Shown: positions 1 to 64,000 of the stretch, piece by piece
Layout of the letters: each line of letters starts with the position of its first letter
How positions within the stretch are numbered: the stretch's first letter is position 1
NCBI RefSeq assembly: GCF_035573695.1
Contig: NZ_CP121694.1
Location: forward strand, 1,712,501-1,776,500
Origin: Metallumcola ferriviriculae
GTDB lineage: Bacteria; Bacillota; JADQBR01
Direction: 5' to 3'
DNA: 64,000 bases
The notes under the pieces: model-generated
The model's database searches: none
Seen by the model: only the letters and a program-made list of their open reading frames with translations
Told to the model about the DNA's origin: nothing
Translations under genes and position numbers: made by a program

Positions 1-2
1 AA

Positions 3-518
3 AACAATCGTTCCTTTCAGCGCTTTTTAACCAGTATTGGGGTTGACGAAAATAAAGCAGTGGGTATTGCACCTGATGATGAAGAGGCGGATTTGGCGCT
101 GCTGGTACGCCATACTGAAGACTTTTATGCGGTGGCAAGTTCATTGGGGTTTTGCGCGAGACAGCCGGTAATGCAATGTTATACTCCCGCTAAAGCAGCG
201 GCGTTGGTGACTGCAGCAACCGGTTTGGAGTTTAACGATAAGAAATTATTGACTGTGGGTGAGCGGGTTTGGAATCAATACCGGCTAAATAATGGGCAGG
301 GGCGACCGCTAACAGATAGCCTCCCTGATAAGTTTTATCAACCTTTGGCTGCTGCCCAAGGAGAAATAAAGCTTGAAAACTATCAGCGAACTCACCATCT
401 AACGGAAGCGGAAATAAACCAATCCTTAAAACGTTATTATTTAGAACGGGGATGGGATGCCAGCGGGCAACCCACTGTACGGACAATTGAGCGATTATCT
501 TTAAAAACCCACGCATAG
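3..518 (+). CDS. Aldehyde:ferredoxin oxidoreductase, C-terminal part (gene cut by window start)
   Basis: The frame is open from base 3, so the gene begins outside the window and only about 171 C-terminal residues are visible. They resemble the C-terminal domain of tungsten-dependent aldehyde:ferredoxin oxidoreductases (AOR family): a LTVGERVWNQYRLNN stretch, then a DSLPDKF segment, then the terminal YYLERGWDASGQPT signature. Known family members oxidise aldehydes to carboxylates and pass electrons to ferredoxin in the cytoplasm, using a tungstopterin and a 4Fe-4S cluster whose main ligands would lie upstream of the window. The stop codon lies inside a terminator hairpin, so this gene closes its transcription unit. 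The exact AOR subfamily cannot be decided from the tail. Confidence 0.8.
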   Translation, partial: NNRSFQRFLTSIGVDENKAVGIAPDDEEADLALLVRHTEDFYAVASSLGFCARQPVMQCYTPAKAAALVTAATGLEFNDKKLLTVGERVWNQYRLNNGQGRPLTDSLPDKFYQPLAAAQGEIKLENYQRTHHLTEAEINQSLKRYYLERGWDASGQPTVRTIERLSLKTHA

Positions 519-531
519 TCGTGGGTTTTTT
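504..531 (+). terminator. Rho-independent terminator after the AOR gene
   Basis: Arms AAAACCCACG (504-513) and CGTGGGTTTT (520-529) form a 10-bp stem with a 6-base loop, and the T-run follows. The AOR stop codon TAG lies in the loop. Confidence 0.85.
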
Positions 532-605
532 ACTGCAGGAATATCCGGCTGCTGTACAGAATTGATAATAAGGAAAAAATCAAACAACTTTGTATGGAGG
601 TTAAT

Positions 606-1559
606 ATGAAGCAGTATATTAATGAACTGCAGCCCGGTGTAAAGGTTAATTCTGTATTTGCATTAGCTAAAAAACAGTTAATTCCGTTTAGAGACCCTAG
701 TAAAGGAAAATTTTTATCTTTGGTCATTGCTGATAAGACCGGCCAAATTGAAGCGAAACTATGGGACGGAGCGGAAGAGATTGCTGCTGGACTGGCAGAG
801 GAGGACCTGATACAGGTGGAAGGAGCGGTTTCAGAATATAGGGGGTCAAATCAGATCACCATTGAAAAAGTCTCCCCTGCGGCCGCAGGAAAATGGCAGC
901 CTGAGGATTTTTTGCCCGCGGGTAAAGATAAACAGCTTTTGCTGGACGAGCTGCGGCAACTGGTGGCGTCTCTTAATAATGAACATCTAAAAACCCTGCT
1001 GGCAAATTGGTTCAGCGATAAGGATTTTTTGCAGCAGTATTTAACCTGCCCGGCAGCGAAAAAGGTACACCATGCATGTATTGGCGGTCTGGCAGAGCAT
1101 AGTCTTGAAGTGTGCAGCTATGCGGTACAGGTGGCAAAAAATTATTCGAAAATAAACAGGGATGTGGTATTGGTTGGTGCCCTGCTGCACGACATCGGCA
1201 AGATTATGGAATACCGCTATCAGACCAGCATTGCCGTCACAGATAGCGGCAAACTGTTTGGGCATCCAGTACTGGGATGGGATATGATTGCTGAACGAAT
1301 AGGTATGCAGCCGGATTTCCCCGCACCTTTAGCTGACCACCTAAAGCACATCATTCTGACGCATCATGGGCAATTGGAATGGGGGGCGCCTGTACTGCCC
1401 CAGACTCCCGAAGCGATGACCGTTTTTTATTGTGATTTGCTAAGCGGGAGAATTAGGCAGGTATTTGACATTATCCAACAAGATGAGGATGATGAGTTAT
1501 GGACCCGGTACGACCGTTTAATTTCTCGGGCAATTTATCGGGGATACAAGGAAGACTAA
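606..1559 (+). CDS. yhaM: 3'-5' exoribonuclease of the YhaM family
   Basis: A 317-residue protein with an N-terminal OB-fold nucleic-acid-binding domain (about residues 10-95) followed by an HD phosphohydrolase domain. The HD domain shows HHACIGGLAEHSLEV with metal-ligand histidines and ALLHDIGKIMEY carrying the HD pair. This architecture and length match YhaM/CbfA, a metal-dependent 3'-to-5' exoribonuclease that trims RNA and can act on ssDNA in Firmicutes. The start chosen is the ATG at 606. An upstream in-frame ATG at 594 is rejected because the GGAGG ribosome site (about 596-600) lies between the two. It stands alone after the AOR terminator. Confidence 0.9.
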   Translation: MKQYINELQPGVKVNSVFALAKKQLIPFRDPSKGKFLSLVIADKTGQIEAKLWDGAEEIAAGLAEEDLIQVEGAVSEYRGSNQITIEKVSPAAAGKWQPEDFLPAGKDKQLLLDELRQLVASLNNEHLKTLLANWFSDKDFLQQYLTCPAAKKVHHACIGGLAEHSLEVCSYAVQVAKNYSKINRDVVLVGALLHDIGKIMEYRYQTSIAVTDSGKLFGHPVLGWDMIAERIGMQPDFPAPLADHLKHIILTHHGQLEWGAPVLPQTPEAMTVFYCDLLSGRIRQVFDIIQQDEDDELWTRYDRLISRAIYRGYKED

Positions 1560-1787
1560 TTTTTGGGATTGCGTCTAGCCGGGGGCTTGTATTTGAAGAC
1601 CCGGGCCCTTTCTTCCTGCCATAATTTAAGCAGGAATTTTCCTGAATAAAACTTAACTAAAAACTTAATCATGCGCTTTAACATAAATATCCCCTTTCCG
1701 GAATAAGTGCTAACAGATTAAACTCTTTGCAGGGAATTTTATACTTAATAGGGAAATTTCATAATAGTAAGAAACGGGGGACCACAG

Positions 1788-3215
1788 TTGCAAAATACGA
1801 AGCAGAAGTCAGTTGAAGCTAAATCGAACCAGGATACTTATCTAAAGTTAATATTTGCAGTTGTCGTCTTTGTCATTCTGGAAATTTTTTTACCAGCTCC
1901 GGGGCAGATTAAATTAACTTTTGCCACCATTGGGATGGGTACTGTACTTTGGGTTAGTCGGCCGGTGCCTTTGTCGATGACTTCGATATTTGTCATCATG
2001 GTCCTGGTAGTTACCCGCGCTGCACCGTTGAATGTTTCTTTAAGCGGTTTTGCTACCGGTTCTTTATTTTTGGTGCTCTCGGGTTTTATGATGGCCCGCG
2101 GAGTCAACAGTACTAACCTAGGCAGGAGAATGGCATTCACCATTCTTGCGCGTTTCGGTAGTTCCCCGGGAATGGCACTTTGGGGCTTATTTCTTACCAT
2201 GGAAATTTTGGCCTTTGCGGTACCGGCAACAGCTGTACGCACCTTGCTATTGCTTCCGGTAGTAATGATATTAATCGAAAGCGTTGATAATACGGAAGGT
2301 GTATCGAATACTAAAAAATTATTTCTTTTTGGCCTCTGTTTTGGTGTCAATATTACCGGTGCCGGTGTTTTGCCGGGTGCTTTGGCAAACGTAATGACCG
2401 CTGAATTGGTTGGAAACCTTACTGGACAGACTTTCGGCTATTACAGATGGTTATTCGCAGCTTTGCCTATCAGTTTGCTATTAATACCTATGACTTGGTT
2501 TATTTTGATGAAGGTTTTTCCCAGCGAGGTCAAAACTTTCGATACCAATATTTTCAAAAAATACTTAGAAGATTTAGGGCCGGTGGATTGGCGGGAAAAA
2601 CGTTGTGTCGGCATCTTGATTCTGACGGTAATGTTGTGGATGCTGGAACCGTTTCATGGTTGGCATCCAGCGGTCCCGGCTATATTAGCCACCTTATTAA
2701 TGGCCTTTCCTGGTATTGGTTTTGCAGATTGGGAGGACCTGCTGCGCATTAATTGGGGAACCATTGTTTTGCTAGGAACTTCTTTATCTTTAGGTACGGT
2801 GTTGAATCAAACCGGTGGTGCTGCGTTTATAGCTGATTTAATTTCCAACGTTGGTTGGCTGCGGCTGATTTTTGCCACACCGTTATTGGCAGTGGCGGTG
2901 GTGGTTATCTTTACTCAACTGTACCATCTCGCAGTGGGGCATGTAAGTACTGTGGTGGCTACTCTAATCCCTGTAGTGGTACAGGTGGCGGTAAACCTAG
3001 GTGAGGATCCGGTGCTGTACGGGTTTTTGGTGGGGTTGTCTGCCTTATTTGGGTTCTTGTTGGTGATAGAGACCATACCCAATATCATTGTTTATAACTC
3101 TGGGTACCTTCATCCTTTAGATTGGCTTAAGCCCGGGATACTGATTTCATTGGCAGTGGTCTTGGCGATAGTTGTGGTGGCTTGGTTATGGTGGCCTGTA
3201 ATAGGACTTTTGTAA
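1788..3215 (+). CDS. SLC13/DASS-family anion transporter
   Basis: A 475-residue polytopic membrane protein with roughly a dozen hydrophobic helices, matching the divalent anion:sodium symporter (DASS/SLC13) family, which imports di- and tricarboxylates or sulfate. Supporting stretches are the N-terminal SRPVPLSMTSIFVIM region, the ITGAGVLPGALANVMTAEL loop and the C-terminal half around NWGTIVLLGTSLSLG. The start is a TTG at 1788 preceded by GGGGGA. An orphan Fe-S protein of the fumarate reductase/succinate dehydrogenase type follows after 43 bp, so a C4-dicarboxylate substrate is plausible, but this is inference. Sulfate or citrate cannot be excluded. Confidence 0.8.
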   Translation: MQNTKQKSVEAKSNQDTYLKLIFAVVVFVILEIFLPAPGQIKLTFATIGMGTVLWVSRPVPLSMTSIFVIMVLVVTRAAPLNVSLSGFATGSLFLVLSGFMMARGVNSTNLGRRMAFTILARFGSSPGMALWGLFLTMEILAFAVPATAVRTLLLLPVVMILIESVDNTEGVSNTKKLFLFGLCFGVNITGAGVLPGALANVMTAELVGNLTGQTFGYYRWLFAALPISLLLIPMTWFILMKVFPSEVKTFDTNIFKKYLEDLGPVDWREKRCVGILILTVMLWMLEPFHGWHPAVPAILATLLMAFPGIGFADWEDLLRINWGTIVLLGTSLSLGTVLNQTGGAAFIADLISNVGWLRLIFATPLLAVAVVVIFTQLYHLAVGHVSTVVATLIPVVVQVAVNLGEDPVLYGFLVGLSALFGFLLVIETIPNIIVYNSGYLHPLDWLKPGILISLAVVLAIVVVAWLWWPVIGLL

Positions 3216-3258
3216 AGAAAGGTAACTGGCACTGTTGCCAGGTGGAAGGGGCAAAGTA

Positions 3259-3900
3259 ATGTCGAAATTGAAACTAAGCATTGTCAGGGGAACAAATGCT
3301 AATCAAGTCTCACAGGAATATTTTGTGGCGGACAGTTGTGAAACGGTCTTAGATGCCTTGCAGTATATATACCGCTATAAGGATAGTACGCTAAGTTTTC
3401 GATATGATTGCCGTTTTAAACGCTGCGGTCTTTGTGGGGTGTCTGTCGATGGGCGACCGGTGCTGGCATGTACCACCCAGGTTAAAGATGGAATGGAAAT
3501 TGGACCGCTGCCAGGATTGCCGGTGGTTCGGGATCTGGTAGTAGACCGATCCTTTCTAGATAAACTTTATCAAGACTTGGATTTAATGATAATACCGGGG
3601 GCGAAAAATGATGAGCCGCCTGGGTGTATGGTTTCGTCCGATTACTTTCACTTTGCCCAGTGTAATGAGTGTTTAGTTTGTGCTACAGTCTGCCCGGCCG
3701 GGCAGGGTGAAGGCAAGGTATTTGGACCCTTTGTCTGGGTACGCTTGGCTCAGCTGCACTTAGACCCTAGGGATAGGATTGATAGAATCGCTCAGGCAGA
3801 GCGCTTGGGGGTAAATGGGTGTGCCGGCTGCGGCAAATGTCATTGCGCCTCTGGTATTGATTTTAAGAAAGCATTAGGTATACTAAAAAAAGATAGTTAA
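3259..3900 (+). CDS. Fumarate reductase/succinate dehydrogenase-type iron-sulfur protein (orphan)
   Basis: A 213-residue soluble protein laid out like SdhB/FrdB. The N-terminal plant-ferredoxin-like domain binds a 2Fe-2S cluster (CRFKRCGLCGV then a downstream LAC, about residues 55-76). A C-terminal ferredoxin domain carries CNECLVCATVCP and CAGCGKCHC for the remaining clusters. The start is the ATG at 3259 after GGAAGGGG. No flavoprotein (SdhA/FrdA) or membrane anchor is adjacent; the neighbours are a DASS carrier upstream and an ADP-ribosylglycohydrolase downstream. It may serve a distant flavoprotein or another oxidoreductase. The last cluster motif, with GCGKCHCASG, is shorter than in canonical FrdB. 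Confidence 0.8.
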   Translation: MSKLKLSIVRGTNANQVSQEYFVADSCETVLDALQYIYRYKDSTLSFRYDCRFKRCGLCGVSVDGRPVLACTTQVKDGMEIGPLPGLPVVRDLVVDRSFLDKLYQDLDLMIIPGAKNDEPPGCMVSSDYFHFAQCNECLVCATVCPAGQGEGKVFGPFVWVRLAQLHLDPRDRIDRIAQAERLGVNGCAGCGKCHCASGIDFKKALGILKKDS

Positions 3901-3916
3901 GATTGGGGGGTGAACA

Positions 3917-4846
3917 ATGTACCAACGAGTGGCGGGAGGAATGTTCGGTGTGGCACTAGGTGATGCACTGGGCGCTACTCTGGAGTTTATGAGTGCTGAA
4001 GAGGTCAAACAAAATTATGGGATACACAGGGAAATCATTGGCGGCGGTTGGTTGGATTTGAAACCGGGTGAATTTACCGATGATACCGAGATGACTTTGT
4101 CGGTGGCAGAAGGAATTGTGGCTGCGCCTGATAATCCGGTTGGTCAAATCGGTAAAGGATTTATAGACTGGTTTAACACCGGCCCTAAAGATGTAGGCAA
4201 TACTATTAGGACATCGCTTAGTAACTATGTCATCTTAGATAACTGGGACGAGGCCTCCAAACATACGGCAAAATCCTTGGATGGGAAGACTGCGGGTAAT
4301 GGGGCGCTAATGCGTACTCTGCCTATCAGCTTTGCTTATTATGGGGATCCGGAAAAAATTGCAGACCGTTCCAGACGCATTTGTAGAATGACTCATTGGG
4401 ACATGATAGCGGAGATGGCGGGAGTTTTTTATAATATTTTGGCAACGTGTCTTATGCAGGAGGAAAAGCAGGCGGCATGGGATAAAAGTTGGGACTGGTT
4501 TGCGGCCTACCTCTATCAAGAGGCAGATGTCGCCACGGTAAAACTTTTAGCTGACTTAAAGGACTTGCGCCGATGGGAATTCACGGACCTACGAGCCAGC
4601 GGATTTGTATACGATACCCTGGTTAGTGCCCTTTGGTGTTTCTATAATACCGATACCGCTGAGGAAGCCATAATAAATGCGGTTAACCTGGGAGACGATG
4701 CCGATACCGTCGGCGCGGTTACCGGGGGATTGGCCGGTGTTTACTATGGGTACCAGGCGCTGCCGCAACGCTGGCTCAGAGTAGTAAAACAAAAAGATAG
4801 GATTGAACAGGTAAGCCGGAATTTGCACGCATTGTGTTGTAAATAA
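3917..4846 (+). CDS. ADP-ribosylglycohydrolase family protein
   Basis: A 309-residue protein of the DraG/ARH family, which removes ADP-ribose from proteins or small molecules using two Mg ions. Metal-binding signatures are visible: GVALGDALGATLEF near residue 12, FTDDTEMTL near residue 54, GNGALMRTLPI in the middle and NLGDDADTVGAVTGG near residue 257. It starts 16 bp after the Fe-S gene, behind GGGGGGTG, and probably shares its transcript. No DraT-like ADP-ribosyltransferase is adjacent; the broken DUF3990 gene in the island belongs to the ART-like class but is 20 kb away, so a link is only speculative. The natural substrate cannot be read from sequence. Confidence 0.85.
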   Translation: MYQRVAGGMFGVALGDALGATLEFMSAEEVKQNYGIHREIIGGGWLDLKPGEFTDDTEMTLSVAEGIVAAPDNPVGQIGKGFIDWFNTGPKDVGNTIRTSLSNYVILDNWDEASKHTAKSLDGKTAGNGALMRTLPISFAYYGDPEKIADRSRRICRMTHWDMIAEMAGVFYNILATCLMQEEKQAAWDKSWDWFAAYLYQEADVATVKLLADLKDLRRWEFTDLRASGFVYDTLVSALWCFYNTDTAEEAIINAVNLGDDADTVGAVTGGLAGVYYGYQALPQRWLRVVKQKDRIEQVSRNLHALCCK

Positions 4847-4852
4847 GTGACA

Positions 4853-4933
4853 GGTGTCAGGCACCAAGTGTTGAAATAAGTGACACCCAGACACCTATGG
4901 TGTCAGGCACCAAGTGTCGTAATAAGTGACACC
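4853..4933. repeat. REP-like GTGTCAGGCACC repeats
   Basis: The 19-mer GGTGTCAGGCACCAAGTGT occurs at 4853-4871 and again at 4899-4917, each followed by AATAAGTGACA-type sequence. The same motif in inverted form (GGTGCCTGACACC) recurs at 21630 and 59742-59843. The core can fold back on itself. The rest of the 4847-5153 gap shows no further gene. Confidence 0.8.
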
Positions 4934-5153
4934 TACAGTATCATGCACTAAGGAGTCATAGGGGTTGATGCTTTGCCTCGGTAAGCCTTGGGTAGTCCAG
5001 GTATTAGCGATTTCATCGCAGCACATGGCTACATGATTTGTTGTTAGAATATTATAAATAACGCTAGTTTTCTGAAGGATTTTTACAGCGGGCAAAGAAA
5101 TTATATTACAGAATGCAGAATGTAGTTTGGATAAATTTGGAGGTGTTGAAAAA

Positions 5154-5933
5154 ATGACGGAAAAAATGGCAACTGTAACAATTGCGGAACAAGTGGCAAC
5201 TATTACGATTAATCATCCCCCGGTAAACGCTCTCAGCAACCAGGTGCTTCAGGACTTGGATGAAGCGGTGGCTCAGGTCGAGAGTAATAATGATGTCTGG
5301 GTTGTAGTGATAACTGGCGCAGGAGATAAGGCATTTGTGGCCGGAGCGGATATTCGCCAGTTTCCTAATTTGAATGCTGCCGATGGGGAAAAAATGGCTG
5401 CCTTTGGGCAGCAGGTTTTTAGTAGGATTGAAGGGTTGAATAAGCCGGTACTTGCTGCTATTGATGGCTTTGCATTGGGCGGCGGCTGCGAACTAGCCAT
5501 GGCCTGTGATATTAGAATTGCTTCTGCTAAATCAAAGCTGGGGCAGCCCGAGGTTAACCTTGGAGTTCTTCCGGGCTTCGGCGGCACCCAGCGTTTGTCA
5601 AGATTAGTGGGTTTAGGTAAGGCGAAAGAGTTAATTTATACTGCCGACATGGTGGACGCATATGAAGCACAGCGCATCGGTTTGGTAGAAAAGGTGGTAG
5701 AAGAAGGCTCGGTACTGGATGCCGCATATGCTATGGCCAAGAAAATAATAGCTAAAGGTCCCTTGGCAGTAGCGACGTCAAAACAGGCCATTGACAAGGG
5801 TTGGGATTTACCTATTGAACAAGGGCTGGCGCTTGAGGCCAAGCTCTTTGGTGAGCTTTGTGAGAGCGAAGACCAGAAAGAAGGAGCTAAAGCTTTCTTA
5901 GAAAAACGTCCAGCTGATTTTAAACGGAAATAA
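5154..5933 (+). CDS. Enoyl-CoA hydratase/isomerase family protein (crotonase)
   Basis: A 259-residue crotonase-fold enzyme acting on acyl-CoA thioesters in the cytoplasm. The oxyanion-hole segments FVAGADIRQF and FALGGGCELAMACD are present. The catalytic region GQPEVNLGVLPGFGGTQRL keeps the glutamates expected for an enoyl-CoA hydratase such as crotonase. The ATG at 5154 is preceded by GGAGGTG, so the upstream in-frame TTG at 5127 is rejected. It is monocistronic: repeats lie upstream and a strong terminator downstream. Without other beta-oxidation or butyrate genes nearby, the pathway (3-hydroxybutyryl-CoA dehydration or fatty-acid breakdown) stays open. Confidence 0.88.
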   Translation: MTEKMATVTIAEQVATITINHPPVNALSNQVLQDLDEAVAQVESNNDVWVVVITGAGDKAFVAGADIRQFPNLNAADGEKMAAFGQQVFSRIEGLNKPVLAAIDGFALGGGCELAMACDIRIASAKSKLGQPEVNLGVLPGFGGTQRLSRLVGLGKAKELIYTADMVDAYEAQRIGLVEKVVEEGSVLDAAYAMAKKIIAKGPLAVATSKQAIDKGWDLPIEQGLALEAKLFGELCESEDQKEGAKAFLEKRPADFKRK

Positions 5934-5958
5934 ATTTCAATCGACGATTCAAAAACAC

Positions 5959-5990
5959 AAGTCCTGCGCATTGCAGGACTTTCTTTTTTT
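5959..5990 (+). terminator. Terminator after the crotonase gene
   Basis: Perfect 9-bp stem AAGTCCTGC (5959-5967) and GCAGGACTT (5973-5981) with a 5-base loop, followed by TCTTTTTTT. Confidence 0.9.
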
Positions 5991-6025
5991 GGTGCGAATT
6001 TTCTAAGGGAAGGGGGAAGCGAAAG

Positions 6026-7159
6026 ATGAATAAGACAGCAATAATTAAGGAGTTTGTCACTGACCGTGGGAAGGTGACCTTCCGCGACTTCATGGAGCAG
6101 GCACTATATCATCCTCAAGCAGGTTATTATACCGCCCATCAAAACCGCCTGGGCCGGGAGGGCGATTTCTATACCAGCGTACATGTCTCCTACTTATTTG
6201 GCGCAATGGTAGCCAGGCAGGCGGCAGAAATGTACGAAATACTTGGCTGTCCGCAGCCATTTACTATTACCGAATTTGGTGCCGGCGACGGTATGTTAGC
6301 AAAAGATATTTTAGACTGGCTGAAAGAGGAACATTACGACTGTTTTCAGGCTGTACAATACCGAATTGTAGAAATCAGCAGCAAATTGAGCGAGAGGCAA
6401 AAGGATAATCTGGCCGAATATAGCGGTATGGTAAGTTGGTATAGTGAACAAGAGTTACTGGGAAAAGAATCGGTACAGGGAGTAGTACTTACTAATGAAT
6501 TGATCGATGCATTCCCGGTGCATATCCTCAAATATTCTTCAACAGGGTGGCAGGAAGCGTGGGTGGAAGTAAATGGCCAGGGCCAATTCATTCAGCAGTG
6601 GGGTGAGCCCTCACGGGATTTTAGCAAATACTTTCAACTATTGGATTGGCAGCCTAGACGGGAAGGTCAAGTAGTGGAGGTAAATATGGCTGCCTTAGCA
6701 TGGCTGGAAACGGTTAGTGCATCTTTAACAAAGGGTTTTGTCATTACCATTGACTATGGCCGCCTGGTGGCGGAATTAGATGACCCGCGTTTTGCGGCAG
6801 GCACACTATTATGCTATCACCAACATAAAGTGGTTAACGACCCTCTTCAAAATGTGGGCAGGCAGGATATTACCAGTCATGCGAACTTTACGGCACTGAT
6901 GAAGAAAGGCGAAGAGTTAAAGCTTTCAACCACGGCTTTCATGTATCAAGCAAATTTTTTGCTTAATCTCGGTATCATGAAGGTAGTGGAGGAAATAGCC
7001 AAAACTGATAACGAAAGGGCACACAAAGACGTATTGGCTGTAAAAAGATTGGCATTCCCTGGTGGAATGGGGGAAACTTTTCGCGTGCTGATTCAGCATA
7101 AAGGGGTAGACCAACCCCAACTGCGCTGTCAGATACCCTTTCACAAACAGATCAGGTAG
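6026..7159 (+). CDS. MidA/NDUFAF7-type SAM-dependent methyltransferase
   Basis: A 377-residue protein of the COG1565 family, related to mitochondrial NDUFAF7, which methylates an arginine of a complex I subunit. The N-terminus FRDFMEQALYHPQAGYY and the SAM-binding motif TEFGAGDGMLAKDI (near residue 92) are characteristic. ELIDAFPVH and TIDYGRLV match later conserved blocks. The start ATG at 6026 follows AAGGGGGAAG. The bacterial target is not established, and no complex I genes are visible here, so the role beyond protein methylation remains unknown. Confidence 0.82.
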   Translation: MNKTAIIKEFVTDRGKVTFRDFMEQALYHPQAGYYTAHQNRLGREGDFYTSVHVSYLFGAMVARQAAEMYEILGCPQPFTITEFGAGDGMLAKDILDWLKEEHYDCFQAVQYRIVEISSKLSERQKDNLAEYSGMVSWYSEQELLGKESVQGVVLTNELIDAFPVHILKYSSTGWQEAWVEVNGQGQFIQQWGEPSRDFSKYFQLLDWQPRREGQVVEVNMAALAWLETVSASLTKGFVITIDYGRLVAELDDPRFAAGTLLCYHQHKVVNDPLQNVGRQDITSHANFTALMKKGEELKLSTTAFMYQANFLLNLGIMKVVEEIAKTDNERAHKDVLAVKRLAFPGGMGETFRVLIQHKGVDQPQLRCQIPFHKQIR

Positions 7160-7189
7160 AAATTGCCTTCCCGCCCATAACTTCACTTA

Positions 7190-7198
7190 TGCTATAAT
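7190..7198 (+). promoter_or_regulatory. Extended -10 promoter element
   Basis: TGCTATAAT, a TGnTATAAT extended -10, lies about 30 bp before the hydrolase start at 7229. No good -35 is seen, which is usual for extended -10 promoters. Confidence 0.6.
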
Positions 7199-7228
7199 GT
7201 ACTAGTGTGACTAGAGAGGATGATAGCA

Positions 7229-8149
7229 ATGGATCCCATTACTCATGCGATTGCCGGTTTGGCGGTGGCCACATTAAGCGGTGACCCGCTAACATTGACC
7301 GGCCCTGTTTATTTAAGTTCTATGTTGGGCGCTATGGCACCGGATCTAGATATAGTTTTTCAATTTAAGGGAGACATGGCCTATCTCAAACAACATCGGG
7401 GCAGCAGCCACGGGTTGTTGGGACTGGCTTTTTTCAGTGTGGGGATAGCCATTCTATTGCATTTGCTATTTCCTGCAGCTGCTTTTGCTCAATTGTTATT
7501 ATGGAGTTTCCTGGGAGGGGTTTCGCATACACTTTTGGATGTGTTAAATTCGTACGGAGCGCGCTTTCTAGAGCCATTTTCTAAGGGCAACTTTTCTCTA
7601 AATTTGTTAACAATATTTGATCCGATAGTAGTACTCTTGTTGGGAGCGATAGTTTTCGGCATCGGCCTTCCGGGCTGGTTGGGTATTTTTGTCTACTTGC
7701 TGCTGCGCCTGGCGTCAAAGAAGCTTGTTCACGCCTATTTACAAAAAGAGTTTCCTACTAATGACCATATTATAATTATGCCGGCTATGACTCGGAATTT
7801 TGCTTGGAGTTTTCTGGTGGATACTGGCGATTTGATGTTTACCGGGGAGATCCCCTTTTTCCAGTCTGAATATACTATTCGCCGGCAGTTGAAGAAACAT
7901 CGTGATAGTCAACTGATTAAGTTAGCGTTACAAACGCCTCTTGGTAGATTGTTTAGTAGTTTTACGCCCTATTTTTATGTAGATCTTCAGTATCATCAAG
8001 GGAATCATGTTGTTCGTTTTTTCGATTTGCGTTACTATACTAGGAAAAAGTTCTTACATTCTGCTACCGCTGTGTTTGACCAAAACATGCAGCTATTAGA
8101 CTCGGTTTTCCAACCGTACAATGAGAAACGGCGTATTTCCGTAGGTTAA
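7229..8149 (+). CDS. Membrane-bound metal-dependent hydrolase (YdjM/YfhO-type)
   Basis: A 306-residue membrane protein of the family annotated as membrane-bound metal-dependent hydrolase. The N-terminus MDPITHAIAGLAVA carries the first conserved histidine, APDLDIVFQF an acidic pair, and HRGSSHGLLGL plus GVSHTLLDVLNSYGARFLEP the further His/Asp ligands. Hydrophobic helices follow, then a soluble C-terminal domain. The ATG at 7229 is preferred over 7220 because AGAGAGGA (7212-7219) is correctly spaced. Family members are often under LexA control in enterobacteria, but no SOS box is visible here. The substrate is unknown, possibly lipids. Confidence 0.75.
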   Translation: MDPITHAIAGLAVATLSGDPLTLTGPVYLSSMLGAMAPDLDIVFQFKGDMAYLKQHRGSSHGLLGLAFFSVGIAILLHLLFPAAAFAQLLLWSFLGGVSHTLLDVLNSYGARFLEPFSKGNFSLNLLTIFDPIVVLLLGAIVFGIGLPGWLGIFVYLLLRLASKKLVHAYLQKEFPTNDHIIIMPAMTRNFAWSFLVDTGDLMFTGEIPFFQSEYTIRRQLKKHRDSQLIKLALQTPLGRLFSSFTPYFYVDLQYHQGNHVVRFFDLRYYTRKKFLHSATAVFDQNMQLLDSVFQPYNEKRRISVG

Positions 8150-8188
8150 TCTATGGTTTAATGCAATCATACAGGGGAGGCATCAAAT

Positions 8189-8857
8189 ATGAAGGGTAAC
8201 AGGAGAGTTCTCTGGGCAGCGATTTTTCTATTTGCAATTGTAATATTTATTTCCGGCGGGCTGACGCTGACAAAAAAAGCCCTGGCTATGAACGAAAAGG
8301 CAGTAGACTGGAAGCGGCAGGTCAGCGAATTAGAGCAGCAACTTGCAGATAAGACTGATGAAATTAGCAGGATAAATGCTGATTTAAGTGAGCTTCGTGG
8401 GGAAATAACCTCTTCGGTTGATGCCAAACTGGACCTTGATGAAAAGATCTACAATTGGAAGGATAAGGCCTCTGAGTATCAGCGACAGCTTTCTGTCTGG
8501 AAGGGGAAAGCCCAAGAGTATGCCAATCAGATTGAGGAGTGGCAGCAGCAATCAGACAAGCTGCAGCAGGAGGCCGCCAATGGTGAGGAAAGTGTCGGTA
8601 GATTACAGGCAGAGCTTGCCGAATGGCAGCGGTTAGCTCAACAGTATCTTGATGATTTGGAAAATTGGAAGGATAAAGCTAATCGGTATTTGGAAGAGGC
8701 AAACCAATGGGAGGATAAAGCCGTGGCTGCGCAAAAACAGGTAGACCATTATAAGCAAGAAGCTTCTGATTGGGAGCATAAAGCGCAGCAGTATCAACAG
8801 GAAGCAGAATACTGGAAAAGCAAAGCTTCCCAACAACCCAGCGGTACCCAGCCCTAG
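8189..8857 (+). CDS. Membrane-anchored coiled-coil protein with in-phase Trp/Tyr heptads
   Basis: A 222-residue protein of no recognised family. Residues 8-28 form one transmembrane segment; the rest is an uninterrupted predicted coiled coil outside or along the membrane. From W41 to W209 a single heptad position can be followed for 25 consecutive repeats without a skip. From residue 90 it is mostly aromatic, alternating W and Y: W90, Y97, W104, Y111, W118, then W146, Y153, W160, Y167, W174 and Y188, W195, Y202, W209. Typical heptads read WKDKASE and YLEEANQ. The tail QQPSGTQP is flexible. The gene has its own ribosome site (GGGGAGG) and a strong terminator. A spacer or scaffold role is a guess. 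Confidence 0.8.
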   Translation: MKGNRRVLWAAIFLFAIVIFISGGLTLTKKALAMNEKAVDWKRQVSELEQQLADKTDEISRINADLSELRGEITSSVDAKLDLDEKIYNWKDKASEYQRQLSVWKGKAQEYANQIEEWQQQSDKLQQEAANGEESVGRLQAELAEWQRLAQQYLDDLENWKDKANRYLEEANQWEDKAVAAQKQVDHYKQEASDWEHKAQQYQQEAEYWKSKASQQPSGTQP

Positions 8858-8889
8858 AAGTAATGCAGACTTTCAAAAAACCATTTTTC

Positions 8890-8930
8890 AAAACGTACCC
8901 AGCCGTCTTCGGTTGGGTACGTTTTGCTTT
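8890..8930 (+). terminator. Terminator after the coiled-coil gene
   Basis: AAAACGTACCCA (8890-8901) pairs with TGGGTACGTTTT (8914-8925); the stem continues inward with GCCG/CGGT around a TCTT loop, then GCTTTT follows. Confidence 0.85.
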
Positions 8931-9094
8931 TGCCCACCATGCCTGCCGGGCCGATGGGGATGTCTGTCTTTGCGCAGCGGGATTTGGCGGCAGCCATCCC
9001 TCTTACGCCTGTAAAAAATGGAAGATACTCTCGTGGAACATCGTAAGAGCATTAGCGTCTAACAGAGTAAACAAGCCCAAAGGAGGTAGCAGAT

Positions 9095-10228
9095 TTGAAA
9101 AAAACATTTGTACTTATGTTGACGGTAATGTTTCTTGTAGCAGCGTTTAGTGGCAGCGCTTTGGCCATGGCGGAGGTAGCACCGCTGCCCGAGGGGGATG
9201 GTGCAGATGCATATACTTCCGGTTTTGCACCGGAGCCGCAGACGGAATTTGAACATGAAAAAGAATATCATCAAAGGGCGGTTGAGTTCCTGGCGGAAAA
9301 ATATCAAATGGCGCCGGAAGACATTCAATTGTTACCGGGGAGAGTAGAAAAGTTAGAACATATGGGACGTAGTTTCTGGGGAACAAACTTCCATTTTGGC
9401 ACCAAGGATAAAAGTGAATTTGGCGGTGTTTACATTGACCTGGATAGTGAGAAAATCTACCTAAGAGATGAAGTGGATAGTTTATTTAAGCAGGAACAGG
9501 AGAAAATCAGGGAAGAATATGAACAGCTGCAGAAAGAAGCTGGCAAAATAGAAGTTGAACTTTATCGCCAGATGCAAAAGATGCCTGATGATGAAAAACT
9601 TTTAACCAGTACTATCCCCACTTACCAGCCCGATGAAGAACTATTGGCAGAGATAGAGCAGCTGCAGCAGGAATACGCGGATGTGGCGGAACTTGTGGAT
9701 GATGAAAATAACGTCATTGCTTCCAACCGCAAGGATGATGTGCCGTTTGACCAGGAAAGAATGCGGCAGTATTTAGAGAAACTGATTGAACTGAAGCAAA
9801 AAGGCTATCAGCAGGCATTAGAAAATGTTAGCCAGTTCATGGAAGATAACGCTATTGAATACGAGGCCAAGGAAGGTTACCGTGAACCGCGGGTAGAGGC
9901 TAAGCTGGGCAAAGGTGAGATTGAAGCATTGGCGGACAAGGACTTCGTCGGCTCCATTCGCCGGGAAGTGATTTATACAATCATGGAGACCGGTGCAGCG
10001 GCGGATAGCGCCGCCGGTGGTGTGGATGTGGCACAGGGCCAGCCGGAAATTGATAAGAGTACCGCGACGGAGAATGATGCAGGTCAAACCACTGCCAGGG
10101 AGGACGAAAGTGCAGACGCTGACAGCAGTGATAACCAAGATGCTTCCAAGGGCAGCGGTAGCATGCCGTTTATCGCCGGCGGTGTAGTATTGTTGGGTGG
10201 ACTTGCCTTCTTTTTGAAAAAGAAATAA
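9095..10228 (+). CDS. Secreted, C-terminally membrane-anchored protein of unknown function
   Basis: A 377-residue protein starting at a TTG behind AAAGGAGGT. A signal peptide (MKKTFVLMLTVMFLVAAFSG, cleaved near ALA-MA) is followed by an extracellular region with a PepSY-like stretch (YQMAPEDIQLLPGRVEKL), two Glu/Gln-rich coiled-coil segments and a low-complexity acidic linker. It ends in one hydrophobic helix and a KKK tail (MPFIAGGVVLLGGLAFFLKKK spans the anchor). No LPXTG signal is seen. The last 88 codons and the following 300 bp are duplicated at 27597-28164, and a relic lies near 46255-46320, so this gene marks the left edge of the accessory island. Its function is not recognised. Confidence 0.8.
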   Translation: MKKTFVLMLTVMFLVAAFSGSALAMAEVAPLPEGDGADAYTSGFAPEPQTEFEHEKEYHQRAVEFLAEKYQMAPEDIQLLPGRVEKLEHMGRSFWGTNFHFGTKDKSEFGGVYIDLDSEKIYLRDEVDSLFKQEQEKIREEYEQLQKEAGKIEVELYRQMQKMPDDEKLLTSTIPTYQPDEELLAEIEQLQQEYADVAELVDDENNVIASNRKDDVPFDQERMRQYLEKLIELKQKGYQQALENVSQFMEDNAIEYEAKEGYREPRVEAKLGKGEIEALADKDFVGSIRREVIYTIMETGAAADSAAGGVDVAQGQPEIDKSTATENDAGQTTAREDESADADSSDNQDASKGSGSMPFIAGGVVLLGGLAFFLKKK

Positions 10229-10529
10229 ATTGAAAAACCCATCGATAATCTATGCGCTTAGTATCAAGTATGCTTCCATCCATGTACGGAACGGTTAAAT
10301 GGCGTATGTTGGATGCAACGTGTAGATAAGAAGTAGAAAAAGAAAAGCCTTAGAAATAGGGTAAATTGCCACCTGCTACAGAACTGTGAGCGGGTGGTTT
10401 TTTGTTTTTTTGAGCGAGTCAAGTACGTTGTAAAGTGACATGGGGGGAGGAGTCAAGCAGATTAGTATTAAGGGAAAAAGGTATTTTTACTTTGAGGAAA
10501 CAGGGCTACTGTACGAAATATAGAAGTGC
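9963..10529 (+). repeat. Left-flank direct repeat, copy L1 (original)
   Basis: About 567 bp nearly identical to 27597-28164. It covers the 3' end of the 9095 gene, the intergenic region and its terminator, and ends at TATAGAAGTGC. The two copies diverge sharply after that point. L1 is taken as the original because it contains the end of the intact gene. Unit L1 precedes the toxin/type I island, unit L2 precedes BREX. Together with genes flanking it, this explains the 10229-10601 stretch, which has no gene. Confidence 0.93.
10369..10405 (+). terminator. Terminator after the 9095 gene (within L1)
   Basis: CCACCTGCT (10369-10377) pairs with AGCGGGTGG (10389-10397), one G-U pair, followed by TTTTTTG and more T. 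It is repeated at 28003-28038. Confidence 0.88.
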
Positions 10530-10601
10530 CAAAGTTTCTTTTTCCTCAAATTAGTGCATAATATAGAGTGTATTGAATTTGCTAAACGGAGGTGGTACAA
10601 T

Positions 10602-10835
10602 ATGGGTAAGGGAGAAAAGGCTTGCAAAAATAAGGGGGAGAAAAATATGCAAGCATTAGCAAAAAAAACGAGAGATTCTTTTACAGATTTTCTAGCTAAA
10701 AACAGAGCCAAAATAATTCGTACAACTGAAGCAAATTCAGCTAAAACTAAAAAGGGTATCATCACTCTGTCTAAAGAAGACTCTTGGAGAAATGAGAATG
10801 AATGGGACGAGATTTATAAAGATTCTCGTAAATAA
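10602..10835 (+). CDS. Probable antitoxin of the PemK/MazF module
   Basis: A small basic protein of 77 residues directly upstream of a PemK/MazF toxin gene, separated by 3 bp. The start at 10602 has an excellent GGAGGTGG; an internal ATG at 10647 with GGGGGAG would give 62 residues. No family is recognised with certainty. The C-terminal half (TKKGIITLSKEDSWRNENEW) is acidic and probably wraps the toxin, as MazE-type tails do. Position immediately before the toxin is the main argument. It is the first gene after the L1 repeat boundary at 10529. Confidence 0.6.
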   Translation: MGKGEKACKNKGEKNMQALAKKTRDSFTDFLAKNRAKIIRTTEANSAKTKKGIITLSKEDSWRNENEWDEIYKDSRK

Positions 10836-10838
10836 ATT

Positions 10839-11174
10839 ATGATAATTGCTCCAGGTGAAGTATGGTTCGCAAAATTTCCTCTTGAAGAAGATACTACGCA
10901 ATTTCTTCCTAGACCAGTAGTTGTATTAGATGTTGAAACCTTAGAGGTTCTCTCAGTAAAGGTGACTAAAGCTGACCCAAGGGATAACGATGATTACGAT
11001 ACCCCCATAGTTTTTTGGCAACAAGCCCATCTTCGATATAAATCTACAGCAAGGGTGTCAAAAACCATGCTGCTAGACAAAACTCAATTTGACTTTAAAA
11101 TAGGAAGCTTACATCCTGACGATTTCGTTGAAATACAGAATAAGTTCATGAAATTCATTAGTGATACAGAATAA
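10839..11174 (+). CDS. PemK/MazF-family toxin (mRNA interferase type)
   Basis: A 111-residue protein with the PemK/MazF-like SH3-barrel start: PGEVWFAKFPLEED followed by FLPRPVVVLD, then a second-half KVTKADPRDNDDYDTPI. In the family this fold cleaves mRNA, and the conserved Arg after the first strand (here RPVVVL) is part of the active site. It pairs with the small gene upstream as a type II toxin-antitoxin module. The sequence is divergent from classical MazF, so RNase activity is likely but unproven. A terminator hairpin follows at 11354. Confidence 0.72.
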   Translation: MIIAPGEVWFAKFPLEEDTTQFLPRPVVVLDVETLEVLSVKVTKADPRDNDDYDTPIVFWQQAHLRYKSTARVSKTMLLDKTQFDFKIGSLHPDDFVEIQNKFMKFISDTE

Positions 11175-11353
11175 TGATGTGCTCCTTAGATGAAGGAGCT
11201 AAAGTTTATAGAAAAATTTATGAGAGCAAAGGAAATCGGAGAGTTTTGAACCAGAATTCCTTAACGGCCTTTTTAAACCTAATTTAATAAACAACTTTTA
11301 ATTTTCCAAGCGCCCTTCTATTTAAAAAATGCAGAAGATCGTAATAGACCAGT

Positions 11354-11382
11354 GCACCCTGTTTAGGGTGCTTCATTATTTT
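11354..11382 (+). terminator. Hairpin between the toxin module and the type I operon
   Basis: GCACCCT (11354-11360), loop GTTT, AGGGTGC (11365-11371), then a T-rich stretch. The rest of 11175-11469 shows only the promoter described next. Confidence 0.65.
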
Positions 11383-11404
11383 CATGTATATTAAAAGTTT
11401 AGTA

Positions 11405-11434
11405 TTGACATACTAAAAATAAAGAAAGTATAAT
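11405..11434 (+). promoter_or_regulatory. Promoter of the type I restriction operon
   Basis: TTGACA (11405-11410) and TATAAT (11429-11434) with an 18-bp spacer, both perfect sigma-A consensus boxes, 36 bp before the first gene at 11470. Confidence 0.85.
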
Positions 11435-11469
11435 TAAACTGTCCAATAAGTACAGGAAGGGGGCCTAAA

Positions 11470-13053
11470 ATGTACAAGAATATTGATCTAGCTTTAAATG
11501 TCCTATATCAAAGGCAGCTATCTTCCAGAGAGCAGTTACTGAAAGAAATGCTTCGTGTAAAAATGACGTTGCTGGAGCTTGAAAAAGAATCGAAAATTAT
11601 GGGCGACAAAGACAAGCTTTTTCAGCTCATGAAGAAAACTACCGAAGATGAATTAGGCTTCTTCCCGGCAGATAGAGATGATTTTTGGGTTATCTTTGAA
11701 GCGTTAAAAGACATAGATCTCGTTGATTTTACCCTTGAGATTTATAGGAATGACCGAATGGGTACAGTCATTTCACCAATATACTTAAGCTCATATATTA
11801 CTGATAGAATAGAGAGCCTGCAGCCGAAGAAAATTCTTATAACCGAAGCAGAAAAACATTTATCTGGTCTTAAAGAAATGATCAGGCGCTTGCAAGATTC
11901 CGAGATATCATTAACAACTCAGCTAAAACCAATGCACATCTTGCTGCAGTTGGCTTTTGGTAAGTATAAGAATGTCAAAATCCGATTTGAGTCTATCTAT
12001 ACAGGATCTCTGAAGGATGAAAAATATGATTATATATACTCGCTGCCGACCTTTGGACATAAACCGGATGAGGTAGGCAAAACGTTTTTGACAAGGGAAA
12101 GCGATGGTATCGCTGTAGAAAATATGCTGGGACACCTTGATGATAAAGCCACCCTGGATATCATCCTTCCAGCCAAAATCACCTTTGCCGGTTTGGGCTA
12201 TGAGAAACTAAGGTCATATATCACAGAACACTTTCAAGTGGAGAGTATTTATATTTTACCTGATGTAACATTTAGACCGGCAACGGCTATTAAAACCTAT
12301 TTGTTCGCAATTACAGCAAAAAGCAAGGCAAATATTGAAATCGGAACATTGAAACTTAATAAAAAAGATTTTGAGATAAGAGATAAAAGGGAAATATCTA
12401 CAAAAGAGTTTCTGTCTTATAAGGATTGGCGTATTGAGCTATTATTGGCAGATGACGATGAGAACATTCAAAGGTTCAAAAGTTCTAATGTCCAAAAAGT
12501 GAAGCTGAAAGATGTGGCCGAGGTGTTCAGAGGAAAGTCCATCCTGAAAAAGGACACTTCTCTTGGCAGCATATCTATCCTCAATATCTCCAATATCGAG
12601 GAGGGTGAGATTAACTATTCAGGCATGGACACCATTGATGAAGAAGAGCGAAAAGTTAAGCGGTATGAGCTGTATACCGGCGATGTGGTCCTCTCATGCA
12701 GAGGAACTGCCATAAAATCTGCCGTATTTGAAGCCCGGGATAAAACGATCATTGTATCGGCAAATCTGATTGTGATCCGGCCAAAGGAAAAGGTCAAAGG
12801 GGAGTATATCAAGATCTTTTTTGAAAGTCCCATAGGAGTGGCCATCATTAAAAGCTTGCAGAGGGGCACCACCATTATGAATATCAACCACGCTGATATC
12901 ATGGAAATGGAGATTCCATTACTACCTATTAGCAAACAGCAGGAAATGATGGATAGATATCACGAAGAACTAAGTATATACAAAGATACCATCAAAACAG
13001 CAGAAAAACGATGGATGCAAATAAAGGACAGTATTTATAAAGATCTAATATAG
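11470..13053 (+). CDS. Degenerate N6-methylase domain fused to an HsdS-type recognition domain
   Basis: A 527-residue protein heading the type I operon. Residues about 150-310 align in order with the second half of Hsd[12 protein letters not shown] stands where HsdM has [30 protein letters not shown] where HsdM has the VLANGSM block, and [23 protein letters not shown] where it has [20 protein letters not shown]. The NPPF catalytic motif is replaced (SLPTF near residue 190) and no DPxxGSGG SAM-binding loop is visible. From about residue 343 to the end it is a type I specificity (TRD) domain, closing with [17 protein letters not shown]. It should therefore bind DNA but not methylate it. GGGGGCC lies before the ATG. 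A role as alternative specificity or regulatory subunit is inferred. Confidence 0.72.
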
Positions 13054-13066
13054 GGGGGGCATAACT

Positions 13067-14623
13067 ATGGCTATAAATTTAGAGTTTGAAAACAAATTAT
13101 GGGAAATGGCAGATAAATTGAGAGGTAACATTCAGCCTTCGGATTATAAGGACGTGGTCCTTGGTCTCATTTTTTTAAAATATATCTCCGACAGCTTTGA
13201 AGAAAAATACAACGAATTGGTGGCAGAGGGCGATGGTTTTGAAGAAGACAGAGATGCTTATGTAGAGGATAATGTTTTCTTTGTGCCACCTAGTGCCAGA
13301 TGGGACTTTATCAAAAAAAGCGCCAAACAAAATACCATCGGACAAATTATCGATGAAGCGATGATTGTCATTGAGCGAGAGAATAAAAGCTTAAAAGGGG
13401 TACTGCCCAAAAATTATGCCAGACCGGAACTGGATAAAACGAAACTCGGTGAACTTATTGATTTATTCTCATTTAACCTTGGCAATAAAGAGGCTAAGGC
13501 ACAGGATATTTTGGGCAGGGTTTACGAATACTTTTTGGGTAAGTTTGGTTCCAGTGAAGGGGAATTCTATACCCCGCCTACTATCGTTAAGCTCCTGGTC
13601 GGCATGATTGAGCCTTATAAAGGCAGAGTATACGACCCCTGCTGCGGATCCGGCGGCATGTTTGTACAGTCAGCAAGATTTGTTGAAGAACACCAAGGAA
13701 GGAAAGACGATATTTATATCTACGGTCAGGAATATACTTCTAACACTTGGAGACTTTGCAAAATGAATCTTGCCATTCGGGGGATTGACGGAAACCTGGG
13801 TGGAAGAGATGCGGATACCTTTGGTAACGACCTACATAAAAACCTTAGGGCCGATTATATTTTAGCCAATCCACCGTTTAACGTGAGTGATTATACTTTG
13901 ATACAAGACGACTCCCGTTGGAAGTACGGAATACCACCAAAAAATAATGCCAACTACGCTTGGATAGAGCATATTATCAGTAAGCTTTCACCTAAGGGTG
14001 TAGCAGGTTTTGTACTGGCCAATGGTTCCATGAGTACAGCCACCAAGGCGGAAGCTGAGATTAGAAAAAACATTATCGAAGCAGGGCTGGTGGACTGTAT
14101 TATCACCATGCCGCCTAATCTTTTTTATAATGTAACCATTCCCGTTTGCCTTTGGTTTATTTCTAAAAATAGAGATAACAGAAAAGATAAAATCCTCTTT
14201 ATTGATGCCCGTAAAATGGGAACCATGGTAACCCGTAAACACCGAGAGCTTTCCGATGAGGAAATTAAGCAAATTTATGATACATACCATAATTGGAGAG
14301 ATATGAATTCTGTAAACAGTCAACTATTAGCTGCTGAAAAAGCGGATTTGTATGAAGTGAAAAAGTCAAAGGAGAAAAAAATTAGTGATTATAAAGATAT
14401 CCAAGGTTTTTGTAAATCTGCAAGTATTGAAGAAGCCAGAGGCCATGACTACATCCTAACCCCTGGTAGATATGTAGGAATAGAAGAAGCGGAAGACGAC
14501 GGTGAGCCCTTTGATAAAAAGATGATAAGGCTGACAGAAGAGCTTTCTGAAATGTTTGCCAAATCCCATAAGCTGGAGGAAGAAATCAAGCAGCGATTGG
14601 GGGCGATTGGCTATGAGATCTGA
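13067..14623 (+). CDS. hsdM: Type I restriction-modification methylase subunit HsdM
   Basis: A 518-residue N6-adenine DNA methyltransferase subunit. The N-terminal helical domain ([18 protein letters not shown]) is followed by the SAM-binding motif [11 protein letters not shown] near residue 188 and the catalytic ANPPFN near residue 266, both intact, then the conserved [14 protein letters not shown] block. With HsdS it methylates the recognition site, and with HsdR it forms the restriction complex. It starts 13 bp after the degenerate methylase gene behind a GGGGGG run. Its last 11 codons overlap the rhuM start, and its final 83 bp are repeated just before hsdS. Confidence 0.95.
14541..14623 (+). 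repeat. hsdM 3'-end repeat, left copy
   Basis: The last 83 bp of hsdM, imperfectly repeated at 15645-15727. Shared blocks include ATGTTTGCCAAATCCCA and GGGGGCGATTGG. The two copies bracket rhuM. Confidence 0.85.
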
Positions 14624-15626
14624 AAACAAATCTGAAATCTTGATGTATCAAACGGAAGATGGGTCGACTAAAATTAGCGTAACCATAGAACAAGAAACGG
14701 TTTGGCTATCATTAAATGATATGGCTGAACTTTTTCAGAGAGATAAGTCCGGTATTTCACGTCATATAAAAAACATCTATGATGAAGGTGAGCTGCAAGA
14801 GAAAGGAACTATTGCATATTTTGCAACAGTTCAAAATGAAGGTAGTAGAAGCGTCGAAAGGAATGTCGCTTATTATAATCTGGATGTTATTATCTCTGTC
14901 GGTTATCGAGTGAAGTCTCATAGAGGTACTCAGTTTAGGATTTGGGCTCTGCAGATATTAAAGGAATACATTATTAAAGGTTTTGCAATGAATGATGACC
15001 TGCTAAAAAAAGCAGGCGGCGGCAATTATTTCAAAGAATTGCTGGAACGTATTAGAGATATTCGTTCCAGTGAAAAAGTATTTTACAGACAAGTGCTAGA
15101 TATTTATGCCACAAGTATAGATTATGATCCAAATGATGAAAGTTCAAAACTTTTCTTTAAAACTGTACAGAATAAGATGCATTATGCAGCCCATGGACAT
15201 ACAGCAGCAGAAATAATCTATCTGAGAGCAACTGCTGAGGAGACTTTCATGGGTATGACTGCATTTGAGGGGGAAAAGCCGAAGAAATCAGATGCATCTA
15301 TCGCCAAAAATTATTTAAAAGAAGAGGAAATTAATATTTTAAACAGGCTTGTTACAGCCTATCTAGAATTCGCAGAGCTGCAGGCAATCCGACAAAAACC
15401 CATGTATATGAAAGACTGGATTACAAGGTTAGATGATTTTATCAGAATGAGTGGCAGCGAATTATTACAAAATGCGGGTAGAATCAGTCATGAACAGGCT
15501 AAAATAAAAGCCGAACTGGAATATGAAAAATATTGGGAGCAAACCAAAGATGAGCTGTCAAAAGTAGAAAAAGATTTCCTCAAAGGTATAAAAGAAGCTC
15601 AGAAAAAGCTGGAAAAAAAGCGGTGA
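14613..15626 (+). CDS. RhuM family protein
   Basis: A 337-residue member of the RhuM (COG3943) family, named after a Salmonella pathogenicity-island gene and very often embedded in type I restriction loci; its biochemical role is not established. The N-terminal part ([22 protein letters not shown]) looks like a Bro-N/KilA-type DNA-binding helix-turn-helix. Conserved blocks [28 protein letters not shown] and [20 protein letters not shown] follow. The ATG at 14613 overlaps the end of hsdM. A coiled-coil tail ends in KKLEKKR. The gene is bracketed by hsdM 3'-end repeats, so it behaves as a separable cassette. A broken copy lies at 46379-46602. Confidence 0.85.
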
Positions 15627-15644
15627 GGGGTATGGTTAATAGAG

Positions 15645-15727
15645 AGTGTTCCGAGATGTTTGCCAAATCCCAAAAACTAGAGGAGGAAATCACGCGGAGA
15701 TGGGGGGCGATTGGGTATGAGGTCTAG
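15645..15727 (+). repeat. hsdM 3'-end repeat, right copy
   Basis: Imperfect copy of 14541-14623 carrying a second, non-translated hsdM tail ending in TAG. It supplies the original hsdM/hsdS overlap, with the hsdS ATG at 15717 in the same context as the rhuM ATG. Confidence 0.85.
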
Positions 15728-16955
15728 TGAATGGAGAGAGGTTAAGCTCGGAGAAGCAGCAATTGAAATAATAGATGGTGATAGAGGAAAAAATTATCCA
15801 AATGGTTCTGATTTTAGTAATAAAGGATATTGTCTTTTTCTAAACGCTAAAAATGTAACATCAGCTGGATTTGCTTTTGATGAAACACAGTTTATCACAA
15901 AAGAAAAAGATGAACTGTTGCGAAAAGGTAAGTTAATAAGAAAAGATATAGTTATGACAACAAGGGGCACGGTCGGGAATGTTGCTTATTATAAACATGA
16001 TATTCCTTATGAATACATGCGAATTAATTCCGGAATGGTTATATTGAGATGTGATGAAAGTAAGATTTATCCAAAGTATGGATATTGGTTACTTAAATCA
16101 CCAATTATCCAAGATCAGATTTTGGCAATTAGAACAGGAAGTGCACAACCCCAATTACCAATATCTATTATGCGTAATTTGGAGTTTTTGCTTCCTTCAA
16201 TTAAGGAACAAAAAGCCATCGCAGACACCCTCTCCTGCCTTGACGACAAAATTGAACTCAACAATAAGATTAACAAAACCCTTGAGGAAGTGGCACAGGC
16301 GATATTCAAAAGCTGGTTTGTGGATTTTGAGCCGTTTAAGGATGGAGAGTTTGAAGATAGTGAGTTAGGCAGGATTCCTAAGGGGTGGAGAGTCGGAACT
16401 TTGGGTGATATTGCAAGTATCACAATGGGACAATCCCCAAAGGGTAGCAGTTATAATGAAAACAATGATGGTACAGTATTTTATCAAGGTAGGACAGATT
16501 TTGGTAAAAGGTTTCCAACAATTCGGTTGTATACAACAGAAGCGAAAAGAATGGCTCACAGAGGGGATATTTTATTAAGTGTAAGAGCTCCTGTTGGAGA
16601 TATTAATGTTGCAATCGAGGATTGTTGTATAGGTCGTGGCTTGGCATCATTAAGAAGCAAGAACGAATGCAACTCCTATTTGTTGTATCAATTAATAAAT
16701 CTAAAGGATGGCTTTAATGTCTATAATGGTGAAGGAACAGTATTTGGTTCGATTAATAAGGATACTTTGAATGATATTCGAGTAATAATTCCACCAAATG
16801 ATATTATCCAAAAATTTCAAAATAGCTATGGAAGATTTGATGTTATGTTTGAGAATAATTCAATACAGATAAGAACACTTACTGCAATCCGTGATTCTCT
16901 ATTGCCAGAACTCATGTCCGGTAAAATCCGAGTTCCAATTGAGGAGGTGGAGTGA
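15717..16955 (+). CDS. hsdS: Type I restriction-modification specificity subunit HsdS
   Basis: A 412-residue specificity subunit with two target-recognition domains, each reading one half of a bipartite DNA site. TRD1 covers about residues 1-160. The central conserved helix contains LPSIKEQKAIADTLSCLDDK and IELNNKINKTLEEVAQAIFK, ending in FKSWFVDFEPF. TRD2 begins at LGRIPKGWRVGTLGDIASIT, and the protein ends LLPELMSGKIRV. The start ATG at 15717 corresponds to the rhuM start in the repeated hsdM end; a TTG at 15711 is possible. The stop is directly followed by the KilA-N gene. Confidence 0.92.
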   Translation: MRSSEWREVKLGEAAIEIIDGDRGKNYPNGSDFSNKGYCLFLNAKNVTSAGFAFDETQFITKEKDELLRKGKLIRKDIVMTTRGTVGNVAYYKHDIPYEYMRINSGMVILRCDESKIYPKYGYWLLKSPIIQDQILAIRTGSAQPQLPISIMRNLEFLLPSIKEQKAIADTLSCLDDKIELNNKINKTLEEVAQAIFKSWFVDFEPFKDGEFEDSELGRIPKGWRVGTLGDIASITMGQSPKGSSYNENNDGTVFYQGRTDFGKRFPTIRLYTTEAKRMAHRGDILLSVRAPVGDINVAIEDCCIGRGLASLRSKNECNSYLLYQLINLKDGFNVYNGEGTVFGSINKDTLNDIRVIIPPNDIIQKFQNSYGRFDVMFENNSIQIRTLTAIRDSLLPELMSGKIRVPIEEVE

Positions 16956-17837
16956 GTGCCTAAGGATAAAATTTTCAAGGCCACTATTAATGCGAAAGGC
17001 AAGGAAATTGCTATTTTCTCAACAGGTAATGATGATGATTATATCAGCCTGACTGATATAGCAAAATATAAGAGTAATGAGCCTAATGATGTTATTCGCA
17101 ACTGGATTAGGAGTAAGGATACTATTGAATTTTTAGGTTTATGGGAGCAAATAAATAATCCAAATTTTAAACCCATCGAATTCGACGGGTTTAAAAATGA
17201 AGCAGGTAGAAACTCCTTTGTCTTGTCTCCGCAAAAATGGATAGAAACAACAAATGCCAGTGGTATAATCTCAAAATCAGGTCGTTATGGTGGTACTTAT
17301 GCCCATAAAGATATAGCTTTTGAATTTGCATCATGGGTATCTCCGGAATTTAAGCTATATATCATTAAAGACTACCAACGTTTAAAGACTGATGAAAATA
17401 GTAAATTATCCCTTGAATGGAATGTTAATCGGGTCCTTGCCAAGATTAATTATAAAATACATACCGATGCTATAAAGGAAACTTTAGTTTCAAATAATTT
17501 GACAGCTCAACAGATAGGAATAACCTATGCTAGTGAAGCAGATGTTTTAAATGTTGCTTTGTTTGGAAAGACAGCTAAAGAATGGCGAGATGAAAATTCA
17601 GAATTGAAAGGCAATATCAGAGATTATGCCACAATAGAACAGCTAATTGTAATGGTCAATTTAGAAAATATGAATGCTAATTTTATTCGACAAGGTTTAG
17701 CACAACATGAGAGGTTACTTGAACTTAATAAAATAGCAAGAACACAGCTAAAGTCATTGTTAAATAATAAGACTGTTAAAAAACTAGGCGATTTAAAACC
17801 TAAAATTACAGGTGGTGCAATAAATGGCAAGGAGTAA
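16956..17837 (+). CDS. KilA-N domain protein
   Basis: A 293-residue protein with an N-terminal KilA-N DNA-binding domain of phage and large DNA virus type: [19 protein letters not shown], then [18 protein letters not shown], then [20 protein letters not shown] and [13 protein letters not shown]. The C-terminal part is helical and unassigned. It starts at GTG 16956, immediately after the hsdS stop with GAGGAGGTGG, and its end overlaps hsdR by 14 bp, so it is translationally coupled between hsdS and hsdR. Such genes are found in type I loci, but their part in restriction or its control is not known. Confidence 0.82.
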
Positions 17838-20800
17838 TTTTTATGAATCCCACTTAGAAGAAGCGACCTTGGAGTGGTTTGAAGAACTGGGCTATGAAGT
17901 GGTTTTTGCCCCGGATCTTGCACCGGATGGAGAGTATCCGGAGCGTGAAGACTACGGAGATGTTATCTTGGCTGAGCGCCTAAAAGAAGCCCTTGCCCGG
18001 ATCAACCCAAAGTTTCCAATCGATGCAATAGAAGATGCCTTCAGGCAGATTATGATCCCTCAAAGTCCGAGCCTTATCATGAACAATAAAGCATTTCAAA
18101 AGATGATCACCGATGGAATTGATGTTCAGGTGAAACAGGCCGATGGTGGCTATCGCACAGAAAAGGCCTATGTATTCGACTTTGAAAAACCGCTGAACAA
18201 TGAATTTATGGTAGCCAACCAGTTTACAATTGTTGAGCATGGCGTGGAAAAGCGCCCGGATGTGGTGGCCTTTGTTAATGGGATTCCTTTGGTGGTCATT
18301 GAACTGAAAAGTGCCAGTGATGAAAATGTTGATATAACCGATGCCTATAATCAGCTTCAAACTTACAAAATGACTATTCCTTCCCTATTTACTTATAACT
18401 CCTTTATGGTCACCAGTGATGGTATCAATGCCAGAGCGGGCACCCTGACCTCCGATGAAGATCGCTTTATGGCTTGGCGTAGCATTGATGGAGATGATGT
18501 AGCTTCCGTGTCTATTCCGCAACTTGAAGTGCTGATTAAGGGAATGTTTCAGCGCGACCGCTTGCTGGATATTATTAAACATTTTCTTCTCTTCCAAAGT
18601 GATGGCAAGGATACGATAAAAATACTGGCAGGATATCATCAATATAATGCAGTTAATAAAGCAGTAGAAAGCACTGAACGGGCCACCATGGAACATGGTG
18701 ACAGGCGGATTGGTGTGATTTGGCATACCCAAGGCAGTGGGAAGAGCCTGTCCATGGTATTCTATGCCGGCAAACTGGTCATAAGTGAAGAACTGGAGAA
18801 TCCAACCATTGTCGTCATTACAGACAGAAACGATCTGGACGACCAGCTTTTTAGTACTTTTCTTAAAAGCAAGGATTTATTAAGAAGCACACCGGTACAG
18901 TCAGAAGACAGAGCGCATTTGAGAGAGCTGCTGAATAACCGTACCAGTGGCGGTATTATCTTTACAACAATTCATAAGTTTGCTCCTTTTACCAATGAAA
19001 TTAAAGAAGGCAATCCGTCTTATAAAAGTTTGGAGCAGGCAGCTGAAAGCTATGCTGATTATGCAGGCGACATGGTCCTCACGGACAGAAAAAATGTCAT
19101 TGTCATTGCAGACGAAGCTCACCGCAGCCAGTACGGTTTTGGAGCGGACGTTGTGAAGGGTAAAAATGAAGTAGATGTGAAATATGGCTATGCCAAGTAT
19201 ATGCGTGATAGCCTTCCCAATGCATCTTACATAGGCTTTACAGGAACGCCGGTTGAACTTACTGATAAAAATACAAGAGCAGTATTTGGTGATTATATCG
19301 ATGTTTATGATATGACTAGAGCTGTGGAAGACGGCACAACCGTGAAGATTTTTTATGAAAGCAGAATTGCTAAGCTTGAGCTGCCGGAAGAAATGAAACC
19401 AAAGGTCGATACCGAGTATAATGAAATCACCGAGCACCAGGAATATAGTCAAAAAGAAAAACTTAAGAGCAAATGGGCCAGACTTGAAGCCATAGTGGGT
19501 GCCAAGCAGAGAGTAGTACAAATTGCCAAAGATATTGTAGCACATTTTGAAAAGCGTGAGCAGGCGCAGGAGAACGAAGGCGGTAAGGCCATGATCGTCG
19601 CCATGAGCCGGAGGATTGCCATCGATATTTACAGGGAAATTGTTGTACTTCGACCGGAATGGCACAGTGACGAATTAATGGCTGGAAAGATTAAGGTTGT
19701 TATGACCGGCAGCTCATCTGATCCGGCAGACTGGCAGCCGTTTATCGGGACCAAGGCCAACCGGGAAACACTGGCTAAACGAATGAAAGATAGAAATGAT
19801 GAACTGAAGATTGTGATTGTGCGTGATATGTGGCTTACCGGATTTGATGTGCCAAGTATGCATACAATGTATATCGATAAGCCAATGAGCGGCCATAACT
19901 TGATGCAGGCTATTGCAAGGGTTAATCGAGTATTTAAAGATAAGCAAGGCGGACTTGTTGTTGACTATATCGGTATCGCGGAAAACCTGAAAGAAGCCTT
20001 AGCGAAATACACAGAGAGTGACAAGAAGACTACCGGTGTAGACACCGAAGTGGCATCCCAGGTTCTCTTAGAAAAGTATGACCTGATTAAAGAACTGCTT
20101 CATGGCCATGACTATAGTAAATTCTTTACTGGCAAGCCAAGCGAGAAAATGCAGGCCATTGTAGAAACCATGGATTATATTATCGGACTTCGTGAGGAAA
20201 GAAAGAACGATTATATTAAGCTGGTAACCGAATTGGCTCGGGCTTATTCCCTGTGTGCGACAACCGATATTGCTGAAAGCCTCAATATAGAAGTGGGCTT
20301 TCATAAGGCAGTCAAAGCAAGCCTTGTTAAAATGATCAGCGATGAAAATAAAAAGAAGACTACATCCCAGCTTGACAGTGAGCTCAACCAATTACTTTCC
20401 AAAGCCATATCCTCCAATGAAGTGGTAGATATTTTAGATTCCGTAGGTCTTTCCAAACCGAATATTGCAATTCTCTCAGATGAATTTCTTGAAGAAGTGA
20501 GAGGTATGAAGCAGAAAAACTTAGCTGTTGAGCTGTTAAACCGATTGCTCAAAGGGAATATCAAGACATTCTCAAGGCGTAACTTAGTTCAGTCGAAGAA
20601 GTTTTCCGAGCTTTTGGAGGCCTCCATCAGGAAGTATCAGAATAGAGCCATTGAAACCACTCAGGTTATTATGGAACTGATAGAGCTTGCCAAACAGATC
20701 AGTGAGGCGGAAAAACGCGGTGAAAGTACAGGATTAACAGCGGATGAATTAGCTTTTTACGACGCTATGGCTGAAAATGAATCAGCCAGGGAAGTGATGG

Positions 20801-21018
20801 GTGATGAAATCTTGGTGCAGATTGCAAAAGACCTGACGACATCTATTAAGAACAATATCAGCGTAGACTGGGCAATCCGTGAAAGTGTTCAGGCCAAAAT
20901 GAAAATGACCATAAAAAGGCTGCTAAAGAAATACGGTTACCCACCAGATAAGACGGCTAAAGCAGTGGATATTGTAATGGAGCAGACAAAGCTGATGTGC
21001 CAGAATGAGAGTAGGTAG
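17824..21018 (+). CDS. hsdR: Type I restriction endonuclease subunit HsdR
   Basis: A 1064-residue restriction subunit. The N-terminal nuclease domain shows [19 protein letters not shown] (about residues 143-162), the PD-(D/E)xK core. It is followed by the SF2 translocase motor with [11 protein letters not shown] near residue 299 and [12 protein letters not shown] near 427, then the helicase C-terminal half ([33 protein letters not shown]) and a helical domain that contacts HsdM. Size and motifs are complete, so restriction activity is likely. It cleaves DNA away from unmethylated sites after ATP-driven translocation. Its last 36 bp, through the stop, recur at 46605 in the right-flank repeat. 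Confidence 0.95.
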
Positions 21019-21340
21019 GTTTACTGATATAAACCTAATTCTTAGCTAATGGTGCTGCATGCTGTAAAATCAGACAGTTATCCGACCATGTGCCGGTGAC
21101 TGTCAATACCGGGTGGGATTGACCAAAAATCAGCTGGCCGAATCGCTGGTACTGTCTTTCGAACATAGTTACATCTAGCAGGCCGAATTCATCCTCCAAA
21201 GAGAAGAACACCGTGATTTTCCCGCTTCTAGTCGGGGGCCGGTGGGGATTTATCACTTTGCCGGCCACGGTCAGCGATGCCTGAGGGGAGTCTTTTGCTG
21301 CTGCGGTGGACATAATTCTTTTTTTACTGAGCATAGTCCG
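20983..21340. repeat. Right-flank direct repeat, copy R1
   Basis: A 358-bp segment nearly identical to 46605-46962. It contains the last 36 bp of hsdR, a 17-bp spacer and the 3' end of dnaE2 on the minus strand. In R1 the hsdR is intact and dnaE2 truncated; in R2 the reverse holds. Similarity stops at GTCCG (21340). Confidence 0.93.
21035..21340 (-). pseudogene. Truncated 3' fragment of dnaE2 (within R1)
   Basis: The last ~100 codons of the error-prone DNA polymerase gene, nearly identical to the intact gene ending at 46657. It includes KKRIMSTAAAKDSPQASLTV and the OB-fold tail ending PLAKN. Upstream of the fragment the frame runs into unrelated REP-type sequence. It lacks the polymerase domains and is not expected to make a functional product. 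Confidence 0.92.
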
Positions 21341-21412
21341 GCGGAGTGACAAGGGGACGGGGTTATTGACACAAACCACCCCTAAGCTATAATTTTCCAG
21401 AGGGTGGTTTTC

Positions 21413-21640
21413 GTGCCTAGAGCAGCAAGGATAAAAAGTGAAAGTGAAATATAGTATATCGTCATGAGAGGAATAAATCGTTAAACTCTGTTTGACGATG
21501 AGGAAGATATGCGGCAGCTATGTTTTATGGTATAACAAAAAATATGACAGGGTAGGGTATTTGTTTCAGGATCGGTTTAAAAGCGACCTGTAGACAGATT
21601 AAAAGATTAACAGGAATTAGTGAACTGCCGGTGCCTGACA
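21413..21640 (+). pseudogene. Decayed REP-associated tyrosine transposase (RAYT) remnant
   Basis: Reading from GTG 21413 gives VPRAARIKSESEI, stop, YIVMRGINR, stop, TLFDDEEDM, which matches the N-terminus of Y1-type RAYT/IS200-like transposases with internal stops. After a deletion, VGYLFQDRFKS and RQIKRLTGIS match later parts. A hairpin (AACCACCC 21374-21381, GGGTGGTT 21402-21409) lies directly before it and a GGTGCCTGACACC repeat directly after. The protein cannot be made. RAYTs mobilise or maintain REP repeats, which fits the repeats at 4853 and 59742. The 21641-21884 gap holds no clear gene. Confidence 0.75.
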
Positions 21641-21884
21641 CCAACTTATTATTTGTTTAAAACAAACTGAGACAAAAGCCTTGATGCAATTGACCCGCTG
21701 CCCGCAGGGATAAAAAATGACAGGGAAGCGGCAGCAGAGACTATTGAAATAATGTCAGAAGATTAATTACTAATGAGACTCCTACTATGATAATTTAGAA
21801 CAAGATGAAAGTCTGGTGCTTTCAATCGATGAAGAAAAGTTGGAAGAGATTTTTGAAACGTGAAGAATCAAGGTGAATATTAGA

Positions 21885-22598
21885 ATGAATAGTATAATGA
21901 TAAGCAATATAGCTATTGAGGTAATCAGGAAAAAAATAAAAAATATTAATCTTTCAGTCCATCCACCTGATGGTCGAGTTAGGCTGGCAGTGCCTGAAAA
22001 AATGGACGAAGAAGCAATAAAGCTTTTTGCTATATCTAAACTGTCATGGATCAAAAAACAAAGAGGAAAGTTTGATTTGCAGGATAGGCAATCTATCAGA
22101 AAATTTTTATCCGGGGAAAGCCATTACTTTTTTGGGACCAGGTATTTGTTAAATGTCGTGGAGACTTCCGGCAAGCAACACGTGGAGTTAAGAAATAAAA
22201 AGTACATCGATTTATATATAAGGCCAAACAGTACAAAAGAAAAACGCGAAAAAGTGATGACAGCATGGTACCGGGAACAGCTTAAAAGCATAATTCCGGA
22301 ATACATAATTAAATGGGAAGAAGTCATTGGCGTATCTGTTAAAGATTGGGGCGTTAAGCTGATGAAGACCAGATGGGGCACATGCAATACAAGGGCTCAA
22401 AGGATTTGGTTAAACTTAGAACTCGCTAAGAAGAATCCTCGGTGCCTAGAGTTTATTATGGTTCATGAAATGGTCCATTTATTAGAAAGAAGTCATAATG
22501 ATCGGTTCAAAGCGTATATGGATAAATTTCTTCCAAATTGGAGGAGCATTCGAGATGAGCTGAATGGTTTGATATATGAAAACAGTAAGTGGTCTTAG
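21885..22598 (+). CDS. YgjP/SprT-like zinc metallopeptidase
   Basis: A 237-residue member of the DUF45 (YgjP, M48-type) family. The C-terminal HEMVHLLERSHNDRF carries the HExxH zinc motif with a third histidine; upstream are KTRWGTCNTRAQRIWLNLEL and LEFIMVHE, typical of the family. The N-terminal half is beta-rich (LSVHPPDGRVRLAVPEKMDE). The ATG at 21885 follows AAGGTG; a GTG at 21873 is possible. Such genes are commonly found next to type I restriction operons, where their role is unknown. Here it is separated from hsdR by the dnaE2 fragment and the RAYT remnant, so the association may be older than the insertion of R1. Confidence 0.85.
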   Translation: MNSIMISNIAIEVIRKKIKNINLSVHPPDGRVRLAVPEKMDEEAIKLFAISKLSWIKKQRGKFDLQDRQSIRKFLSGESHYFFGTRYLLNVVETSGKQHVELRNKKYIDLYIRPNSTKEKREKVMTAWYREQLKSIIPEYIIKWEEVIGVSVKDWGVKLMKTRWGTCNTRAQRIWLNLELAKKNPRCLEFIMVHEMVHLLERSHNDRFKAYMDKFLPNWRSIRDELNGLIYENSKWS

Positions 22599-22624
22599 TA
22601 AATTTGAGTAAGGAGACGATTTTA

Positions 22625-22846
22625 ATGGCAGCAGTTAAATACGAAATCAAAGAGACGCTTGGTATCTTATCAGAGTCGTCTAAAGGTTGGTCAAAGGAAT
22701 TGAACCTAATCAGCTGGAATGACCGGGATCCCAAGTACGACCTGCGTGACTGGGCACCGGAACATGCCAAAATGGGTAAAGGGGTTACCCTGTCAGTGGA
22801 AGAGCTGAAGAAACTGCGGGAGCTGCTGAATGAGATTGATTTATAA
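22625..22846 (+). CDS. YdbC-type PC4-like ssDNA-binding protein
   Basis: A 73-residue protein resembling the Firmicute YdbC family, which has the PC4 transcription-coactivator fold and binds single-stranded DNA. It reads KEINLISWNDRDPKYDLRDW-like in the middle (here KELNLISWNDRDPKYDLRDW) and GKGVTLSVEELKKLRELL at the end. It starts 26 bp after the metallopeptidase gene, behind AAGGAGACG, and is probably co-transcribed. Its cellular role is not settled in the family. Confidence 0.8.
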   Translation: MAAVKYEIKETLGILSESSKGWSKELNLISWNDRDPKYDLRDWAPEHAKMGKGVTLSVEELKKLRELLNEIDL

Positions 22847-22970
22847 TAACTGCATCGGTGTTGATATGTAGTGATCCGATGCGGCTATCGATGCTTGATA
22901 ATGAATAAATAGCTTGGTAATAAAGAGAAAAGTCAAACCTATCACCCAACTACAAAGAGGTGCTTCACCA

Positions 22971-23594
22971 ATGACTAAGATACCCTTCAAAGGAATATTA
23001 AAATCAGTCCAACCGAGAATTAGGCTGCTTCGGTCATTTGATGAGCGGTCGCATAATTACCTTGGTTATTCGCTTTTTATAATAGGTACGATTGATGACG
23101 TTGAGCGGGAGTTCTCTGTTGGTATCGGTAAAGCCGCCCAGGCAAAACATCAGTTTAGGGTTGGCGATGAGATTGCTGGCGAGTGTCTTCCTGTTGCAGA
23201 TGATAGGCTGGAGCCGGTTGAATTTTATAAAGCTTCTAAGCTGAAGAAGACTGGTCAAGTTGACAAATCTAATATTCCTCCACCGTGGGAAGATATACTG
23301 CCGGAACTTGAAGTTTACCGGGCAAGAGGACATCGGCGGTTAGCTACCAGGACTTATGACAGTAAATGTACCACCTGCATATGGGGCTGTCGGATGCCTG
23401 TAGAGATTACTATTGACCACTGGAATCCGGGCAGGAAAAAGTACCGGTTTGAGACTTTTTGCTATGGGCCATTACGTTGTAAATTTTATAAGTCAGGGCC
23501 GACACGGAAAGTTCCGGGCAGAAACGGCATGGTATATGAAGAAGAAGACTGGGTGGATGAGGAAGAGACTGGGCACAGGGAGATGGATGAGTGA
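22971..23594 (+). CDS. Uncharacterised protein with an OB-like N-terminus and paired cysteines
   Basis: A 207-residue protein of no family I can name. The ATG at 22971 follows AGAGGTG; an in-frame start at 22914 lacks a ribosome site. The N-terminal ~95 residues are beta-rich (YSLFIIGTIDDVEREFSVGI, FRVGDEIAGECLPV) and look like an OB or TRAM-type barrel. The C-terminal part carries CTTCIWGC and CYGPLRC, a likely zinc- or metal-binding site, then an acidic tail (EEEDWVDEEE). The combination suggests nucleic-acid binding, which is inference. Between 23595 and 23746 only short non-coding or relic sequence is seen. Confidence 0.6.
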   Translation: MTKIPFKGILKSVQPRIRLLRSFDERSHNYLGYSLFIIGTIDDVEREFSVGIGKAAQAKHQFRVGDEIAGECLPVADDRLEPVEFYKASKLKKTGQVDKSNIPPPWEDILPELEVYRARGHRRLATRTYDSKCTTCIWGCRMPVEITIDHWNPGRKKYRFETFCYGPLRCKFYKSGPTRKVPGRNGMVYEEEDWVDEEETGHREMDE

Positions 23595-23746
23595 AAAAGG
23601 ATGAAAAATTGGCCGCTTTTGAAGGAATTGAAACAGATATTAATAATTAATTGATGAAGAAAAAGGAGAAAGGTGATGGGATAAGATAAATGATAATGAG
23701 AGTTGATGTCACTAGGGAAGCCTGTTGATCTAAGAGAAACCTTCTA

Positions 23747-24004
23747 ATGCAAGAAGAATATGAAAATAAGATTAACCAACTCTCAAAAGGAAAGATTATT
23801 ACAAAGAAAATAGGCAACCATGAATATTATTACTTAAAATACCGGGATGGGGAAAAGACTGTTACCGATTATATTGGGCGAGATGAGAAGAAAATTGAAG
23901 AGGTGAAGAATGAGGTTAATAAGAGAAAGCATTTTGAAAAGATGCTTGCCGAATTGAAGAAAGAAAGTAAATTGATAAAGAAAGTGGCAGGAGGAAACTT
24001 ATGA
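23747..24004 (+). CDS. Small basic protein preceding the DUF3990 gene
   Basis: An 85-residue, Lys/Glu-rich protein. Its middle (KKIGNHEYYYLKYRDGEKTV) is a beta-hairpin-like motif seen in small Firmicute proteins often beside toxin-like genes; the C-terminal half is a helix with coiled-coil character. Its stop overlaps the DUF3990 start (ATGA at 24001-24004), showing tight translational coupling. It is probably the first gene of the DUF3990/DUF3791 module. No strong ribosome site is seen at 23747, so the start is uncertain. The function is unknown; an antitoxin or partner role is a guess. Confidence 0.6.
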   Translation: MQEEYENKINQLSKGKIITKKIGNHEYYYLKYRDGEKTVTDYIGRDEKKIEEVKNEVNKRKHFEKMLAELKKESKLIKKVAGGNL

Positions 24005-24371
24005 TTGTCTACCATGGAAGTGATGTGATTGTCGAAAAACCCGTTTTACTAGCACCAAAACGTACATTGGACTTTGGTGCAGGCTTTTATACAACAACAA
24101 ATAAAAAACAGGCAGTTGGTTTTGCGCATAAGGTGATGCTAAGAAATGACAGCCAAACTAGAGCTGTCAGTGTGTATGAAGTAGATTTTTACAAGATAGA
24201 AAATTCTCTAGAAGTGTTAAAATTCGATGCGCCGGATGCAGGATGGCTGGATTTTGTTTTTGCCAACAGGCAGGGAATTTATAAAAGAAAACAGTATGAT
24301 GTCGTTATTGGAGCAGTTGCTGATGATACTATATATCGGGTTATCAGTTTATATGAAGCTGGTATTTTAAC

Positions 24372-26138
24372 CCTGGATTCCCGCCAAACTCATAACGAGG
24401 GCTAACAAAAAAACACTGCAAACCATTGAAAAACCTGGGCTTAATGCCATTTTTTACTTGTAGCCAACCTCGTATGTGTTATAATATACATAACGAGGAG
24501 GTGCAACTGAATGGCAGCCATCGTCTATCAGACAGATAAGCGATCAGGGATTACATACGCCTATGAATCCGTTTCTTACTGGGATAAGGACAAGCAGCAA
24601 TCCCGGGCAAAAAGGACGCTCATCGGCCGGGTAGACAATGAAACCAAAGAGATAGTCCCGACAGACGGCAGAGGCCGGAAAAAGAAAGAAGTGCCTGCGC
24701 CTCTCCAAAGAGGCCCTGTCCCATCTATTCAAACATCAAGGTCCTTCTACGGAGCAACGTATCTGCTGGACGCTATTGGTGAAAAGCTCAGCATTACCGA
24801 GGATTTGAAACACTGTTTTCCAAGTATTTATTGGCAAATTCTTTCGATTGTGTATTACCTGATTCTTGAGGATAAAAACCCCCTCTATCGTTTTGAAAAA
24901 TGGAGCAGCTTACATAAGCATCCTTACGGTAAGAACATAACCTCCCAGCGAAGCAGCGAACTCTTCACATCCATCACCGAAGAAGCAAAGAACAAATTCT
25001 TTCAGCTGCAAGGGAAACGGCGGACAGAAAAGGAGTTCTGGGCATATGACATTACTTCCATCTCCAGCTATTCTGAACATCTACGCCAAGTGCAATACGG
25101 CAAGAATAAAGAGAGCGATCCACTGGCTCAACTGAACCTGGCGTTAGTGTTCGGTGAAAGGTCCAACCTTCCTTTTTATTACCGCAAACTGGCTGGAAAC
25201 ATTCCTGATTCCAAAACAATTAAGAATTTACTTGCTGATTTGGATGTCCTTGGTTTTTCCAAAGTGAAGCTGGTTATGGACAGAGGCTTCTATAGTCAAG
25301 ATAATATCAATGCCCTCTTTAAAGAACACTTGAAATTCCTGATCTCCGTAAAAATATCCCTCGCTTTTATCAGGAAAGAATTGGACCTCATCTACGATAA
25401 GTTTCGTATATTTGAACACTATAGCGAGAAATACGAGCTGTATTGCCATACAGTACAGACTAATTGGCTTTATACACAGTACCGTCCGTATAAAGGGGAC
25501 ACCCTCTCAGAACCCAGGCGCATCTACATTCACTATTATTACAACATTGATAAAGCAGCTGAAGACGAAAAAGCCTTTGACCGAAAGTTAATCGCACTGC
25601 GCCATGAACTGGAGTCAGGTAAGAGGGTTCCTGAACATGAAAACCTCTATAAAAAGTATTTCGAGACGAAAACTACGCCAAAACGAGGGACAAAGGTCAC
25701 CGCCAATGAACATGCCGTTACTAAAGCAAAACGGTATTATGGATTCTTTGCCCTTTTGACTAATGAAAAAATGGATGCCATTACCGCGCTGGAGCTCTAC
25801 CGCAATAAGGATGTGGTTGAAAAAGCATTTGGCAACCTTAAGGAACGACTGAACATGCGCCGCACATTGGTTTCCTCGGAGCAAAGCCTTGACGGTAAAC
25901 TTTTTGTAGAGTTTGTGGCTCTCATCTATCTTTCTTACATCAAAAAGCAGATGCAGGAGACGGATTTATTCAAAAGTTATACCTTGCAGAGTGCCCTAGA
26001 TAAACTTGACGTCATCGAATGTTTTGAAGCGCCAGGGCAAAAACTGCGTGTTGGTGAGCTTCTTGAGAAACAGAAGGAGATCTATATAGGCTTGGGCGTT
26101 GCTCCACCCTCCTCGTTATGAGTAGGCGGGAATCCAGG
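24372..26138 (+). mobile_element. IS1634-family insertion sequence, complete
   Basis: A 1767-bp element bounded by inverted repeats of about 30 bp beginning CCTGGATTCCCGCC at both ends and continuing through ACTCATAACGAGG with a one-base indel. It is flanked by a 6-bp target duplication TTTAAC (24366-24371 and 26139-26144). It carries one transposase gene. The ends are intact and the transposase is uninterrupted, so it may still be active. It sits inside the DUF3990 gene. Confidence 0.9.
24511..26121 (+). CDS. IS1634-family DDE transposase
   Basis: A 536-residue transposase. The N-terminal part (YAYESVSYWDKDKQQSRAKR, LIGRVDNETKEIVP) is typical of IS1634 (IS4-related) proteins. Acidic residues of an RNase H-fold core are visible in WAYDITSISSYSEHL (first Asp), KLVMDRGFYSQDN (second Asp) and the late YRNKDVVEKAFGNLKERLNMR block (catalytic Glu, Y-(2)-R-(3)-E-(6)-K-like). 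The start ATG follows ACGAGGAGGTG. The stop codon lies within the right inverted repeat, which is common in compact elements. No frameshift or internal stop is seen. Confidence 0.92.
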   Translation: MAAIVYQTDKRSGITYAYESVSYWDKDKQQSRAKRTLIGRVDNETKEIVPTDGRGRKKKEVPAPLQRGPVPSIQTSRSFYGATYLLDAIGEKLSITEDLKHCFPSIYWQILSIVYYLILEDKNPLYRFEKWSSLHKHPYGKNITSQRSSELFTSITEEAKNKFFQLQGKRRTEKEFWAYDITSISSYSEHLRQVQYGKNKESDPLAQLNLALVFGERSNLPFYYRKLAGNIPDSKTIKNLLADLDVLGFSKVKLVMDRGFYSQDNINALFKEHLKFLISVKISLAFIRKELDLIYDKFRIFEHYSEKYELYCHTVQTNWLYTQYRPYKGDTLSEPRRIYIHYYYNIDKAAEDEKAFDRKLIALRHELESGKRVPEHENLYKKYFETKTTPKRGTKVTANEHAVTKAKRYYGFFALLTNEKMDAITALELYRNKDVVEKAFGNLKERLNMRRTLVSSEQSLDGKLFVEFVALIYLSYIKKQMQETDLFKSYTLQSALDKLDVIECFEAPGQKLRVGELLEKQKEIYIGLGVAPPSSL

Positions 26139-26273
26139 TTTAACACGGGAAGAAACGATAAAGAGGTTAAAGATTCGTAAATTATATAATCAAGTGACTT
26201 TTTGCACCGAAAAAGCATTATCCTATTTACGTTATATTGGTCAGTTAGATATTGAGAAGGAGGATGTTATTTG

Positions 26274-26516
26274 ATGAGTGAAACGAAAGAATTTCAAGCC
26301 GTTTTACAGGTGATTGTTTCCCGCCTAGCACAACTGATAGCTAAAGAGATAAATATATCTCATAAAGATGCATTAGAACGCCTTTATTCATCTAAACTAT
26401 ATGAAAAGTTGGAGCAAGAGGAAACGAAGGTTTGGCATTTAAGTGTACCGACTCTTTATAGTTTGTATGTTGAAGAACAAGAGACAGGGAAAATTAAATT
26501 TCCGGAGGAGGCATAA
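26274..26516 (+). CDS. Small protein between DUF3990 and DUF3791 genes
   Basis: An 80-residue acidic helical protein starting MSETKEFQAVLQVIVSRLAQ. Its ATG at 26274 overlaps the stop of the original DUF3990 frame (TGATG), and its own stop overlaps the ATG of the next gene at 26516, so four genes of this module are translationally coupled. The segment KVWHLSVPTLYSLYVEEQ is the most distinctive part. No family function is known to me; position suggests a component or antidote of the DUF3990 module. Confidence 0.65.
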   Translation: MSETKEFQAVLQVIVSRLAQLIAKEINISHKDALERLYSSKLYEKLEQEETKVWHLSVPTLYSLYVEEQETGKIKFPEEA

Positions 26517-26743
26517 TGATGGAGGGCAAATTAGATTTTTTGGTATATTGCATTGAAAGCTATAAAAATGCCCAAGGTCTTAAAGGCAAAGAAGCTATAG
26601 AGCTTTTTAAAAAATACCGTGTTTTTGATTATATTAATGCTAGTTATGAGGCTCTCCATACCACTGGAAAAGAATATATTATAGAAGATCTTAATATTTA
26701 TATCAAGGCGAGAGAGAAAGTTGACTCAGGAGTTGTGCAATAA
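26516..26743 (+). CDS. DUF3791-type small protein
   Basis: A 75-residue protein whose sequence (KLDFLVYCIESYKNAQGLKG, FKKYRVFDYINASYEALHTT, then EYIIEDLNIYI) matches the DUF3791 pattern. DUF3791 genes are often found beside DUF3990 genes in Firmicutes. It has a strong GGAGGAGG site and overlaps the preceding stop by one base. With the DUF3990 gene broken, this gene may have lost its partner. An antitoxin-like role is an inference from the pairing. The 26744-26925 gap shows no gene. Confidence 0.72.
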   Translation: MMEGKLDFLVYCIESYKNAQGLKGKEAIELFKKYRVFDYINASYEALHTTGKEYIIEDLNIYIKAREKVDSGVVQ

Positions 26744-26925
26744 TTACTAAGAAAGTCGAAAAAAAGAATACGGATTAAGGAAAAGAAGGAGAAATTAGAA
26801 AAGTAATGAATTTATTAAAGTTGTGGCAGATAATTACTAGATAGACATTGGTGCCATTATATGATTGGCAGGTAGAAGGAGCACTTAACTTTACAATAAC
26901 TTTGAAATGAAAGAGGAATTTACAA

Positions 26926-27504
26926 ATGGCAAAGTGTGTATTTTGTAGTAAAAAAGCAAAGAGATCATGCCCTGCATTACAGCAGGAAATTTGCCCGTTT
27001 TGTTGCGGAAGCAAGAGAGGTAATGAAATTGAATGCACTTTAGATTGCAGCATATACAAGAAAGGTATACTAAAAGATAATGAGAAAGCAGTAATGAAGC
27101 GTGCTAGGGCATCATTTAATAATGAATATGATGATTTGTTCAAACGACAAGGGATTCCAGAAACGGCAGGACCGTTAGAAGAATTTATATTCATAAACTA
27201 TTACCGGGATTTTAGAGTCGATGATAATGATATTCTCAATTGCTATATAAAGATATACTATATACTGCAAGGACAAGATCATCTTTATACCCTTGATGAT
27301 TATGAAGTGGATATTTTTAAAAAGTTTCTTGATGTAGCTAGAGAAAATGATATATCTCCTAAATTGCAGAAAGTAATGATCCTTAGATTAATAAAATCAA
27401 TTGAGCAGGTATCAGGTGGGAGATTTGGCCGTCGTAATTACTTGGAAATGTTAAGAGGAATGTTAACACAAACTGGTAGAATGGGAGAACTTTTTAAAGA
27501 TTGA
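26926..27504 (+). CDS. Uncharacterised protein with an N-terminal cysteine cluster
   Basis: A 192-residue protein starting MAKCVFCSKKAKRSCPALQQ and continuing EICPFCCGSKR and LDCSIY, a cysteine cluster that probably binds zinc (CxxC pairs at about residues 4-7 and 24-28). The remainder is helical (residues 60-190) with no recognisable active site. The ATG follows AAGAGGAA. It is the last gene before the L2 repeat and seems to be monocistronic. Function unknown. Confidence 0.6.
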   Translation: MAKCVFCSKKAKRSCPALQQEICPFCCGSKRGNEIECTLDCSIYKKGILKDNEKAVMKRARASFNNEYDDLFKRQGIPETAGPLEEFIFINYYRDFRVDDNDILNCYIKIYYILQGQDHLYTLDDYEVDIFKKFLDVARENDISPKLQKVMILRLIKSIEQVSGGRFGRRNYLEMLRGMLTQTGRMGELFKD

Positions 27505-27587
27505 AGGGGATTATTGCCAAGAAGTGCCGCGCCTAACACCAACTTATCAACCACCATGACTGGTGACACAAAGGGGAATGAATTCCC

Positions 27588-27863
27588 ATGGTAGATAGGG
27601 AAGTGATTTATACAATCATGGAGACCGGTGCAGCGGCGGATAGCGCTGCCGGTGGTGTGGCGGTGGCACAGGGCCAACCGGGAATTGATAAGAGTACCGC
27701 GACGGAGAATGATGCAGGTCAAACCACTGCCAGGGAGGACGAAAGTGCAGACGCTGACAGCAGTGATAACCAAGATGCTTCCAAGGGCAGCGGCAGCATG
27801 CCGTTTATCGCCGGCGGTGTAGTATTGTTGGGTGGACTTGCCTTCTTTTTGAAAAAGAAATAA
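27588..27863 (+). pseudogene. 3' fragment of the 9095 gene (within L2)
   Basis: A 91-codon frame that, from its fourth codon, is the C-terminal anchor region of the 9095 protein (REVIYTIMETGAAADSAAGG through GGLAFFLKKK). It lacks the signal peptide and extracellular domain. Three bases of unrelated coding sequence and the ATG at 27588 precede the repeat boundary. A few substitutions separate it from L1 (for example GGVAVAQGQPG against GGVDVAQGQPE). It is a duplication by-product. Confidence 0.88.
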
Positions 27864-28164
27864 ATTGAAAAACCCATCGATAATCTATGCGCTTAGTATC
27901 AAGTATGCTTCCATCCATGTACGGAACGTTAAATGGCGTATGTTGGATGCAACGTGTAGATAAGAAGTAGAAAAAGGAAAGCATTAGAAATAGGGTAAAT
28001 TGCCACCTGCTACAGAACTGTGAGCGGGTGGTTTTTTGTTTTTTTGAGCGAGTCAAGTACGTTGTAAAGTGACATGGGGGGAGGAGTCAAGCAGATTAGT
28101 ATTTAGGAAAAATGGGTATTTTTTCTTTGAGGAAACAGGGCTACTGTACGAAATATAGAAGTGC
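27597..28164 (+). repeat. Left-flank direct repeat, copy L2
   Basis: 568 bp nearly identical to L1 (9963-10529), ending at the same TATAGAAGTGC. Upstream it borders a REP-like segment with GCGCCTAACACCAACTTATC at 27528-27547. Downstream begins the BREX regulator region. This explains 27864-28200; the remaining 28165-28360 holds the BREX promoter. Confidence 0.93.
28003..28038 (+). terminator. Terminator in L2 (copy of 10369-10405)
   Basis: CCACCTGCT (28003-28011) pairs with AGCGGGTGG (28023-28031) followed by TTTTTTG. It insulates the BREX operon from upstream transcription. Confidence 0.85.
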
Positions 28165-28310
28165 ACAATTAGTAGATAAATATGAAGGAAATTATCTACT
28201 GATTAAAGTAAATTAAAAAAGCTCAAGCGAGTAATGGAAGCATAATAATCTTTTGCTTAAGAATTAATCGCAAATATCTATATTTTTTTGCTAGAATATG
28301 GGAATTGTTG

Positions 28311-28319
28311 TGATATACT
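28311..28319 (+). promoter_or_regulatory. Extended -10 promoter of the BREX operon
   Basis: TGATATACT (TGn plus TATACT) 42 bp before the XRE gene at 28361; a TTGCTA 20 bp further up is a poor -35. The XRE regulator just downstream is a likely autoregulator. Confidence 0.55.
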
Positions 28320-28360
28320 ATTTTATGAGTAATCCTATCTAAATAATCGAGGTGTTCCCG

Positions 28361-28594
28361 ATGAATGTATCCTATAACAAGTTATTTAAACTGCTTATTG
28401 ACAAAGGTATGAAGAAAACTGAATTGCGCAAGGTTACTGGGATTAGTCCTAACACCTTGACTAAGCTGTCGAATAACGAGTACGTGTCTATGGAAGTGCT
28501 GGTGAAGATTTGCCGGGCTCTAAATTGTAATGTTGGAGATATTGTTGAAGTCATTCACAGTCCTGATAATGGGACCGTTAATACTATAAAATAG
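28361..28594 (+). CDS. XRE-type helix-turn-helix regulator of the BREX operon
   Basis: A 77-residue Cro/C1-type DNA-binding protein: an HTH of MKKTELRKVTGISPNTLTKL (recognition helix around SPNTLTKLSN) followed by MEVLVKICRALNCNVGDIVE, the compact HTH_26-like form. The ATG at 28361 follows GAGGTG; the GTG at 28352 is rejected on spacing. It lies 40 bp before brxA in the same direction and most likely controls the BREX operon. Other BREX loci are controlled by unrelated WYL proteins, so the regulator is not diagnostic. Confidence 0.85.
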   Translation: MNVSYNKLFKLLIDKGMKKTELRKVTGISPNTLTKLSNNEYVSMEVLVKICRALNCNVGDIVEVIHSPDNGTVNTIK

Positions 28595-28634
28595 AATTGG
28601 AAGATTATAAGATTTATAGGAGGAAAAAACAGAT

Positions 28635-29237
28635 ATGAAACGCAAAGAATATAGCGCAGGAATGGTCAAGCTTTCGTTCTGGTTTTCCGAATTCCGCAAG
28701 GTAATTCAGCTGCTGAACAATGGAAAGACCTTACCTGAACTCAAGAAGATGAATTTAGAAGAAAATATCTTTTCTGCACCAACGAAGGCAAGGGCAATCC
28801 AGATTTTCAATACGGTATCTACTCGTGTGAAGTGCTTGGATCACTCTTTTTTTATATTGTTTGAACAAAGCGATATCCTAAATCAGAAAATAATCGCACT
28901 CGCTGCAGTGATGGAAAGCGACAGTTTGTTCTTTGATTTTGTTTATGAAGTTTATCGCGAAAAGCTGATCATCGGAGTTGATGAATTGGCAGATAGTGAT
29001 TTTGGTATCTTCTTTAAAAATAAGCAATTGCAAAGTGAAAAAGTTGCGAAATGGACTGATTACACATTGAAGCGATTGGGTAACTGCTATAAGACGATGC
29101 TTATGGAAGCCGGTGTGTTGGAGAGAGCGACTGGAACCCGAAAGATCTTAAAACCAATTTTAGATAAAACTCTGGAAGATTGTCTTAAGGCAAACGGTAT
29201 GGAAATAACACTCAATGCGTTGACGGGGGTGAGATAG
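28635..29237 (+). CDS. brxA: BREX protein BrxA (DUF1819)
   Basis: A 200-residue protein in the first BREX position. It resembles the DUF1819 BrxA family, small helical DNA-binding proteins: KLSFWFSEFRKVIQLLNNGK, ENIFSAPTKARAIQIFNTVS and the terminal LMEAGVLERATGTRKILKPI. Length is typical. The start at 28635 follows AGGAGG, and the stop is immediately followed by the brxB ATG (29238). BrxA is one of six core proteins of type 1 BREX; its exact task is not settled. Confidence 0.9.
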   Translation: MKRKEYSAGMVKLSFWFSEFRKVIQLLNNGKTLPELKKMNLEENIFSAPTKARAIQIFNTVSTRVKCLDHSFFILFEQSDILNQKIIALAAVMESDSLFFDFVYEVYREKLIIGVDELADSDFGIFFKNKQLQSEKVAKWTDYTLKRLGNCYKTMLMEAGVLERATGTRKILKPILDKTLEDCLKANGMEITLNALTGVR

Positions 29238-29816
29238 ATGGACAGTTTGGAAGAACGGCTCGATACTGCGGAGCGCATGATAAAAGCCGAAAGTTTCAGG
29301 CAGAATAAAGGGCTTGGAAATGAAGTCGGGTATTATGTCTTTGATTACCCAGCGGAGAAAGAACTGGTCGTTCGAGAACGCATTGAATATATGAAGGGCA
29401 AAAACTCTAGAGGTACCGATGGGTTTGAACTTGTTGTCTTTGATCTGTACGATATCATTATTGATATTTTGGAAGAGGAAGATTTTATGGATCAGTGCTT
29501 CAAGTTCGAAAAGAAAAACGGCATGGAACGGATCATCAAGGCCGTTGGAAACCTCCTGCAAATCAATGATGAAGGCAGTATGATTGTAAAATATGTTCAA
29601 GAACGTACACCAATAGATGCAGTTGTGTTTCTGGTGGGTATCGGCAAATGTTATCCAATACTCCGCTCCCATAAGGTTTTAAATAATATGCATCAAGTCA
29701 TTGACAGCGTTCCTGTGGTGCTGTTTTATCCCGGAAAGTATGATGGTCAGGAATTGGTGCTGTTTTCAACAATAAAAGACGACAATTATTACAGAGCATT
29801 CAAGCTCGTAGATTAA
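29238..29816 (+). CDS. brxB: BREX protein BrxB (DUF1788)
   Basis: A 192-residue protein of the DUF1788 family, with SFRQNKGLGNEVGYYVFDYP near residue 20 and LVGIGKCYPILRSHKVLNNM near residue 135, then VPVVLFYPGKYDGQEL, the features expected for BrxB. Size fits. It overlaps no neighbour: its start follows the brxA stop directly and brxC begins 11 bp downstream. BrxB is essential for methylation and defence in studied type 1 systems, but its activity is unknown. Confidence 0.92.
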   Translation: MDSLEERLDTAERMIKAESFRQNKGLGNEVGYYVFDYPAEKELVVRERIEYMKGKNSRGTDGFELVVFDLYDIIIDILEEEDFMDQCFKFEKKNGMERIIKAVGNLLQINDEGSMIVKYVQERTPIDAVVFLVGIGKCYPILRSHKVLNNMHQVIDSVPVVLFYPGKYDGQELVLFSTIKDDNYYRAFKLVD

Positions 29817-29827
29817 GGGGGGGAGAT

Positions 29828-32800
29828 ATGTTAATTAAAGGTATGTTTGCAAAGCCGATTGACAGAGATATTAAAGGTGTCATCAAAGTTGGCCAGGCAG
29901 ATGATGAAAACATTCGACAGGAACTGGAAGAATATGTTGTGACACGAGAATTGCAAAAACACTTTGCAGATTTTTTTGGAAGTTATAAAAAAGGGATTAA
30001 CGGTCGTACTGATAAAATGGGCGTTTGGATTTCAGGCTTCTTTGGAAGTGGTAAATCGCATTTCTTAAAGATCCTGTCTTATCTACTGGAGAACAAAGAG
30101 GTGAATGGCAAGAAGGCCATTGATTATTTTGTGGATGATCAAAAAATTGCCGATCCGATGGTTCTTGCAGACATGAAATTGGCTGCCAGTATTCCAACAG
30201 ATGTGATCCTGTTTAACATTGATTCAAAGAGCGAAATGTCTGGCAAACAATCCAAAGACGCAATTGTTTCCGTTTTTCTGAAAGTCTTTAATGAAATGCA
30301 AGGATTCTGTGGCTCCATACCTTTTCTTGCTGATTTGGAAAGACAGCTAACTGAACGAGGGCGATATGAAGAATTCAAAAAGTTGTTTGAAGAAGAATTC
30401 GGTAAAACTTGGGTAGAATCCAGAAATAAGTTTGACTTTATTCAGGATACCATCGTTGATGTGCTTGAAAAAATGAGATTTATGAGTGAAACAGCAGCGA
30501 GGAATTGGTGCGAGAAAGCAACCGAAACCTATAACATCAGCATCGAAAACTTCGCCAAGCTTGTGAAGGAGTATATTGACCGCAAAGGCGGCAACCATCA
30601 TGTGGTTTTCTTAGTCGATGAAATTGGCCAGTACATAGGCGATGACTCAAAACTGATGCTGAATCTTCAAACTGTGACGGAGGACTTAGGGACTGCCTGT
30701 CATGGCAAGGCTTGGGTGGTCGTGACGAGTCAGCAAGATATTGATGCAATCGCAAAGGATATGGGACTTCGCAGCAACGATTTTTCCAAGATCCAAGGAC
30801 GTTTTGATACTAGGCTTTCGTTGTCATCAGCTAATGTGGATGAAGTTATTAAGAAAAGAATTTTAGCTAAAACAACCACTGCAGAGCAAACACTGAGACT
30901 GCTCTATGAGCAAAAATTAACCATCATCAAGAACTTGATTGTTTTCAACGATGGCGTTGAAAAAAAACTTTATGCAAATGATCAGGATTTTGCTTTGGTT
31001 TATCCTTTTGTGCCTTATCAGTTCAACCTACTTGCTAGTGTACTAACTTCCATAAGAACCCATGGAGCATCCGGAAAGCATTTATCTGAAGGGGAGCGTT
31101 CCATGCTTGCCTTGTTCAAAGAATCTGCCATGAAACTGATGGATAAAGAGCATGGGGCAATGATACCTTTCAATGTATTTTACGATGCTCTTCACCAGTT
31201 CTTAGATCATAGCCACAAGGGGGTTATTACAAGAGCTGCAGATAATAGCCACATCAATCCTGATCACGAAGAGGATTGTTTTAATGTCAATGTCTTAAAA
31301 ACCCTCTTTATGATCAAATACGTCAAAGAGATTACAGCTAACATTGATAATATCACCAGCCTGATGATCTCTGATATTGACACCGATCGGATTGCCTTGA
31401 AAAAGCAGGTTGAAGGAGCTCTTGAAGTTCTTGTCAATCAGAGACTGGTCCAGAAGAATGGTGACATTTATGTCTTCCTAACTGATGAAGAGCAGGAAAT
31501 TAATCGCGAAATTGAAAGTCAGAATGTTGAAATGGCTGAGGTTATAAGCAAGGTTTCCGAGCTAATTTTTGAAGACATTTTCAGAGATAAAAAATACCGC
31601 TATCCTGCCTTTAATGGACGCTACAGTTGTGCCTTTAACCAGCTAGTAGACGATAGACCATATAAGGCCAACCAGAACAATGATATTGGTGTGCGTATAC
31701 TTACGCCAAGCTCTGATTACGGCGAGGATGAGATCACTCTTCGTATGATGTCGGGACAGGGCAAGGAAGTTCTTGTTGTACTGCCCAATGACTCGGCGTT
31801 TTTGAGCGAGCTTAGGAGCGCATTGAAAATAGAAAAATACTTGCGACTTACCACTTCGAATAAACTGGCAAAGTTTGAGCAAATCAAAGAATCAAAGAAG
31901 GTAGAAATGCGGGAAAGAAACGGAAATGCCAAGCTTTTTCTTGCGGAGTCCATGAAGAATGCGGATATCTATGTGAATGGCGATAAAGCGCAGATTGGTT
32001 CAAAGGAAGTGTCGTCACGCATTAACGATGCTCTCGGACGATTAGTATCCACTGTTTATCATAAACTTGCCTATATTGATACTGCGATGGATGAAGCTAA
32101 TATTCGGGCATTGTTTAAGACTTCAAACCAGCAGTCATTAACCCTTGAAGGTGGAAAAGAAGCTAATGTTCATGCTCTGCATGACGTACTTAGCTATATT
32201 GCCAGTAATTCATCCATGCATACGAAGACTTCCATGAAAAGCATTATGGATCGCTTCATGAAAGCACCTTATGGTTTTGTTGAAGATGACGTGGAATGGA
32301 TGGTTGCTAAGCTATTTAAAAATGGCGATATTTCTTTTACCATTAATGGTGGCAGCGTTACATTACTCAATAAGACCGAAGAAGAAATCATTCGTTATAT
32401 TACAAAAAAAGAATACGTTGAAAAGCTCCTTACTGAACGTCGGGTAAGTGCAGATCCTATACAGAAAAAGTCTGTTCGAGAAGTAATGAAAGAATTATTT
32501 GGTGTGTCCAGTGTGAATGACGACGATGATTCCATGATGCAATCCTTCCAGAGTTACAGCAAGAATATCATCAATGAGCTGGAGAAATTTGAAATTATCT
32601 ATAACAGTCAGATGCTGCCGGGCAAGAAAACAGTGGCAACGGGTAAGGGGTTACTACGGGCTATTGTTCAGATTCAATCACCTACTGAATTCTTCAAGAA
32701 AATTCACTCTGATCAGGATGATTTTCTTGATTTTGCCGAAGATTATGAGCCTGTAAAAGCTTTCTTTGCCGGTGAACAGAAAAAGATCTTTGAACGTGCT

Positions 32801-33424
32801 TTAAGGTTGGTAAAAATCTACGATGAAAGTAAGACCTTTATTGTTGATGAAAAGGTTGAAGAGTATGTTGGTGCGGTGAAGGCCATTCTTAAAAAGGATG
32901 CCCCATACAGCGATATCCCAAAACTTCCTGAGCTGTTGGATCAATTCTCCGATGCCTATATGCATGTTTTATCAACTATGGAGGTTCCGATACTTGAAGC
33001 CATAGCTGATGCTAAAAAGAGAGTGTTTGAAGTCCTTGACACCAAGTCCTATAAGGCAGAGTTCGGTGAACGTTATATCAAGCTGTTTAAGGAGATTCAT
33101 GACAAAGCTACTCATTGCAACAATGTGGCAACGCTGCAGAACATTAAAGTAGAAGCGGATGCATTAAAAGTTAGGTTGCTCAACGAAATGACCAAAATGG
33201 ATGAGAAAGTAGCTGAAGAACAAACCCCATACGGCGGTGGTACTCCGGGCTCCAAACCTCAGCCTAAGCCAAAGAAGAGAAAGAGCATTAGCATTAAGAC
33301 CGTCAGCCTCACTTCAACCTGGCAGATAGAGACAGCACAAGATGTAGATAAGTATATGGCTGTATTAAAAGACCAGATATTAAAAGAGCTGGATGAGGAT
33401 ACCGTTATAAATATTGAGTTCTAA
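29828..33424 (+). CDS. brxC: BREX ATPase BrxC (DUF499-like P-loop protein)
   Basis: A 1198-residue P-loop ATPase. Walker A is ISGFFGSGKSHFLKIL (residues about 68-83) and Walker B VVFLVDEIGQYIG near residue 260. A sensor region QDIDAIAKDM and an ATPase C-terminal lid follow. The rest is helical with coiled coils, a WH-like segment and a Pro-rich KPQPKPKKRKS linker before the C-terminal domain. Length matches BrxC/PglY proteins. It starts behind GGGGGGGAG. In type 1 BREX it is required for both defence and methylation. Confidence 0.94.
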   Translation: MLIKGMFAKPIDRDIKGVIKVGQADDENIRQELEEYVVTRELQKHFADFFGSYKKGINGRTDKMGVWISGFFGSGKSHFLKILSYLLENKEVNGKKAIDYFVDDQKIADPMVLADMKLAASIPTDVILFNIDSKSEMSGKQSKDAIVSVFLKVFNEMQGFCGSIPFLADLERQLTERGRYEEFKKLFEEEFGKTWVESRNKFDFIQDTIVDVLEKMRFMSETAARNWCEKATETYNISIENFAKLVKEYIDRKGGNHHVVFLVDEIGQYIGDDSKLMLNLQTVTEDLGTACHGKAWVVVTSQQDIDAIAKDMGLRSNDFSKIQGRFDTRLSLSSANVDEVIKKRILAKTTTAEQTLRLLYEQKLTIIKNLIVFNDGVEKKLYANDQDFALVYPFVPYQFNLLASVLTSIRTHGASGKHLSEGERSMLALFKESAMKLMDKEHGAMIPFNVFYDALHQFLDHSHKGVITRAADNSHINPDHEEDCFNVNVLKTLFMIKYVKEITANIDNITSLMISDIDTDRIALKKQVEGALEVLVNQRLVQKNGDIYVFLTDEEQEINREIESQNVEMAEVISKVSELIFEDIFRDKKYRYPAFNGRYSCAFNQLVDDRPYKANQNNDIGVRILTPSSDYGEDEITLRMMSGQGKEVLVVLPNDSAFLSELRSALKIEKYLRLTTSNKLAKFEQIKESKKVEMRERNGNAKLFLAESMKNADIYVNGDKAQIGSKEVSSRINDALGRLVSTVYHKLAYIDTAMDEANIRALFKTSNQQSLTLEGGKEANVHALHDVLSYIASNSSMHTKTSMKSIMDRFMKAPYGFVEDDVEWMVAKLFKNGDISFTINGGSVTLLNKTEEEIIRYITKKEYVEKLLTERRVSADPIQKKSVREVMKELFGVSSVNDDDDSMMQSFQSYSKNIINELEKFEIIYNSQMLPGKKTVATGKGLLRAIVQIQSPTEFFKKIHSDQDDFLDFAEDYEPVKAFFAGEQKKIFERALRLVKIYDESKTFIVDEKVEEYVGAVKAILKKDAPYSDIPKLPELLDQFSDAYMHVLSTMEVPILEAIADAKKRVFEVLDTKSYKAEFGERYIKLFKEIHDKATHCNNVATLQNIKVEADALKVRLLNEMTKMDEKVAEEQTPYGGGTPGSKPQPKPKKRKSISIKTVSLTSTWQIETAQDVDKYMAVLKDQILKELDEDTVINIEF

Positions 33425-33438
33425 AGGAGAAGCTGACA

Positions 33439-36400
33439 ATGAATAAAACAGCGATAAAAAGTTTTGCCATATGGGCAAGAAATAAGCTCATTGCAGATAT
33501 AACTTATAAAGCTGGTCTGCTTGGAATTACAGAGAAAGAAATTAAGAATTCTCTCCCACAGTCCACTGAAACAGTCCAGTTTTTTGATATTGGAACAAAG
33601 GAGCCCTACTCTATTTCAGGTGTAGAAATAGAGCAGCGCAAAAAGCTGATTGAGGAAGTTCAACGTAAAGCCAATCAATCCGATTATAAGACAGCCTATA
33701 AAAGCGTGGTTGAAGAAGTGGCCTACACTTGGTTTAATCGGTTGATTGCTATACGCTTTATGGAAGTGAATAATTACCTTCCCACGCGTATGCGTGTATT
33801 GTCTTCAGAAAGCAGCAACAAAGCTGAACCGGATTTGGTTACCCATCCAATGGATGTAGATTTCGATTATACTCCTTATGAGAAAGACCGCATTATGCAG
33901 TTGAAACATGATAACAAGTTGGATGAGCTTTTTCGTATGCTATTCATCAAGCAGTGCAATGCTCTAAATGCCATTTTGCCGGAACTTTTTGAGAAAACCA
34001 GTGACTATACCGAGCTGCTATTAAATGTTTCTTTTACAGATCAGGATGGAGTGGTTTATCATTTGGTTAATGACATTCTGGAGGATGATTTCAATGTGTC
34101 AAAAAAAGGTCAGGTTGAGATTATTGGCTGGATGTATCAGTATTACAATACTGAACCAAAGGATGAGACCTTTGCCTTATTAAAAAAGAATGTAAAGATT
34201 ACGAAGGAACGTATTCCTGCTGCTACCCAGCTATTTACTCCAGACTGGATTGTCCGCTATATGGTTGAGAATAGCCTAGGCCGTTTATGGCTGGAAGGCC
34301 ATCCAAATGACACTTTGAAATCGGAATGGAAGTATTATCTGGATGAGGCAGAACAGGAAGCTGATGTTCAAAAACAGCTGGATGAGATTCGAGAAGAATA
34401 TAAAAAAATTAAGCCAGAGGATATCACGGTCATTGATCCCTGCATGGGTAGTGGACATATTTTGGTATATGCATTTGATGTATTGATAAAGATTTATGAA
34501 AGTTATGGGTATAGCCAACGAGACGCTGCTAAGAGTATTATAGAAAACAACTTATTTGGTTTGGATATCGATAATCGAGCATATCAACTTGCCTATTTTG
34601 CTGTGATGATGAAGGCAAGGCAGTATAACCGTCGTATTTTAAACGGTAAAACTACCTGTTACGTTTATTCCATACAGGAGAGCAATAGTATTAACCGTAG
34701 CCAGTTGAATTACTTTGGATCTGGTATAAGCGAGATGAAAAAAAATACAGCCATGCTTCAGATGCATGGTTTGCTGGATAATTTTATTGATGCCAAGGAA
34801 TATGGATCCATTCTCAACGTGGATAACTACGATTGGCAGCTGCTTCATCAGTTTATTGAAAATATAGATGCGAGCGGGCAGATGACAATGGATAACATTG
34901 GTATAGATATTACCAAGGAACGATTACGGCTCTTAGTTGAAATTGGTGAAGTAATGGATCAGAAATATGATGTGGTTGTGACGAATCCGCCATACATGGG
35001 AAGCAAGGGATTGAATGGTAAACTTACTTCTTATATTCAGGATCATTTTGCGGTGGGAAAAGGCGACATTTATGCAGCTTTTTTGCTTAAATGCATTAAA
35101 TGGGCAAAACCAGCCGCCTTGCTTGCATTTATAACGCCGTATGTATGGCTTTATTTATCAAGTTTCATGGGTTTGAGACGTAATTTGATTTCAGATTCGA
35201 GTCTAATGTCTTTAGTCCAATTGGAGTACAATGCTTTTGAAGTTGCTTGTGTTCCAGTTTGCACTTTTACAATGCGTAAGACTAAATTAGATTATACCGG
35301 CAGATATATTCAGCTTGCACAGTTTAAAGGTTGGGAAAATCAAGAAATTCAAACACTAAAAGCTATTAATGATTTTTCCCTAGATTACTGTTATGAGACA
35401 CGTCAATCAAATTTTGAAAAAATAGCGGGATCTCCGATTGCATATTGGCTCAGTAAAAGCATGTATGCTGTTTTCGAGAATGCGAGACCACTAAAGGATT
35501 TTGGATATCCACGTCAAGGCATGGCAACAGCTGATAATGGTCGTTTTATGCGTAAATGGTATGAAGTTGCTGTAACGAACATTGATTTTAATTGCAGAGG
35601 AAATGAGTATACCTATAAAAAATGGTATCCTCATAGTAAAGGAGGCTCAGTAAGGCGTTGGTATGGTAACAATGAATATATTATAAATTGGAAGAATAAT
35701 GGTATGGAGATTAGAGATTATAGAAAAGCAGTGGTTAGAAACCCAGATTATTATTTTCGTCAAGGAATAACATGGTCAGATTTAACGATTAGTTGGTTTA
35801 GTGCAAGGTATGTACCAGATGGATTTACCTTTGATAGCGCTGGGCCTACGTTTTTTCCTCATTTTGAAGAAGATATAAAATACATTTGTGGATACTTTAA
35901 CAGTTGGGTTTTTCAAGAGTTTTTAAATATTAGTTGCCAAGGTATGCATTACAGCAATGGTATTATAGCTGAACTTCCTATTATTGTCTGTGATAATAAC
36001 TATGATAAACAGCAAATTGAAACCATAGTTGATAAATGTATTGAAATATCAAAAAAAGATTGGGATGAAGATGAAAAAAGTTGGGACTTTAAAAAAGATG
36101 TATTGATTAGTAACGACAGAGATAATAATGTGTTTATTTCCAAATTACTTTTGAAATATAAAAAAGAAAAATTAAAGCTTATCCATGTAATTTCAGCTAA
36201 CGAAAATAAAATTAATGAGCTATTTGCTGGTATCTTCAAGATGGATGATATAACACCATCCAAAGGAATTTGTTCAACAGCAATTCAATTGAAAAATGAA
36301 AAAAGCCTTATAGTTAATCTTATTTCCTATGCAGTAGGCTGTATGTTTGGTCGGTACAGCCTTGATGTCGATGGTTTAATCTATGCTGGCGGCAAATGGG

Positions 36401-37035
36401 ACGGTAGCAAATACAACACCTTTATCCCGGACAAGGACAATATTATACCTATCACCGATGAGGAATACTTCGAGGATGATGTGGTGGGTTTATTCTGTGC
36501 TTTCTTGAAGAAGACTTTTGGTACAGATACACTAGAAGAAAATCTAGATTTCATCGCAAAAGCTCTGGGTAATAAAGGCAATAGTTCACGCGAAATCATC
36601 CGGAATTACTTTTTGAAGGGCTTTTTCAAAGACCATTGCAAAATTTATCAGAAAAGACCTATTTATTGGATGTTTGACAGCGGAAAAGCAGACGGCTTTA
36701 AGGCGCTTGTCTATATGCACCGATATAATGAAAACACCATTGGTAATCTACGTATCGACTACTTACACCGGATGCAGCGCAGCTATGATAACGAAATCTC
36801 CAGAATGCAGGAGACCATAGAAAACAGCAAAGATGCCCGTGAAGCTACCGCTGCTTCAAAACGAAAAGAAAAGCTTTTAAAGCAGCTTAAGGAAACTAAG
36901 GAATATGATGAGAAAATTGCTCATCTTGCACTTGCCCGTATTGCCATTGATTTGGATGATGGCGTGAAGGTTAACTATGAAAAAGTTCAGACTGATACGG
37001 ATGGCAAGAAACTAGAAGTTCTGGCGAAGATCTAG
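33439..37035 (+). CDS. pglX: BREX-1 adenine-specific DNA methyltransferase PglX (BrxX)
   Basis: A 1198-residue methyltransferase. The SAM-binding motif is VIDPCMGSGHILVYAFD near residue 330 and the catalytic motif TNPPYMGSKGL near residue 515. The C-terminal half carries the target-recognition region and a helical tail with coiled coil (SYDNEISRMQETIENSKDAR). Length is typical of PglX. BREX methylates the sixth-position adenine of a short non-palindromic site to mark self DNA. The A+T-rich 35000-36300 part, where target recognition is expected, looks different in base composition from the flanks, suggesting replacement of the recognition region. The ATG follows AAAGGAGAAG. Confidence 0.95.
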   Translation: MNKTAIKSFAIWARNKLIADITYKAGLLGITEKEIKNSLPQSTETVQFFDIGTKEPYSISGVEIEQRKKLIEEVQRKANQSDYKTAYKSVVEEVAYTWFNRLIAIRFMEVNNYLPTRMRVLSSESSNKAEPDLVTHPMDVDFDYTPYEKDRIMQLKHDNKLDELFRMLFIKQCNALNAILPELFEKTSDYTELLLNVSFTDQDGVVYHLVNDILEDDFNVSKKGQVEIIGWMYQYYNTEPKDETFALLKKNVKITKERIPAATQLFTPDWIVRYMVENSLGRLWLEGHPNDTLKSEWKYYLDEAEQEADVQKQLDEIREEYKKIKPEDITVIDPCMGSGHILVYAFDVLIKIYESYGYSQRDAAKSIIENNLFGLDIDNRAYQLAYFAVMMKARQYNRRILNGKTTCYVYSIQESNSINRSQLNYFGSGISEMKKNTAMLQMHGLLDNFIDAKEYGSILNVDNYDWQLLHQFIENIDASGQMTMDNIGIDITKERLRLLVEIGEVMDQKYDVVVTNPPYMGSKGLNGKLTSYIQDHFAVGKGDIYAAFLLKCIKWAKPAALLAFITPYVWLYLSSFMGLRRNLISDSSLMSLVQLEYNAFEVACVPVCTFTMRKTKLDYTGRYIQLAQFKGWENQEIQTLKAINDFSLDYCYETRQSNFEKIAGSPIAYWLSKSMYAVFENARPLKDFGYPRQGMATADNGRFMRKWYEVAVTNIDFNCRGNEYTYKKWYPHSKGGSVRRWYGNNEYIINWKNNGMEIRDYRKAVVRNPDYYFRQGITWSDLTISWFSARYVPDGFTFDSAGPTFFPHFEEDIKYICGYFNSWVFQEFLNISCQGMHYSNGIIAELPIIVCDNNYDKQQIETIVDKCIEISKKDWDEDEKSWDFKKDVLISNDRDNNVFISKLLLKYKKEKLKLIHVISANENKINELFAGIFKMDDITPSKGICSTAIQLKNEKSLIVNLISYAVGCMFGRYSLDVDGLIYAGGKWDGSKYNTFIPDKDNIIPITDEEYFEDDVVGLFCAFLKKTFGTDTLEENLDFIAKALGNKGNSSREIIRNYFLKGFFKDHCKIYQKRPIYWMFDSGKADGFKALVYMHRYNENTIGNLRIDYLHRMQRSYDNEISRMQETIENSKDAREATAASKRKEKLLKQLKETKEYDEKIAHLALARIAIDLDDGVKVNYEKVQTDTDGKKLEVLAKI

Positions 37036-37047
37036 GGGGAATTCTTA

Positions 37048-37725
37048 ATGGAATACGATGTGAAATTTCCTGATATGGCAAATTACGATATTAAAAAACC
37101 TGGTGAAATGGCTCTCTACCATGCGCATTGTGATTTTATGCCTTTTAGAAGTGTTATTGAAACAACACAGGTGTCATTATCTGCAATGAGGGAGTATTAT
37201 CATGAACATACCGAAAAAGCACGAGAAGTGGGCGACTATGTCACCGAAGAATGGGCTATGACAAGTGGGATGTTGTATACTGCTCGAGCGATCCCGCTAT
37301 CATATTATTCTCTTGTGCTTGTTATGGTTTCGCTACTTGAAGAAGCATTTAATACCTTATGTCGTGCGTATTGCATAATTAATAAATATCAAATTGTGCA
37401 AAAAGATATGGCGGGACAAGGTTTAGAAAGGGCAGTAAACTATCTTGAAAAGGTTGCCAGTGTAAGAGGAATTAAATCAGATACGCAATGGGAGTATGTC
37501 AAAACCATTAGGGATGCTCGTAATATGGTTGTTCATAATGGCGGTCGTGTTACTGGAAAAAAAGATGCGTACAAAAAGTTCGGTTTCTATTTGCATGAAG
37601 AAGATAGTCGGCTTGACTTTGAACATGATGATATTGTTCGCATGTATGAAGCAATTATGGAGTTTATTGATCGGGTTTTTAGAATGGAACCTTCCAATGA
37701 AATGATAGGAGCAATATCGGAGTAG
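37048..37725 (+). CDS. HEPN-like protein inserted in the BREX operon
   Basis: A 225-residue, largely helical protein with no assigned family. Its C-terminal half contains TIRDARNMVVHNGG: R158, four residues, then H163, the Rx4-6H motif of HEPN-domain RNases, in the typical helix setting of long helices (LVMVSLLEEAFNTLCRAYCI before it). It begins 12 bp after pglX behind GGGGG and ends 25 bp before pglZ, so it is transcribed with the BREX core. It is not one of the six canonical type 1 BREX genes. It may act as an RNA- or tRNA-cleaving abortive effector, or as a non-catalytic scaffold. The HEPN call rests on one motif and fold impression. Confidence 0.62.
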   Translation: MEYDVKFPDMANYDIKKPGEMALYHAHCDFMPFRSVIETTQVSLSAMREYYHEHTEKAREVGDYVTEEWAMTSGMLYTARAIPLSYYSLVLVMVSLLEEAFNTLCRAYCIINKYQIVQKDMAGQGLERAVNYLEKVASVRGIKSDTQWEYVKTIRDARNMVVHNGGRVTGKKDAYKKFGFYLHEEDSRLDFEHDDIVRMYEAIMEFIDRVFRMEPSNEMIGAISE

Positions 37726-37750
37726 CGGTTAGTACAAGAGAGGGGAAATT

Positions 37751-40285
37751 ATGGCTGAATTAAACCTCAAACAAATAACAGATAAGCTAAATGCCGAATA
37801 TACAGGAGAATCCAGAAAACTCGTGTTCTGGTATGATGACAAAGCAGAGTTTGGTGAAGATATTGATACACTGGAACTGGCAAATGCCAAGGTACATCAC
37901 TTGGAGAAGGATAACCAGTTCTATACAAAATGCCTTCTGGAGCGGAAAGATAAAACAACAAATTATTTGATTTATGCACCATTCCCACGTCCGCATGTAA
38001 GGGATAACCATCTGGAGGATACGTTGCTTTATTCCAAGCAATTTTTTGCAGATCGCGCATCCTTGCTTGCGGTGGACCTTGGAATTGATTCTAAGTACAA
38101 ACCGGTCATTCAGAAATATATTAAGTTCTTTAGAGCCAAAGATCGTACCCAGAGATTCTACGATTTGGAGCTTGAGAATTTCACCAGAGAAAGCATTGAA
38201 GTGGCCCTGATGAGTGTTCTTTGTAAAACTAGGACAGCCTTTTTTGATGAGGTTGTTCGCGTTGTCTTAACAGATGATGGCCTTGAAGAGAATAAGTTCC
38301 TTGCTGAGTTTGAAAAATACGATCTGCTATCTGCCTTTTGGAGACTATGTGAGGAGCAATTTGGGTATGCAGACGTGAAGCCGACCCTTGAGAAGCTTGT
38401 AGTTACTATGTTTGTGACTTACACAGAACGATATGTTCATGGTGAGCTGCCTCAGGCATGGAAAAGTTTTGTATCTTATAAGTCAGGCAACATTATTGCA
38501 TTTCTTGATAACCTCATGAACAATGTTTTGTATCGGGGGAAATATGATAAACTCTCAGCCTACGTAGCTAATGGGCTAAATGCTGACTCTGCTTTTGAAA
38601 ATTATAGCCCGGAAGATTTGATAGCCTGTGATACTTTTGAGATTATAGATAAGTTTATTATCAGCTGGGTGAATGAAAGACTTTTGAATGAGGATATTGG
38701 TGCGAAACTGAATGACCTCTCAATACCTGCTGTTTGTCAGGAACGTTGCAAAAAGCATTTTGGAGAAAGCTTTAAAGTTCAGTATCTGTTATTGGAAAAT
38801 GCCTATTATGTGATTTTGGCAGCTAAGTATCATGGTAGAGAAAGCTTAAAAGAAACCGTAAATCAGTACCTTGCTTCCGACTGCATGATCGATAGCCAGT
38901 ATCGAAATTTCTATTACAACTATGATCAGTTAAACGAAAACTTATCTTTTGAAAAACTTCGAGAACTGGTTGAGAATATCTATTCCAATGAATATCTGTC
39001 CAAGATGATTTACAATTGGAATGCTTCTATGGAGGCAGGAAATATGCTTTCGGTTCTTCCATTACAGAGAAACTTCTATAATAAATTTATTCGTTCAAGC
39101 AAAGATCGGGTCGTTGTCATTATATCTGATGCCATGCGATACGAAGTGGGGCGAGCACTTTATATGAAATTGCAGAACGATGAAAAATGCACCGCTAAGC
39201 TGGATGCTATGATGGGAGTGCTACCTTCTTATACTAGGCTTGGAATGGGGGCTTTGCTCCCTCATAAGACATTGGAATTAACAGATGACAACAAGGTTAT
39301 GGTTGACGGAATGCCTTGTGACTCTTTGAAGCAGCGTGAAACAATTCTTAATACTTATGAATCTAACAGCCGTTGCATTCAATTTGATGATGTAAAAACC
39401 ATGAAAAAAGCCGCACTGAGGGAAATCTTTACCGGTATGGATATTGTCTACATTTATCACAACCAAATCGATGCCCGTGGAGATAAACTTAATACGGAAA
39501 ATGAAATATTCATTGCCTGCCAAGAGGCCATTGAAGAAATATTTGCATTGGTCAAGCGTCTTGCTGTTAGCGCAAATACCTATCATTTTATCGTAACAGC
39601 AGACCATGGCTTTATCTATAAGCGCGACAAATTGCAAGAAAGCGATAAGATTATCAATGCAGCGGATAAGGATGCCTATGTTAATCGACGCTTCGTTGTT
39701 TCGGGAAATGCACTTCAGGGAGCTGGAATTGTCTCTATCCCTATGGGTAAAATTCTCGATAACTCTGACCATAAAGTGGTTTCAGTCCCTGTTAGCTCAA
39801 ACGTGTTCAAGGTAGCAGGAGGCGGCCAGAATTTTGTTCATGGCGGTTCTTCACCACAGGAACTGATTCTACCGGTGATAGATGTGAAGATTGAAAAAGG
39901 CCATATGGATACCCGTCCAGCCCAAATCATGCTGGTAAGCATGGTGCAGAAAATTACGAACCTGATTTCATCTTTGGATTTCATTCAATCAGAACCTATC
40001 AGCGATGTGGTCAAGGAGACCAGCTATAAAGTTTTCTTTATCTCTGAAAACAATGAGAAAATATCCAATGAGTGTATCTATGTTGCAGACAAAAAGGATG
40101 TTGATCCCGCAAAGAGAATCTTTAGGTTGAAATTTAACTTTAAGAATAAGCCGTATGATAAGGCCAAAAGATACTATCTCGTGGCTTACGATGAAAAAAA
40201 TGATTTTGAGATCCTTCGCCATGACATAGTAATGGATATTGCTTTTGCCGATGATTTTGGATTCGGTATAAGGAGGGGTGGATAG
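37751..40285 (+). CDS. pglZ: BREX-1 phosphatase-like protein PglZ (type A)
   Basis: An 844-residue protein with an N-terminal helical domain and a C-terminal alkaline-phosphatase-superfamily domain. VVVIISDAMRYEVGRAL near residue 455 carries the first metal Asp; VTADHGFIYKRDKL near residue 615 holds the later Asp-His pair. The end (SGNALQGAGIVSIPM, VHGGSSPQELILPVIDV) is the usual PglZ-A closing region. It starts after GAGAGGGG. PglZ is a core BREX protein with nuclease or phosphodiesterase potential in studied relatives. Its stop is immediately followed by the brxL ATG. Confidence 0.95.
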   Translation: MAELNLKQITDKLNAEYTGESRKLVFWYDDKAEFGEDIDTLELANAKVHHLEKDNQFYTKCLLERKDKTTNYLIYAPFPRPHVRDNHLEDTLLYSKQFFADRASLLAVDLGIDSKYKPVIQKYIKFFRAKDRTQRFYDLELENFTRESIEVALMSVLCKTRTAFFDEVVRVVLTDDGLEENKFLAEFEKYDLLSAFWRLCEEQFGYADVKPTLEKLVVTMFVTYTERYVHGELPQAWKSFVSYKSGNIIAFLDNLMNNVLYRGKYDKLSAYVANGLNADSAFENYSPEDLIACDTFEIIDKFIISWVNERLLNEDIGAKLNDLSIPAVCQERCKKHFGESFKVQYLLLENAYYVILAAKYHGRESLKETVNQYLASDCMIDSQYRNFYYNYDQLNENLSFEKLRELVENIYSNEYLSKMIYNWNASMEAGNMLSVLPLQRNFYNKFIRSSKDRVVVIISDAMRYEVGRALYMKLQNDEKCTAKLDAMMGVLPSYTRLGMGALLPHKTLELTDDNKVMVDGMPCDSLKQRETILNTYESNSRCIQFDDVKTMKKAALREIFTGMDIVYIYHNQIDARGDKLNTENEIFIACQEAIEEIFALVKRLAVSANTYHFIVTADHGFIYKRDKLQESDKIINAADKDAYVNRRFVVSGNALQGAGIVSIPMGKILDNSDHKVVSVPVSSNVFKVAGGGQNFVHGGSSPQELILPVIDVKIEKGHMDTRPAQIMLVSMVQKITNLISSLDFIQSEPISDVVKETSYKVFFISENNEKISNECIYVADKKDVDPAKRIFRLKFNFKNKPYDKAKRYYLVAYDEKNDFEILRHDIVMDIAFADDFGFGIRRGG

Positions 40286-42424
40286 ATGGATGAAAGGGAA
40301 ATTAACGATAAAGAAATTGAAATAGAAGAATTTCAGGATGACTTCGATGAAATAGAGTTTAGTGACGAGACGTCTGTAGAATCAATACTGTCGGACAATT
40401 ATCTTAATGATAAGCTGAATGAAGTATTTGCTGGGAAGATTGTGCGAAAAGATCTGACAAAGAAGATCAAAGAAGGGGCTAATGTACCTGTATATGTTCT
40501 TGAGTATCTTCTGGGAATGTACTGCGCAACAACGGATGAAGAATCAATTGCTGACGGTGTAAAAACCGTAAAAAGTATTCTAACCGAGAATTTTGTGCGC
40601 CCGGATGAAGCACAAAAAATTATATCCAAGCTGAGGGAAAGAGGGAGCTATACTGTCATCGATAAAGTAGCGGTAAAGCTTAATTTCAAGCAGGATATTT
40701 ATGAGGCTGAGTTCTCCAATTTGGGGATAAAGAATGTGCCGATTTCGGAAAAATACGCCTCGGACTTTGAACGATTGCTCTGTGGAGGCATATGGTGCAT
40801 TGTTCAATTGGAATATTTCTATGATGAGGCTGATAAAAATAGATGCCCTTTTATTATAAGAAAGCTCACCCCTGTTCAAATGCCCAATCTCGACTTAAGT
40901 GAAGTCTTAAAGGGTCGAGAGCAGTTTACAAAAGATGAGTGGATTGATGTAATCCTTCGCTCTGTGGGGATGGAGCCATCAAAGTTTTCAAAGAGAGTGA
41001 AATTGCTACTCCTTGCTAGAATGATCCCTCTTGTAGAAAATAACTTCAATTTATGTGAGCTTGGCCCTCGAGGTACTGGAAAGTCACATGTTTATAAAGA
41101 AATTTCCCCAAACAGCATTTTGGTTTCAGGCGGGCAGACAACGGTAGCGAATTTATTTTATAACATGTCCAACAAGACAGTGGGACTTGTTGGCATGTGG
41201 GATTGTGTAGCTTTTGATGAAGTTGCAGGTATTACCTTCAAGGATAAAGACGGCATTCAAATCATGAAGGACTATATGGCTTCAGGTTCTTTTTCAAGAG
41301 GGAAAGAAGAAAAAAATGCGTCTGCATCTATGGTGTTTGTCGGAAATATAAACCAAAATGTGGATGTTCTTTTGAAAACATCACATTTGTTTGATCCGTT
41401 CCCTGAAGCAATGGCCTATGACAGCGCATTTTTTGATAGAATGCATTGTTATATACCAGGCTGGGAAGTGCCAAAATATAGGCCTGAATTTTTTACGAAT
41501 GATTATGGGTTTATAACCGACTACCTATCGGAATTCTTACGTGAACTGAGGAAGTCGTCTTATGCTGATGCTTTTGATAGGTTCTTTAAGCTTGGTAACA
41601 ATTTAAACCAGCGTGATGTCATCGCAGTAAGAAAAATGGTTTCCGGCCTCATTAAATTGATTTATCCAAATGGCAAATATGAAAAGGCTGAGGTTGAAGA
41701 AATCCTTAGGTTTTCACTAGAAAGCCGAAGGCGAGTTAAAGAGCAGCTTAAAAAAATTGGTGGAATGGAATTCTACGACGTTAACTTCTCATACATAGAT
41801 AATGAGAGCTTTGGGGAAGAGTTCGTGCCAGTTCCTGAGCAAGGAGGTGGGAAACTGATCCCTGAAGGACTACACAAGCCTGGTCAAGTCTATACAGTAA
41901 GTCGAGGCAAGTCGGGTATGATAGGCGTATTCAAGTTGGAAATAGAAATGGTAACAGGCTCAGGGAAATTTGAGCGTACCGGGATTGGTTCTGATAGAGA
42001 AGCGAAAGAGTCTATTGATACTGCTTATAGATATCTGAAAGCGAACAGTAAAAATATAAGCGGTACAATCAGTACAGCAACAAAAGATTATTTAATGCAT
42101 TTTCAGGATCTGAACGGCATTGGTATTACAAATCAATTGGCCTTGTCTGCCTTAGTGGCTTTATGTTCGGCTGCTTTGCACAAACCAGTCATAAGCAGCC
42201 TGGCGATTATTGGAAGTATAAGCATTGGTGGTTCGATTATCAAAGTTGAAGAACTGGCTAATGTATTGCAAGTTTGTCTAGATAGCGGAGCAAAAAAAGT
42301 ACTACTGCCAATTACATCTACTGTGGACATGATTACTGTGCCACCTGAGCTGATGGGAAAATTCAGCCTTATATTCTATCAGTCCCCGGAAGATGCAGTA
42401 TTTAAGGCATTGGGCGTGGAGTAA
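40286..42424 (+). CDS. brxL: BREX Lon-like AAA protein BrxL
   Basis: A 712-residue protein with the AAA+ core LGPRGTGKSHVYKEI (Walker A, near residue 258) and CVAFDEVAGITFKDKDG (Walker B region), then a Lon-like C-terminal domain (NGIGITNQLALSALVALCSA, GGSIIKVEELANVLQVCLDS, GAKKVLLP). The canonical GPSAG serine of Lon proteases is not seen, so protease activity is doubtful, as known for BrxL, which forms DNA-binding ring assemblies. It has a GGAGGGGTGG site overlapping the pglZ end. It is the last BREX gene; a terminator follows at 42481. Confidence 0.93.
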   Translation: MDEREINDKEIEIEEFQDDFDEIEFSDETSVESILSDNYLNDKLNEVFAGKIVRKDLTKKIKEGANVPVYVLEYLLGMYCATTDEESIADGVKTVKSILTENFVRPDEAQKIISKLRERGSYTVIDKVAVKLNFKQDIYEAEFSNLGIKNVPISEKYASDFERLLCGGIWCIVQLEYFYDEADKNRCPFIIRKLTPVQMPNLDLSEVLKGREQFTKDEWIDVILRSVGMEPSKFSKRVKLLLLARMIPLVENNFNLCELGPRGTGKSHVYKEISPNSILVSGGQTTVANLFYNMSNKTVGLVGMWDCVAFDEVAGITFKDKDGIQIMKDYMASGSFSRGKEEKNASASMVFVGNINQNVDVLLKTSHLFDPFPEAMAYDSAFFDRMHCYIPGWEVPKYRPEFFTNDYGFITDYLSEFLRELRKSSYADAFDRFFKLGNNLNQRDVIAVRKMVSGLIKLIYPNGKYEKAEVEEILRFSLESRRRVKEQLKKIGGMEFYDVNFSYIDNESFGEEFVPVPEQGGGKLIPEGLHKPGQVYTVSRGKSGMIGVFKLEIEMVTGSGKFERTGIGSDREAKESIDTAYRYLKANSKNISGTISTATKDYLMHFQDLNGIGITNQLALSALVALCSAALHKPVISSLAIIGSISIGGSIIKVEELANVLQVCLDSGAKKVLLPITSTVDMITVPPELMGKFSLIFYQSPEDAVFKALGVE

Positions 42425-42480
42425 AAGAGCAATTTTGCGAGTATTAAAAATTAAAAAGCTTATCGTGGATAATGAGAATT

Positions 42481-42521
42481 TACTAAGTGGCTAGTTAGTA
42501 TCTAGTTACTTAGTATTTTTT
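42481..42521 (+). terminator. Terminator of the BREX operon
   Basis: TACTAAGTGGCTAG (42481-42494) pairs with CTAGTTACTTAGTA (42502-42515) over 14 bp with two G-U pairs and a 7-base loop, then TTTTTT. The following protease pair is thus a separate transcription unit. Confidence 0.85.
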
Positions 42522-42564
42522 ATGTTGGAGCGTAATTGTTCATTTGAATGAATACCGAATGAAA

Positions 42565-42668
42565 ATAACGATAAATGGAATATAAATAACGAATAGTGGC
42601 ATAATCATAACAAAAAATGCAATATATATAACAAAACATTGACATAAATAACATATTAGGATAAGATA
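42565..42668 (+). repeat. Five tandem 21-bp iterons in the AAA/S8 promoter
   Basis: Units begin with ATAAC at 42565, 42586, 42607, 42628 and 42648 (steps 21, 21, 21, 20). Units 1-3 read ATAACGATAAATGGAATAT, ATAACGAATAGTGGCATAA and ATAACAAAAAATGCAATAT; TGG or TGC stays at unit positions 12-14. A weaker element (AATACCGAAT) precedes the first. The last two units overlap the -35 and -10. Two-turn spacing fits a protein binding along one DNA face. Confidence 0.85.
42639..42667 (+). promoter_or_regulatory. Promoter of the AAA/S8 pair
   Basis: TTGACA (42639-42644), 17-bp spacer, TAAGAT (42662-42667), 25 bp before the ATG at 42692. It sits inside the iteron array. Confidence 0.82.
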
Positions 42669-42691
42669 TTAGTGTCTGGAGGAATGATGAA

Positions 42692-43786
42692 ATGTACACA
42701 GAAATCGTTAAGATAATAGAAGGCGGAATAATTGGAGATAAGGAGAAGGTTTATAACTACGCGCAAGTTTTAGCGGACAATCTGGAAAACTCGGGGGATG
42801 TTTCCTTATCAAAAAAAATACGGTCCCTGTTGGTGAATAAAAAAACAAGAATGGCTTCTTTAGATGAGTTTTCTACCAAGCCCGTAGATACGGAAAGTCG
42901 TATGGATATAGTGGACATATTTATTCCAGATAAAACATTTGAGGAACCCATCTTGAAACAATATATTCATGATGAGATTGAAGAGTTTATCCATAGCTAT
43001 GAACAAAGAGATGAAATTTTAAGAGCTGGGATTGAAATGGTCAGCTCGCTTCTTTTATATGGCCCCCCAGGCTGCGGAAAAACAACAGTTGCAAAGTTTG
43101 TTTCCTATAAAACGGGGTTGCCCCTTGTAACGGTGAGGTTAGATGGACTAGTTTCATCACTTCTCGGAAGTACGGCAAAGAATATTAGGAAGATATTTGA
43201 TTATGCTTCCAAGAGAGATTGTATTTTATTTTTAGATGAATTTGATGTAGTTGCAAAGCTTAGAGATGATAAACATGAGCTGGGAGAATTGAAGAGAGTG
43301 GTAAATAGCCTGCTACAAAACATCGATGATTTCAGTCAGAATAGCATTCTAATAGCTGCAACAAATCATCATGAACTGTTGGATCCGGCTGTGTGGCGAA
43401 GATTCTCCAAAATAATAACTTTAGAGAAGCCAAATAAAGATGAAATCATGCTGCTGGTAAAATCTTTTATTAAAAACTCTAATAGTAATGTCATAGAAAA
43501 CGAGAAAAAACTAGGTCTGCTAGCATCGGCTTTTGACGGTATTAGCCATGCGGATGTGAAGACTGTTGTTAACAATGCCATTAAGAAAGCGATTATCAAT
43601 AAAAAAATAGTGACCCACAATTGGGATTTGCTCAATGAAGTATATTTATATAGGAATCATAAAATCATAAGTGACAGCGACTTCATAAAGTTTTTACTAC
43701 AGTATGGCGTGACACAAAAGGAAGCAAGTGATAACTTTAATTACTCAATAAGAAAGGTGCGAGATGTAGCAAAATTAACTGATTGA
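42692..43786 (+). CDS. AAA-family ATPase paired with an S8 protease
   Basis: A 364-residue ATPase with a small helical N-terminal region (about residues 1-60). The AAA core has Walker A GPPGCGKT at residues 124-131, Walker B CILFLDEFDVVA (D182, E183) and an arginine-finger-like RRFSK after ATNHHELLDP. The C-terminal lid follows. It resembles classic AAA (Vps4/FtsH-like) domains without an attached protease. The ATG follows TGGAGGAATG. It ends 21 bp before the subtilisin-like gene and is presumably its partner, as unfoldase, activator or inhibitor. Gene pairs of this kind occur in defence-rich regions, as I recall, but no mechanism is established that I know of. Confidence 0.82.
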   Translation: MYTEIVKIIEGGIIGDKEKVYNYAQVLADNLENSGDVSLSKKIRSLLVNKKTRMASLDEFSTKPVDTESRMDIVDIFIPDKTFEEPILKQYIHDEIEEFIHSYEQRDEILRAGIEMVSSLLLYGPPGCGKTTVAKFVSYKTGLPLVTVRLDGLVSSLLGSTAKNIRKIFDYASKRDCILFLDEFDVVAKLRDDKHELGELKRVVNSLLQNIDDFSQNSILIAATNHHELLDPAVWRRFSKIITLEKPNKDEIMLLVKSFIKNSNSNVIENEKKLGLLASAFDGISHADVKTVVNNAIKKAIINKKIVTHNWDLLNEVYLYRNHKIISDSDFIKFLLQYGVTQKEASDNFNYSIRKVRDVAKLTD

Positions 43787-43807
43787 ATATGAGGGGTGGT
43801 GTGTTAA

Positions 43808-46165
43808 ATGGCAAATGAAAGATTACCGATTAAGTTTTTTGCAAAAAGAGAAGTTGATAATATGCGAGTGGAGGCCGGTGGCGGCGGTGAGCCTCCAAAG
43901 TTTATTCTTGGCGAAGAAGACCTCTATATAAAAGCAAGGGCTTTCGTGAGCGTTGTTGAAACATTCAAGGAAGAAGTCGCTAAGAAAGAAAGATCTAATT
44001 CTTTGATTCCTGTTGTCTTTAAGACAAAAATCATCGATGATGCAGCAGCTAAAACACATAGGCGCGAAGTAAGTAATTTATTTAGAGTTGGAGCAGATAA
44101 CAATATTCTAGGTTTGGCTGAAGCGGATGAAATCATTATTAAGCTAGACGACTCAAGAGAAACAGAGAAGATCATTGATAGGCTTAAAAACACACAGAGA
44201 TACGCTCACGCACTTTCATGCATTGATAGCATTTCAGACTTTAAGCCGATTGTTTATAAGAGTGAAAGCCAAGAACCCGTGGATTACAAAGTCATACTGA
44301 TCAACTTTCAAAACTATGAGCAAAATACTGCCATTAGAAATTACTTCGAAAGATCTATGGTTCAATTGGGACTTGATGTGAAAAAGACAAATTACACCGC
44401 TGATCATGTGATTTATAACATTCAATCAGTCAAGTTAGATGAATTTCAAACAATCATGAGAAACGAAGCTTTTGAAGCAATTTTTTCTATACAACCAATG
44501 CCAAAGTATACAGTATCTTTAGATATGGAAGATGATGAAGCTACGATTAATATCACCGCTCCAAAAGAGGGGAAAAAGTATACGACTGTTGGTATTTTGG
44601 ATAACGGCATAGCAGATATTCCACACCTGAAACCTTGGTTGGCAGAAGAGCGATATACGGCATATCCGGAACCGTATGTAAAGAAAAATCATGGTACATT
44701 TGTATCGGGTGTTGTCGTTTACGGTGATCATCTTGAAGATGAAGAGTGGGTTGGTACAGAGGGTGTTAAAATTCTAGATGCTTGTGTTTATCCAGATACA
44801 GATAAAGAGGGCATTGAAGAGGATGAGCTGATTAGAAACATTCAGGAAGCGGTCAAAGCCCACCATGAAGAGGTTAAAGTTTGGAATTTATCAATAAGCA
44901 TTGTTGCTGAGGTTGATGAATTTAGCTTTTCTGATTTTGCTATTGCATTGGATGCTTTACAGGACGAATATGGCGTTTTGATTTGTAAGTCAGCAGGAAA
45001 TTGTAAAAATTTTAAGACAGGCCATCCAAAGGGCAAGGTTCATCAAGGGGCAGATAGTGTAAGATCAATTGTCGTTGGTTCTATCGCTCATAAGAAAGCA
45101 GCTACAGATATCGCTGATGTAGATAACCCGTCTCCATTTACCCGTGTAGGAAGAGGGCCATCTTATATTATAAAACCAGAGATTGTACATTATGGCGGAA
45201 ATGCTGGTGTAGATTCTCATGGGAATATATTGACAACGGGAATAAAATCCTTTGGTTTGGATGGTGCAATATGTCAATCCGCTGGGACAAGCTATTCAAC
45301 ACCTCGTGTGGCAGCACTTGCTGCAGGTCTATATCAAGAAATGGAAGAAGAATTTGATCCACTTCTCTTAAAAGCTTTAATGGTTCATTCTGCCAGCTAT
45401 TCCGAGAACTTGAGTGTCCCAATTACTGAAAGAGTTAATCAGGTAGGTTTTGGAAAACCTCAAACTGTAAGGGAGATTCTATTTAATTCACCGAATGAAG
45501 TGACACTTATACTTCGAGATGAGATAGCCAAGGGGGAGTATATCGATATGATGGATTTCCCTATGCCTGACTGCCTTGTGGATGGAGATTACTTTACTGG
45601 ACAGATTGTTGTAACACTTGTATATAATCCAATTTTAGATTCAACTCAAAGAGCTGAGTATTGTCAGTCTAACGTGGATATTAAGATGGGTACTTTTGAT
45701 GCCAAAAAGGATCGTGATACGACAAAAAGAAATATCCTCAATCCGGTGGGGAGAGACGGTTCTCAGAATGTACTTCTTGAAGATTATTACAGTAAACGGA
45801 AAATGAGAAGCAACACTGATGAGTTTGCGCTGAAAGAGAGACTCCTGATAAAATATGGGGACAAGTATTATCCGGTCAAAAAATATGCTGTGAATTTATC
45901 TGAAATGACTGATTCCAACCAATTGAAGTATCTAACCAAAGATAAGAATTGGTATTTGTATATCAAAGGGTTATTCAGAGACCATATTGAAATCAAATCA
46001 CAGCAAGAAGGGACAACTCCGAGCCAAGAGTTTTGCTTGATAGTAACCATAAAAGATCCAACAGGAACTAAACCTGTATATGATGAAGTAAATCAAAAGC
46101 TAAATGAATATAACTTCTGGCATAATAATATTAAACTTCATACAGATGTTACAGTTCGCATCTAA
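43808..46165 (+). CDS. Subtilisin-like serine protease (S8 family)
   Basis: A 785-residue protein. The S8 catalytic triad is complete: D265 in GILDNGI, H295 in KNHGTFVSG and S495 in AGTSYSTP. The 260-residue N-terminal region has no signal peptide, so the enzyme should work inside the cell. A 220-residue beta-rich region follows the protease domain (residues about 560-785), suggesting substrate or partner binding. It starts after GAGGGGTGG with the AAA gene 21 bp upstream. A hairpin with CATCAA/TTGATG then TTTTTT lies just after the stop. A cytoplasmic protease under AAA control next to BREX could be a suicide effector, which is inference. Confidence 0.85.
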   Translation: MANERLPIKFFAKREVDNMRVEAGGGGEPPKFILGEEDLYIKARAFVSVVETFKEEVAKKERSNSLIPVVFKTKIIDDAAAKTHRREVSNLFRVGADNNILGLAEADEIIIKLDDSRETEKIIDRLKNTQRYAHALSCIDSISDFKPIVYKSESQEPVDYKVILINFQNYEQNTAIRNYFERSMVQLGLDVKKTNYTADHVIYNIQSVKLDEFQTIMRNEAFEAIFSIQPMPKYTVSLDMEDDEATINITAPKEGKKYTTVGILDNGIADIPHLKPWLAEERYTAYPEPYVKKNHGTFVSGVVVYGDHLEDEEWVGTEGVKILDACVYPDTDKEGIEEDELIRNIQEAVKAHHEEVKVWNLSISIVAEVDEFSFSDFAIALDALQDEYGVLICKSAGNCKNFKTGHPKGKVHQGADSVRSIVVGSIAHKKAATDIADVDNPSPFTRVGRGPSYIIKPEIVHYGGNAGVDSHGNILTTGIKSFGLDGAICQSAGTSYSTPRVAALAAGLYQEMEEEFDPLLLKALMVHSASYSENLSVPITERVNQVGFGKPQTVREILFNSPNEVTLILRDEIAKGEYIDMMDFPMPDCLVDGDYFTGQIVVTLVYNPILDSTQRAEYCQSNVDIKMGTFDAKKDRDTTKRNILNPVGRDGSQNVLLEDYYSKRKMRSNTDEFALKERLLIKYGDKYYPVKKYAVNLSEMTDSNQLKYLTKDKNWYLYIKGLFRDHIEIKSQQEGTTPSQEFCLIVTIKDPTGTKPVYDEVNQKLNEYNFWHNNIKLHTDVTVRI

Positions 46166-46254
46166 TGTAAAAAATCCATCAAAAGTAAAAATAGCTTGAT
46201 GTTTTTTGTCTCCATAGGCATATATAAAGGGATAACTGCTTTGGCGGCAGCACT

Positions 46255-46330
46255 GCAACAAATGCTGCGGTGGAAATTGATGCGGGTCAAACCACTGTAG
46301 GGAGGACAAAAGTGCCGCTGCTGACGTAAT
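46255..46330 (+). pseudogene. Relic of the left flank (L3), decayed
   Basis: The segment GGTCAAACCACTG with flanking GGAAATTGATG and GGGAGGACAAAAGTGC matches the 9095-gene repeat (GGTCAAACCACTGCCAGGGA region at 10081) with many changes. It is a third, degraded copy. Mutations break the frame. It is followed by the rhuM relic. The 46166-46254 stretch has only the protease-gene hairpin. Confidence 0.65.
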
Positions 46331-46378
46331 GTGCACAAATTCAGATAAACCTGTTGCGTTTTGTAGCTTGGATGATCA

Positions 46379-46602
46379 TATGCCACAAGTATAGATTATG
46401 ATCCAAATACTGAAACCTCAACACTATTCTTTAAAACTGTACAGAATAAGATGCATTATCCAGCCCATGGACATACAGCAGCAGAAATAATCTATCGTAG
46501 AGCAAATGCTGAGGAGACTTTCATGGGCATGACTGCATTTGAGGGGAAAAAGCCGAAAAAAATCAGATGCCTCTATCGTCAAGAATTATTTAAAAGAAGA
46601 GG
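46379..46602 (+). pseudogene. Fragment of rhuM
   Basis: About 224 bp similar to 15105-15327 inside rhuM: TATGCCACAAGTATAGATTA, TTCTTTAAAACTGTACAGAA, CATGGACATACAGCAGCAGA and TTTCATGGGCATGACTGCAT. Substitutions and an extra A (GCCGAAAAAAATCAG) break the frame. It is joined directly to the last 36 bp of hsdR at 46605, so most of hsdS, the KilA-N gene and hsdR have been lost between. Confidence 0.9.
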
Positions 46603-46604
46603 CC

Positions 46605-46962
46605 CAGACAAAGCTGATGTGCCAGAATGAGAGTAGGTAGGTTTACTGATATAAACCTAATTCTTAGCTAATGGTGCTGCATGCTGTAAAATCAGACAGT
46701 TATCCGACCAGGTGCCGGTGACTGTCAATACCGGGTGGGATTGACCAAAAATCAGCTGGCCGAATCGTTGGTACTGTCTTTCGAACATAGTTACATCCAG
46801 CAGGCCGAATTCATCTTCCAAAGAGAAGAACACCGTAATTCTCCCACTTCTAGTCGGGGGCCGGTGGGGATTTATCACTTTGCCGGCCACGGTCAACGAT
46901 GCCTGAGGGGAGTCTTTTGCTGCTGCGGTGGACATAATTCTTTTTTTATTGAGCATTGTCCG
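46605..46962. repeat. Right-flank direct repeat, copy R2
   Basis: Matches 20983-21340 over 358 bp: the hsdR tail (through its stop), the spacer TTTACTGATATAAACCTAAT, and the 3' end of dnaE2 on the minus strand. Similarity ends at GTCCG (46962), inside dnaE2. R2 holds the intact dnaE2. Confidence 0.93.
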
Positions 46963-49698
46963 AAAACGTGCCATGTAATGCTGCCTGACATCCATGCCCA
47001 AGATATCTCTTTCCCAATCCAATTTTTCTGTAAAGCTAAAATCAGGGATGTTCTGATCAAACTGAGTAGCAGTAAATAAGCCGTCTTGTCGGACCAATTC
47101 TGCCAACTGCCAGAGGAGCTGCCGGCGGTTGGGGTAGAGAGCGTCAAAGGCGCCGCAGAGTATTAGATTTTCCGTCACCGGCCGGGACGCTTTTGCTCGG
47201 TGGCAGAAATCTGCCGGCGAAGAAAAGGCTTTTTCCTGACGGGCGGTGAGGATGTTAGCAAGGCTCTTTTTATCCATTTGATGTACCTTTGCCAATGAGA
47301 TACGGATGCTGGTATCTTCCACGGTAAATTTATCCGTACTGATGTTTATATCCGGCAGCTTCAAGCCGATGCCTCGCCGACGGACTTCTTGGGCAATAGT
47401 GTCCGGGCTATAATAGCCCATAGGATAGTTGCTTAATACGGCGGCAAAAAATTCTGCCGGGTGGTGTCGTGTGAGGTAGGCAGTCTTATAAGCGGTGTTG
47501 GCAAAAGCTGCCGCATGAGCTTCGCAAAAACCGTAGCTTGCATAACCCATGATGTAGGAATAGATTGTTTCTGCCGTAGTACGGTCAATACCTTTGTCAA
47601 CTGCTTTATCAATAAATTCTTGGCCTATTGCTGCCATTTCCTCATGGGAGCGGGCATGGCTCATAACTCTTCTGAGACGGTCTGCGTCACCGGGAGTAAA
47701 GCCGGCAATAGCGGTAGCAATTTCTATTACCTGCTCCTGGAAGAGTACTACACCATAAGTTTTTTCCAGAATTGGTTTTAGCTTTGGATGGAGATAAGAT
47801 ACTGACTCCTGCCCCAAACGTCGGCGGATAAAAGGGTCCACCATATTACCTTTGATGGGTCCTGGGCGAATTAGCGCTAAACTGGCTACGATATCCTCCA
47901 TATTTTCAGCCCCTAATTTTCGCTGTAGGGAACGTTGGGCCGGGCTTTCCAATTGGAATATACCGATAGTGTTACCGGAATTCAACAGGGAAAATGTTTC
48001 CTTGTCGTTTAATGGGATAGTTTCGTAATCAAAATGCTGATTTTTTTGACGGATATTTACTGCTGCGTCTTCCACGGCAGACATGGTTCTTAAAGAAAGT
48101 AAATCAAGCTTAAGTAGCCCCAGGCTCTCAACACCATCTTTATCAAATTGGGTAATAATCGCACCCTTGGCGGACTGCTGCAGGGGGGTAATGTTAGTTA
48201 ATGGCTCGCTGCTCACCACCAGGCCGCCTAGATGGGTACCCGGAAAACGGGGAAAGCCTGCTGCTTCGCCGCAGTAGTGCAGTAATTGCCGGTATGGTCT
48301 AGGGTCTAATTCGCGTAATTCCGGCAGGTTCTGCCATACTGAGTTGATTTGGTCAGCGTGAACGTGTGGTAATCTTTTGGCTAAAGTGTCAATCATTGTT
48401 TCGGGTATCTCCAATGCTTTACCCAAATCCCTGACCGCCGAGCGAGCATGATAGGTATTAAAGGTACAAACACTGGCAACATTGTCCTCGCCGTAAGTAT
48501 CAAATACATAAGCAGCCACCTTATCTCGGTAGCGGGCATCAATGTCCAGGTCAATGTCCGGTTGTTCTGCTCGTTCCATACTTAAAAATCGTTCGAATAG
48601 GAGATTACGGTTAAAAGCGTCTACTTCTGTCAGCCCTAGGCAGTAAGCAACCACGGAATCTGCTGCCGAGCCACGCCCCGCAAAACGAATATTTTCCTTC
48701 CGGGCATAGCGAGTCACATCCCATACCAGCAGGAAGTACTCGCAAAAGCCGAGAGCGGAAATTATCTTTAACTCATGGTTTAGCCGCTGAATTAATTTTT
48801 GGCTGACTTGGCCATAACGCCGCTGCGCACCGGAGAAAGTCAACTGCCGTAAAGTCTTAATAGGACTGCTTCCTGCTAAAGAGGGGACCTGGGGGATTTT
48901 TGCTTTTTGCCCGCTAAAAACCGGCTGGCAGCGGTGGGCGATTTCCACCGTGTTAGCTGCGGCTTGGGGGTAGTCATGAAAAAGTTCAACCATGGCAGTA
49001 GCATTTTTTAAATAATACTCACCATGAAGGTGCCGCTCAGGGTGAACTGAGTTAAGGGTAGTCAGGGTGCGCACACAGGTTAATAGGTCCTGGAGTTGAA
49101 AACGCTGCTTTCTGTGGTAGTGCACATTATTGCTGGCCGTCATTTTAATGTCTAATTCTGCTGCCAGTTGGGCTAAATGCCGGTTTAATGATATGCTGCC
49201 CGGTAGCAGCGGGGCCTCTAATTCCAGATAAAAACTGTCCCGGCCAAAGATACGGCAGTAGCGTTGGGCAGCTAGCTTTGCTTCCTGAAAGCGTCCTTTG
49301 AGAATAAACTTAGGGATTTCCCCCTGACGGCAAGCGGAAAGGGCAATAACATCATTACATTCAGTTAAACTATCCCAAGAAGCGATGGGGTTACCCCGGG
49401 GCGAATTTAGATAAGCCTTGGTAAGCAGTGCACAAAGATTGGCATAGCCATTGGGGTTTTTGGCCAGTAATACCAGGTGGTATCCACCGGGGGTGCTGAT
49501 TTCTACTCCCTGGATAGGCTTAATACCGGCAGCGCGCGCCTCCTTAAAGAAAAAGGCCGCTGCCGACACATTGTTATGGTCTGTAATGGCCAGAGCGGGC
49601 ATATCGAAAGAAGCAGCAGTACTTACAAGTTCCTTAATACTGCTGGCGCCGTCCAAGAATGAAAAGTTACTGTGGCAATGCAAATGGATAAAAGACAT
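46657..49698 (-). CDS. dnaE2: Error-prone DNA polymerase III alpha subunit (DnaE2/ImuC)
   Basis: A 1013-residue C-family polymerase. The N-terminal PHP domain starts MSFIHLHCHSNFSFLDGASS. The palm aspartates are in PDIDLDID near residue 378 and KLDLLSL near residue 532. SYGFCEAHAAAFA is typical of the DnaE2 (ErpDP) group. The C-terminal OB domain ends ILQHAAPLAKN. It lacks the beta-binding and tau-binding tail of replicative DnaE. It is the third gene after imuB and a DUF6504 gene, forming the damage-inducible mutagenesis cassette. The ATG has GGAGGGTACC upstream. Its 3' end is the right border of the accessory island and is duplicated at 21035. Confidence 0.93.
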   Translation of the reverse strand: MSFIHLHCHSNFSFLDGASSIKELVSTAASFDMPALAITDHNNVSAAAFFFKEARAAGIKPIQGVEISTPGGYHLVLLAKNPNGYANLCALLTKAYLNSPRGNPIASWDSLTECNDVIALSACRQGEIPKFILKGRFQEAKLAAQRYCRIFGRDSFYLELEAPLLPGSISLNRHLAQLAAELDIKMTASNNVHYHRKQRFQLQDLLTCVRTLTTLNSVHPERHLHGEYYLKNATAMVELFHDYPQAAANTVEIAHRCQPVFSGQKAKIPQVPSLAGSSPIKTLRQLTFSGAQRRYGQVSQKLIQRLNHELKIISALGFCEYFLLVWDVTRYARKENIRFAGRGSAADSVVAYCLGLTEVDAFNRNLLFERFLSMERAEQPDIDLDIDARYRDKVAAYVFDTYGEDNVASVCTFNTYHARSAVRDLGKALEIPETMIDTLAKRLPHVHADQINSVWQNLPELRELDPRPYRQLLHYCGEAAGFPRFPGTHLGGLVVSSEPLTNITPLQQSAKGAIITQFDKDGVESLGLLKLDLLSLRTMSAVEDAAVNIRQKNQHFDYETIPLNDKETFSLLNSGNTIGIFQLESPAQRSLQRKLGAENMEDIVASLALIRPGPIKGNMVDPFIRRRLGQESVSYLHPKLKPILEKTYGVVLFQEQVIEIATAIAGFTPGDADRLRRVMSHARSHEEMAAIGQEFIDKAVDKGIDRTTAETIYSYIMGYASYGFCEAHAAAFANTAYKTAYLTRHHPAEFFAAVLSNYPMGYYSPDTIAQEVRRRGIGLKLPDINISTDKFTVEDTSIRISLAKVHQMDKKSLANILTARQEKAFSSPADFCHRAKASRPVTENLILCGAFDALYPNRRQLLWQLAELVRQDGLFTATQFDQNIPDFSFTEKLDWERDILGMDVRQHYMARFRTMLNKKRIMSTAAAKDSPQASLTVAGKVINPHRPPTRSGRITVFFSLEDEFGLLDVTMFERQYQRFGQLIFGQSHPVLTVTGTWSDNCLILQHAAPLAKN

Positions 49699-49709
49699 GG
49701 TACCCTCCG

Positions 49710-49946
49710 TTAATCATAAATTTTATAAAGCATCCACTTGTCCTTTTGCTGGTAAAGCTCTACGACGCTGTTATCACTGGTGGCGGCCCTAATAAAAAAC
49801 TTTTCCGGTTCATTCTGCCACCAACGGCCCGTATCCCACCATTGGTCCGTTATTTCGATAATATTGTATCGGTGCCCCCGCCAGAAAAAAACCATTGGCA
49901 TGTGGTCGTCTTCTATAATTACCGGCAAGTCCAGCAGCTTAGACAT
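49710..49946 (-). CDS. DUF6504 family protein of the mutagenesis cassette
   Basis: A 78-residue protein reading MSKLLDLPVIIEDDHMPMVF, HRYNIIEITDQWWDTGRWW and ending VELYQQKDKWMLYKIYD, which matches the DUF6504 pattern often found between an ImuB-like and a DnaE-like gene in Firmicutes. The ATG at 49946 follows AAAGGGGAG; the upstream in-frame start at 49973 lies in imuB and is rejected. The imuB stop (49948-49950) is 1 bp upstream, so translation is coupled. It may bridge the two polymerases or DNA, as its function is unknown. Confidence 0.8.
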   Translation of the reverse strand: MSKLLDLPVIIEDDHMPMVFFWRGHRYNIIEITDQWWDTGRWWQNEPEKFFIRAATSDNSVVELYQQKDKWMLYKIYD

Positions 49947-49947
49947 T

Positions 49948-50982
49948 TCATTTTTCTCCCCTTTCTTTAACACGTAAAGGGTCCCAGAAAGACAGTAATT
50001 GTTCGCGGCGAGTGGGCAGCAGGTCTTTCCCCAAGTTTACTGAGGTGGTATTATATTTGACAGCTAGGTGCTCACAGACTTCTTGTAAGCGCTGCTGTTT
50101 TTCAGCCGGTTGCAAACTATAATTTATGGTATTAAAAAGATTCAGCTGCTCCCACTGGGGCGGCAGTAAATCACTGGCTGCCAGGGTCAGCAATTCTGCT
50201 TTGACAATGGCAGGTTTTAATTTTTCTAACAGGACAGCTGCCGCTAAAGCTACGCTTTGCCTGCTTTGAGTTGGTCGATTAAACTGCCGCGAAACAGTGT
50301 ATGGCTTTCCCGGGGTTAAAGCCCTTAGTGATAACTTTCTGCATGAGAAGCCATGGATTTCCAGTAAATCGGTTAGCTTTAGTGCACCAGTCTTGATTAA
50401 TTCCGGCAGCTTTTGCTGCGGTATGTCCTGTATTCCTTGTTCCCAAATCAAATAGGGCGGGGGGTATAAAGTCTGTATCTTTTCTCGGTCCTGCCCTCTG
50501 ATGCATTGGTACAGGAGGTGGCCTAAGTAACCAAATTTTGCAATAAGGGTATCCAGGGAAAGAGCCGCTGTCTCTCCCAAAGTATGAATGCCTAACATCT
50601 GTAGTCTATCCATAACAACAGGGGGGAGGGTCCAAAGAACCGATACCGGTAAAGGAGCGGCAGCGGTTTGCTCAAGGCCTTTTGGGATAAAAAGGGCCAA
50701 GGGTGAAGTATGTAGTTTTTTTACTGGTGACGATTGGCTAAGATTATGGGGGGCAAGGCAAAGGGCTTTAGCGAGAAATTTGCTTTGGGATATTCCGAGA
50801 CATTGTATTGATTGGCCGAATTTCAGACAAATAGCTGCTATACTAGCAAAAGGTTTCTCCACACCCAAATCCAAAAAAAATTCCGTCTCTCCCAATGGCT
50901 GTACAATAGGGGTAAGGGAATAGCAAAAAGCGGAAAAATTAGTAATTCTTTTTTTATTTTTTATGTAGCAGCACCAAGACAT
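49948..50982 (-). CDS. imuB: ImuB-like, Y-family polymerase-related protein
   Basis: A 344-residue protein. The part about 30-110 aligns with the Y-family palm but keeps no clear polymerase acidic triad (TPIVQPLGETEFFLDLGVEK where DinB has the SIDEAYLD block), consistent with ImuB proteins, which are catalytically inactive hubs that recruit DnaE2. Fingers/little-finger-like segments LPPVVMDRLQMLGIHTLGET (an HhH-type motif) follow. It starts at ATG 50982 after GGAGGGG and is preceded by a strong promoter with a LexA box. The N-terminus is slightly short compared with the family, so the first strand of the palm may be missing. Confidence 0.8.
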   Translation of the reverse strand: MSWCCYIKNKKRITNFSAFCYSLTPIVQPLGETEFFLDLGVEKPFASIAAICLKFGQSIQCLGISQSKFLAKALCLAPHNLSQSSPVKKLHTSPLALFIPKGLEQTAAAPLPVSVLWTLPPVVMDRLQMLGIHTLGETAALSLDTLIAKFGYLGHLLYQCIRGQDREKIQTLYPPPYLIWEQGIQDIPQQKLPELIKTGALKLTDLLEIHGFSCRKLSLRALTPGKPYTVSRQFNRPTQSRQSVALAAAVLLEKLKPAIVKAELLTLAASDLLPPQWEQLNLFNTINYSLQPAEKQQRLQEVCEHLAVKYNTTSVNLGKDLLPTRREQLLSFWDPLRVKERGEK

Positions 50983-50995
50983 GATCCTACCCCTC

Positions 50996-51009
50996 CAAAC
51001 AAGTGTTCG
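50996..51009 (-). promoter_or_regulatory. LexA (SOS) box of the imuB-DUF6504-dnaE2 operon
   Basis: On the minus strand the sequence is CGAACACTTGTTTG, one mismatch from the Gram-positive SOS consensus CGAACRNRYGTTYG. It lies 6 bp downstream of the -10 and covers the likely start of transcription, so LexA would block the promoter. Confidence 0.85.
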
Positions 51010-51015
51010 ATATAA

Positions 51016-51044
51016 ATTATACTTGTCGCTGATGAGTAAGTCAA
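51016..51044 (-). promoter_or_regulatory. Promoter of the imuB operon
   Basis: Minus strand TTGACT (51044-51039), 17-bp spacer, TATAAT (51021-51016), near-perfect sigma-A promoter directly before the LexA box. Confidence 0.85.
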
Positions 51045-51127
51045 GGGGCTAACCCAGGCAAAAAAAGGAAAGTGTACAGATCTTTAAGTTATTGACGATA
51101 AATGCCATATGCTGTCTTGAAGCAGTA

Positions 51128-51136
51128 TGTTATAAT
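51128..51136 (+). promoter_or_regulatory. Extended -10 promoter of the carboxypeptidase gene
   Basis: TGTTATAAT on the plus strand, 33 bp before the ATG at 51170; divergent from the imuB promoter. Confidence 0.55.
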
Positions 51137-51169
51137 TTATGTTAAGCATTTTATTCGGGGAGGTCAGCA

Positions 51170-52414
51170 ATGCTGGGGCTAAAGAAGACTCTTAATATAT
51201 TACTTTTAATCGGAATAATAATATTTCAACTAATGCCACCTGCTTGGGGAGCGGAAATTGATATTAATGGGAAGACCGCGATCTTGATTGACCAAGAGAC
51301 GGGTAGAGTTTTATATGAAAAAGATGCTCACTTAAAGCGGGAACCGGCCAGCACGACCAAGATTTTAACTGCACTTATTGCTTTGGAAAAAGGAAATTTG
51401 AGTGATATGGTTAGCGTTTCGGAGAAGGCTACAAAGGCGGAGGGCACTGAAGTTTGGCTGGTGGAAGGTGAAGAACATACGCTGGAGGACTTTATCTATG
51501 CGATGATGCTTAATTCTGCTAACGATGCTGCCGTAGCTGTGGCTGAACATGTGGGCGGTTCGGTTGAAGGGTTCGCACGTTTGATGAATGAAAGAGCAGC
51601 CCAACTGGGGTTGAAGGGGTCTCATTTTACTAACCCCCACGGTCTAACTGCACCGGATCATTATACCACCGTTTATGATATGGCAATAATTGCTCGGGAA
51701 GCAATGAAGATACCAAAATTTAGGGATATTATAATTACCCAGACCAGGCCTTGGCATGGCGAAGATTGGGACAGTAAATTACGCAACATAAACCCGATGC
51801 TTAGTTATTATCCTGGTAGTACCGGCATTAAGACCGGTTATACATCTCAGGCAGGTTACTGCATAGTGGCATCTGCCACACGAAACGGTAAAAGCTTTAT
51901 CGCGGTGGTTTATGGCAGCGACAATAAAGCTATCTGGCGGGATGCCCAAAAACTATTGGACTACGGCTTTAACAATTATGATCATGTTTCGTTGGTTAAA
52001 AAGGGTGAAGAAATTGCCACGCTGGATTTGGCTGTAGGGGATAAAGGAGAGACAAAGGGACTAAAGTTGATATCCCAGGAAGGTTTTTCCTACCTAGTTG
52101 GTGGCGACGAAAATCTGCTTCCCGAACGCAAGCTGTTTCTGGAGAATTTACAGCTGCCTATCGAAAAGGACGGCAGTATGGGGCATATTTCTTTTATGTT
52201 GGATGGCAAGGAAGTAGCTAGAGTGCCGGTGGTAGCAGGGGGAAGTATCAAAAAGCCTGTTACCTGGATGGAATGGTGGGTCAGAATCAGCTGGGTATTG
52301 GTGGGCTTTTTATTTCTCCGCATCTTTATCCGTTACATGCAGAAAAGACGTAAACGCAGAAAAATATATACCAGTTACAGGAGGCGGGGCAGCCGCCGCG
52401 TCGGCAGGTATTAA
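51170..52414 (+). CDS. dacF: D-alanyl-D-alanine carboxypeptidase (DacF/PBP5-like)
   Basis: A 414-residue S11 peptidase. A signal peptide (residues about 1-27, ending PPAWGAE) is followed by the catalytic domain with SxxK S61-TTK64, SxN S116-A-N and the KTG triad IKTGYTSQAG near residue 220. A C-terminal beta-rich domain, one transmembrane helix (VRISWVLVGFLFLRIFI) and a basic tail (QKRRKRRKIY) anchor it to the membrane. It trims pentapeptides to tetrapeptides in peptidoglycan. DacF and DacB act in spore cortex formation in Bacillus; here the context with spore genes supports, but does not prove, such a role. Confidence 0.88.
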   Translation: MLGLKKTLNILLLIGIIIFQLMPPAWGAEIDINGKTAILIDQETGRVLYEKDAHLKREPASTTKILTALIALEKGNLSDMVSVSEKATKAEGTEVWLVEGEEHTLEDFIYAMMLNSANDAAVAVAEHVGGSVEGFARLMNERAAQLGLKGSHFTNPHGLTAPDHYTTVYDMAIIAREAMKIPKFRDIIITQTRPWHGEDWDSKLRNINPMLSYYPGSTGIKTGYTSQAGYCIVASATRNGKSFIAVVYGSDNKAIWRDAQKLLDYGFNNYDHVSLVKKGEEIATLDLAVGDKGETKGLKLISQEGFSYLVGGDENLLPERKLFLENLQLPIEKDGSMGHISFMLDGKEVARVPVVAGGSIKKPVTWMEWWVRISWVLVGFLFLRIFIRYMQKRRKRRKIYTSYRRRGSRRVGRY

Positions 52415-52432
52415 ATAGGAAATGAAAGTGTG

Positions 52433-52467
52433 TAAGAGCTTCTGGTTTTTAGAAGCTCTTACTTTTT
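52433..52467 (+). terminator. Terminator after the carboxypeptidase gene
   Basis: TAAGAGCTTCT (52433-52443), loop GGTTTTT, AGAAGCTCTTA (52451-52461), then CTTTTT. Confidence 0.92.
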
Positions 52468-52538
52468 GCTTATGGTTGGAACAATTAGGATATTAAGTCG
52501 TCTAAATAAAAGTAAAAACTATTAAAGGAGGGCTTTTT

Positions 52539-54725
52539 TTGCGAAAAATTTTTCTGTTAGTTCTAGTGTTTGGGCTGCTGCTAAGCAGTATGCCGGTAAT
52601 GGGGGCGTCAGTACCTTCGACCATTATTACCAAGGAAGAAGCAGTGAACACTGTCAGGCAGCAACTGGATGTTAGTGATGATTATAAGTTGGAAAATGTT
52701 TCCTTTGAAGAACGTCAAGAAATGGAAGAGCAAGTATGGTATCTCTATTTTCGTAAAGATGATGCCGAGAATTTCGGCAGTGTTTCTGTAAGGATTGATG
52801 CGGTCAGTGAGGAAATTTTAAGCTTTGACCGGTATGAAAGGCAGGAGGGGGAAGGTCCGGCGATTATCACCCGCGATGAAGCCCAGCAATTGGCTGAAAC
52901 TGTGATTAAAAATTATCAGCCGGATAAATTTAAATCGCTCAAACTTATGGAGAATGAACGGGATAATAGTAATACCGGCTCTACCCGTATCAGTTTCCAA
53001 TTTAATCGGATGATTGACGGTTATCTTTTTCCGGCGAACGGTTTCAGTGTCACAGTAGATACCAGCCAAAAAGAAGTAACCGCATATCGCTATCAATGGA
53101 GCAAAGATTTGGTTTATGCGGATGAATCTTCAATAATTACTAAAGAAGAAGCGGTAAATAAATTTAAAGACGTGGATAAGACCAGGCTGATTTATATCAT
53201 GACCCGGGATAAGGATAATAAAGAACAGGGATTGAAACTGGTATATACTTCGGAGCTTCCGAATTCGGGATTAATTGATGCCATTACCGGAGAATTGGTA
53301 CCTAGGGAAAAAATATATCAGCCTTATATTTATCAGCAAAAAGTAGATGGTGCAGGTATGAAAGAGCTTGCCAATGATGAAAGCGGCAGAGCAGCCCCTC
53401 AAACCATTCCGGATGAGGGTGTCATCAGCAAAGAAAAAGCAGCGGCCATTGCTGCCAAGACGTTGGCGCCAATTGCTGATTTTAAAGAAATGGAACTGAG
53501 TTCCGCATCATATTACCAGTATACCAATACCGATAAAAAGGAATGGCAGCTCAACTGGCGTACTCCATTTGTGGAAGAAGAAAAGCCCGGCAGGACTCAG
53601 AATGTGCGAGCCGTACTGAATGCAGAGGATGGCAGCATTACTAGAATCAGTTACTATAAATCGCCAGCACTTCAGTCCTCGGATGAGAAAGCCAAAGGAT
53701 TTAGTTTTAAAGAGCTGAAAGGTCTGGCCGGTGCAGTGGTAAATAAGGTATTTCCCGAAAAAATAACTCAAATACAATTTGTCGAACAAGAAGATGGGTA
53801 TGGATTACCGCGGCCGGTTTTACAGGCGGAAAAGCTGACCACCGCCATTAATGCTGAGCGGCTAATCAACGATATCCCCTTTCCGGAAAATAATATTAGT
53901 TTCCGGTTTGACCCGGAAACCAGTGAATTACTTAGTTTTAACTATCAATGGCAGGGAATAGAAGTACCTGCCGGAGCGGAAACGATTTCGCTTGAAGGTG
54001 CCGAAGATATCTATTATCAGCAGGCAGGCTTGAAGATCCAGTACGTACGATTACAGGAAGATGCTAAACCGTTAAAGGATGTTTTGTTAACATACGGTGT
54101 AAAACAACATGATTTTAGCTATCTTGATGCAGTCAGCGGCGAGCTATTGGACTACCGTGGCAGTAAGATGCCGGAAGAGAAAAATGCAGCTCCCCTGACA
54201 GATATCAGCGGGCATTGGGCTGAGCGAGAATTAAATATTATGTTTGATCAGGGTATCATTGAAAGCAGCGACGGCCATTTTTACCCTGAACGGCAAATCA
54301 AACGCCAAGAGGCAGTAAAAATGCTTGTGCTGGCCCGTGGACGTACAGGCGAGTATGATACGGTGACATTTAAAGATGTTCCCAAAGACCACCCTTATCA
54401 CAAATATGTGGAAGCGGCAGTGCGGATGGGTATTATTGAAAAGGGTGATGGTTACTTTCATCCTGAAAACAATATTAGTCGACAGGACTTTGCCGTGGCT
54501 TTGGTCCGGTTTGCCGGTTTTGATAAGGTAGCCGAACTGGAGGGTATTTTTAAAGTCCCATTTAAGGATGCAGGCCAAATTGCCCCAGAAAAAGTTGGCT
54601 ATGTAGCTTTGACCAATGGCTTTAAAATAATGAACGGTGCCGGTGGCTATTTTAGGCCGCAGAAATTAATTACCCGGGCAGAAACAGCAATATCGCTTTA
54701 CCGAGCCATTGGCATTGGCAAATAA
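52539..54725 (+). CDS. Secreted protein with PepSY-like repeats and three SLH domains
   Basis: A 728-residue protein starting at TTG 52539 with GGAGGGC. A signal peptide (about residues 1-24) is followed by PepSY/YcdB-type repeats, each opening with an IITKEEAVN or VISKEKAAAIAAKTL motif (at about residues 27, 110, 198 and 298). The C-terminal 185 residues hold three S-layer homology domains: DISGHWAERELNIMFDQGII, FKDVPKDHPYHKYVEAAVRM, and FKDAGQIAPEKVGYVALTNG. SLH domains bind pyruvylated cell-wall polymers, so the protein is wall-attached. PepSY-type repeats are thought to act on proteases. The gene is monocistronic with terminators on both sides. Confidence 0.85.
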   Translation: MRKIFLLVLVFGLLLSSMPVMGASVPSTIITKEEAVNTVRQQLDVSDDYKLENVSFEERQEMEEQVWYLYFRKDDAENFGSVSVRIDAVSEEILSFDRYERQEGEGPAIITRDEAQQLAETVIKNYQPDKFKSLKLMENERDNSNTGSTRISFQFNRMIDGYLFPANGFSVTVDTSQKEVTAYRYQWSKDLVYADESSIITKEEAVNKFKDVDKTRLIYIMTRDKDNKEQGLKLVYTSELPNSGLIDAITGELVPREKIYQPYIYQQKVDGAGMKELANDESGRAAPQTIPDEGVISKEKAAAIAAKTLAPIADFKEMELSSASYYQYTNTDKKEWQLNWRTPFVEEEKPGRTQNVRAVLNAEDGSITRISYYKSPALQSSDEKAKGFSFKELKGLAGAVVNKVFPEKITQIQFVEQEDGYGLPRPVLQAEKLTTAINAERLINDIPFPENNISFRFDPETSELLSFNYQWQGIEVPAGAETISLEGAEDIYYQQAGLKIQYVRLQEDAKPLKDVLLTYGVKQHDFSYLDAVSGELLDYRGSKMPEEKNAAPLTDISGHWAERELNIMFDQGIIESSDGHFYPERQIKRQEAVKMLVLARGRTGEYDTVTFKDVPKDHPYHKYVEAAVRMGIIEKGDGYFHPENNISRQDFAVALVRFAGFDKVAELEGIFKVPFKDAGQIAPEKVGYVALTNGFKIMNGAGGYFRPQKLITRAETAISLYRAIGIGK

Positions 54726-54757
54726 ATCATTTTTAAAATGCTAAACAACTTAGTTTA

Positions 54758-54784
54758 GGGAAGCCGGATGGCTTCCCTTTTTTG
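54758..54784. terminator. Terminator between the SLH-protein gene and ypeB
   Basis: GGGAAGCC (54758-54765), 4-base loop, GGCTTCCC (54770-54777), then TTTTTT. The genes on the two sides converge here; the T-run favours the plus-strand gene. Confidence 0.9.
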
Positions 54785-54852
54785 AACCCATGAAAAGTAT
54801 TATTTTTTAAAGTTTGATGAAAATGAGATATGTTTATTCGCAGGAAATTATA

Positions 54853-56202
54853 CTACATGGCAAGTTGGCCTTGACTGCTTGAGAAAATTTGAAAAATTGT
54901 TTCTTCATGGCCGGTAACTGCATTTATATAAATGTAGAATGTATCTTGATGAAATTTACCGCGAAATTCCCAAGCCAGCACCTCTTTGCTTGAAGCCGAA
55001 GGTATTAAAGCCAGTCTGCTTCCCGTAACTTCAAAGCTGTTCATCAGCTTTGAACGGGCCCCTTCTTTGGAAATTAATGCTTTAGGGAAGTTGCGGCGGT
55101 GATGAGCCATCAGATAACCTAATGCGTCATATCCCGTGACTTGACCATTATCTAGTGCTATCTCCAGTTTAATTTGGTCTGGGTAGATGAGAATGTCCTG
55201 TTCTATTGGAACTAAAACGACAGTTGCCGTATCTCTAGAAAGTTTCATGAAGGATGTGGTAAGTTTATTAAAACCTCGTTCTTTCATGAAAGAGAGTGCA
55301 GCTTTTTTTACTTGTTCTGGTGTTAGGGTGGGTTTGGCAAAACTTCTTGATACGGTCATCCAGATTACATGACCGCCTGTCTTGGAAATATCAGCCGCTG
55401 CATTTATATTTCCGTTGGTTAAGGCGAATGAATAGGCAGGAATTTTCCCGCCGGGGTTGGATCTTGTTTTAATTCTCCATCCGTCATTATTTACAGGTAA
55501 ATCGGTAAAACTTGTCAGCACTTGTTTTGCTTCGCTTACGCTGATATTTTTGCCTGTTAAGCCTTTGGGTTGGGTCATTTCCAAATGATCGGAAAAAGGC
55601 CCGTCATATATTAGTACTGGCTGGTTTTGCATTATCTCTTGATTTATAGTGCGGAAACTTTCTTCACCGGGAGGAGTTTCACCTTCAGGTAGTTTTTCTT
55701 GGGCTTCTTTTTTTAGATTTTGCCAGGTCACATTACCTTCGGCAAGGGAACGGTGCATTTTTTGCAATTCTAGCGATAGATTGCCCATATTGTTGTGAAA
55801 TGCCGTTAATGTATCCAATTGTTCCGGGGTTAATGGATTGCCTAAGGTGACGCGGCCAAGCAAAGTTTGGCTGTATGCACCCACCTGGGTCAGGAATTTT
55901 GCCGTTTGATCCATAAACGGTTGGGATACAGGCAGCTGTCCCAGGCTGGACTGGGCGGAATTTGATTCATACCAAATATCGCTTAACAGTGTCACCTGAT
56001 TATCTGGTGAATTGGTAAGTAGGTTTTTGGCTAACAGTACTTGACTTTGCTCTACATGTTCCAAGAGATTAAAAAAGGCTTGTTGGTATTTTGCATTAAG
56101 TACTTGCTCAATTTGGCGACGGCTTCGATATTGGTGTAAGCCCCACCCCAACAGACTGATTACCAAGACTGAGGTTAAAACAAGGGAAAGTTTTTTATAC
56201 AT
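54853..56202 (-). CDS. ypeB: Germination protein YpeB
   Basis: A 449-residue protein. One N-terminal transmembrane helix (LSLVLTSVLVISLLGWGL) is followed by an extracytoplasmic helical region and C-terminal PepSY domains (for example GKNISVSEAKQVLTSF, TLTPEQVKKAALSFMKERGF, ISKEGARSKLMNSFEV). It matches YpeB, which keeps the cortex-lytic enzyme SleB in the spore in an inactive, stable form. The ATG at 56202 follows TTAGGAG; upstream in-frame starts overlap sleB. It follows sleB with a 13-bp gap in the usual sleB-ypeB order. Confidence 0.9.
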   Translation of the reverse strand: MYKKLSLVLTSVLVISLLGWGLHQYRSRRQIEQVLNAKYQQAFFNLLEHVEQSQVLLAKNLLTNSPDNQVTLLSDIWYESNSAQSSLGQLPVSQPFMDQTAKFLTQVGAYSQTLLGRVTLGNPLTPEQLDTLTAFHNNMGNLSLELQKMHRSLAEGNVTWQNLKKEAQEKLPEGETPPGEESFRTINQEIMQNQPVLIYDGPFSDHLEMTQPKGLTGKNISVSEAKQVLTSFTDLPVNNDGWRIKTRSNPGGKIPAYSFALTNGNINAAADISKTGGHVIWMTVSRSFAKPTLTPEQVKKAALSFMKERGFNKLTTSFMKLSRDTATVVLVPIEQDILIYPDQIKLEIALDNGQVTGYDALGYLMAHHRRNFPKALISKEGARSKLMNSFEVTGSRLALIPSASSKEVLAWEFRGKFHQDTFYIYINAVTGHEETIFQIFSSSQGQLAM

Positions 56203-56215
56203 TTGATTTGCACTC

Positions 56216-56893
56216 CTAACGGGCAAAGACATGCTTACCAATAGTAGTTACCGGCGTTCTGCTCCAAATCCACCGGCTGGTGGCAGTATTAGGGTTCCAA
56301 AAATAAAGGGCACCGTAAGTGGGGTCCCAACCATTTAGGGCTAATTGGGCCGCCCGCACTGATTCTTGTACTGGAGAGCGATAGATGGTTCCGTTACTTA
56401 CCGGCTCAAATGCCAGGGGTTGGAAAACCACACCTGCCAGTGTATTAGGAAAAGCGGCACTTTGGATCCGGTTTAAAATAACAGCACCAACCGCAACTTG
56501 TCCTTCTAACGGTTCTGCCCGAGCTTCGGCACTGATTAGCTGGGACAGCAGGTAAATGTCGTCATTTTGTGAAATGCCACTGGTTTTTGTATAAATCACC
56601 GGTTTTACTGCTTCGCCCAATGCCTGCCAGGTGCTTTCACCTACCACTCCATCAATGCGCAGCCCGTTTTTTTGTTGGAATAAACGCACCGCTTCATATG
56701 TACTACCGCCATAATACCCATCAATCGGTCCGTCATAATAACCCCAATCGCGTAATTTCTGCTGAACTAAAGAGACGTCCTCCCCGGTTGAGCCGTAATA
56801 AAGGCTGGGTCTATATTGGGCTTGGGCATATATCGTATAAAAACAAAGGCTTGCGAAAATAATAAATATAACCAAAAGAAATTGGCGGCGCAT
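56216..56893 (-). CDS. sleB: Spore cortex-lytic enzyme SleB
   Basis: A 225-residue enzyme. After an N-terminal signal or anchor (FLLVIFIIFASLCFYTIYAQA) comes a peptidoglycan-binding domain (STGEDVSLVQQKLRDWGYYD and YGGSTYEAVRLFQQKNGL) and the SleB/CwlJ hydrolase domain with LISAEARAEPLEGQVAVGAV, holding the catalytic Glu, and WNPNTATSRWIW. It is a lytic transglycosylase acting on cortex muramic-delta-lactam during germination. The ATG at 56893 follows AAGGAGGTTG; an upstream frame start is rejected. It is co-transcribed with ypeB. Confidence 0.93.
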   Translation of the reverse strand: MRRQFLLVIFIIFASLCFYTIYAQAQYRPSLYYGSTGEDVSLVQQKLRDWGYYDGPIDGYYGGSTYEAVRLFQQKNGLRIDGVVGESTWQALGEAVKPVIYTKTSGISQNDDIYLLSQLISAEARAEPLEGQVAVGAVILNRIQSAAFPNTLAGVVFQPLAFEPVSNGTIYRSPVQESVRAAQLALNGWDPTYGALYFWNPNTATSRWIWSRTPVTTIGKHVFAR

Positions 56894-56996
56894 AGGTTCA
56901 ACCTCCTTTTTTACTAGTTTTTGCAAAAGGGAAAGTATTTATTACAGAAAAAGTTCCGGAGAGTGAACCCCGGAACTCAAATAAAGTGTGTAGCGT

Positions 56997-57179
56997 TTAT
57001 TGGTTCGAATTTTGGATCATGGCCTGTTCCGCTTTTTGAATGGCCAGCTTCACTAAGTTACCGCATTGACGTGACGGTACGCCTCCCCACCCCTCAGTAG
57101 CGACGATATCGTTCACGCCAAGTTCCTTAGCTAGTTCCCATTTCAATGCGTCTGACATCAGGCTTTGTTTGTTAGCCAT
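56997..57179 (-). CDS. Alpha/beta-type small acid-soluble spore protein
   Basis: A 60-residue SASP with the family signature LKWELAKELGVNDIVATEGW and GGVPSRQCGNLVKLAIQKAE. It includes the cleavage-site-like GWGG and the DNA-contacting ELAKELG and CGNLVK. It saturates spore DNA and protects it from UV damage. It is preceded by AAAGGAGG. The sequence is somewhat shorter than common SASPs (about 65-90 residues). The gene stands alone; the 57180-57323 gap contains the divergent start of ku and no other gene. Confidence 0.9.
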   Translation of the reverse strand: MANKQSLMSDALKWELAKELGVNDIVATEGWGGVPSRQCGNLVKLAIQKAEQAMIQNSNQ

Positions 57180-57323
57180 TATTAGAACCTCCTTTTACAG
57201 TTCAAAGAGAAATAATCACTACACACTATTTGTAGTATTTGCTTAGGGTCGAAAAGAATGTTATTTAATCAGTGTTAATAAAGCAAGATCTTAACAATAA
57301 TTTACCAAGGAGTGGTAATTAAA

Positions 57324-58136
57324 ATGCGTTCAATGTGGAAAGGTGCTGTTTCGTTCGGTTTAGTGAATATACCTGTTAAGATGTATACGGCCACAGAAAT
57401 CAAGAATATTAAATTCAACCTTTTGCATAAAGAATGTAAAACCCCCATCCAATACCATAAGGTTTGTCCAGTTTGTGAAAAGGAACTAAGCCAGGATGAA
57501 ATAGTAAAAGGATTTGAATATGAAAAGGGCAAGTATGTGATTCTTGAAGACGAAGACTTTGAAAATTTGCCCCTTAATACGCTTAAGAGCATCGATATTT
57601 TGGACTTTGTTAATCTCAATGAAATTGACCCGGTTTATTTTATGAAATCGTACTTTCTTGCGCCGGGGGATTACGGTGAGAAAGCGTATCAACTGCTTTA
57701 CACTGCCTTGGAAAAAACTGATAAAATTGCAGTGGCCAAAGTTTTTCTGCGATCCAAAGAAAGTTTGGCTGCGCTGAGAATCTACCAGGAAGCTATTATG
57801 CTTCATACCATGTTTTTTCCAAAAGAAATAAGGAGTGTAGAAAGTCTCACGGAACTCCAGCAAAATATAGAAGTGCACGAAAATGAGATAAAAATGGCAG
57901 TAAATTTAGTTAATAATTTGTCTGCTTCATTTAATCCGGAGAAATATACCAGTGACTATAGAGAAGCTATGATGGAATTAATCAGGTCCAAAATCGATAA
58001 AGAAGAAATCGCCACTCCTGCCCGTCCCCAGGCTCCTCAGGTTGTTGACTTGATGCAAGCCTTAAAGCAAAGTGTCAAGGCAGCTAAGGAAGAAAATAAA
58101 AAGCAGGTAAAGACAAAACAAAAGAAACGCGCCTGA
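57324..58136 (+). CDS. ku: Ku protein (bacterial non-homologous end joining)
   Basis: A 270-residue Ku protein. The start MRSMWKGAVSFGLVNIPVKM, the HKECKTPIQYHKVCPVCEKE zinc-like stretch and DFVNLNEIDPVYFMKSYF are typical. A Lys/Glu-rich tail (KEENKKQVKTKQKKRA) is the usual DNA-contact extension. It binds double-strand ends as a ring and recruits ligase LigD. No ligD is visible in the window. The ATG at 57324 is preferred to the GTG at 57312 because the AAGGAG site fits. The neighbouring spore genes agree with the known role of Ku in spore DNA repair in Bacillus. Confidence 0.93.
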   Translation: MRSMWKGAVSFGLVNIPVKMYTATEIKNIKFNLLHKECKTPIQYHKVCPVCEKELSQDEIVKGFEYEKGKYVILEDEDFENLPLNTLKSIDILDFVNLNEIDPVYFMKSYFLAPGDYGEKAYQLLYTALEKTDKIAVAKVFLRSKESLAALRIYQEAIMLHTMFFPKEIRSVESLTELQQNIEVHENEIKMAVNLVNNLSASFNPEKYTSDYREAMMELIRSKIDKEEIATPARPQAPQVVDLMQALKQSVKAAKEENKKQVKTKQKKRA

Positions 58137-58209
58137 ATGTCCGTCATACAAGGATTTTAATGATTAAAAATCGAATATAGTTCTGGGGATATTTTGGAGG
58201 CGGTAAGTA

Positions 58210-58986
58210 GTGAAACAAGAATACGATATTATTAGAATTCATGGCGAGGAAAAGAAGAATGTAGCGGATCAAGTGGCAGTTGAAGCACCGATCACTATAT
58301 TTTTGAACGGTAGAGAAGTGGTTACTTTTTTGTGTACACCACAATTTCTAGCAGATTTAGCTGTCGGTTTTCTTATCGGCGAAGGTCTTATTAAGGATAC
58401 TGCCGATATAATCCGGATTGGGGTAAAAAAAGATCAAGGATTGGTAGAGGTTGAAGCTAAAAAGGAAAATATGATAGCTGGTAAAACCTTTGGCAAGCGT
58501 TACTTGACCAGCGGTTGTGGTAAAGGGACCAGTTTCTACGGTTTAATGGACAGCAGACAAGTACATCCCATAACGGTAAAGAATCAATTTAAGTTAGAAC
58601 AAATCCGACGAGGTATTAGGGTTTTACAGACGGATACGGCTTTATTTAAAGATACGGGTGGAGTTCATGCTTGTGCGCTTATGGGTGAAGACGGGCTGTT
58701 AGTACTGCGAGAAGATATTGGTCGTCATAATGCTGCTGATAAGGTTTTGGGCTGGTTGTATCATCAAAAGTTAGATATAGAAAAGGTTTTTTTTATAACC
58801 ACCGGTCGAATTTCTTCTGAGATATTGTTAAAAGTTGCCAAAACAGGTATTTCCCTGTTGGTTTCTCGTTCTGCACCTACTTCCTTAGCTGTAGAGATAT
58901 CCAGAGAGATAAATATGAGCATGATTGGATTTATGAGAGGGACAAGGGCTAATATTTATGTCGGTGAGGAAAGAGTAATACTATGA
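58210..58986 (+). CDS. fdhD: Formate dehydrogenase accessory sulfurtransferase FdhD
   Basis: A 258-residue FdhD. The motif LTSGCGKGTSFY carries the single conserved sulfur-carrying cysteine C103, and VHACALMGEDGLLVLREDIG, RHNAADKVLGWLY and GRISSEILLKVAKTGI are family blocks. FdhD passes sulfur from IscS to the molybdenum/tungsten cofactor of formate dehydrogenase. The GTG start at 58210 is preceded by GGAGGCGG. No formate dehydrogenase gene lies in the window, so its partner is elsewhere. A terminator follows. Confidence 0.93.
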   Translation: MKQEYDIIRIHGEEKKNVADQVAVEAPITIFLNGREVVTFLCTPQFLADLAVGFLIGEGLIKDTADIIRIGVKKDQGLVEVEAKKENMIAGKTFGKRYLTSGCGKGTSFYGLMDSRQVHPITVKNQFKLEQIRRGIRVLQTDTALFKDTGGVHACALMGEDGLLVLREDIGRHNAADKVLGWLYHQKLDIEKVFFITTGRISSEILLKVAKTGISLLVSRSAPTSLAVEISREINMSMIGFMRGTRANIYVGEERVIL

Positions 58987-59006
58987 TTAACCTTTTAATA
59001 TTATAA

Positions 59007-59040
59007 AGCAGCCAGGGAAAATCCCCCTGGCTGCTTTTTT
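59007..59040 (+). terminator. Terminator after fdhD
   Basis: AGCAGCCAGGG (59007-59017), loop AAAATCC, CCCTGGCTGCT (59025-59035), then TTTTT. It overlaps the end of the convergent gene at 59039. Confidence 0.92.
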
Positions 59041-59527
59041 AGTGAACTTTGATGTTTTCGCCTTTAAACTGACGCAGCAAGTTAACTGCTTCGTCTTTCT
59101 TACGGTCGTTCGCTTCTACGGCGACCAAAGTTTTACCTTGGCGAACATCTTCTTCCAATTGTTGACCTTCTTCTTCAGGAATTCCCCAATCCACCAGGCC
59201 GCCGGCTACGCCGCCGGTAGCGGCTCCGGAAAGCAGACCGGCAATGGGACCTGCTGCGATTAGTGGGCCAAGACCGGGGATTACCAGTGCACCGGCACCA
59301 ACTGCTAGTCCGGTCAGTCCGCCTAATACACCTCCGGTAGTAACACCGTCACCAACAGCACCGCTGTCCATACCCATAGCAGTGTCGTTATTTTCGTTTT
59401 TGTTACCCTGTTGGTTTTCGTCTTTGCTCAGCACTGAGATTTCTCGGTCAAACCCGGCGTTTCGCAAAGCTTTTACCGCCTCGTTTGCAGAACCTTGATC
59501 TTTGAAAACAGCTAAAACTTTTGGCAT
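59039..59527 (-). CDS. Glycine-rich general-stress-type protein (YflT/17M-like)
   Basis: A 162-residue protein with an N-terminal flavodoxin-like small domain (KVLAVFKDQGSANEAVKALR, AGFDREISVLSKDE) as in general stress protein 17M/YflT, a central Gly/Ala-rich membrane-inserting hairpin (GGVLGGLTGLAVGAGALVIP, GPLIAAGPIAGLLSGAA) and a C-terminal second copy of the small domain (EDVRQGKTLVAVEANDRKKD). The family is linked to general stress responses, without known biochemistry. The start follows AAAGGAGGT. It is convergent with fdhD. Confidence 0.75.
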   Translation of the reverse strand: MPKVLAVFKDQGSANEAVKALRNAGFDREISVLSKDENQQGNKNENNDTAMGMDSGAVGDGVTTGGVLGGLTGLAVGAGALVIPGLGPLIAAGPIAGLLSGAATGGVAGGLVDWGIPEEEGQQLEEDVRQGKTLVAVEANDRKKDEAVNLLRQFKGENIKVH

Positions 59528-59690
59528 TTAGTCAATTACCTCCTTTCTCTAATTATTATTAGGTATTTTCGCATAATTTATTAAAGTTAAAGGTTTTCAA
59601 AGAAGACACTTTTTGCATGCATTGGCACCAATTATATAGTGTAAGTTGAATCTTTGAGGGAAAATTAAAAATAACACAAAAAAAATAACC

Positions 59691-59843
59691 AGCTTCCTAA
59701 GGAAGCTTTTAAAATAGATGGGGCCCATAAGGGCCCCAATTTGTGTTTATGTATAAGTGTCACTTATTGGTGCCTGACACTTATTGGTGCCTGACACCAA
59801 TAAGTGACAATAACTTGACAAAATGGTGCCTGGCACCATTTTG
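59691..59843. repeat. Hairpins and REP-like repeats between two minus-strand genes
   Basis: Contains a palindrome AGCTTCCTAAGGAAGCT (59691-59707), an inverted repeat GGGGCCCATAAGGGCCCC (59720-59737) and three GGTGCCTGACACC/GGTGCCTGGCACC-type units at about 59770-59843, the last inside AAAATGGTGCCTGGCACCAT. The same units appear at 4853 and 21630. The first hairpin is followed on the minus strand by a T-rich run, so it may end the transcript of the flavoprotein gene. It explains most of the 59528-59849 gap. Confidence 0.75.
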
Positions 59844-59849
59844 TCTTTA

Positions 59850-60974
59850 TCAGGCAAGATTAATAGTTAATTTGTTTTTAATAAACTGCTTCAAGAGGTT
59901 ATTATACTGTTCTCCACCATATACGATTTCCACTAACATTTTAGCCAGCTCGCGATCTCTTTTAAGCAAGCTATGAACTGTACCGGGGATGGTATAGATA
60001 AGACGCGCTACTTTTTTTGCTTGCATTAATTCCGGAAGAATGCAGCGGCTTACCTTATCCGAGTAAGAAGCCGGGTTTTCCTCAAGCAGGCTTTCACTCG
60101 CTAATATTGCACTGCGCAGCGCATAATAGATGCCTTCCCCGGACAGTGGGTCGGCAAGAGCGGCCGCGTCGCCGATTAAGAGCGAATTATTTTTACCCAA
60201 GGTTATTTTTTTGTGTGTTGGGGTAGGAATTAAGTGTCCCTTAATCAAATTAATCTTTGGGTTTAATTCCAAGGCTTCTAAAAAGTTATCTAAGATACGA
60301 CGATAATTTTTTGTTTTTTGTGAAAAAGAACCTATGCCTACTGATAGATGTGCTTGTTTTTTGGGAAAAACCCAGCCATAACCGTCATCGATGTGACCGT
60401 GGTCCAGTTGTACTTTTCCTTGGTAGTGTGGGAAACATTTGTCTTCTAATTCGCACTCCACGGCAAATCCCAAACGTGCTTTGACCTTGTAATTAAGACG
60501 TTTACTTACAAGACTATTCGCTCCGTCTGCACCAATCAGGTAGCGGGTGTTAAAGGTACCATTGGAAGTTTTCACCAGCATTTTCCCATGCTGCTGCTCC
60601 ATGTCCAGGACCTTGCATGGGGTAAAAACCTCGGCACCTGATTGAACCGCTTGCTGCATCAGCAGGTGGTCCAGTTCTTCGCGCATGACCATGTCGATAA
60701 TGGCATCGTCAAATTTAACTTCTATCGGGTCTTGGCACCGATTAGTAAAAACTACAGTGTTAACCCGGTCTTGAATTAAATGACTATAATCTGCCCCGTT
60801 GTCTAAAAGCAATTTTCTTGCCTTTGCAGAGACGCCGCCGCCGCAGGGTTTATACCTAGGAAACTGACGCTTATCCAATAGGGCCACTGGCCTGTTTTCC
60901 TGTGCTAATAATCTAGCCAGAAAAGAACCAGCAGGGCCGGCACCAGCAATGACCGCAAAATAATTTTTTTCCAT
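59850..60974 (-). CDS. Geranylgeranyl reductase-like FAD oxidoreductase
   Basis: A 374-residue flavoprotein of the geranylgeranyl reductase family. The FAD dinucleotide motif is GAGPAGSFLARLLAQENRPV, followed by DKRQFPRYKPCGGGVSAKA. The second FAD block is SLLIGDAAALADPLSGEGIY. Such enzymes reduce isoprenoid double bonds in quinone tails, chlorophyll side chains or archaeal lipids, and some act in anaerobes on unknown substrates. The window has no isoprenoid genes to identify the target. The start follows GAGGTGG. Confidence 0.82.
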   Translation of the reverse strand: MEKNYFAVIAGAGPAGSFLARLLAQENRPVALLDKRQFPRYKPCGGGVSAKARKLLLDNGADYSHLIQDRVNTVVFTNRCQDPIEVKFDDAIIDMVMREELDHLLMQQAVQSGAEVFTPCKVLDMEQQHGKMLVKTSNGTFNTRYLIGADGANSLVSKRLNYKVKARLGFAVECELEDKCFPHYQGKVQLDHGHIDDGYGWVFPKKQAHLSVGIGSFSQKTKNYRRILDNFLEALELNPKINLIKGHLIPTPTHKKITLGKNNSLLIGDAAALADPLSGEGIYYALRSAILASESLLEENPASYSDKVSRCILPELMQAKKVARLIYTIPGTVHSLLKRDRELAKMLVEIVYGGEQYNNLLKQFIKNKLTINLA

Positions 60975-60998
60975 TTAACTCCACCTCGCTTCTATAGC

Positions 60999-61916
60999 TT
61001 AATTAAACGAACTTTGTCTGTCAATAGGAGGAAGTTTACTTAAAAAGGAAGCAAATAACCGGGTGAAGGGAAGGGCGGCCACAGAGCAGATGACATTATA
61101 AAGGGTATGACCAGCTGCGATTTGTTTACCTGGGTCCGACGTAAGCGTGGTCAACAACGGATAAAGCGCTGGCAGTAAGGGTAAAAATGCAAAAATACCC
61201 AGCAAATTTAGCAGCAGGTGGCTGTAAAAGATTTTCCTTGACCCGGGGCTGCCGCCAATGCTGGCCAATCCGGCAGTGACGCATGTGCCTAAATTACTTC
61301 CTAGTATTAACGGAAAGGCTTGCTCTAACCCTATCACCCCATTAACGCCTAAAGCTATTATCATGACCATGAAAGCACTGCTGCTTTGGATAATAGCGGT
61401 AATTACCAGTCCCCATAAAACTCCCTCTAAGATGCTGATTGACTGATTTAGACGCCAAAGATGCTGCAGGTATTGTACCGACCAAGTCATGATACTCATA
61501 CTTCCTAAGACAATACCTAAGCCGATTAGAGGAAAGCCATAGCTCTTCCAAGAATACTTAAGCGAAATTAAAAGACCGGACAAAGATATCAGCCACCAAT
61601 AACTTTCTAGGTGTATGGATAAAAACTGGGCCGTGGTGCAAGTGCCGATATTGGTACCGAGAATAATCCCAAGTCCTGAGGCCCAGGGAAGTAGTTTACC
61701 ATCAATCATCCCCATGGTTATTACAGTTACGGCACTGCTGGATTGCATCACTGCCGTGGCCCCTGCACCTAATAGCAGGCCCCGTAATGGGGTCGCCGTG
61801 ACGCGGTACAAAAAATGTTTAATAGATTGTTCCCAAATTGATGAAAGGCCCTGACGCATTAAATACATGCCGATAAAGAATACGAGCAGACCAAAAGGAA
61901 ACAATACCAGTCGCAT
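60999..61916 (-). CDS. Na+/phosphate cotransporter family protein (NptA/PNaS)
   Basis: A 305-residue membrane protein with the two inverted-repeat QSSSA motifs of the PNaS family: VMQSSSAVTVITMGM near residue 56 and IIQSSSAFMVMIIALG near residue 184. Each is followed by a GTNIGTC or GSNLGTC motif. It probably imports phosphate with sodium; the long cytosolic PhoU-like domain of some relatives is absent. The ATG follows AAGGAGG. It is divergent from hdrC. A promoter with a palindromic operator lies upstream. Substrate other than phosphate cannot be excluded. Confidence 0.85.
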   Translation of the reverse strand: MRLVLFPFGLLVFFIGMYLMRQGLSSIWEQSIKHFLYRVTATPLRGLLLGAGATAVMQSSSAVTVITMGMIDGKLLPWASGLGIILGTNIGTCTTAQFLSIHLESYWWLISLSGLLISLKYSWKSYGFPLIGLGIVLGSMSIMTWSVQYLQHLWRLNQSISILEGVLWGLVITAIIQSSSAFMVMIIALGVNGVIGLEQAFPLILGSNLGTCVTAGLASIGGSPGSRKIFYSHLLLNLLGIFAFLPLLPALYPLLTTLTSDPGKQIAAGHTLYNVICSVAALPFTRLFASFLSKLPPIDRQSSFN

Positions 61917-61932
61917 TATTAACTCCTCCTTA

Positions 61933-61960
61933 TTGTTACCATACAGTATGGATTTATCAA
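61933..61960 (-). promoter_or_regulatory. Putative promoter with palindromic operator for the Na/Pi gene
   Basis: On the minus strand TTGATA (61960-61955), 16-bp spacer, TAACAA (61938-61933). The spacer holds the perfect 13-bp palindrome CCATACTGTATGG (61939-61951). No regulator is recognisable. Confidence 0.5.
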
Positions 61961-62223
61961 TGCTTTTAGTACGAAAAGAGTATTAATTAGGAAACTCGGT
62001 CATTTGATGGACGCCAAATACATAAATAACATGTGGGGGGTTGTTTACCGTACTGGAAATGTTAGACTTTTCTGCCGGGGATTGATAAGAATTTCTAAAG
62101 AATTTTGCAGGATTTTTACGCCCTACCGCGAATTACACTCGTAATATGGGTTTATGGGCCTATTTGGGTATGACTTTGTGCCAAATAGTGCATTTTATTT
62201 TTGTTTTTAAGAGGGGGGATAGT
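61961..62223. other. Non-coding stretch before hdrC
   Basis: Between the Na/Pi promoter and hdrC no gene is seen. A small inverted repeat ATTAC/GTAAT lies at 62132-62145. An in-frame ATG at 62146 would extend hdrC N-terminally but lacks a ribosome site. Confidence 0.5.
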
Positions 62224-62796
62224 ATGGAACGGATAAATCTTAGTACCACTGCGGCAGAAAGCCGTACGCTCAGGGAACAAATCAAAGCTCACAGCGGGGT
62301 TGATGTAAAGGATTGCTATCAATGCGGCAAGTGTACTGCAGGGTGCCCGGTAGCATTTGCCATGGATTATACTCCGCGGCAGGTTATTAGATTGGTGCAG
62401 CTAGGCTTAAAAGATGAGGCATTGAAGTGTCACAGTATTTGGCTATGCGCTTGTTGCGAGACATGTTATGCCCGGTGCCCGCGTCAAGTAGACTTGGCTA
62501 AATTAATGGAAGCGCTGCGAATTGAAGCAAAAGGGATGGGATATATTCCTGAAAAGAATGTTGACCTTTTCAATGATCTTTTCCTTAAGTCCGTTGAAAA
62601 AAACGGCAGAGTACATGAAATGGGCCTGATCTTGCAATACAATCTTCAAAGCAGACAGTTTCTCAAGGATGCTACTTTAGCTCCCAAACTGTTTACAGAC
62701 GGTAAAATCCATATCGCTGCAGAAAAAATTGCGGATAACGGTGCAGTGAAAAGAATCTTTGATAAGGTAAGAAATATGGGAGAGGAGGTTAAATAA
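62224..62796 (+). CDS. hdrC: Heterodisulfide reductase subunit HdrC-like
   Basis: A 190-residue iron-sulfur protein with two 4Fe-4S motifs, CYQCGKCTAGCPVAF and CACCETCYARCPRQVD, in a helical frame as in HdrC. In methanogens HdrABC reduces CoM-S-S-CoB with electron bifurcation; in Firmicutes and sulfate reducers the homologues couple ferredoxin or NADH to unknown thiol or quinone-linked acceptors. The ATG at 62224 has GAGGGGGGA. Its stop TAA (62794-62796) is immediately followed by the hdrB ATG. First gene of an hdrCBA operon. Confidence 0.92.
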   Translation: MERINLSTTAAESRTLREQIKAHSGVDVKDCYQCGKCTAGCPVAFAMDYTPRQVIRLVQLGLKDEALKCHSIWLCACCETCYARCPRQVDLAKLMEALRIEAKGMGYIPEKNVDLFNDLFLKSVEKNGRVHEMGLILQYNLQSRQFLKDATLAPKLFTDGKIHIAAEKIADNGAVKRIFDKVRNMGEEVK

Positions 62797-63696
62797 ATGA
62801 AGTATGCTTATTATCCTGGCTGCTCCCTTAATTCCACAGGCATAGAGTATAATGTTTCTGCAAAGGCGGTGGCCAAGCACCTGGGTCTGGAGCTGTGGGA
62901 GATTCCCGAATGGAACTGCTGCGGTGCTTCCGCGGCACATAATACAGACCATCTGCTTTCACTGGCTCTTCCGGCACGGAATCTGGCCATAGCAGAAAAA
63001 GAGGGGCTTGATGTGGCGGTGCCATGTGCAGCTTGTTTCAATCGGCTTAAAGCTACGCAGCAGGCAGTAAGGCAATCTTCGGCCACCAAAGAGACTATCA
63101 ACAGTGTTATTGAGATGGAATACCAGGGGACAAACGATGTGCTGGCTTTATCTGAAGCTTTGGTCAGAGCTTTTAGTTTGGAAAGCATTAAAGAAAAAGT
63201 TGTTCGCCCGTTAACGGATTTAAAGGCGGCGGTTTATTATGGTTGTTTATTGGTTAGGCCGCCTGAACTGACACAGTTTGACGATGCAGAGGACCCACAA
63301 AGCGTGGATAATATCATCACTGCTTTGGGAGCCGACCCTGTCAACTGGGCCTTCAAGGTAGAGTGTTGTGGCGCGGGCCATTCCACCACCAGACCCGATG
63401 TAGGACTGCCTATGATAGATAAGATTCTGGCAGATGCCAAGGCTAATGGTGCTGATTGTGTGGTAACCGCATGCCCGCTTTGTTTCTTGAATTTAGATAT
63501 GCGTCAGAAGGAAATTGAGCAGAAATATGACCGCTCTTATCAATTACCAATTTTCTACTTTACTGAATTGATGGGATTAGCTTTTGGCTATTCAACCAAG
63601 GATATGGGGGTCAACAAGCACTTTGTTAACCCTATGCCTTTATTAGAAGGAAAAGATCTATTGAGACATCCGGCCACAAGGAGGGATGAAGCATGA
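62797..63696 (+). CDS. hdrB: Heterodisulfide reductase subunit HdrB-like
   Basis: A 299-residue protein with two CCG domains that bind the noncubane 4Fe-4S cluster of HdrB: the N-terminal YYPGCSLNSTGIEY and IPEWNCCGASAAH, and the second YYGCLLVRPPE, VECCGAGHSTTRPD and VTACPLCFLNLDMRQKEI. It would carry the disulfide-reducing site. Its last codons overlap the hdrA start (ATGA), a sign of translational coupling. The partner substrate in this organism is unknown. Confidence 0.93.
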   Translation: MKYAYYPGCSLNSTGIEYNVSAKAVAKHLGLELWEIPEWNCCGASAAHNTDHLLSLALPARNLAIAEKEGLDVAVPCAACFNRLKATQQAVRQSSATKETINSVIEMEYQGTNDVLALSEALVRAFSLESIKEKVVRPLTDLKAAVYYGCLLVRPPELTQFDDAEDPQSVDNIITALGADPVNWAFKVECCGAGHSTTRPDVGLPMIDKILADAKANGADCVVTACPLCFLNLDMRQKEIEQKYDRSYQLPIFYFTELMGLAFGYSTKDMGVNKHFVNPMPLLEGKDLLRHPATRRDEA

Positions 63697-64000
63697 ATAG
63701 AATTGGAGTTTTTGTTTGCCATTGCGGTACTAATATTGCCGCTACAGTTGACGTAGCACATGTAGCAGAAGCTGCACGTACCATGCCCAATGTGGTGTTT
63801 GCCACAGATTACAAGTATATGTGTTCTGAGCCCGGGCAGGAGGAAATCCGCAAGGCGATCAAGGAGCATAACCTCAATAGGGTAGTGGTAGCCAGTTGCA
63901 CACCGCGGCTGCATGAAACAACTTTCCGTAAGACTTTAGAAAATTCTGGGTTAAACCCCTATCTGTTAGAGATATCCAATATCCGTGAACAGTGTGCCTG
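63693..64000 (+). CDS. hdrA: Heterodisulfide reductase subunit HdrA-like, N-terminal part (cut by window end)
   Basis: About 102 residues are visible. The start MNRIGVFVCHCGTNIAATVD and the following VVFATDYKYMCSEPGQEEI and VVASCTPRLHETTFRKTL match HdrA N-termini, with the conserved CHCG and CTPR blocks. HdrA is the flavin-containing electron-bifurcating subunit. It follows GGAGGGATG and overlaps hdrB by 4 bp. The FAD domain and ferredoxin clusters would lie beyond the window. Confidence 0.92.
   Translation, partial: MNRIGVFVCHCGTNIAATVDVAHVAEAARTMPNVVFATDYKYMCSEPGQEEIRKAIKEHNLNRVVVASCTPRLHETTFRKTLENSGLNPYLLEISNIREQCA

Follow-up and report, generated by a model that had tools for sequence, protein, structure and literature searches.

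In this work, we ask why a type I restriction operon should open with a gene that resembles a DNA methylase but lacks the motifs of one. The window (the whole stretch of 64,000 nucleotides that was analysed) contains such an operon, with genes in the order PSM, hsdM, RhuM, hsdS, KilA-N, hsdR. The first of these, an open reading frame of 527 codons with an ATG start (11470–13053, + strand; ORF call, Pfam, AlphaFold and structure alignment), is here called PSM, as it encodes a pseudo-methylase joined to a single HsdS-type recognition domain (TRD). After a gap of 13 bp it is followed by an intact hsdM (13067–14623, +; sequence and Pfam), which carries both DPCCGSGG and NPPF; further downstream lie hsdS with two TRDs (15711–16955, +; Pfam and TRD comparison) and hsdR (17824–21018, +; Pfam and NCBIfam). 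We propose, with a probability of about 0.83, that PSM, a catalytically dead methylase carrying one TRD, is dedicated to the autogenous control of its restriction operon, probably as a repressor. Given the short gap between PSM and hsdM, the entire operon would be under this control, provided that there is no internal promoter.

Two parts of the protein were recognized by Pfam. An N6_Mtase match covers residues 149–324, equivalent to profile positions 89–275 of 311 (21.8 bits, cutoff 20.4), and a single Methylase_S stretch covers residues 339–496 (E 9.9e-13), which gives one TRD and not two. The first-pass annotation had aligned the gene with the second half of HsdM only, and had named structure prediction as a check. 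In the AlphaFold model (pLDDT 90.3, pTM 0.84) an HsdM fold was indeed obtained, and residues 1–329 align with the whole of HsdM 3lkd (Z 22.7, rmsd 3.3 Å, 325 residues); as modelled, the HsdM-like fold is complete, though sequence detects only its second half. The remainder of that description stood, i.e. SLPTF in place of NPPF, no SAM loop and an HsdS-type TRD at the end of the chain. The SLPTF variant of motif IV occupies residues 191–195 (12040–12054, +; alignment), and at the position of motif I, where the neighbouring HsdM has DPCCGSGG, different residues without a glycine loop are found. Comparison of a PSM profile with an HsdM profile also placed LPTF against NPPF, but this alignment is weak alone (E 0.012), so it was the structure that carried the point. 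Judged from these motifs, SAM binding is predicted to be lost and the protein to be catalytically dead. PSM thus shares with HsdM the whole fold and the N6_Mtase match, and differs from it in both motifs and in the TRD fused on.

Within the chain, the pseudo-methylase Rossmann domain spans residues 96–330 (11755–12459, +; Pfam, AlphaFold model and structure alignment) and the TRD residues 340–485 (12487–12924, +; Pfam and identity comparison), the latter being the best conserved part of the protein. It is followed by a C-terminal helix, residues 487–526 (12928–13047, +; AlphaFold model), for which a role in dimerisation is proposed. The same order of methylase and TRD in one chain is known from M.TaqI, CamA and M.BseCI (Z 26.4 for M.TaqI and 22.2 for CamA), which are active enzymes, whereas PSM is predicted not to be one.

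Among 84,980 species genomes scanned, 64 PSM loci were found; these share descent, and their number overstates the independent evidence. The full-length proteins fall into two clades, A and B, with 100% support in the tree. Neither the N of NPPF nor the glycine loop is kept in any of the 52 aligned full-length relatives, while all of them have xPxF, with P193 and F195 invariant. A homologue with intact NPPF, by which the first-pass annotation would have recognized a merely mutated copy, was looked for and not found among the 52. The reading of PSM as a mutated copy of an active methylase is rejected on this count, as is that of an active type I methylase, the HsdM fold notwithstanding. As far as its sequence goes, PSM is a family of its own rather than a decayed copy. 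No family for it exists in Pfam, NCBIfam or PADLOC, and no phage records matching the protein were found. Assignment to the MADS defence system was also tried and failed, the score against NCBIfam MAD5 being 50.3 bits with a curated cutoff of 400 bits.

The suggested survey of how often the gene precedes hsdM was carried out as well: hsdM follows in 50 loci, whereas four loci with sufficient sequence (L023, L027, L033 and L073) showed none within the stretch covered. Most copies are accompanied by HsdM, HsdS and HsdR. The order in clade A is PSM-hsdM-(rhuM)-hsdS-(kilA-N)-hsdR, and in clade B PSM, a fusion of ADP-ribosylglycohydrolase and HsdM, hsdM, hsdS and hsdR. In most clade B loci (e.g. 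L058:11420-13834) the HsdM part of this second gene, to which the ADP-ribosylglycohydrolase domain is fused, retains NPPF, and the gene is followed by a further HsdM of normal type. Distant relatives of about 600 aa also head type I operons, e.g. on Lactococcus and Lactobacillus plasmids. At L013/L017 (G051:C3:18495-18871) a clade A PSM gene survives as fragments with frame changes.

What such a protein could recognize is indicated by its TRD. In the 15 operons with all four genes, mean pairwise identity of the PSM TRD is 72%, against 40–54% for the rest of PSM, while the two HsdS TRDs of the same operons show 22% and 25%. The PSM TRD appears to be under strong constraint, for which one constant target would be expected and no trading with HsdS. 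Although PSM has a TRD and long helix in common with HsdS, it was rejected as an HsdS subunit, as it has one conserved TRD where HsdS has two diversified ones. The earlier suggestion that this protein recognizes DNA without modifying it is supported by the loss of motifs together with the conservation of the TRD.

A candidate target, absent from the first-pass annotation, lies at the promoter of the operon. The putative operator (11398–11417; sequence and locus comparison) is the perfect palindrome TTTAGTAT-TGAC-ATACTAAA, placed over the -35 box. The promoter (11405–11434, +; sequence) consists of TTGACA (11405–11410) and TATAAT (11429–11434) with a spacing of 18 bp, which gives 12/12 consensus bases, and its TTGACA lies inside the 20-bp palindrome. 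A terminator-like hairpin (11354–11371, +; sequence) closes the upstream unit. In 29 clade A loci, TTTAGTAT-N4-ATACTAAA forms a sharp-edged 20-bp island of conservation, with 15 of the 20 positions at 97% or more. In 23 clade B loci the equivalent promoter has TTTGGTAT-N4-ATACCAAA, with a variable centre and an A to G change in the half-site. Since the architecture is kept there while the centre varies, the site is bipartite and more than a conserved -35 box. The half-site variant tracks the PSM clade, and the joint pattern of both clades is RGTAT-N4-ATACY.

Position of the site differs between loci. L034 and L035 have a palindrome with a different centre and the -35 located elsewhere; in these two and in clade B the -35 is preceded by the palindrome, whose centre is 41–54 bp from that of the -10, and the clade B distances are unphased to the helix. 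At L076 no clear operator was seen, and the operator region of L025 is masked with N. The distant relatives L101 and L099 have two such palindromes each; on the Lactococcus plasmid L101 (L101:6400-6624) one stands before the promoter and the other close to the start codon, each having a 5-bp spacer. As a separate observation, at L026, L027, L029, L035, L037, L045, L064, L053, L057 and L058 the operator arms are extended by 9–18 bp in perfect symmetry and with locus-specific sequence, perhaps through quasi-palindrome correction seeded by the core hairpin.

The exact palindrome is present as a single copy in the 3.72-Mb host genome. Among 199 genomes it was found in nine, one copy each, and in six of these directly at the PSM gene, i.e. 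in six of the seven PSM-bearing genomes; in the remaining three, which have no PSM, it lies at unrelated sites, among them a terminator. The reversed-pattern control gave 0/199. The seventh PSM-bearing genome (G089) has a degenerate half-site beside an intact one. G016 and G099, which belong to a single genus, contain the same operon with an 88%-identical HsdM and have neither PSM nor palindrome. A wider regulon in the host genome was not apparent, near matches numbering 30 against 36 for the reversed control in one search and 30 against 23 in the other.

The palindrome was also searched for in 2.9 million viral contigs, where the exact 20-mer gave two matches, each lying immediately upstream of a PSM gene (in one case the gene is cut by the end of the fetched piece). 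A protein search of these contigs gave five PSM loci, each with the palindrome, which in two of them has a single changed base (L171 was judged via its relative L065). With the relaxed N4 patterns, PSM adjoined 3/39 clade-B-type matches, 1/28 of clade A type (L166) and 0/32 of the control; such matches are mostly background, so that in viral contigs only the exact 20-mer (2/2) is a clean predictor. One contig with phage-structural-like genes (L167:4155-6983) carries a PSM variant and an hsdM-like ORF that are transcribed divergently, and the operator occupies the space separating the two.

As to the part of PSM that would read the palindrome, the closest solved relative is Esub1 (PDB 8vsq; 8vsr, 'Co-crystal structure of Prx with Esub1'). 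The TRD and long helix, which make up the C-terminal part of the PSM model, match 8vsq with Z 25.0 over 196 residues at 30–31% identity, and Esub1 scores 95–135 bits against full-length PSMs but 23 against the best HsdS, and is thus nearer to the PSM TRD. In Streptococcus, Esub1 is a solo TRD of 198 aa, and no restriction genes were found around its gene in the five genomes inspected. Among 20 Streptococcus loci, 15 have AGTAT-N4-ATAC[TC] over the -10 of the esub1 promoter, where 0.04 are expected, and a further four have GTAT-N4-ATAC. PSM therefore shows both marks of an Esub1-type TRD, being nearer to Esub1 than HsdS TRDs are and having RGTAT-N4-ATACY at its own promoter. The two proteins differ in that Esub1 is an orphan with no pseudo-methylase and no RM genes, whereas PSM has the pseudo-methylase and sits in an RM operon. 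Nothing but the TRD and its helix is common to the two, so the palindrome is most probably a TRD site, with the TRD itself as the likely reader. The esub1 gene (L125–L129, L105–L124) occurs in about 40 of the 197 Streptococcus genomes searched, and an extra GATACT half-site was noticed downstream. Prx, the streptococcal prophage protein paratox, may gain a meaning for its binding of Esub1 from such a role of the TRD.

In the mechanism we propose, two PSM copies would pair through their C-terminal helices (residues 487–526), like two half-S subunits, and each TRD would read one RGTAT half-site, which would place the dimer on its own promoter. The bulky dimer would exclude RNA polymerase and so exert negative feedback on PSM-hsdM-hsdS-hsdR; exclusion is expected because the site covers the -35 in clade A or the -10 in Esub1 loci. 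On entry into a new cell, the operon would at first be free of repression and later settle at a moderate level. Two features of an autogenous RM controller, a gene placed upstream in the operon and a conserved operator at its own promoter, are found in PSM.

The same binding might have the opposite sign, PSM acting as an activator of the operon, either in the manner of a low-dose C protein or as a first stage before repression. C proteins do both (PMC12707154), and where the site closely precedes the -35 (clade B, L034/L035) an activator could also be accommodated. On the other side, the clade A and Esub1 sites cover the -35 or -10 of near-consensus promoters which need no activator, and the unphased spacing in clade B argues against contact activation; we consider this possibility unlikely. 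Less probable again is that the palindrome serves some other regulator and PSM is an accessory of the enzyme, e.g. a structural partner of HsdM. In its favour, the comparison covered PSM as candidate reader, and HsdM, HsdS and HsdR accompany most copies; yet the Esub1 loci have the palindrome with no RM genes, operons with the same hsdM but without PSM are also without the palindrome, and the half-site tracks the PSM clade.

Still more doubtful, in our judgement, is a second methylase of fixed RGTAT-N4-ATACY specificity, formed by PSM lending its TRD to HsdM and leaving an epigenetic mark or methylating the promoter. HsdM is near PSM in most loci, the half-sites contain adenines, and the TRD and helix of PSM resemble those holding HsdM. 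However, the place of HsdM is already taken by the dead methylase of PSM, a 20-bp conserved footprint at one promoter far exceeds the length of a methylase site, and Esub1 has no partner methylase at all. Exchange of specificity with HsdS, as in inverting or recombining hsdS loci, was proposed in the first-pass annotation and would fit the HsdS-type TRD, but is rejected, PSM having a single TRD that is conserved while those of HsdS turn over. Of the other roles put forward there, sensing of methylation state found no support, the operator being constant although HsdS specificities differ between operons, and it is the regulator that the evidence selects.

Repression alone leaves the retention of a whole methylase fold unexplained, as a helix-turn-helix (HTH) would do. 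A speculative extension is that PSM combines repression with a guard function: because its M-S architecture is preserved, it would also be bound by anti-restriction proteins of phages (Ocr- or ArdA-like DNA mimics that bind type I methylases, or TRD binders), and its removal from the operator would turn the operon on. Capture through the TRD would then resemble the binding of Esub1 by Prx (PDB 8vsr). If true, the controller would double as a decoy of its own enzyme and so as a sensor, which would account for the retention of a dead methylase in place of an HTH.

Modes of RM regulation described so far include promoter methylation, HTH-fused active methylases, antisense RNA and C proteins, HsdC among them (PMC12707154), to which RptR, a further small repressor, has been added (PMC12255303). 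C proteins and HsdC of Mycoplasma type I systems (PMC5282649) stand upstream in the operon and bind its own promoter, and PSM is likewise placed. They are HTH proteins, HsdC acting on direct repeats, whereas PSM has a methylase fold and no HTH domain was matched in any of 52 members, which sets it outside the C protein family. An HTH-type gene occupies the slot of PSM in two related operons that lack it, clearly at L162 (HTH_3, E 1e-10) and as a borderline case at L163. RptR is a dedicated repressor tied to type I operons, the role proposed for PSM, but it is a small helical dimer of Gammaproteobacteria with TAGCTA sites, and identity with the 527-aa PSM was rejected on fold, size and operator. 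M.Ecl18kI, M.SsoII and M.EcoRII (PMC3874152, PMC12707154) are methylase-related proteins that repress their own promoter, as proposed for PSM; they combine an active enzyme with a separate HTH, both of which PSM lacks, its proposed reader being the TRD, and it was not assigned to this dual-function type.

Autogenous control of RM systems is known, and the use of a TRD as its DNA reader appears to be new; no description of a pseudo-methylase/TRD controller was found in the open-licence literature, though a prior one is possible. While the RM controllers described in the literature surveyed are HTH proteins, small helical proteins or active methylases with an HTH, here a specificity domain appears to have turned transcription factor and a methylase pseudoenzyme. 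The family is spread over many bacteria under the annotation 'N-6 DNA methylase', and the proposal would give these many misannotated genes a testable function. The fixed pair of TRD and target would also be a clean case from which to work out the TRD recognition code.

Some neighbouring genes deserve mention. RhuM (14556–15626, +) and KilA-N (16956–17837, +), optional passengers of the operon (Pfam and locus comparison), are inserted in the hsd operon of the window and correspond to the PADLOC candidate defence families PDC-S05 and PDC-S22. Just upstream of the operon, a PemK/MazF-like toxin gene and the small ORF preceding it (10554–11174) probably form a toxin-antitoxin pair.
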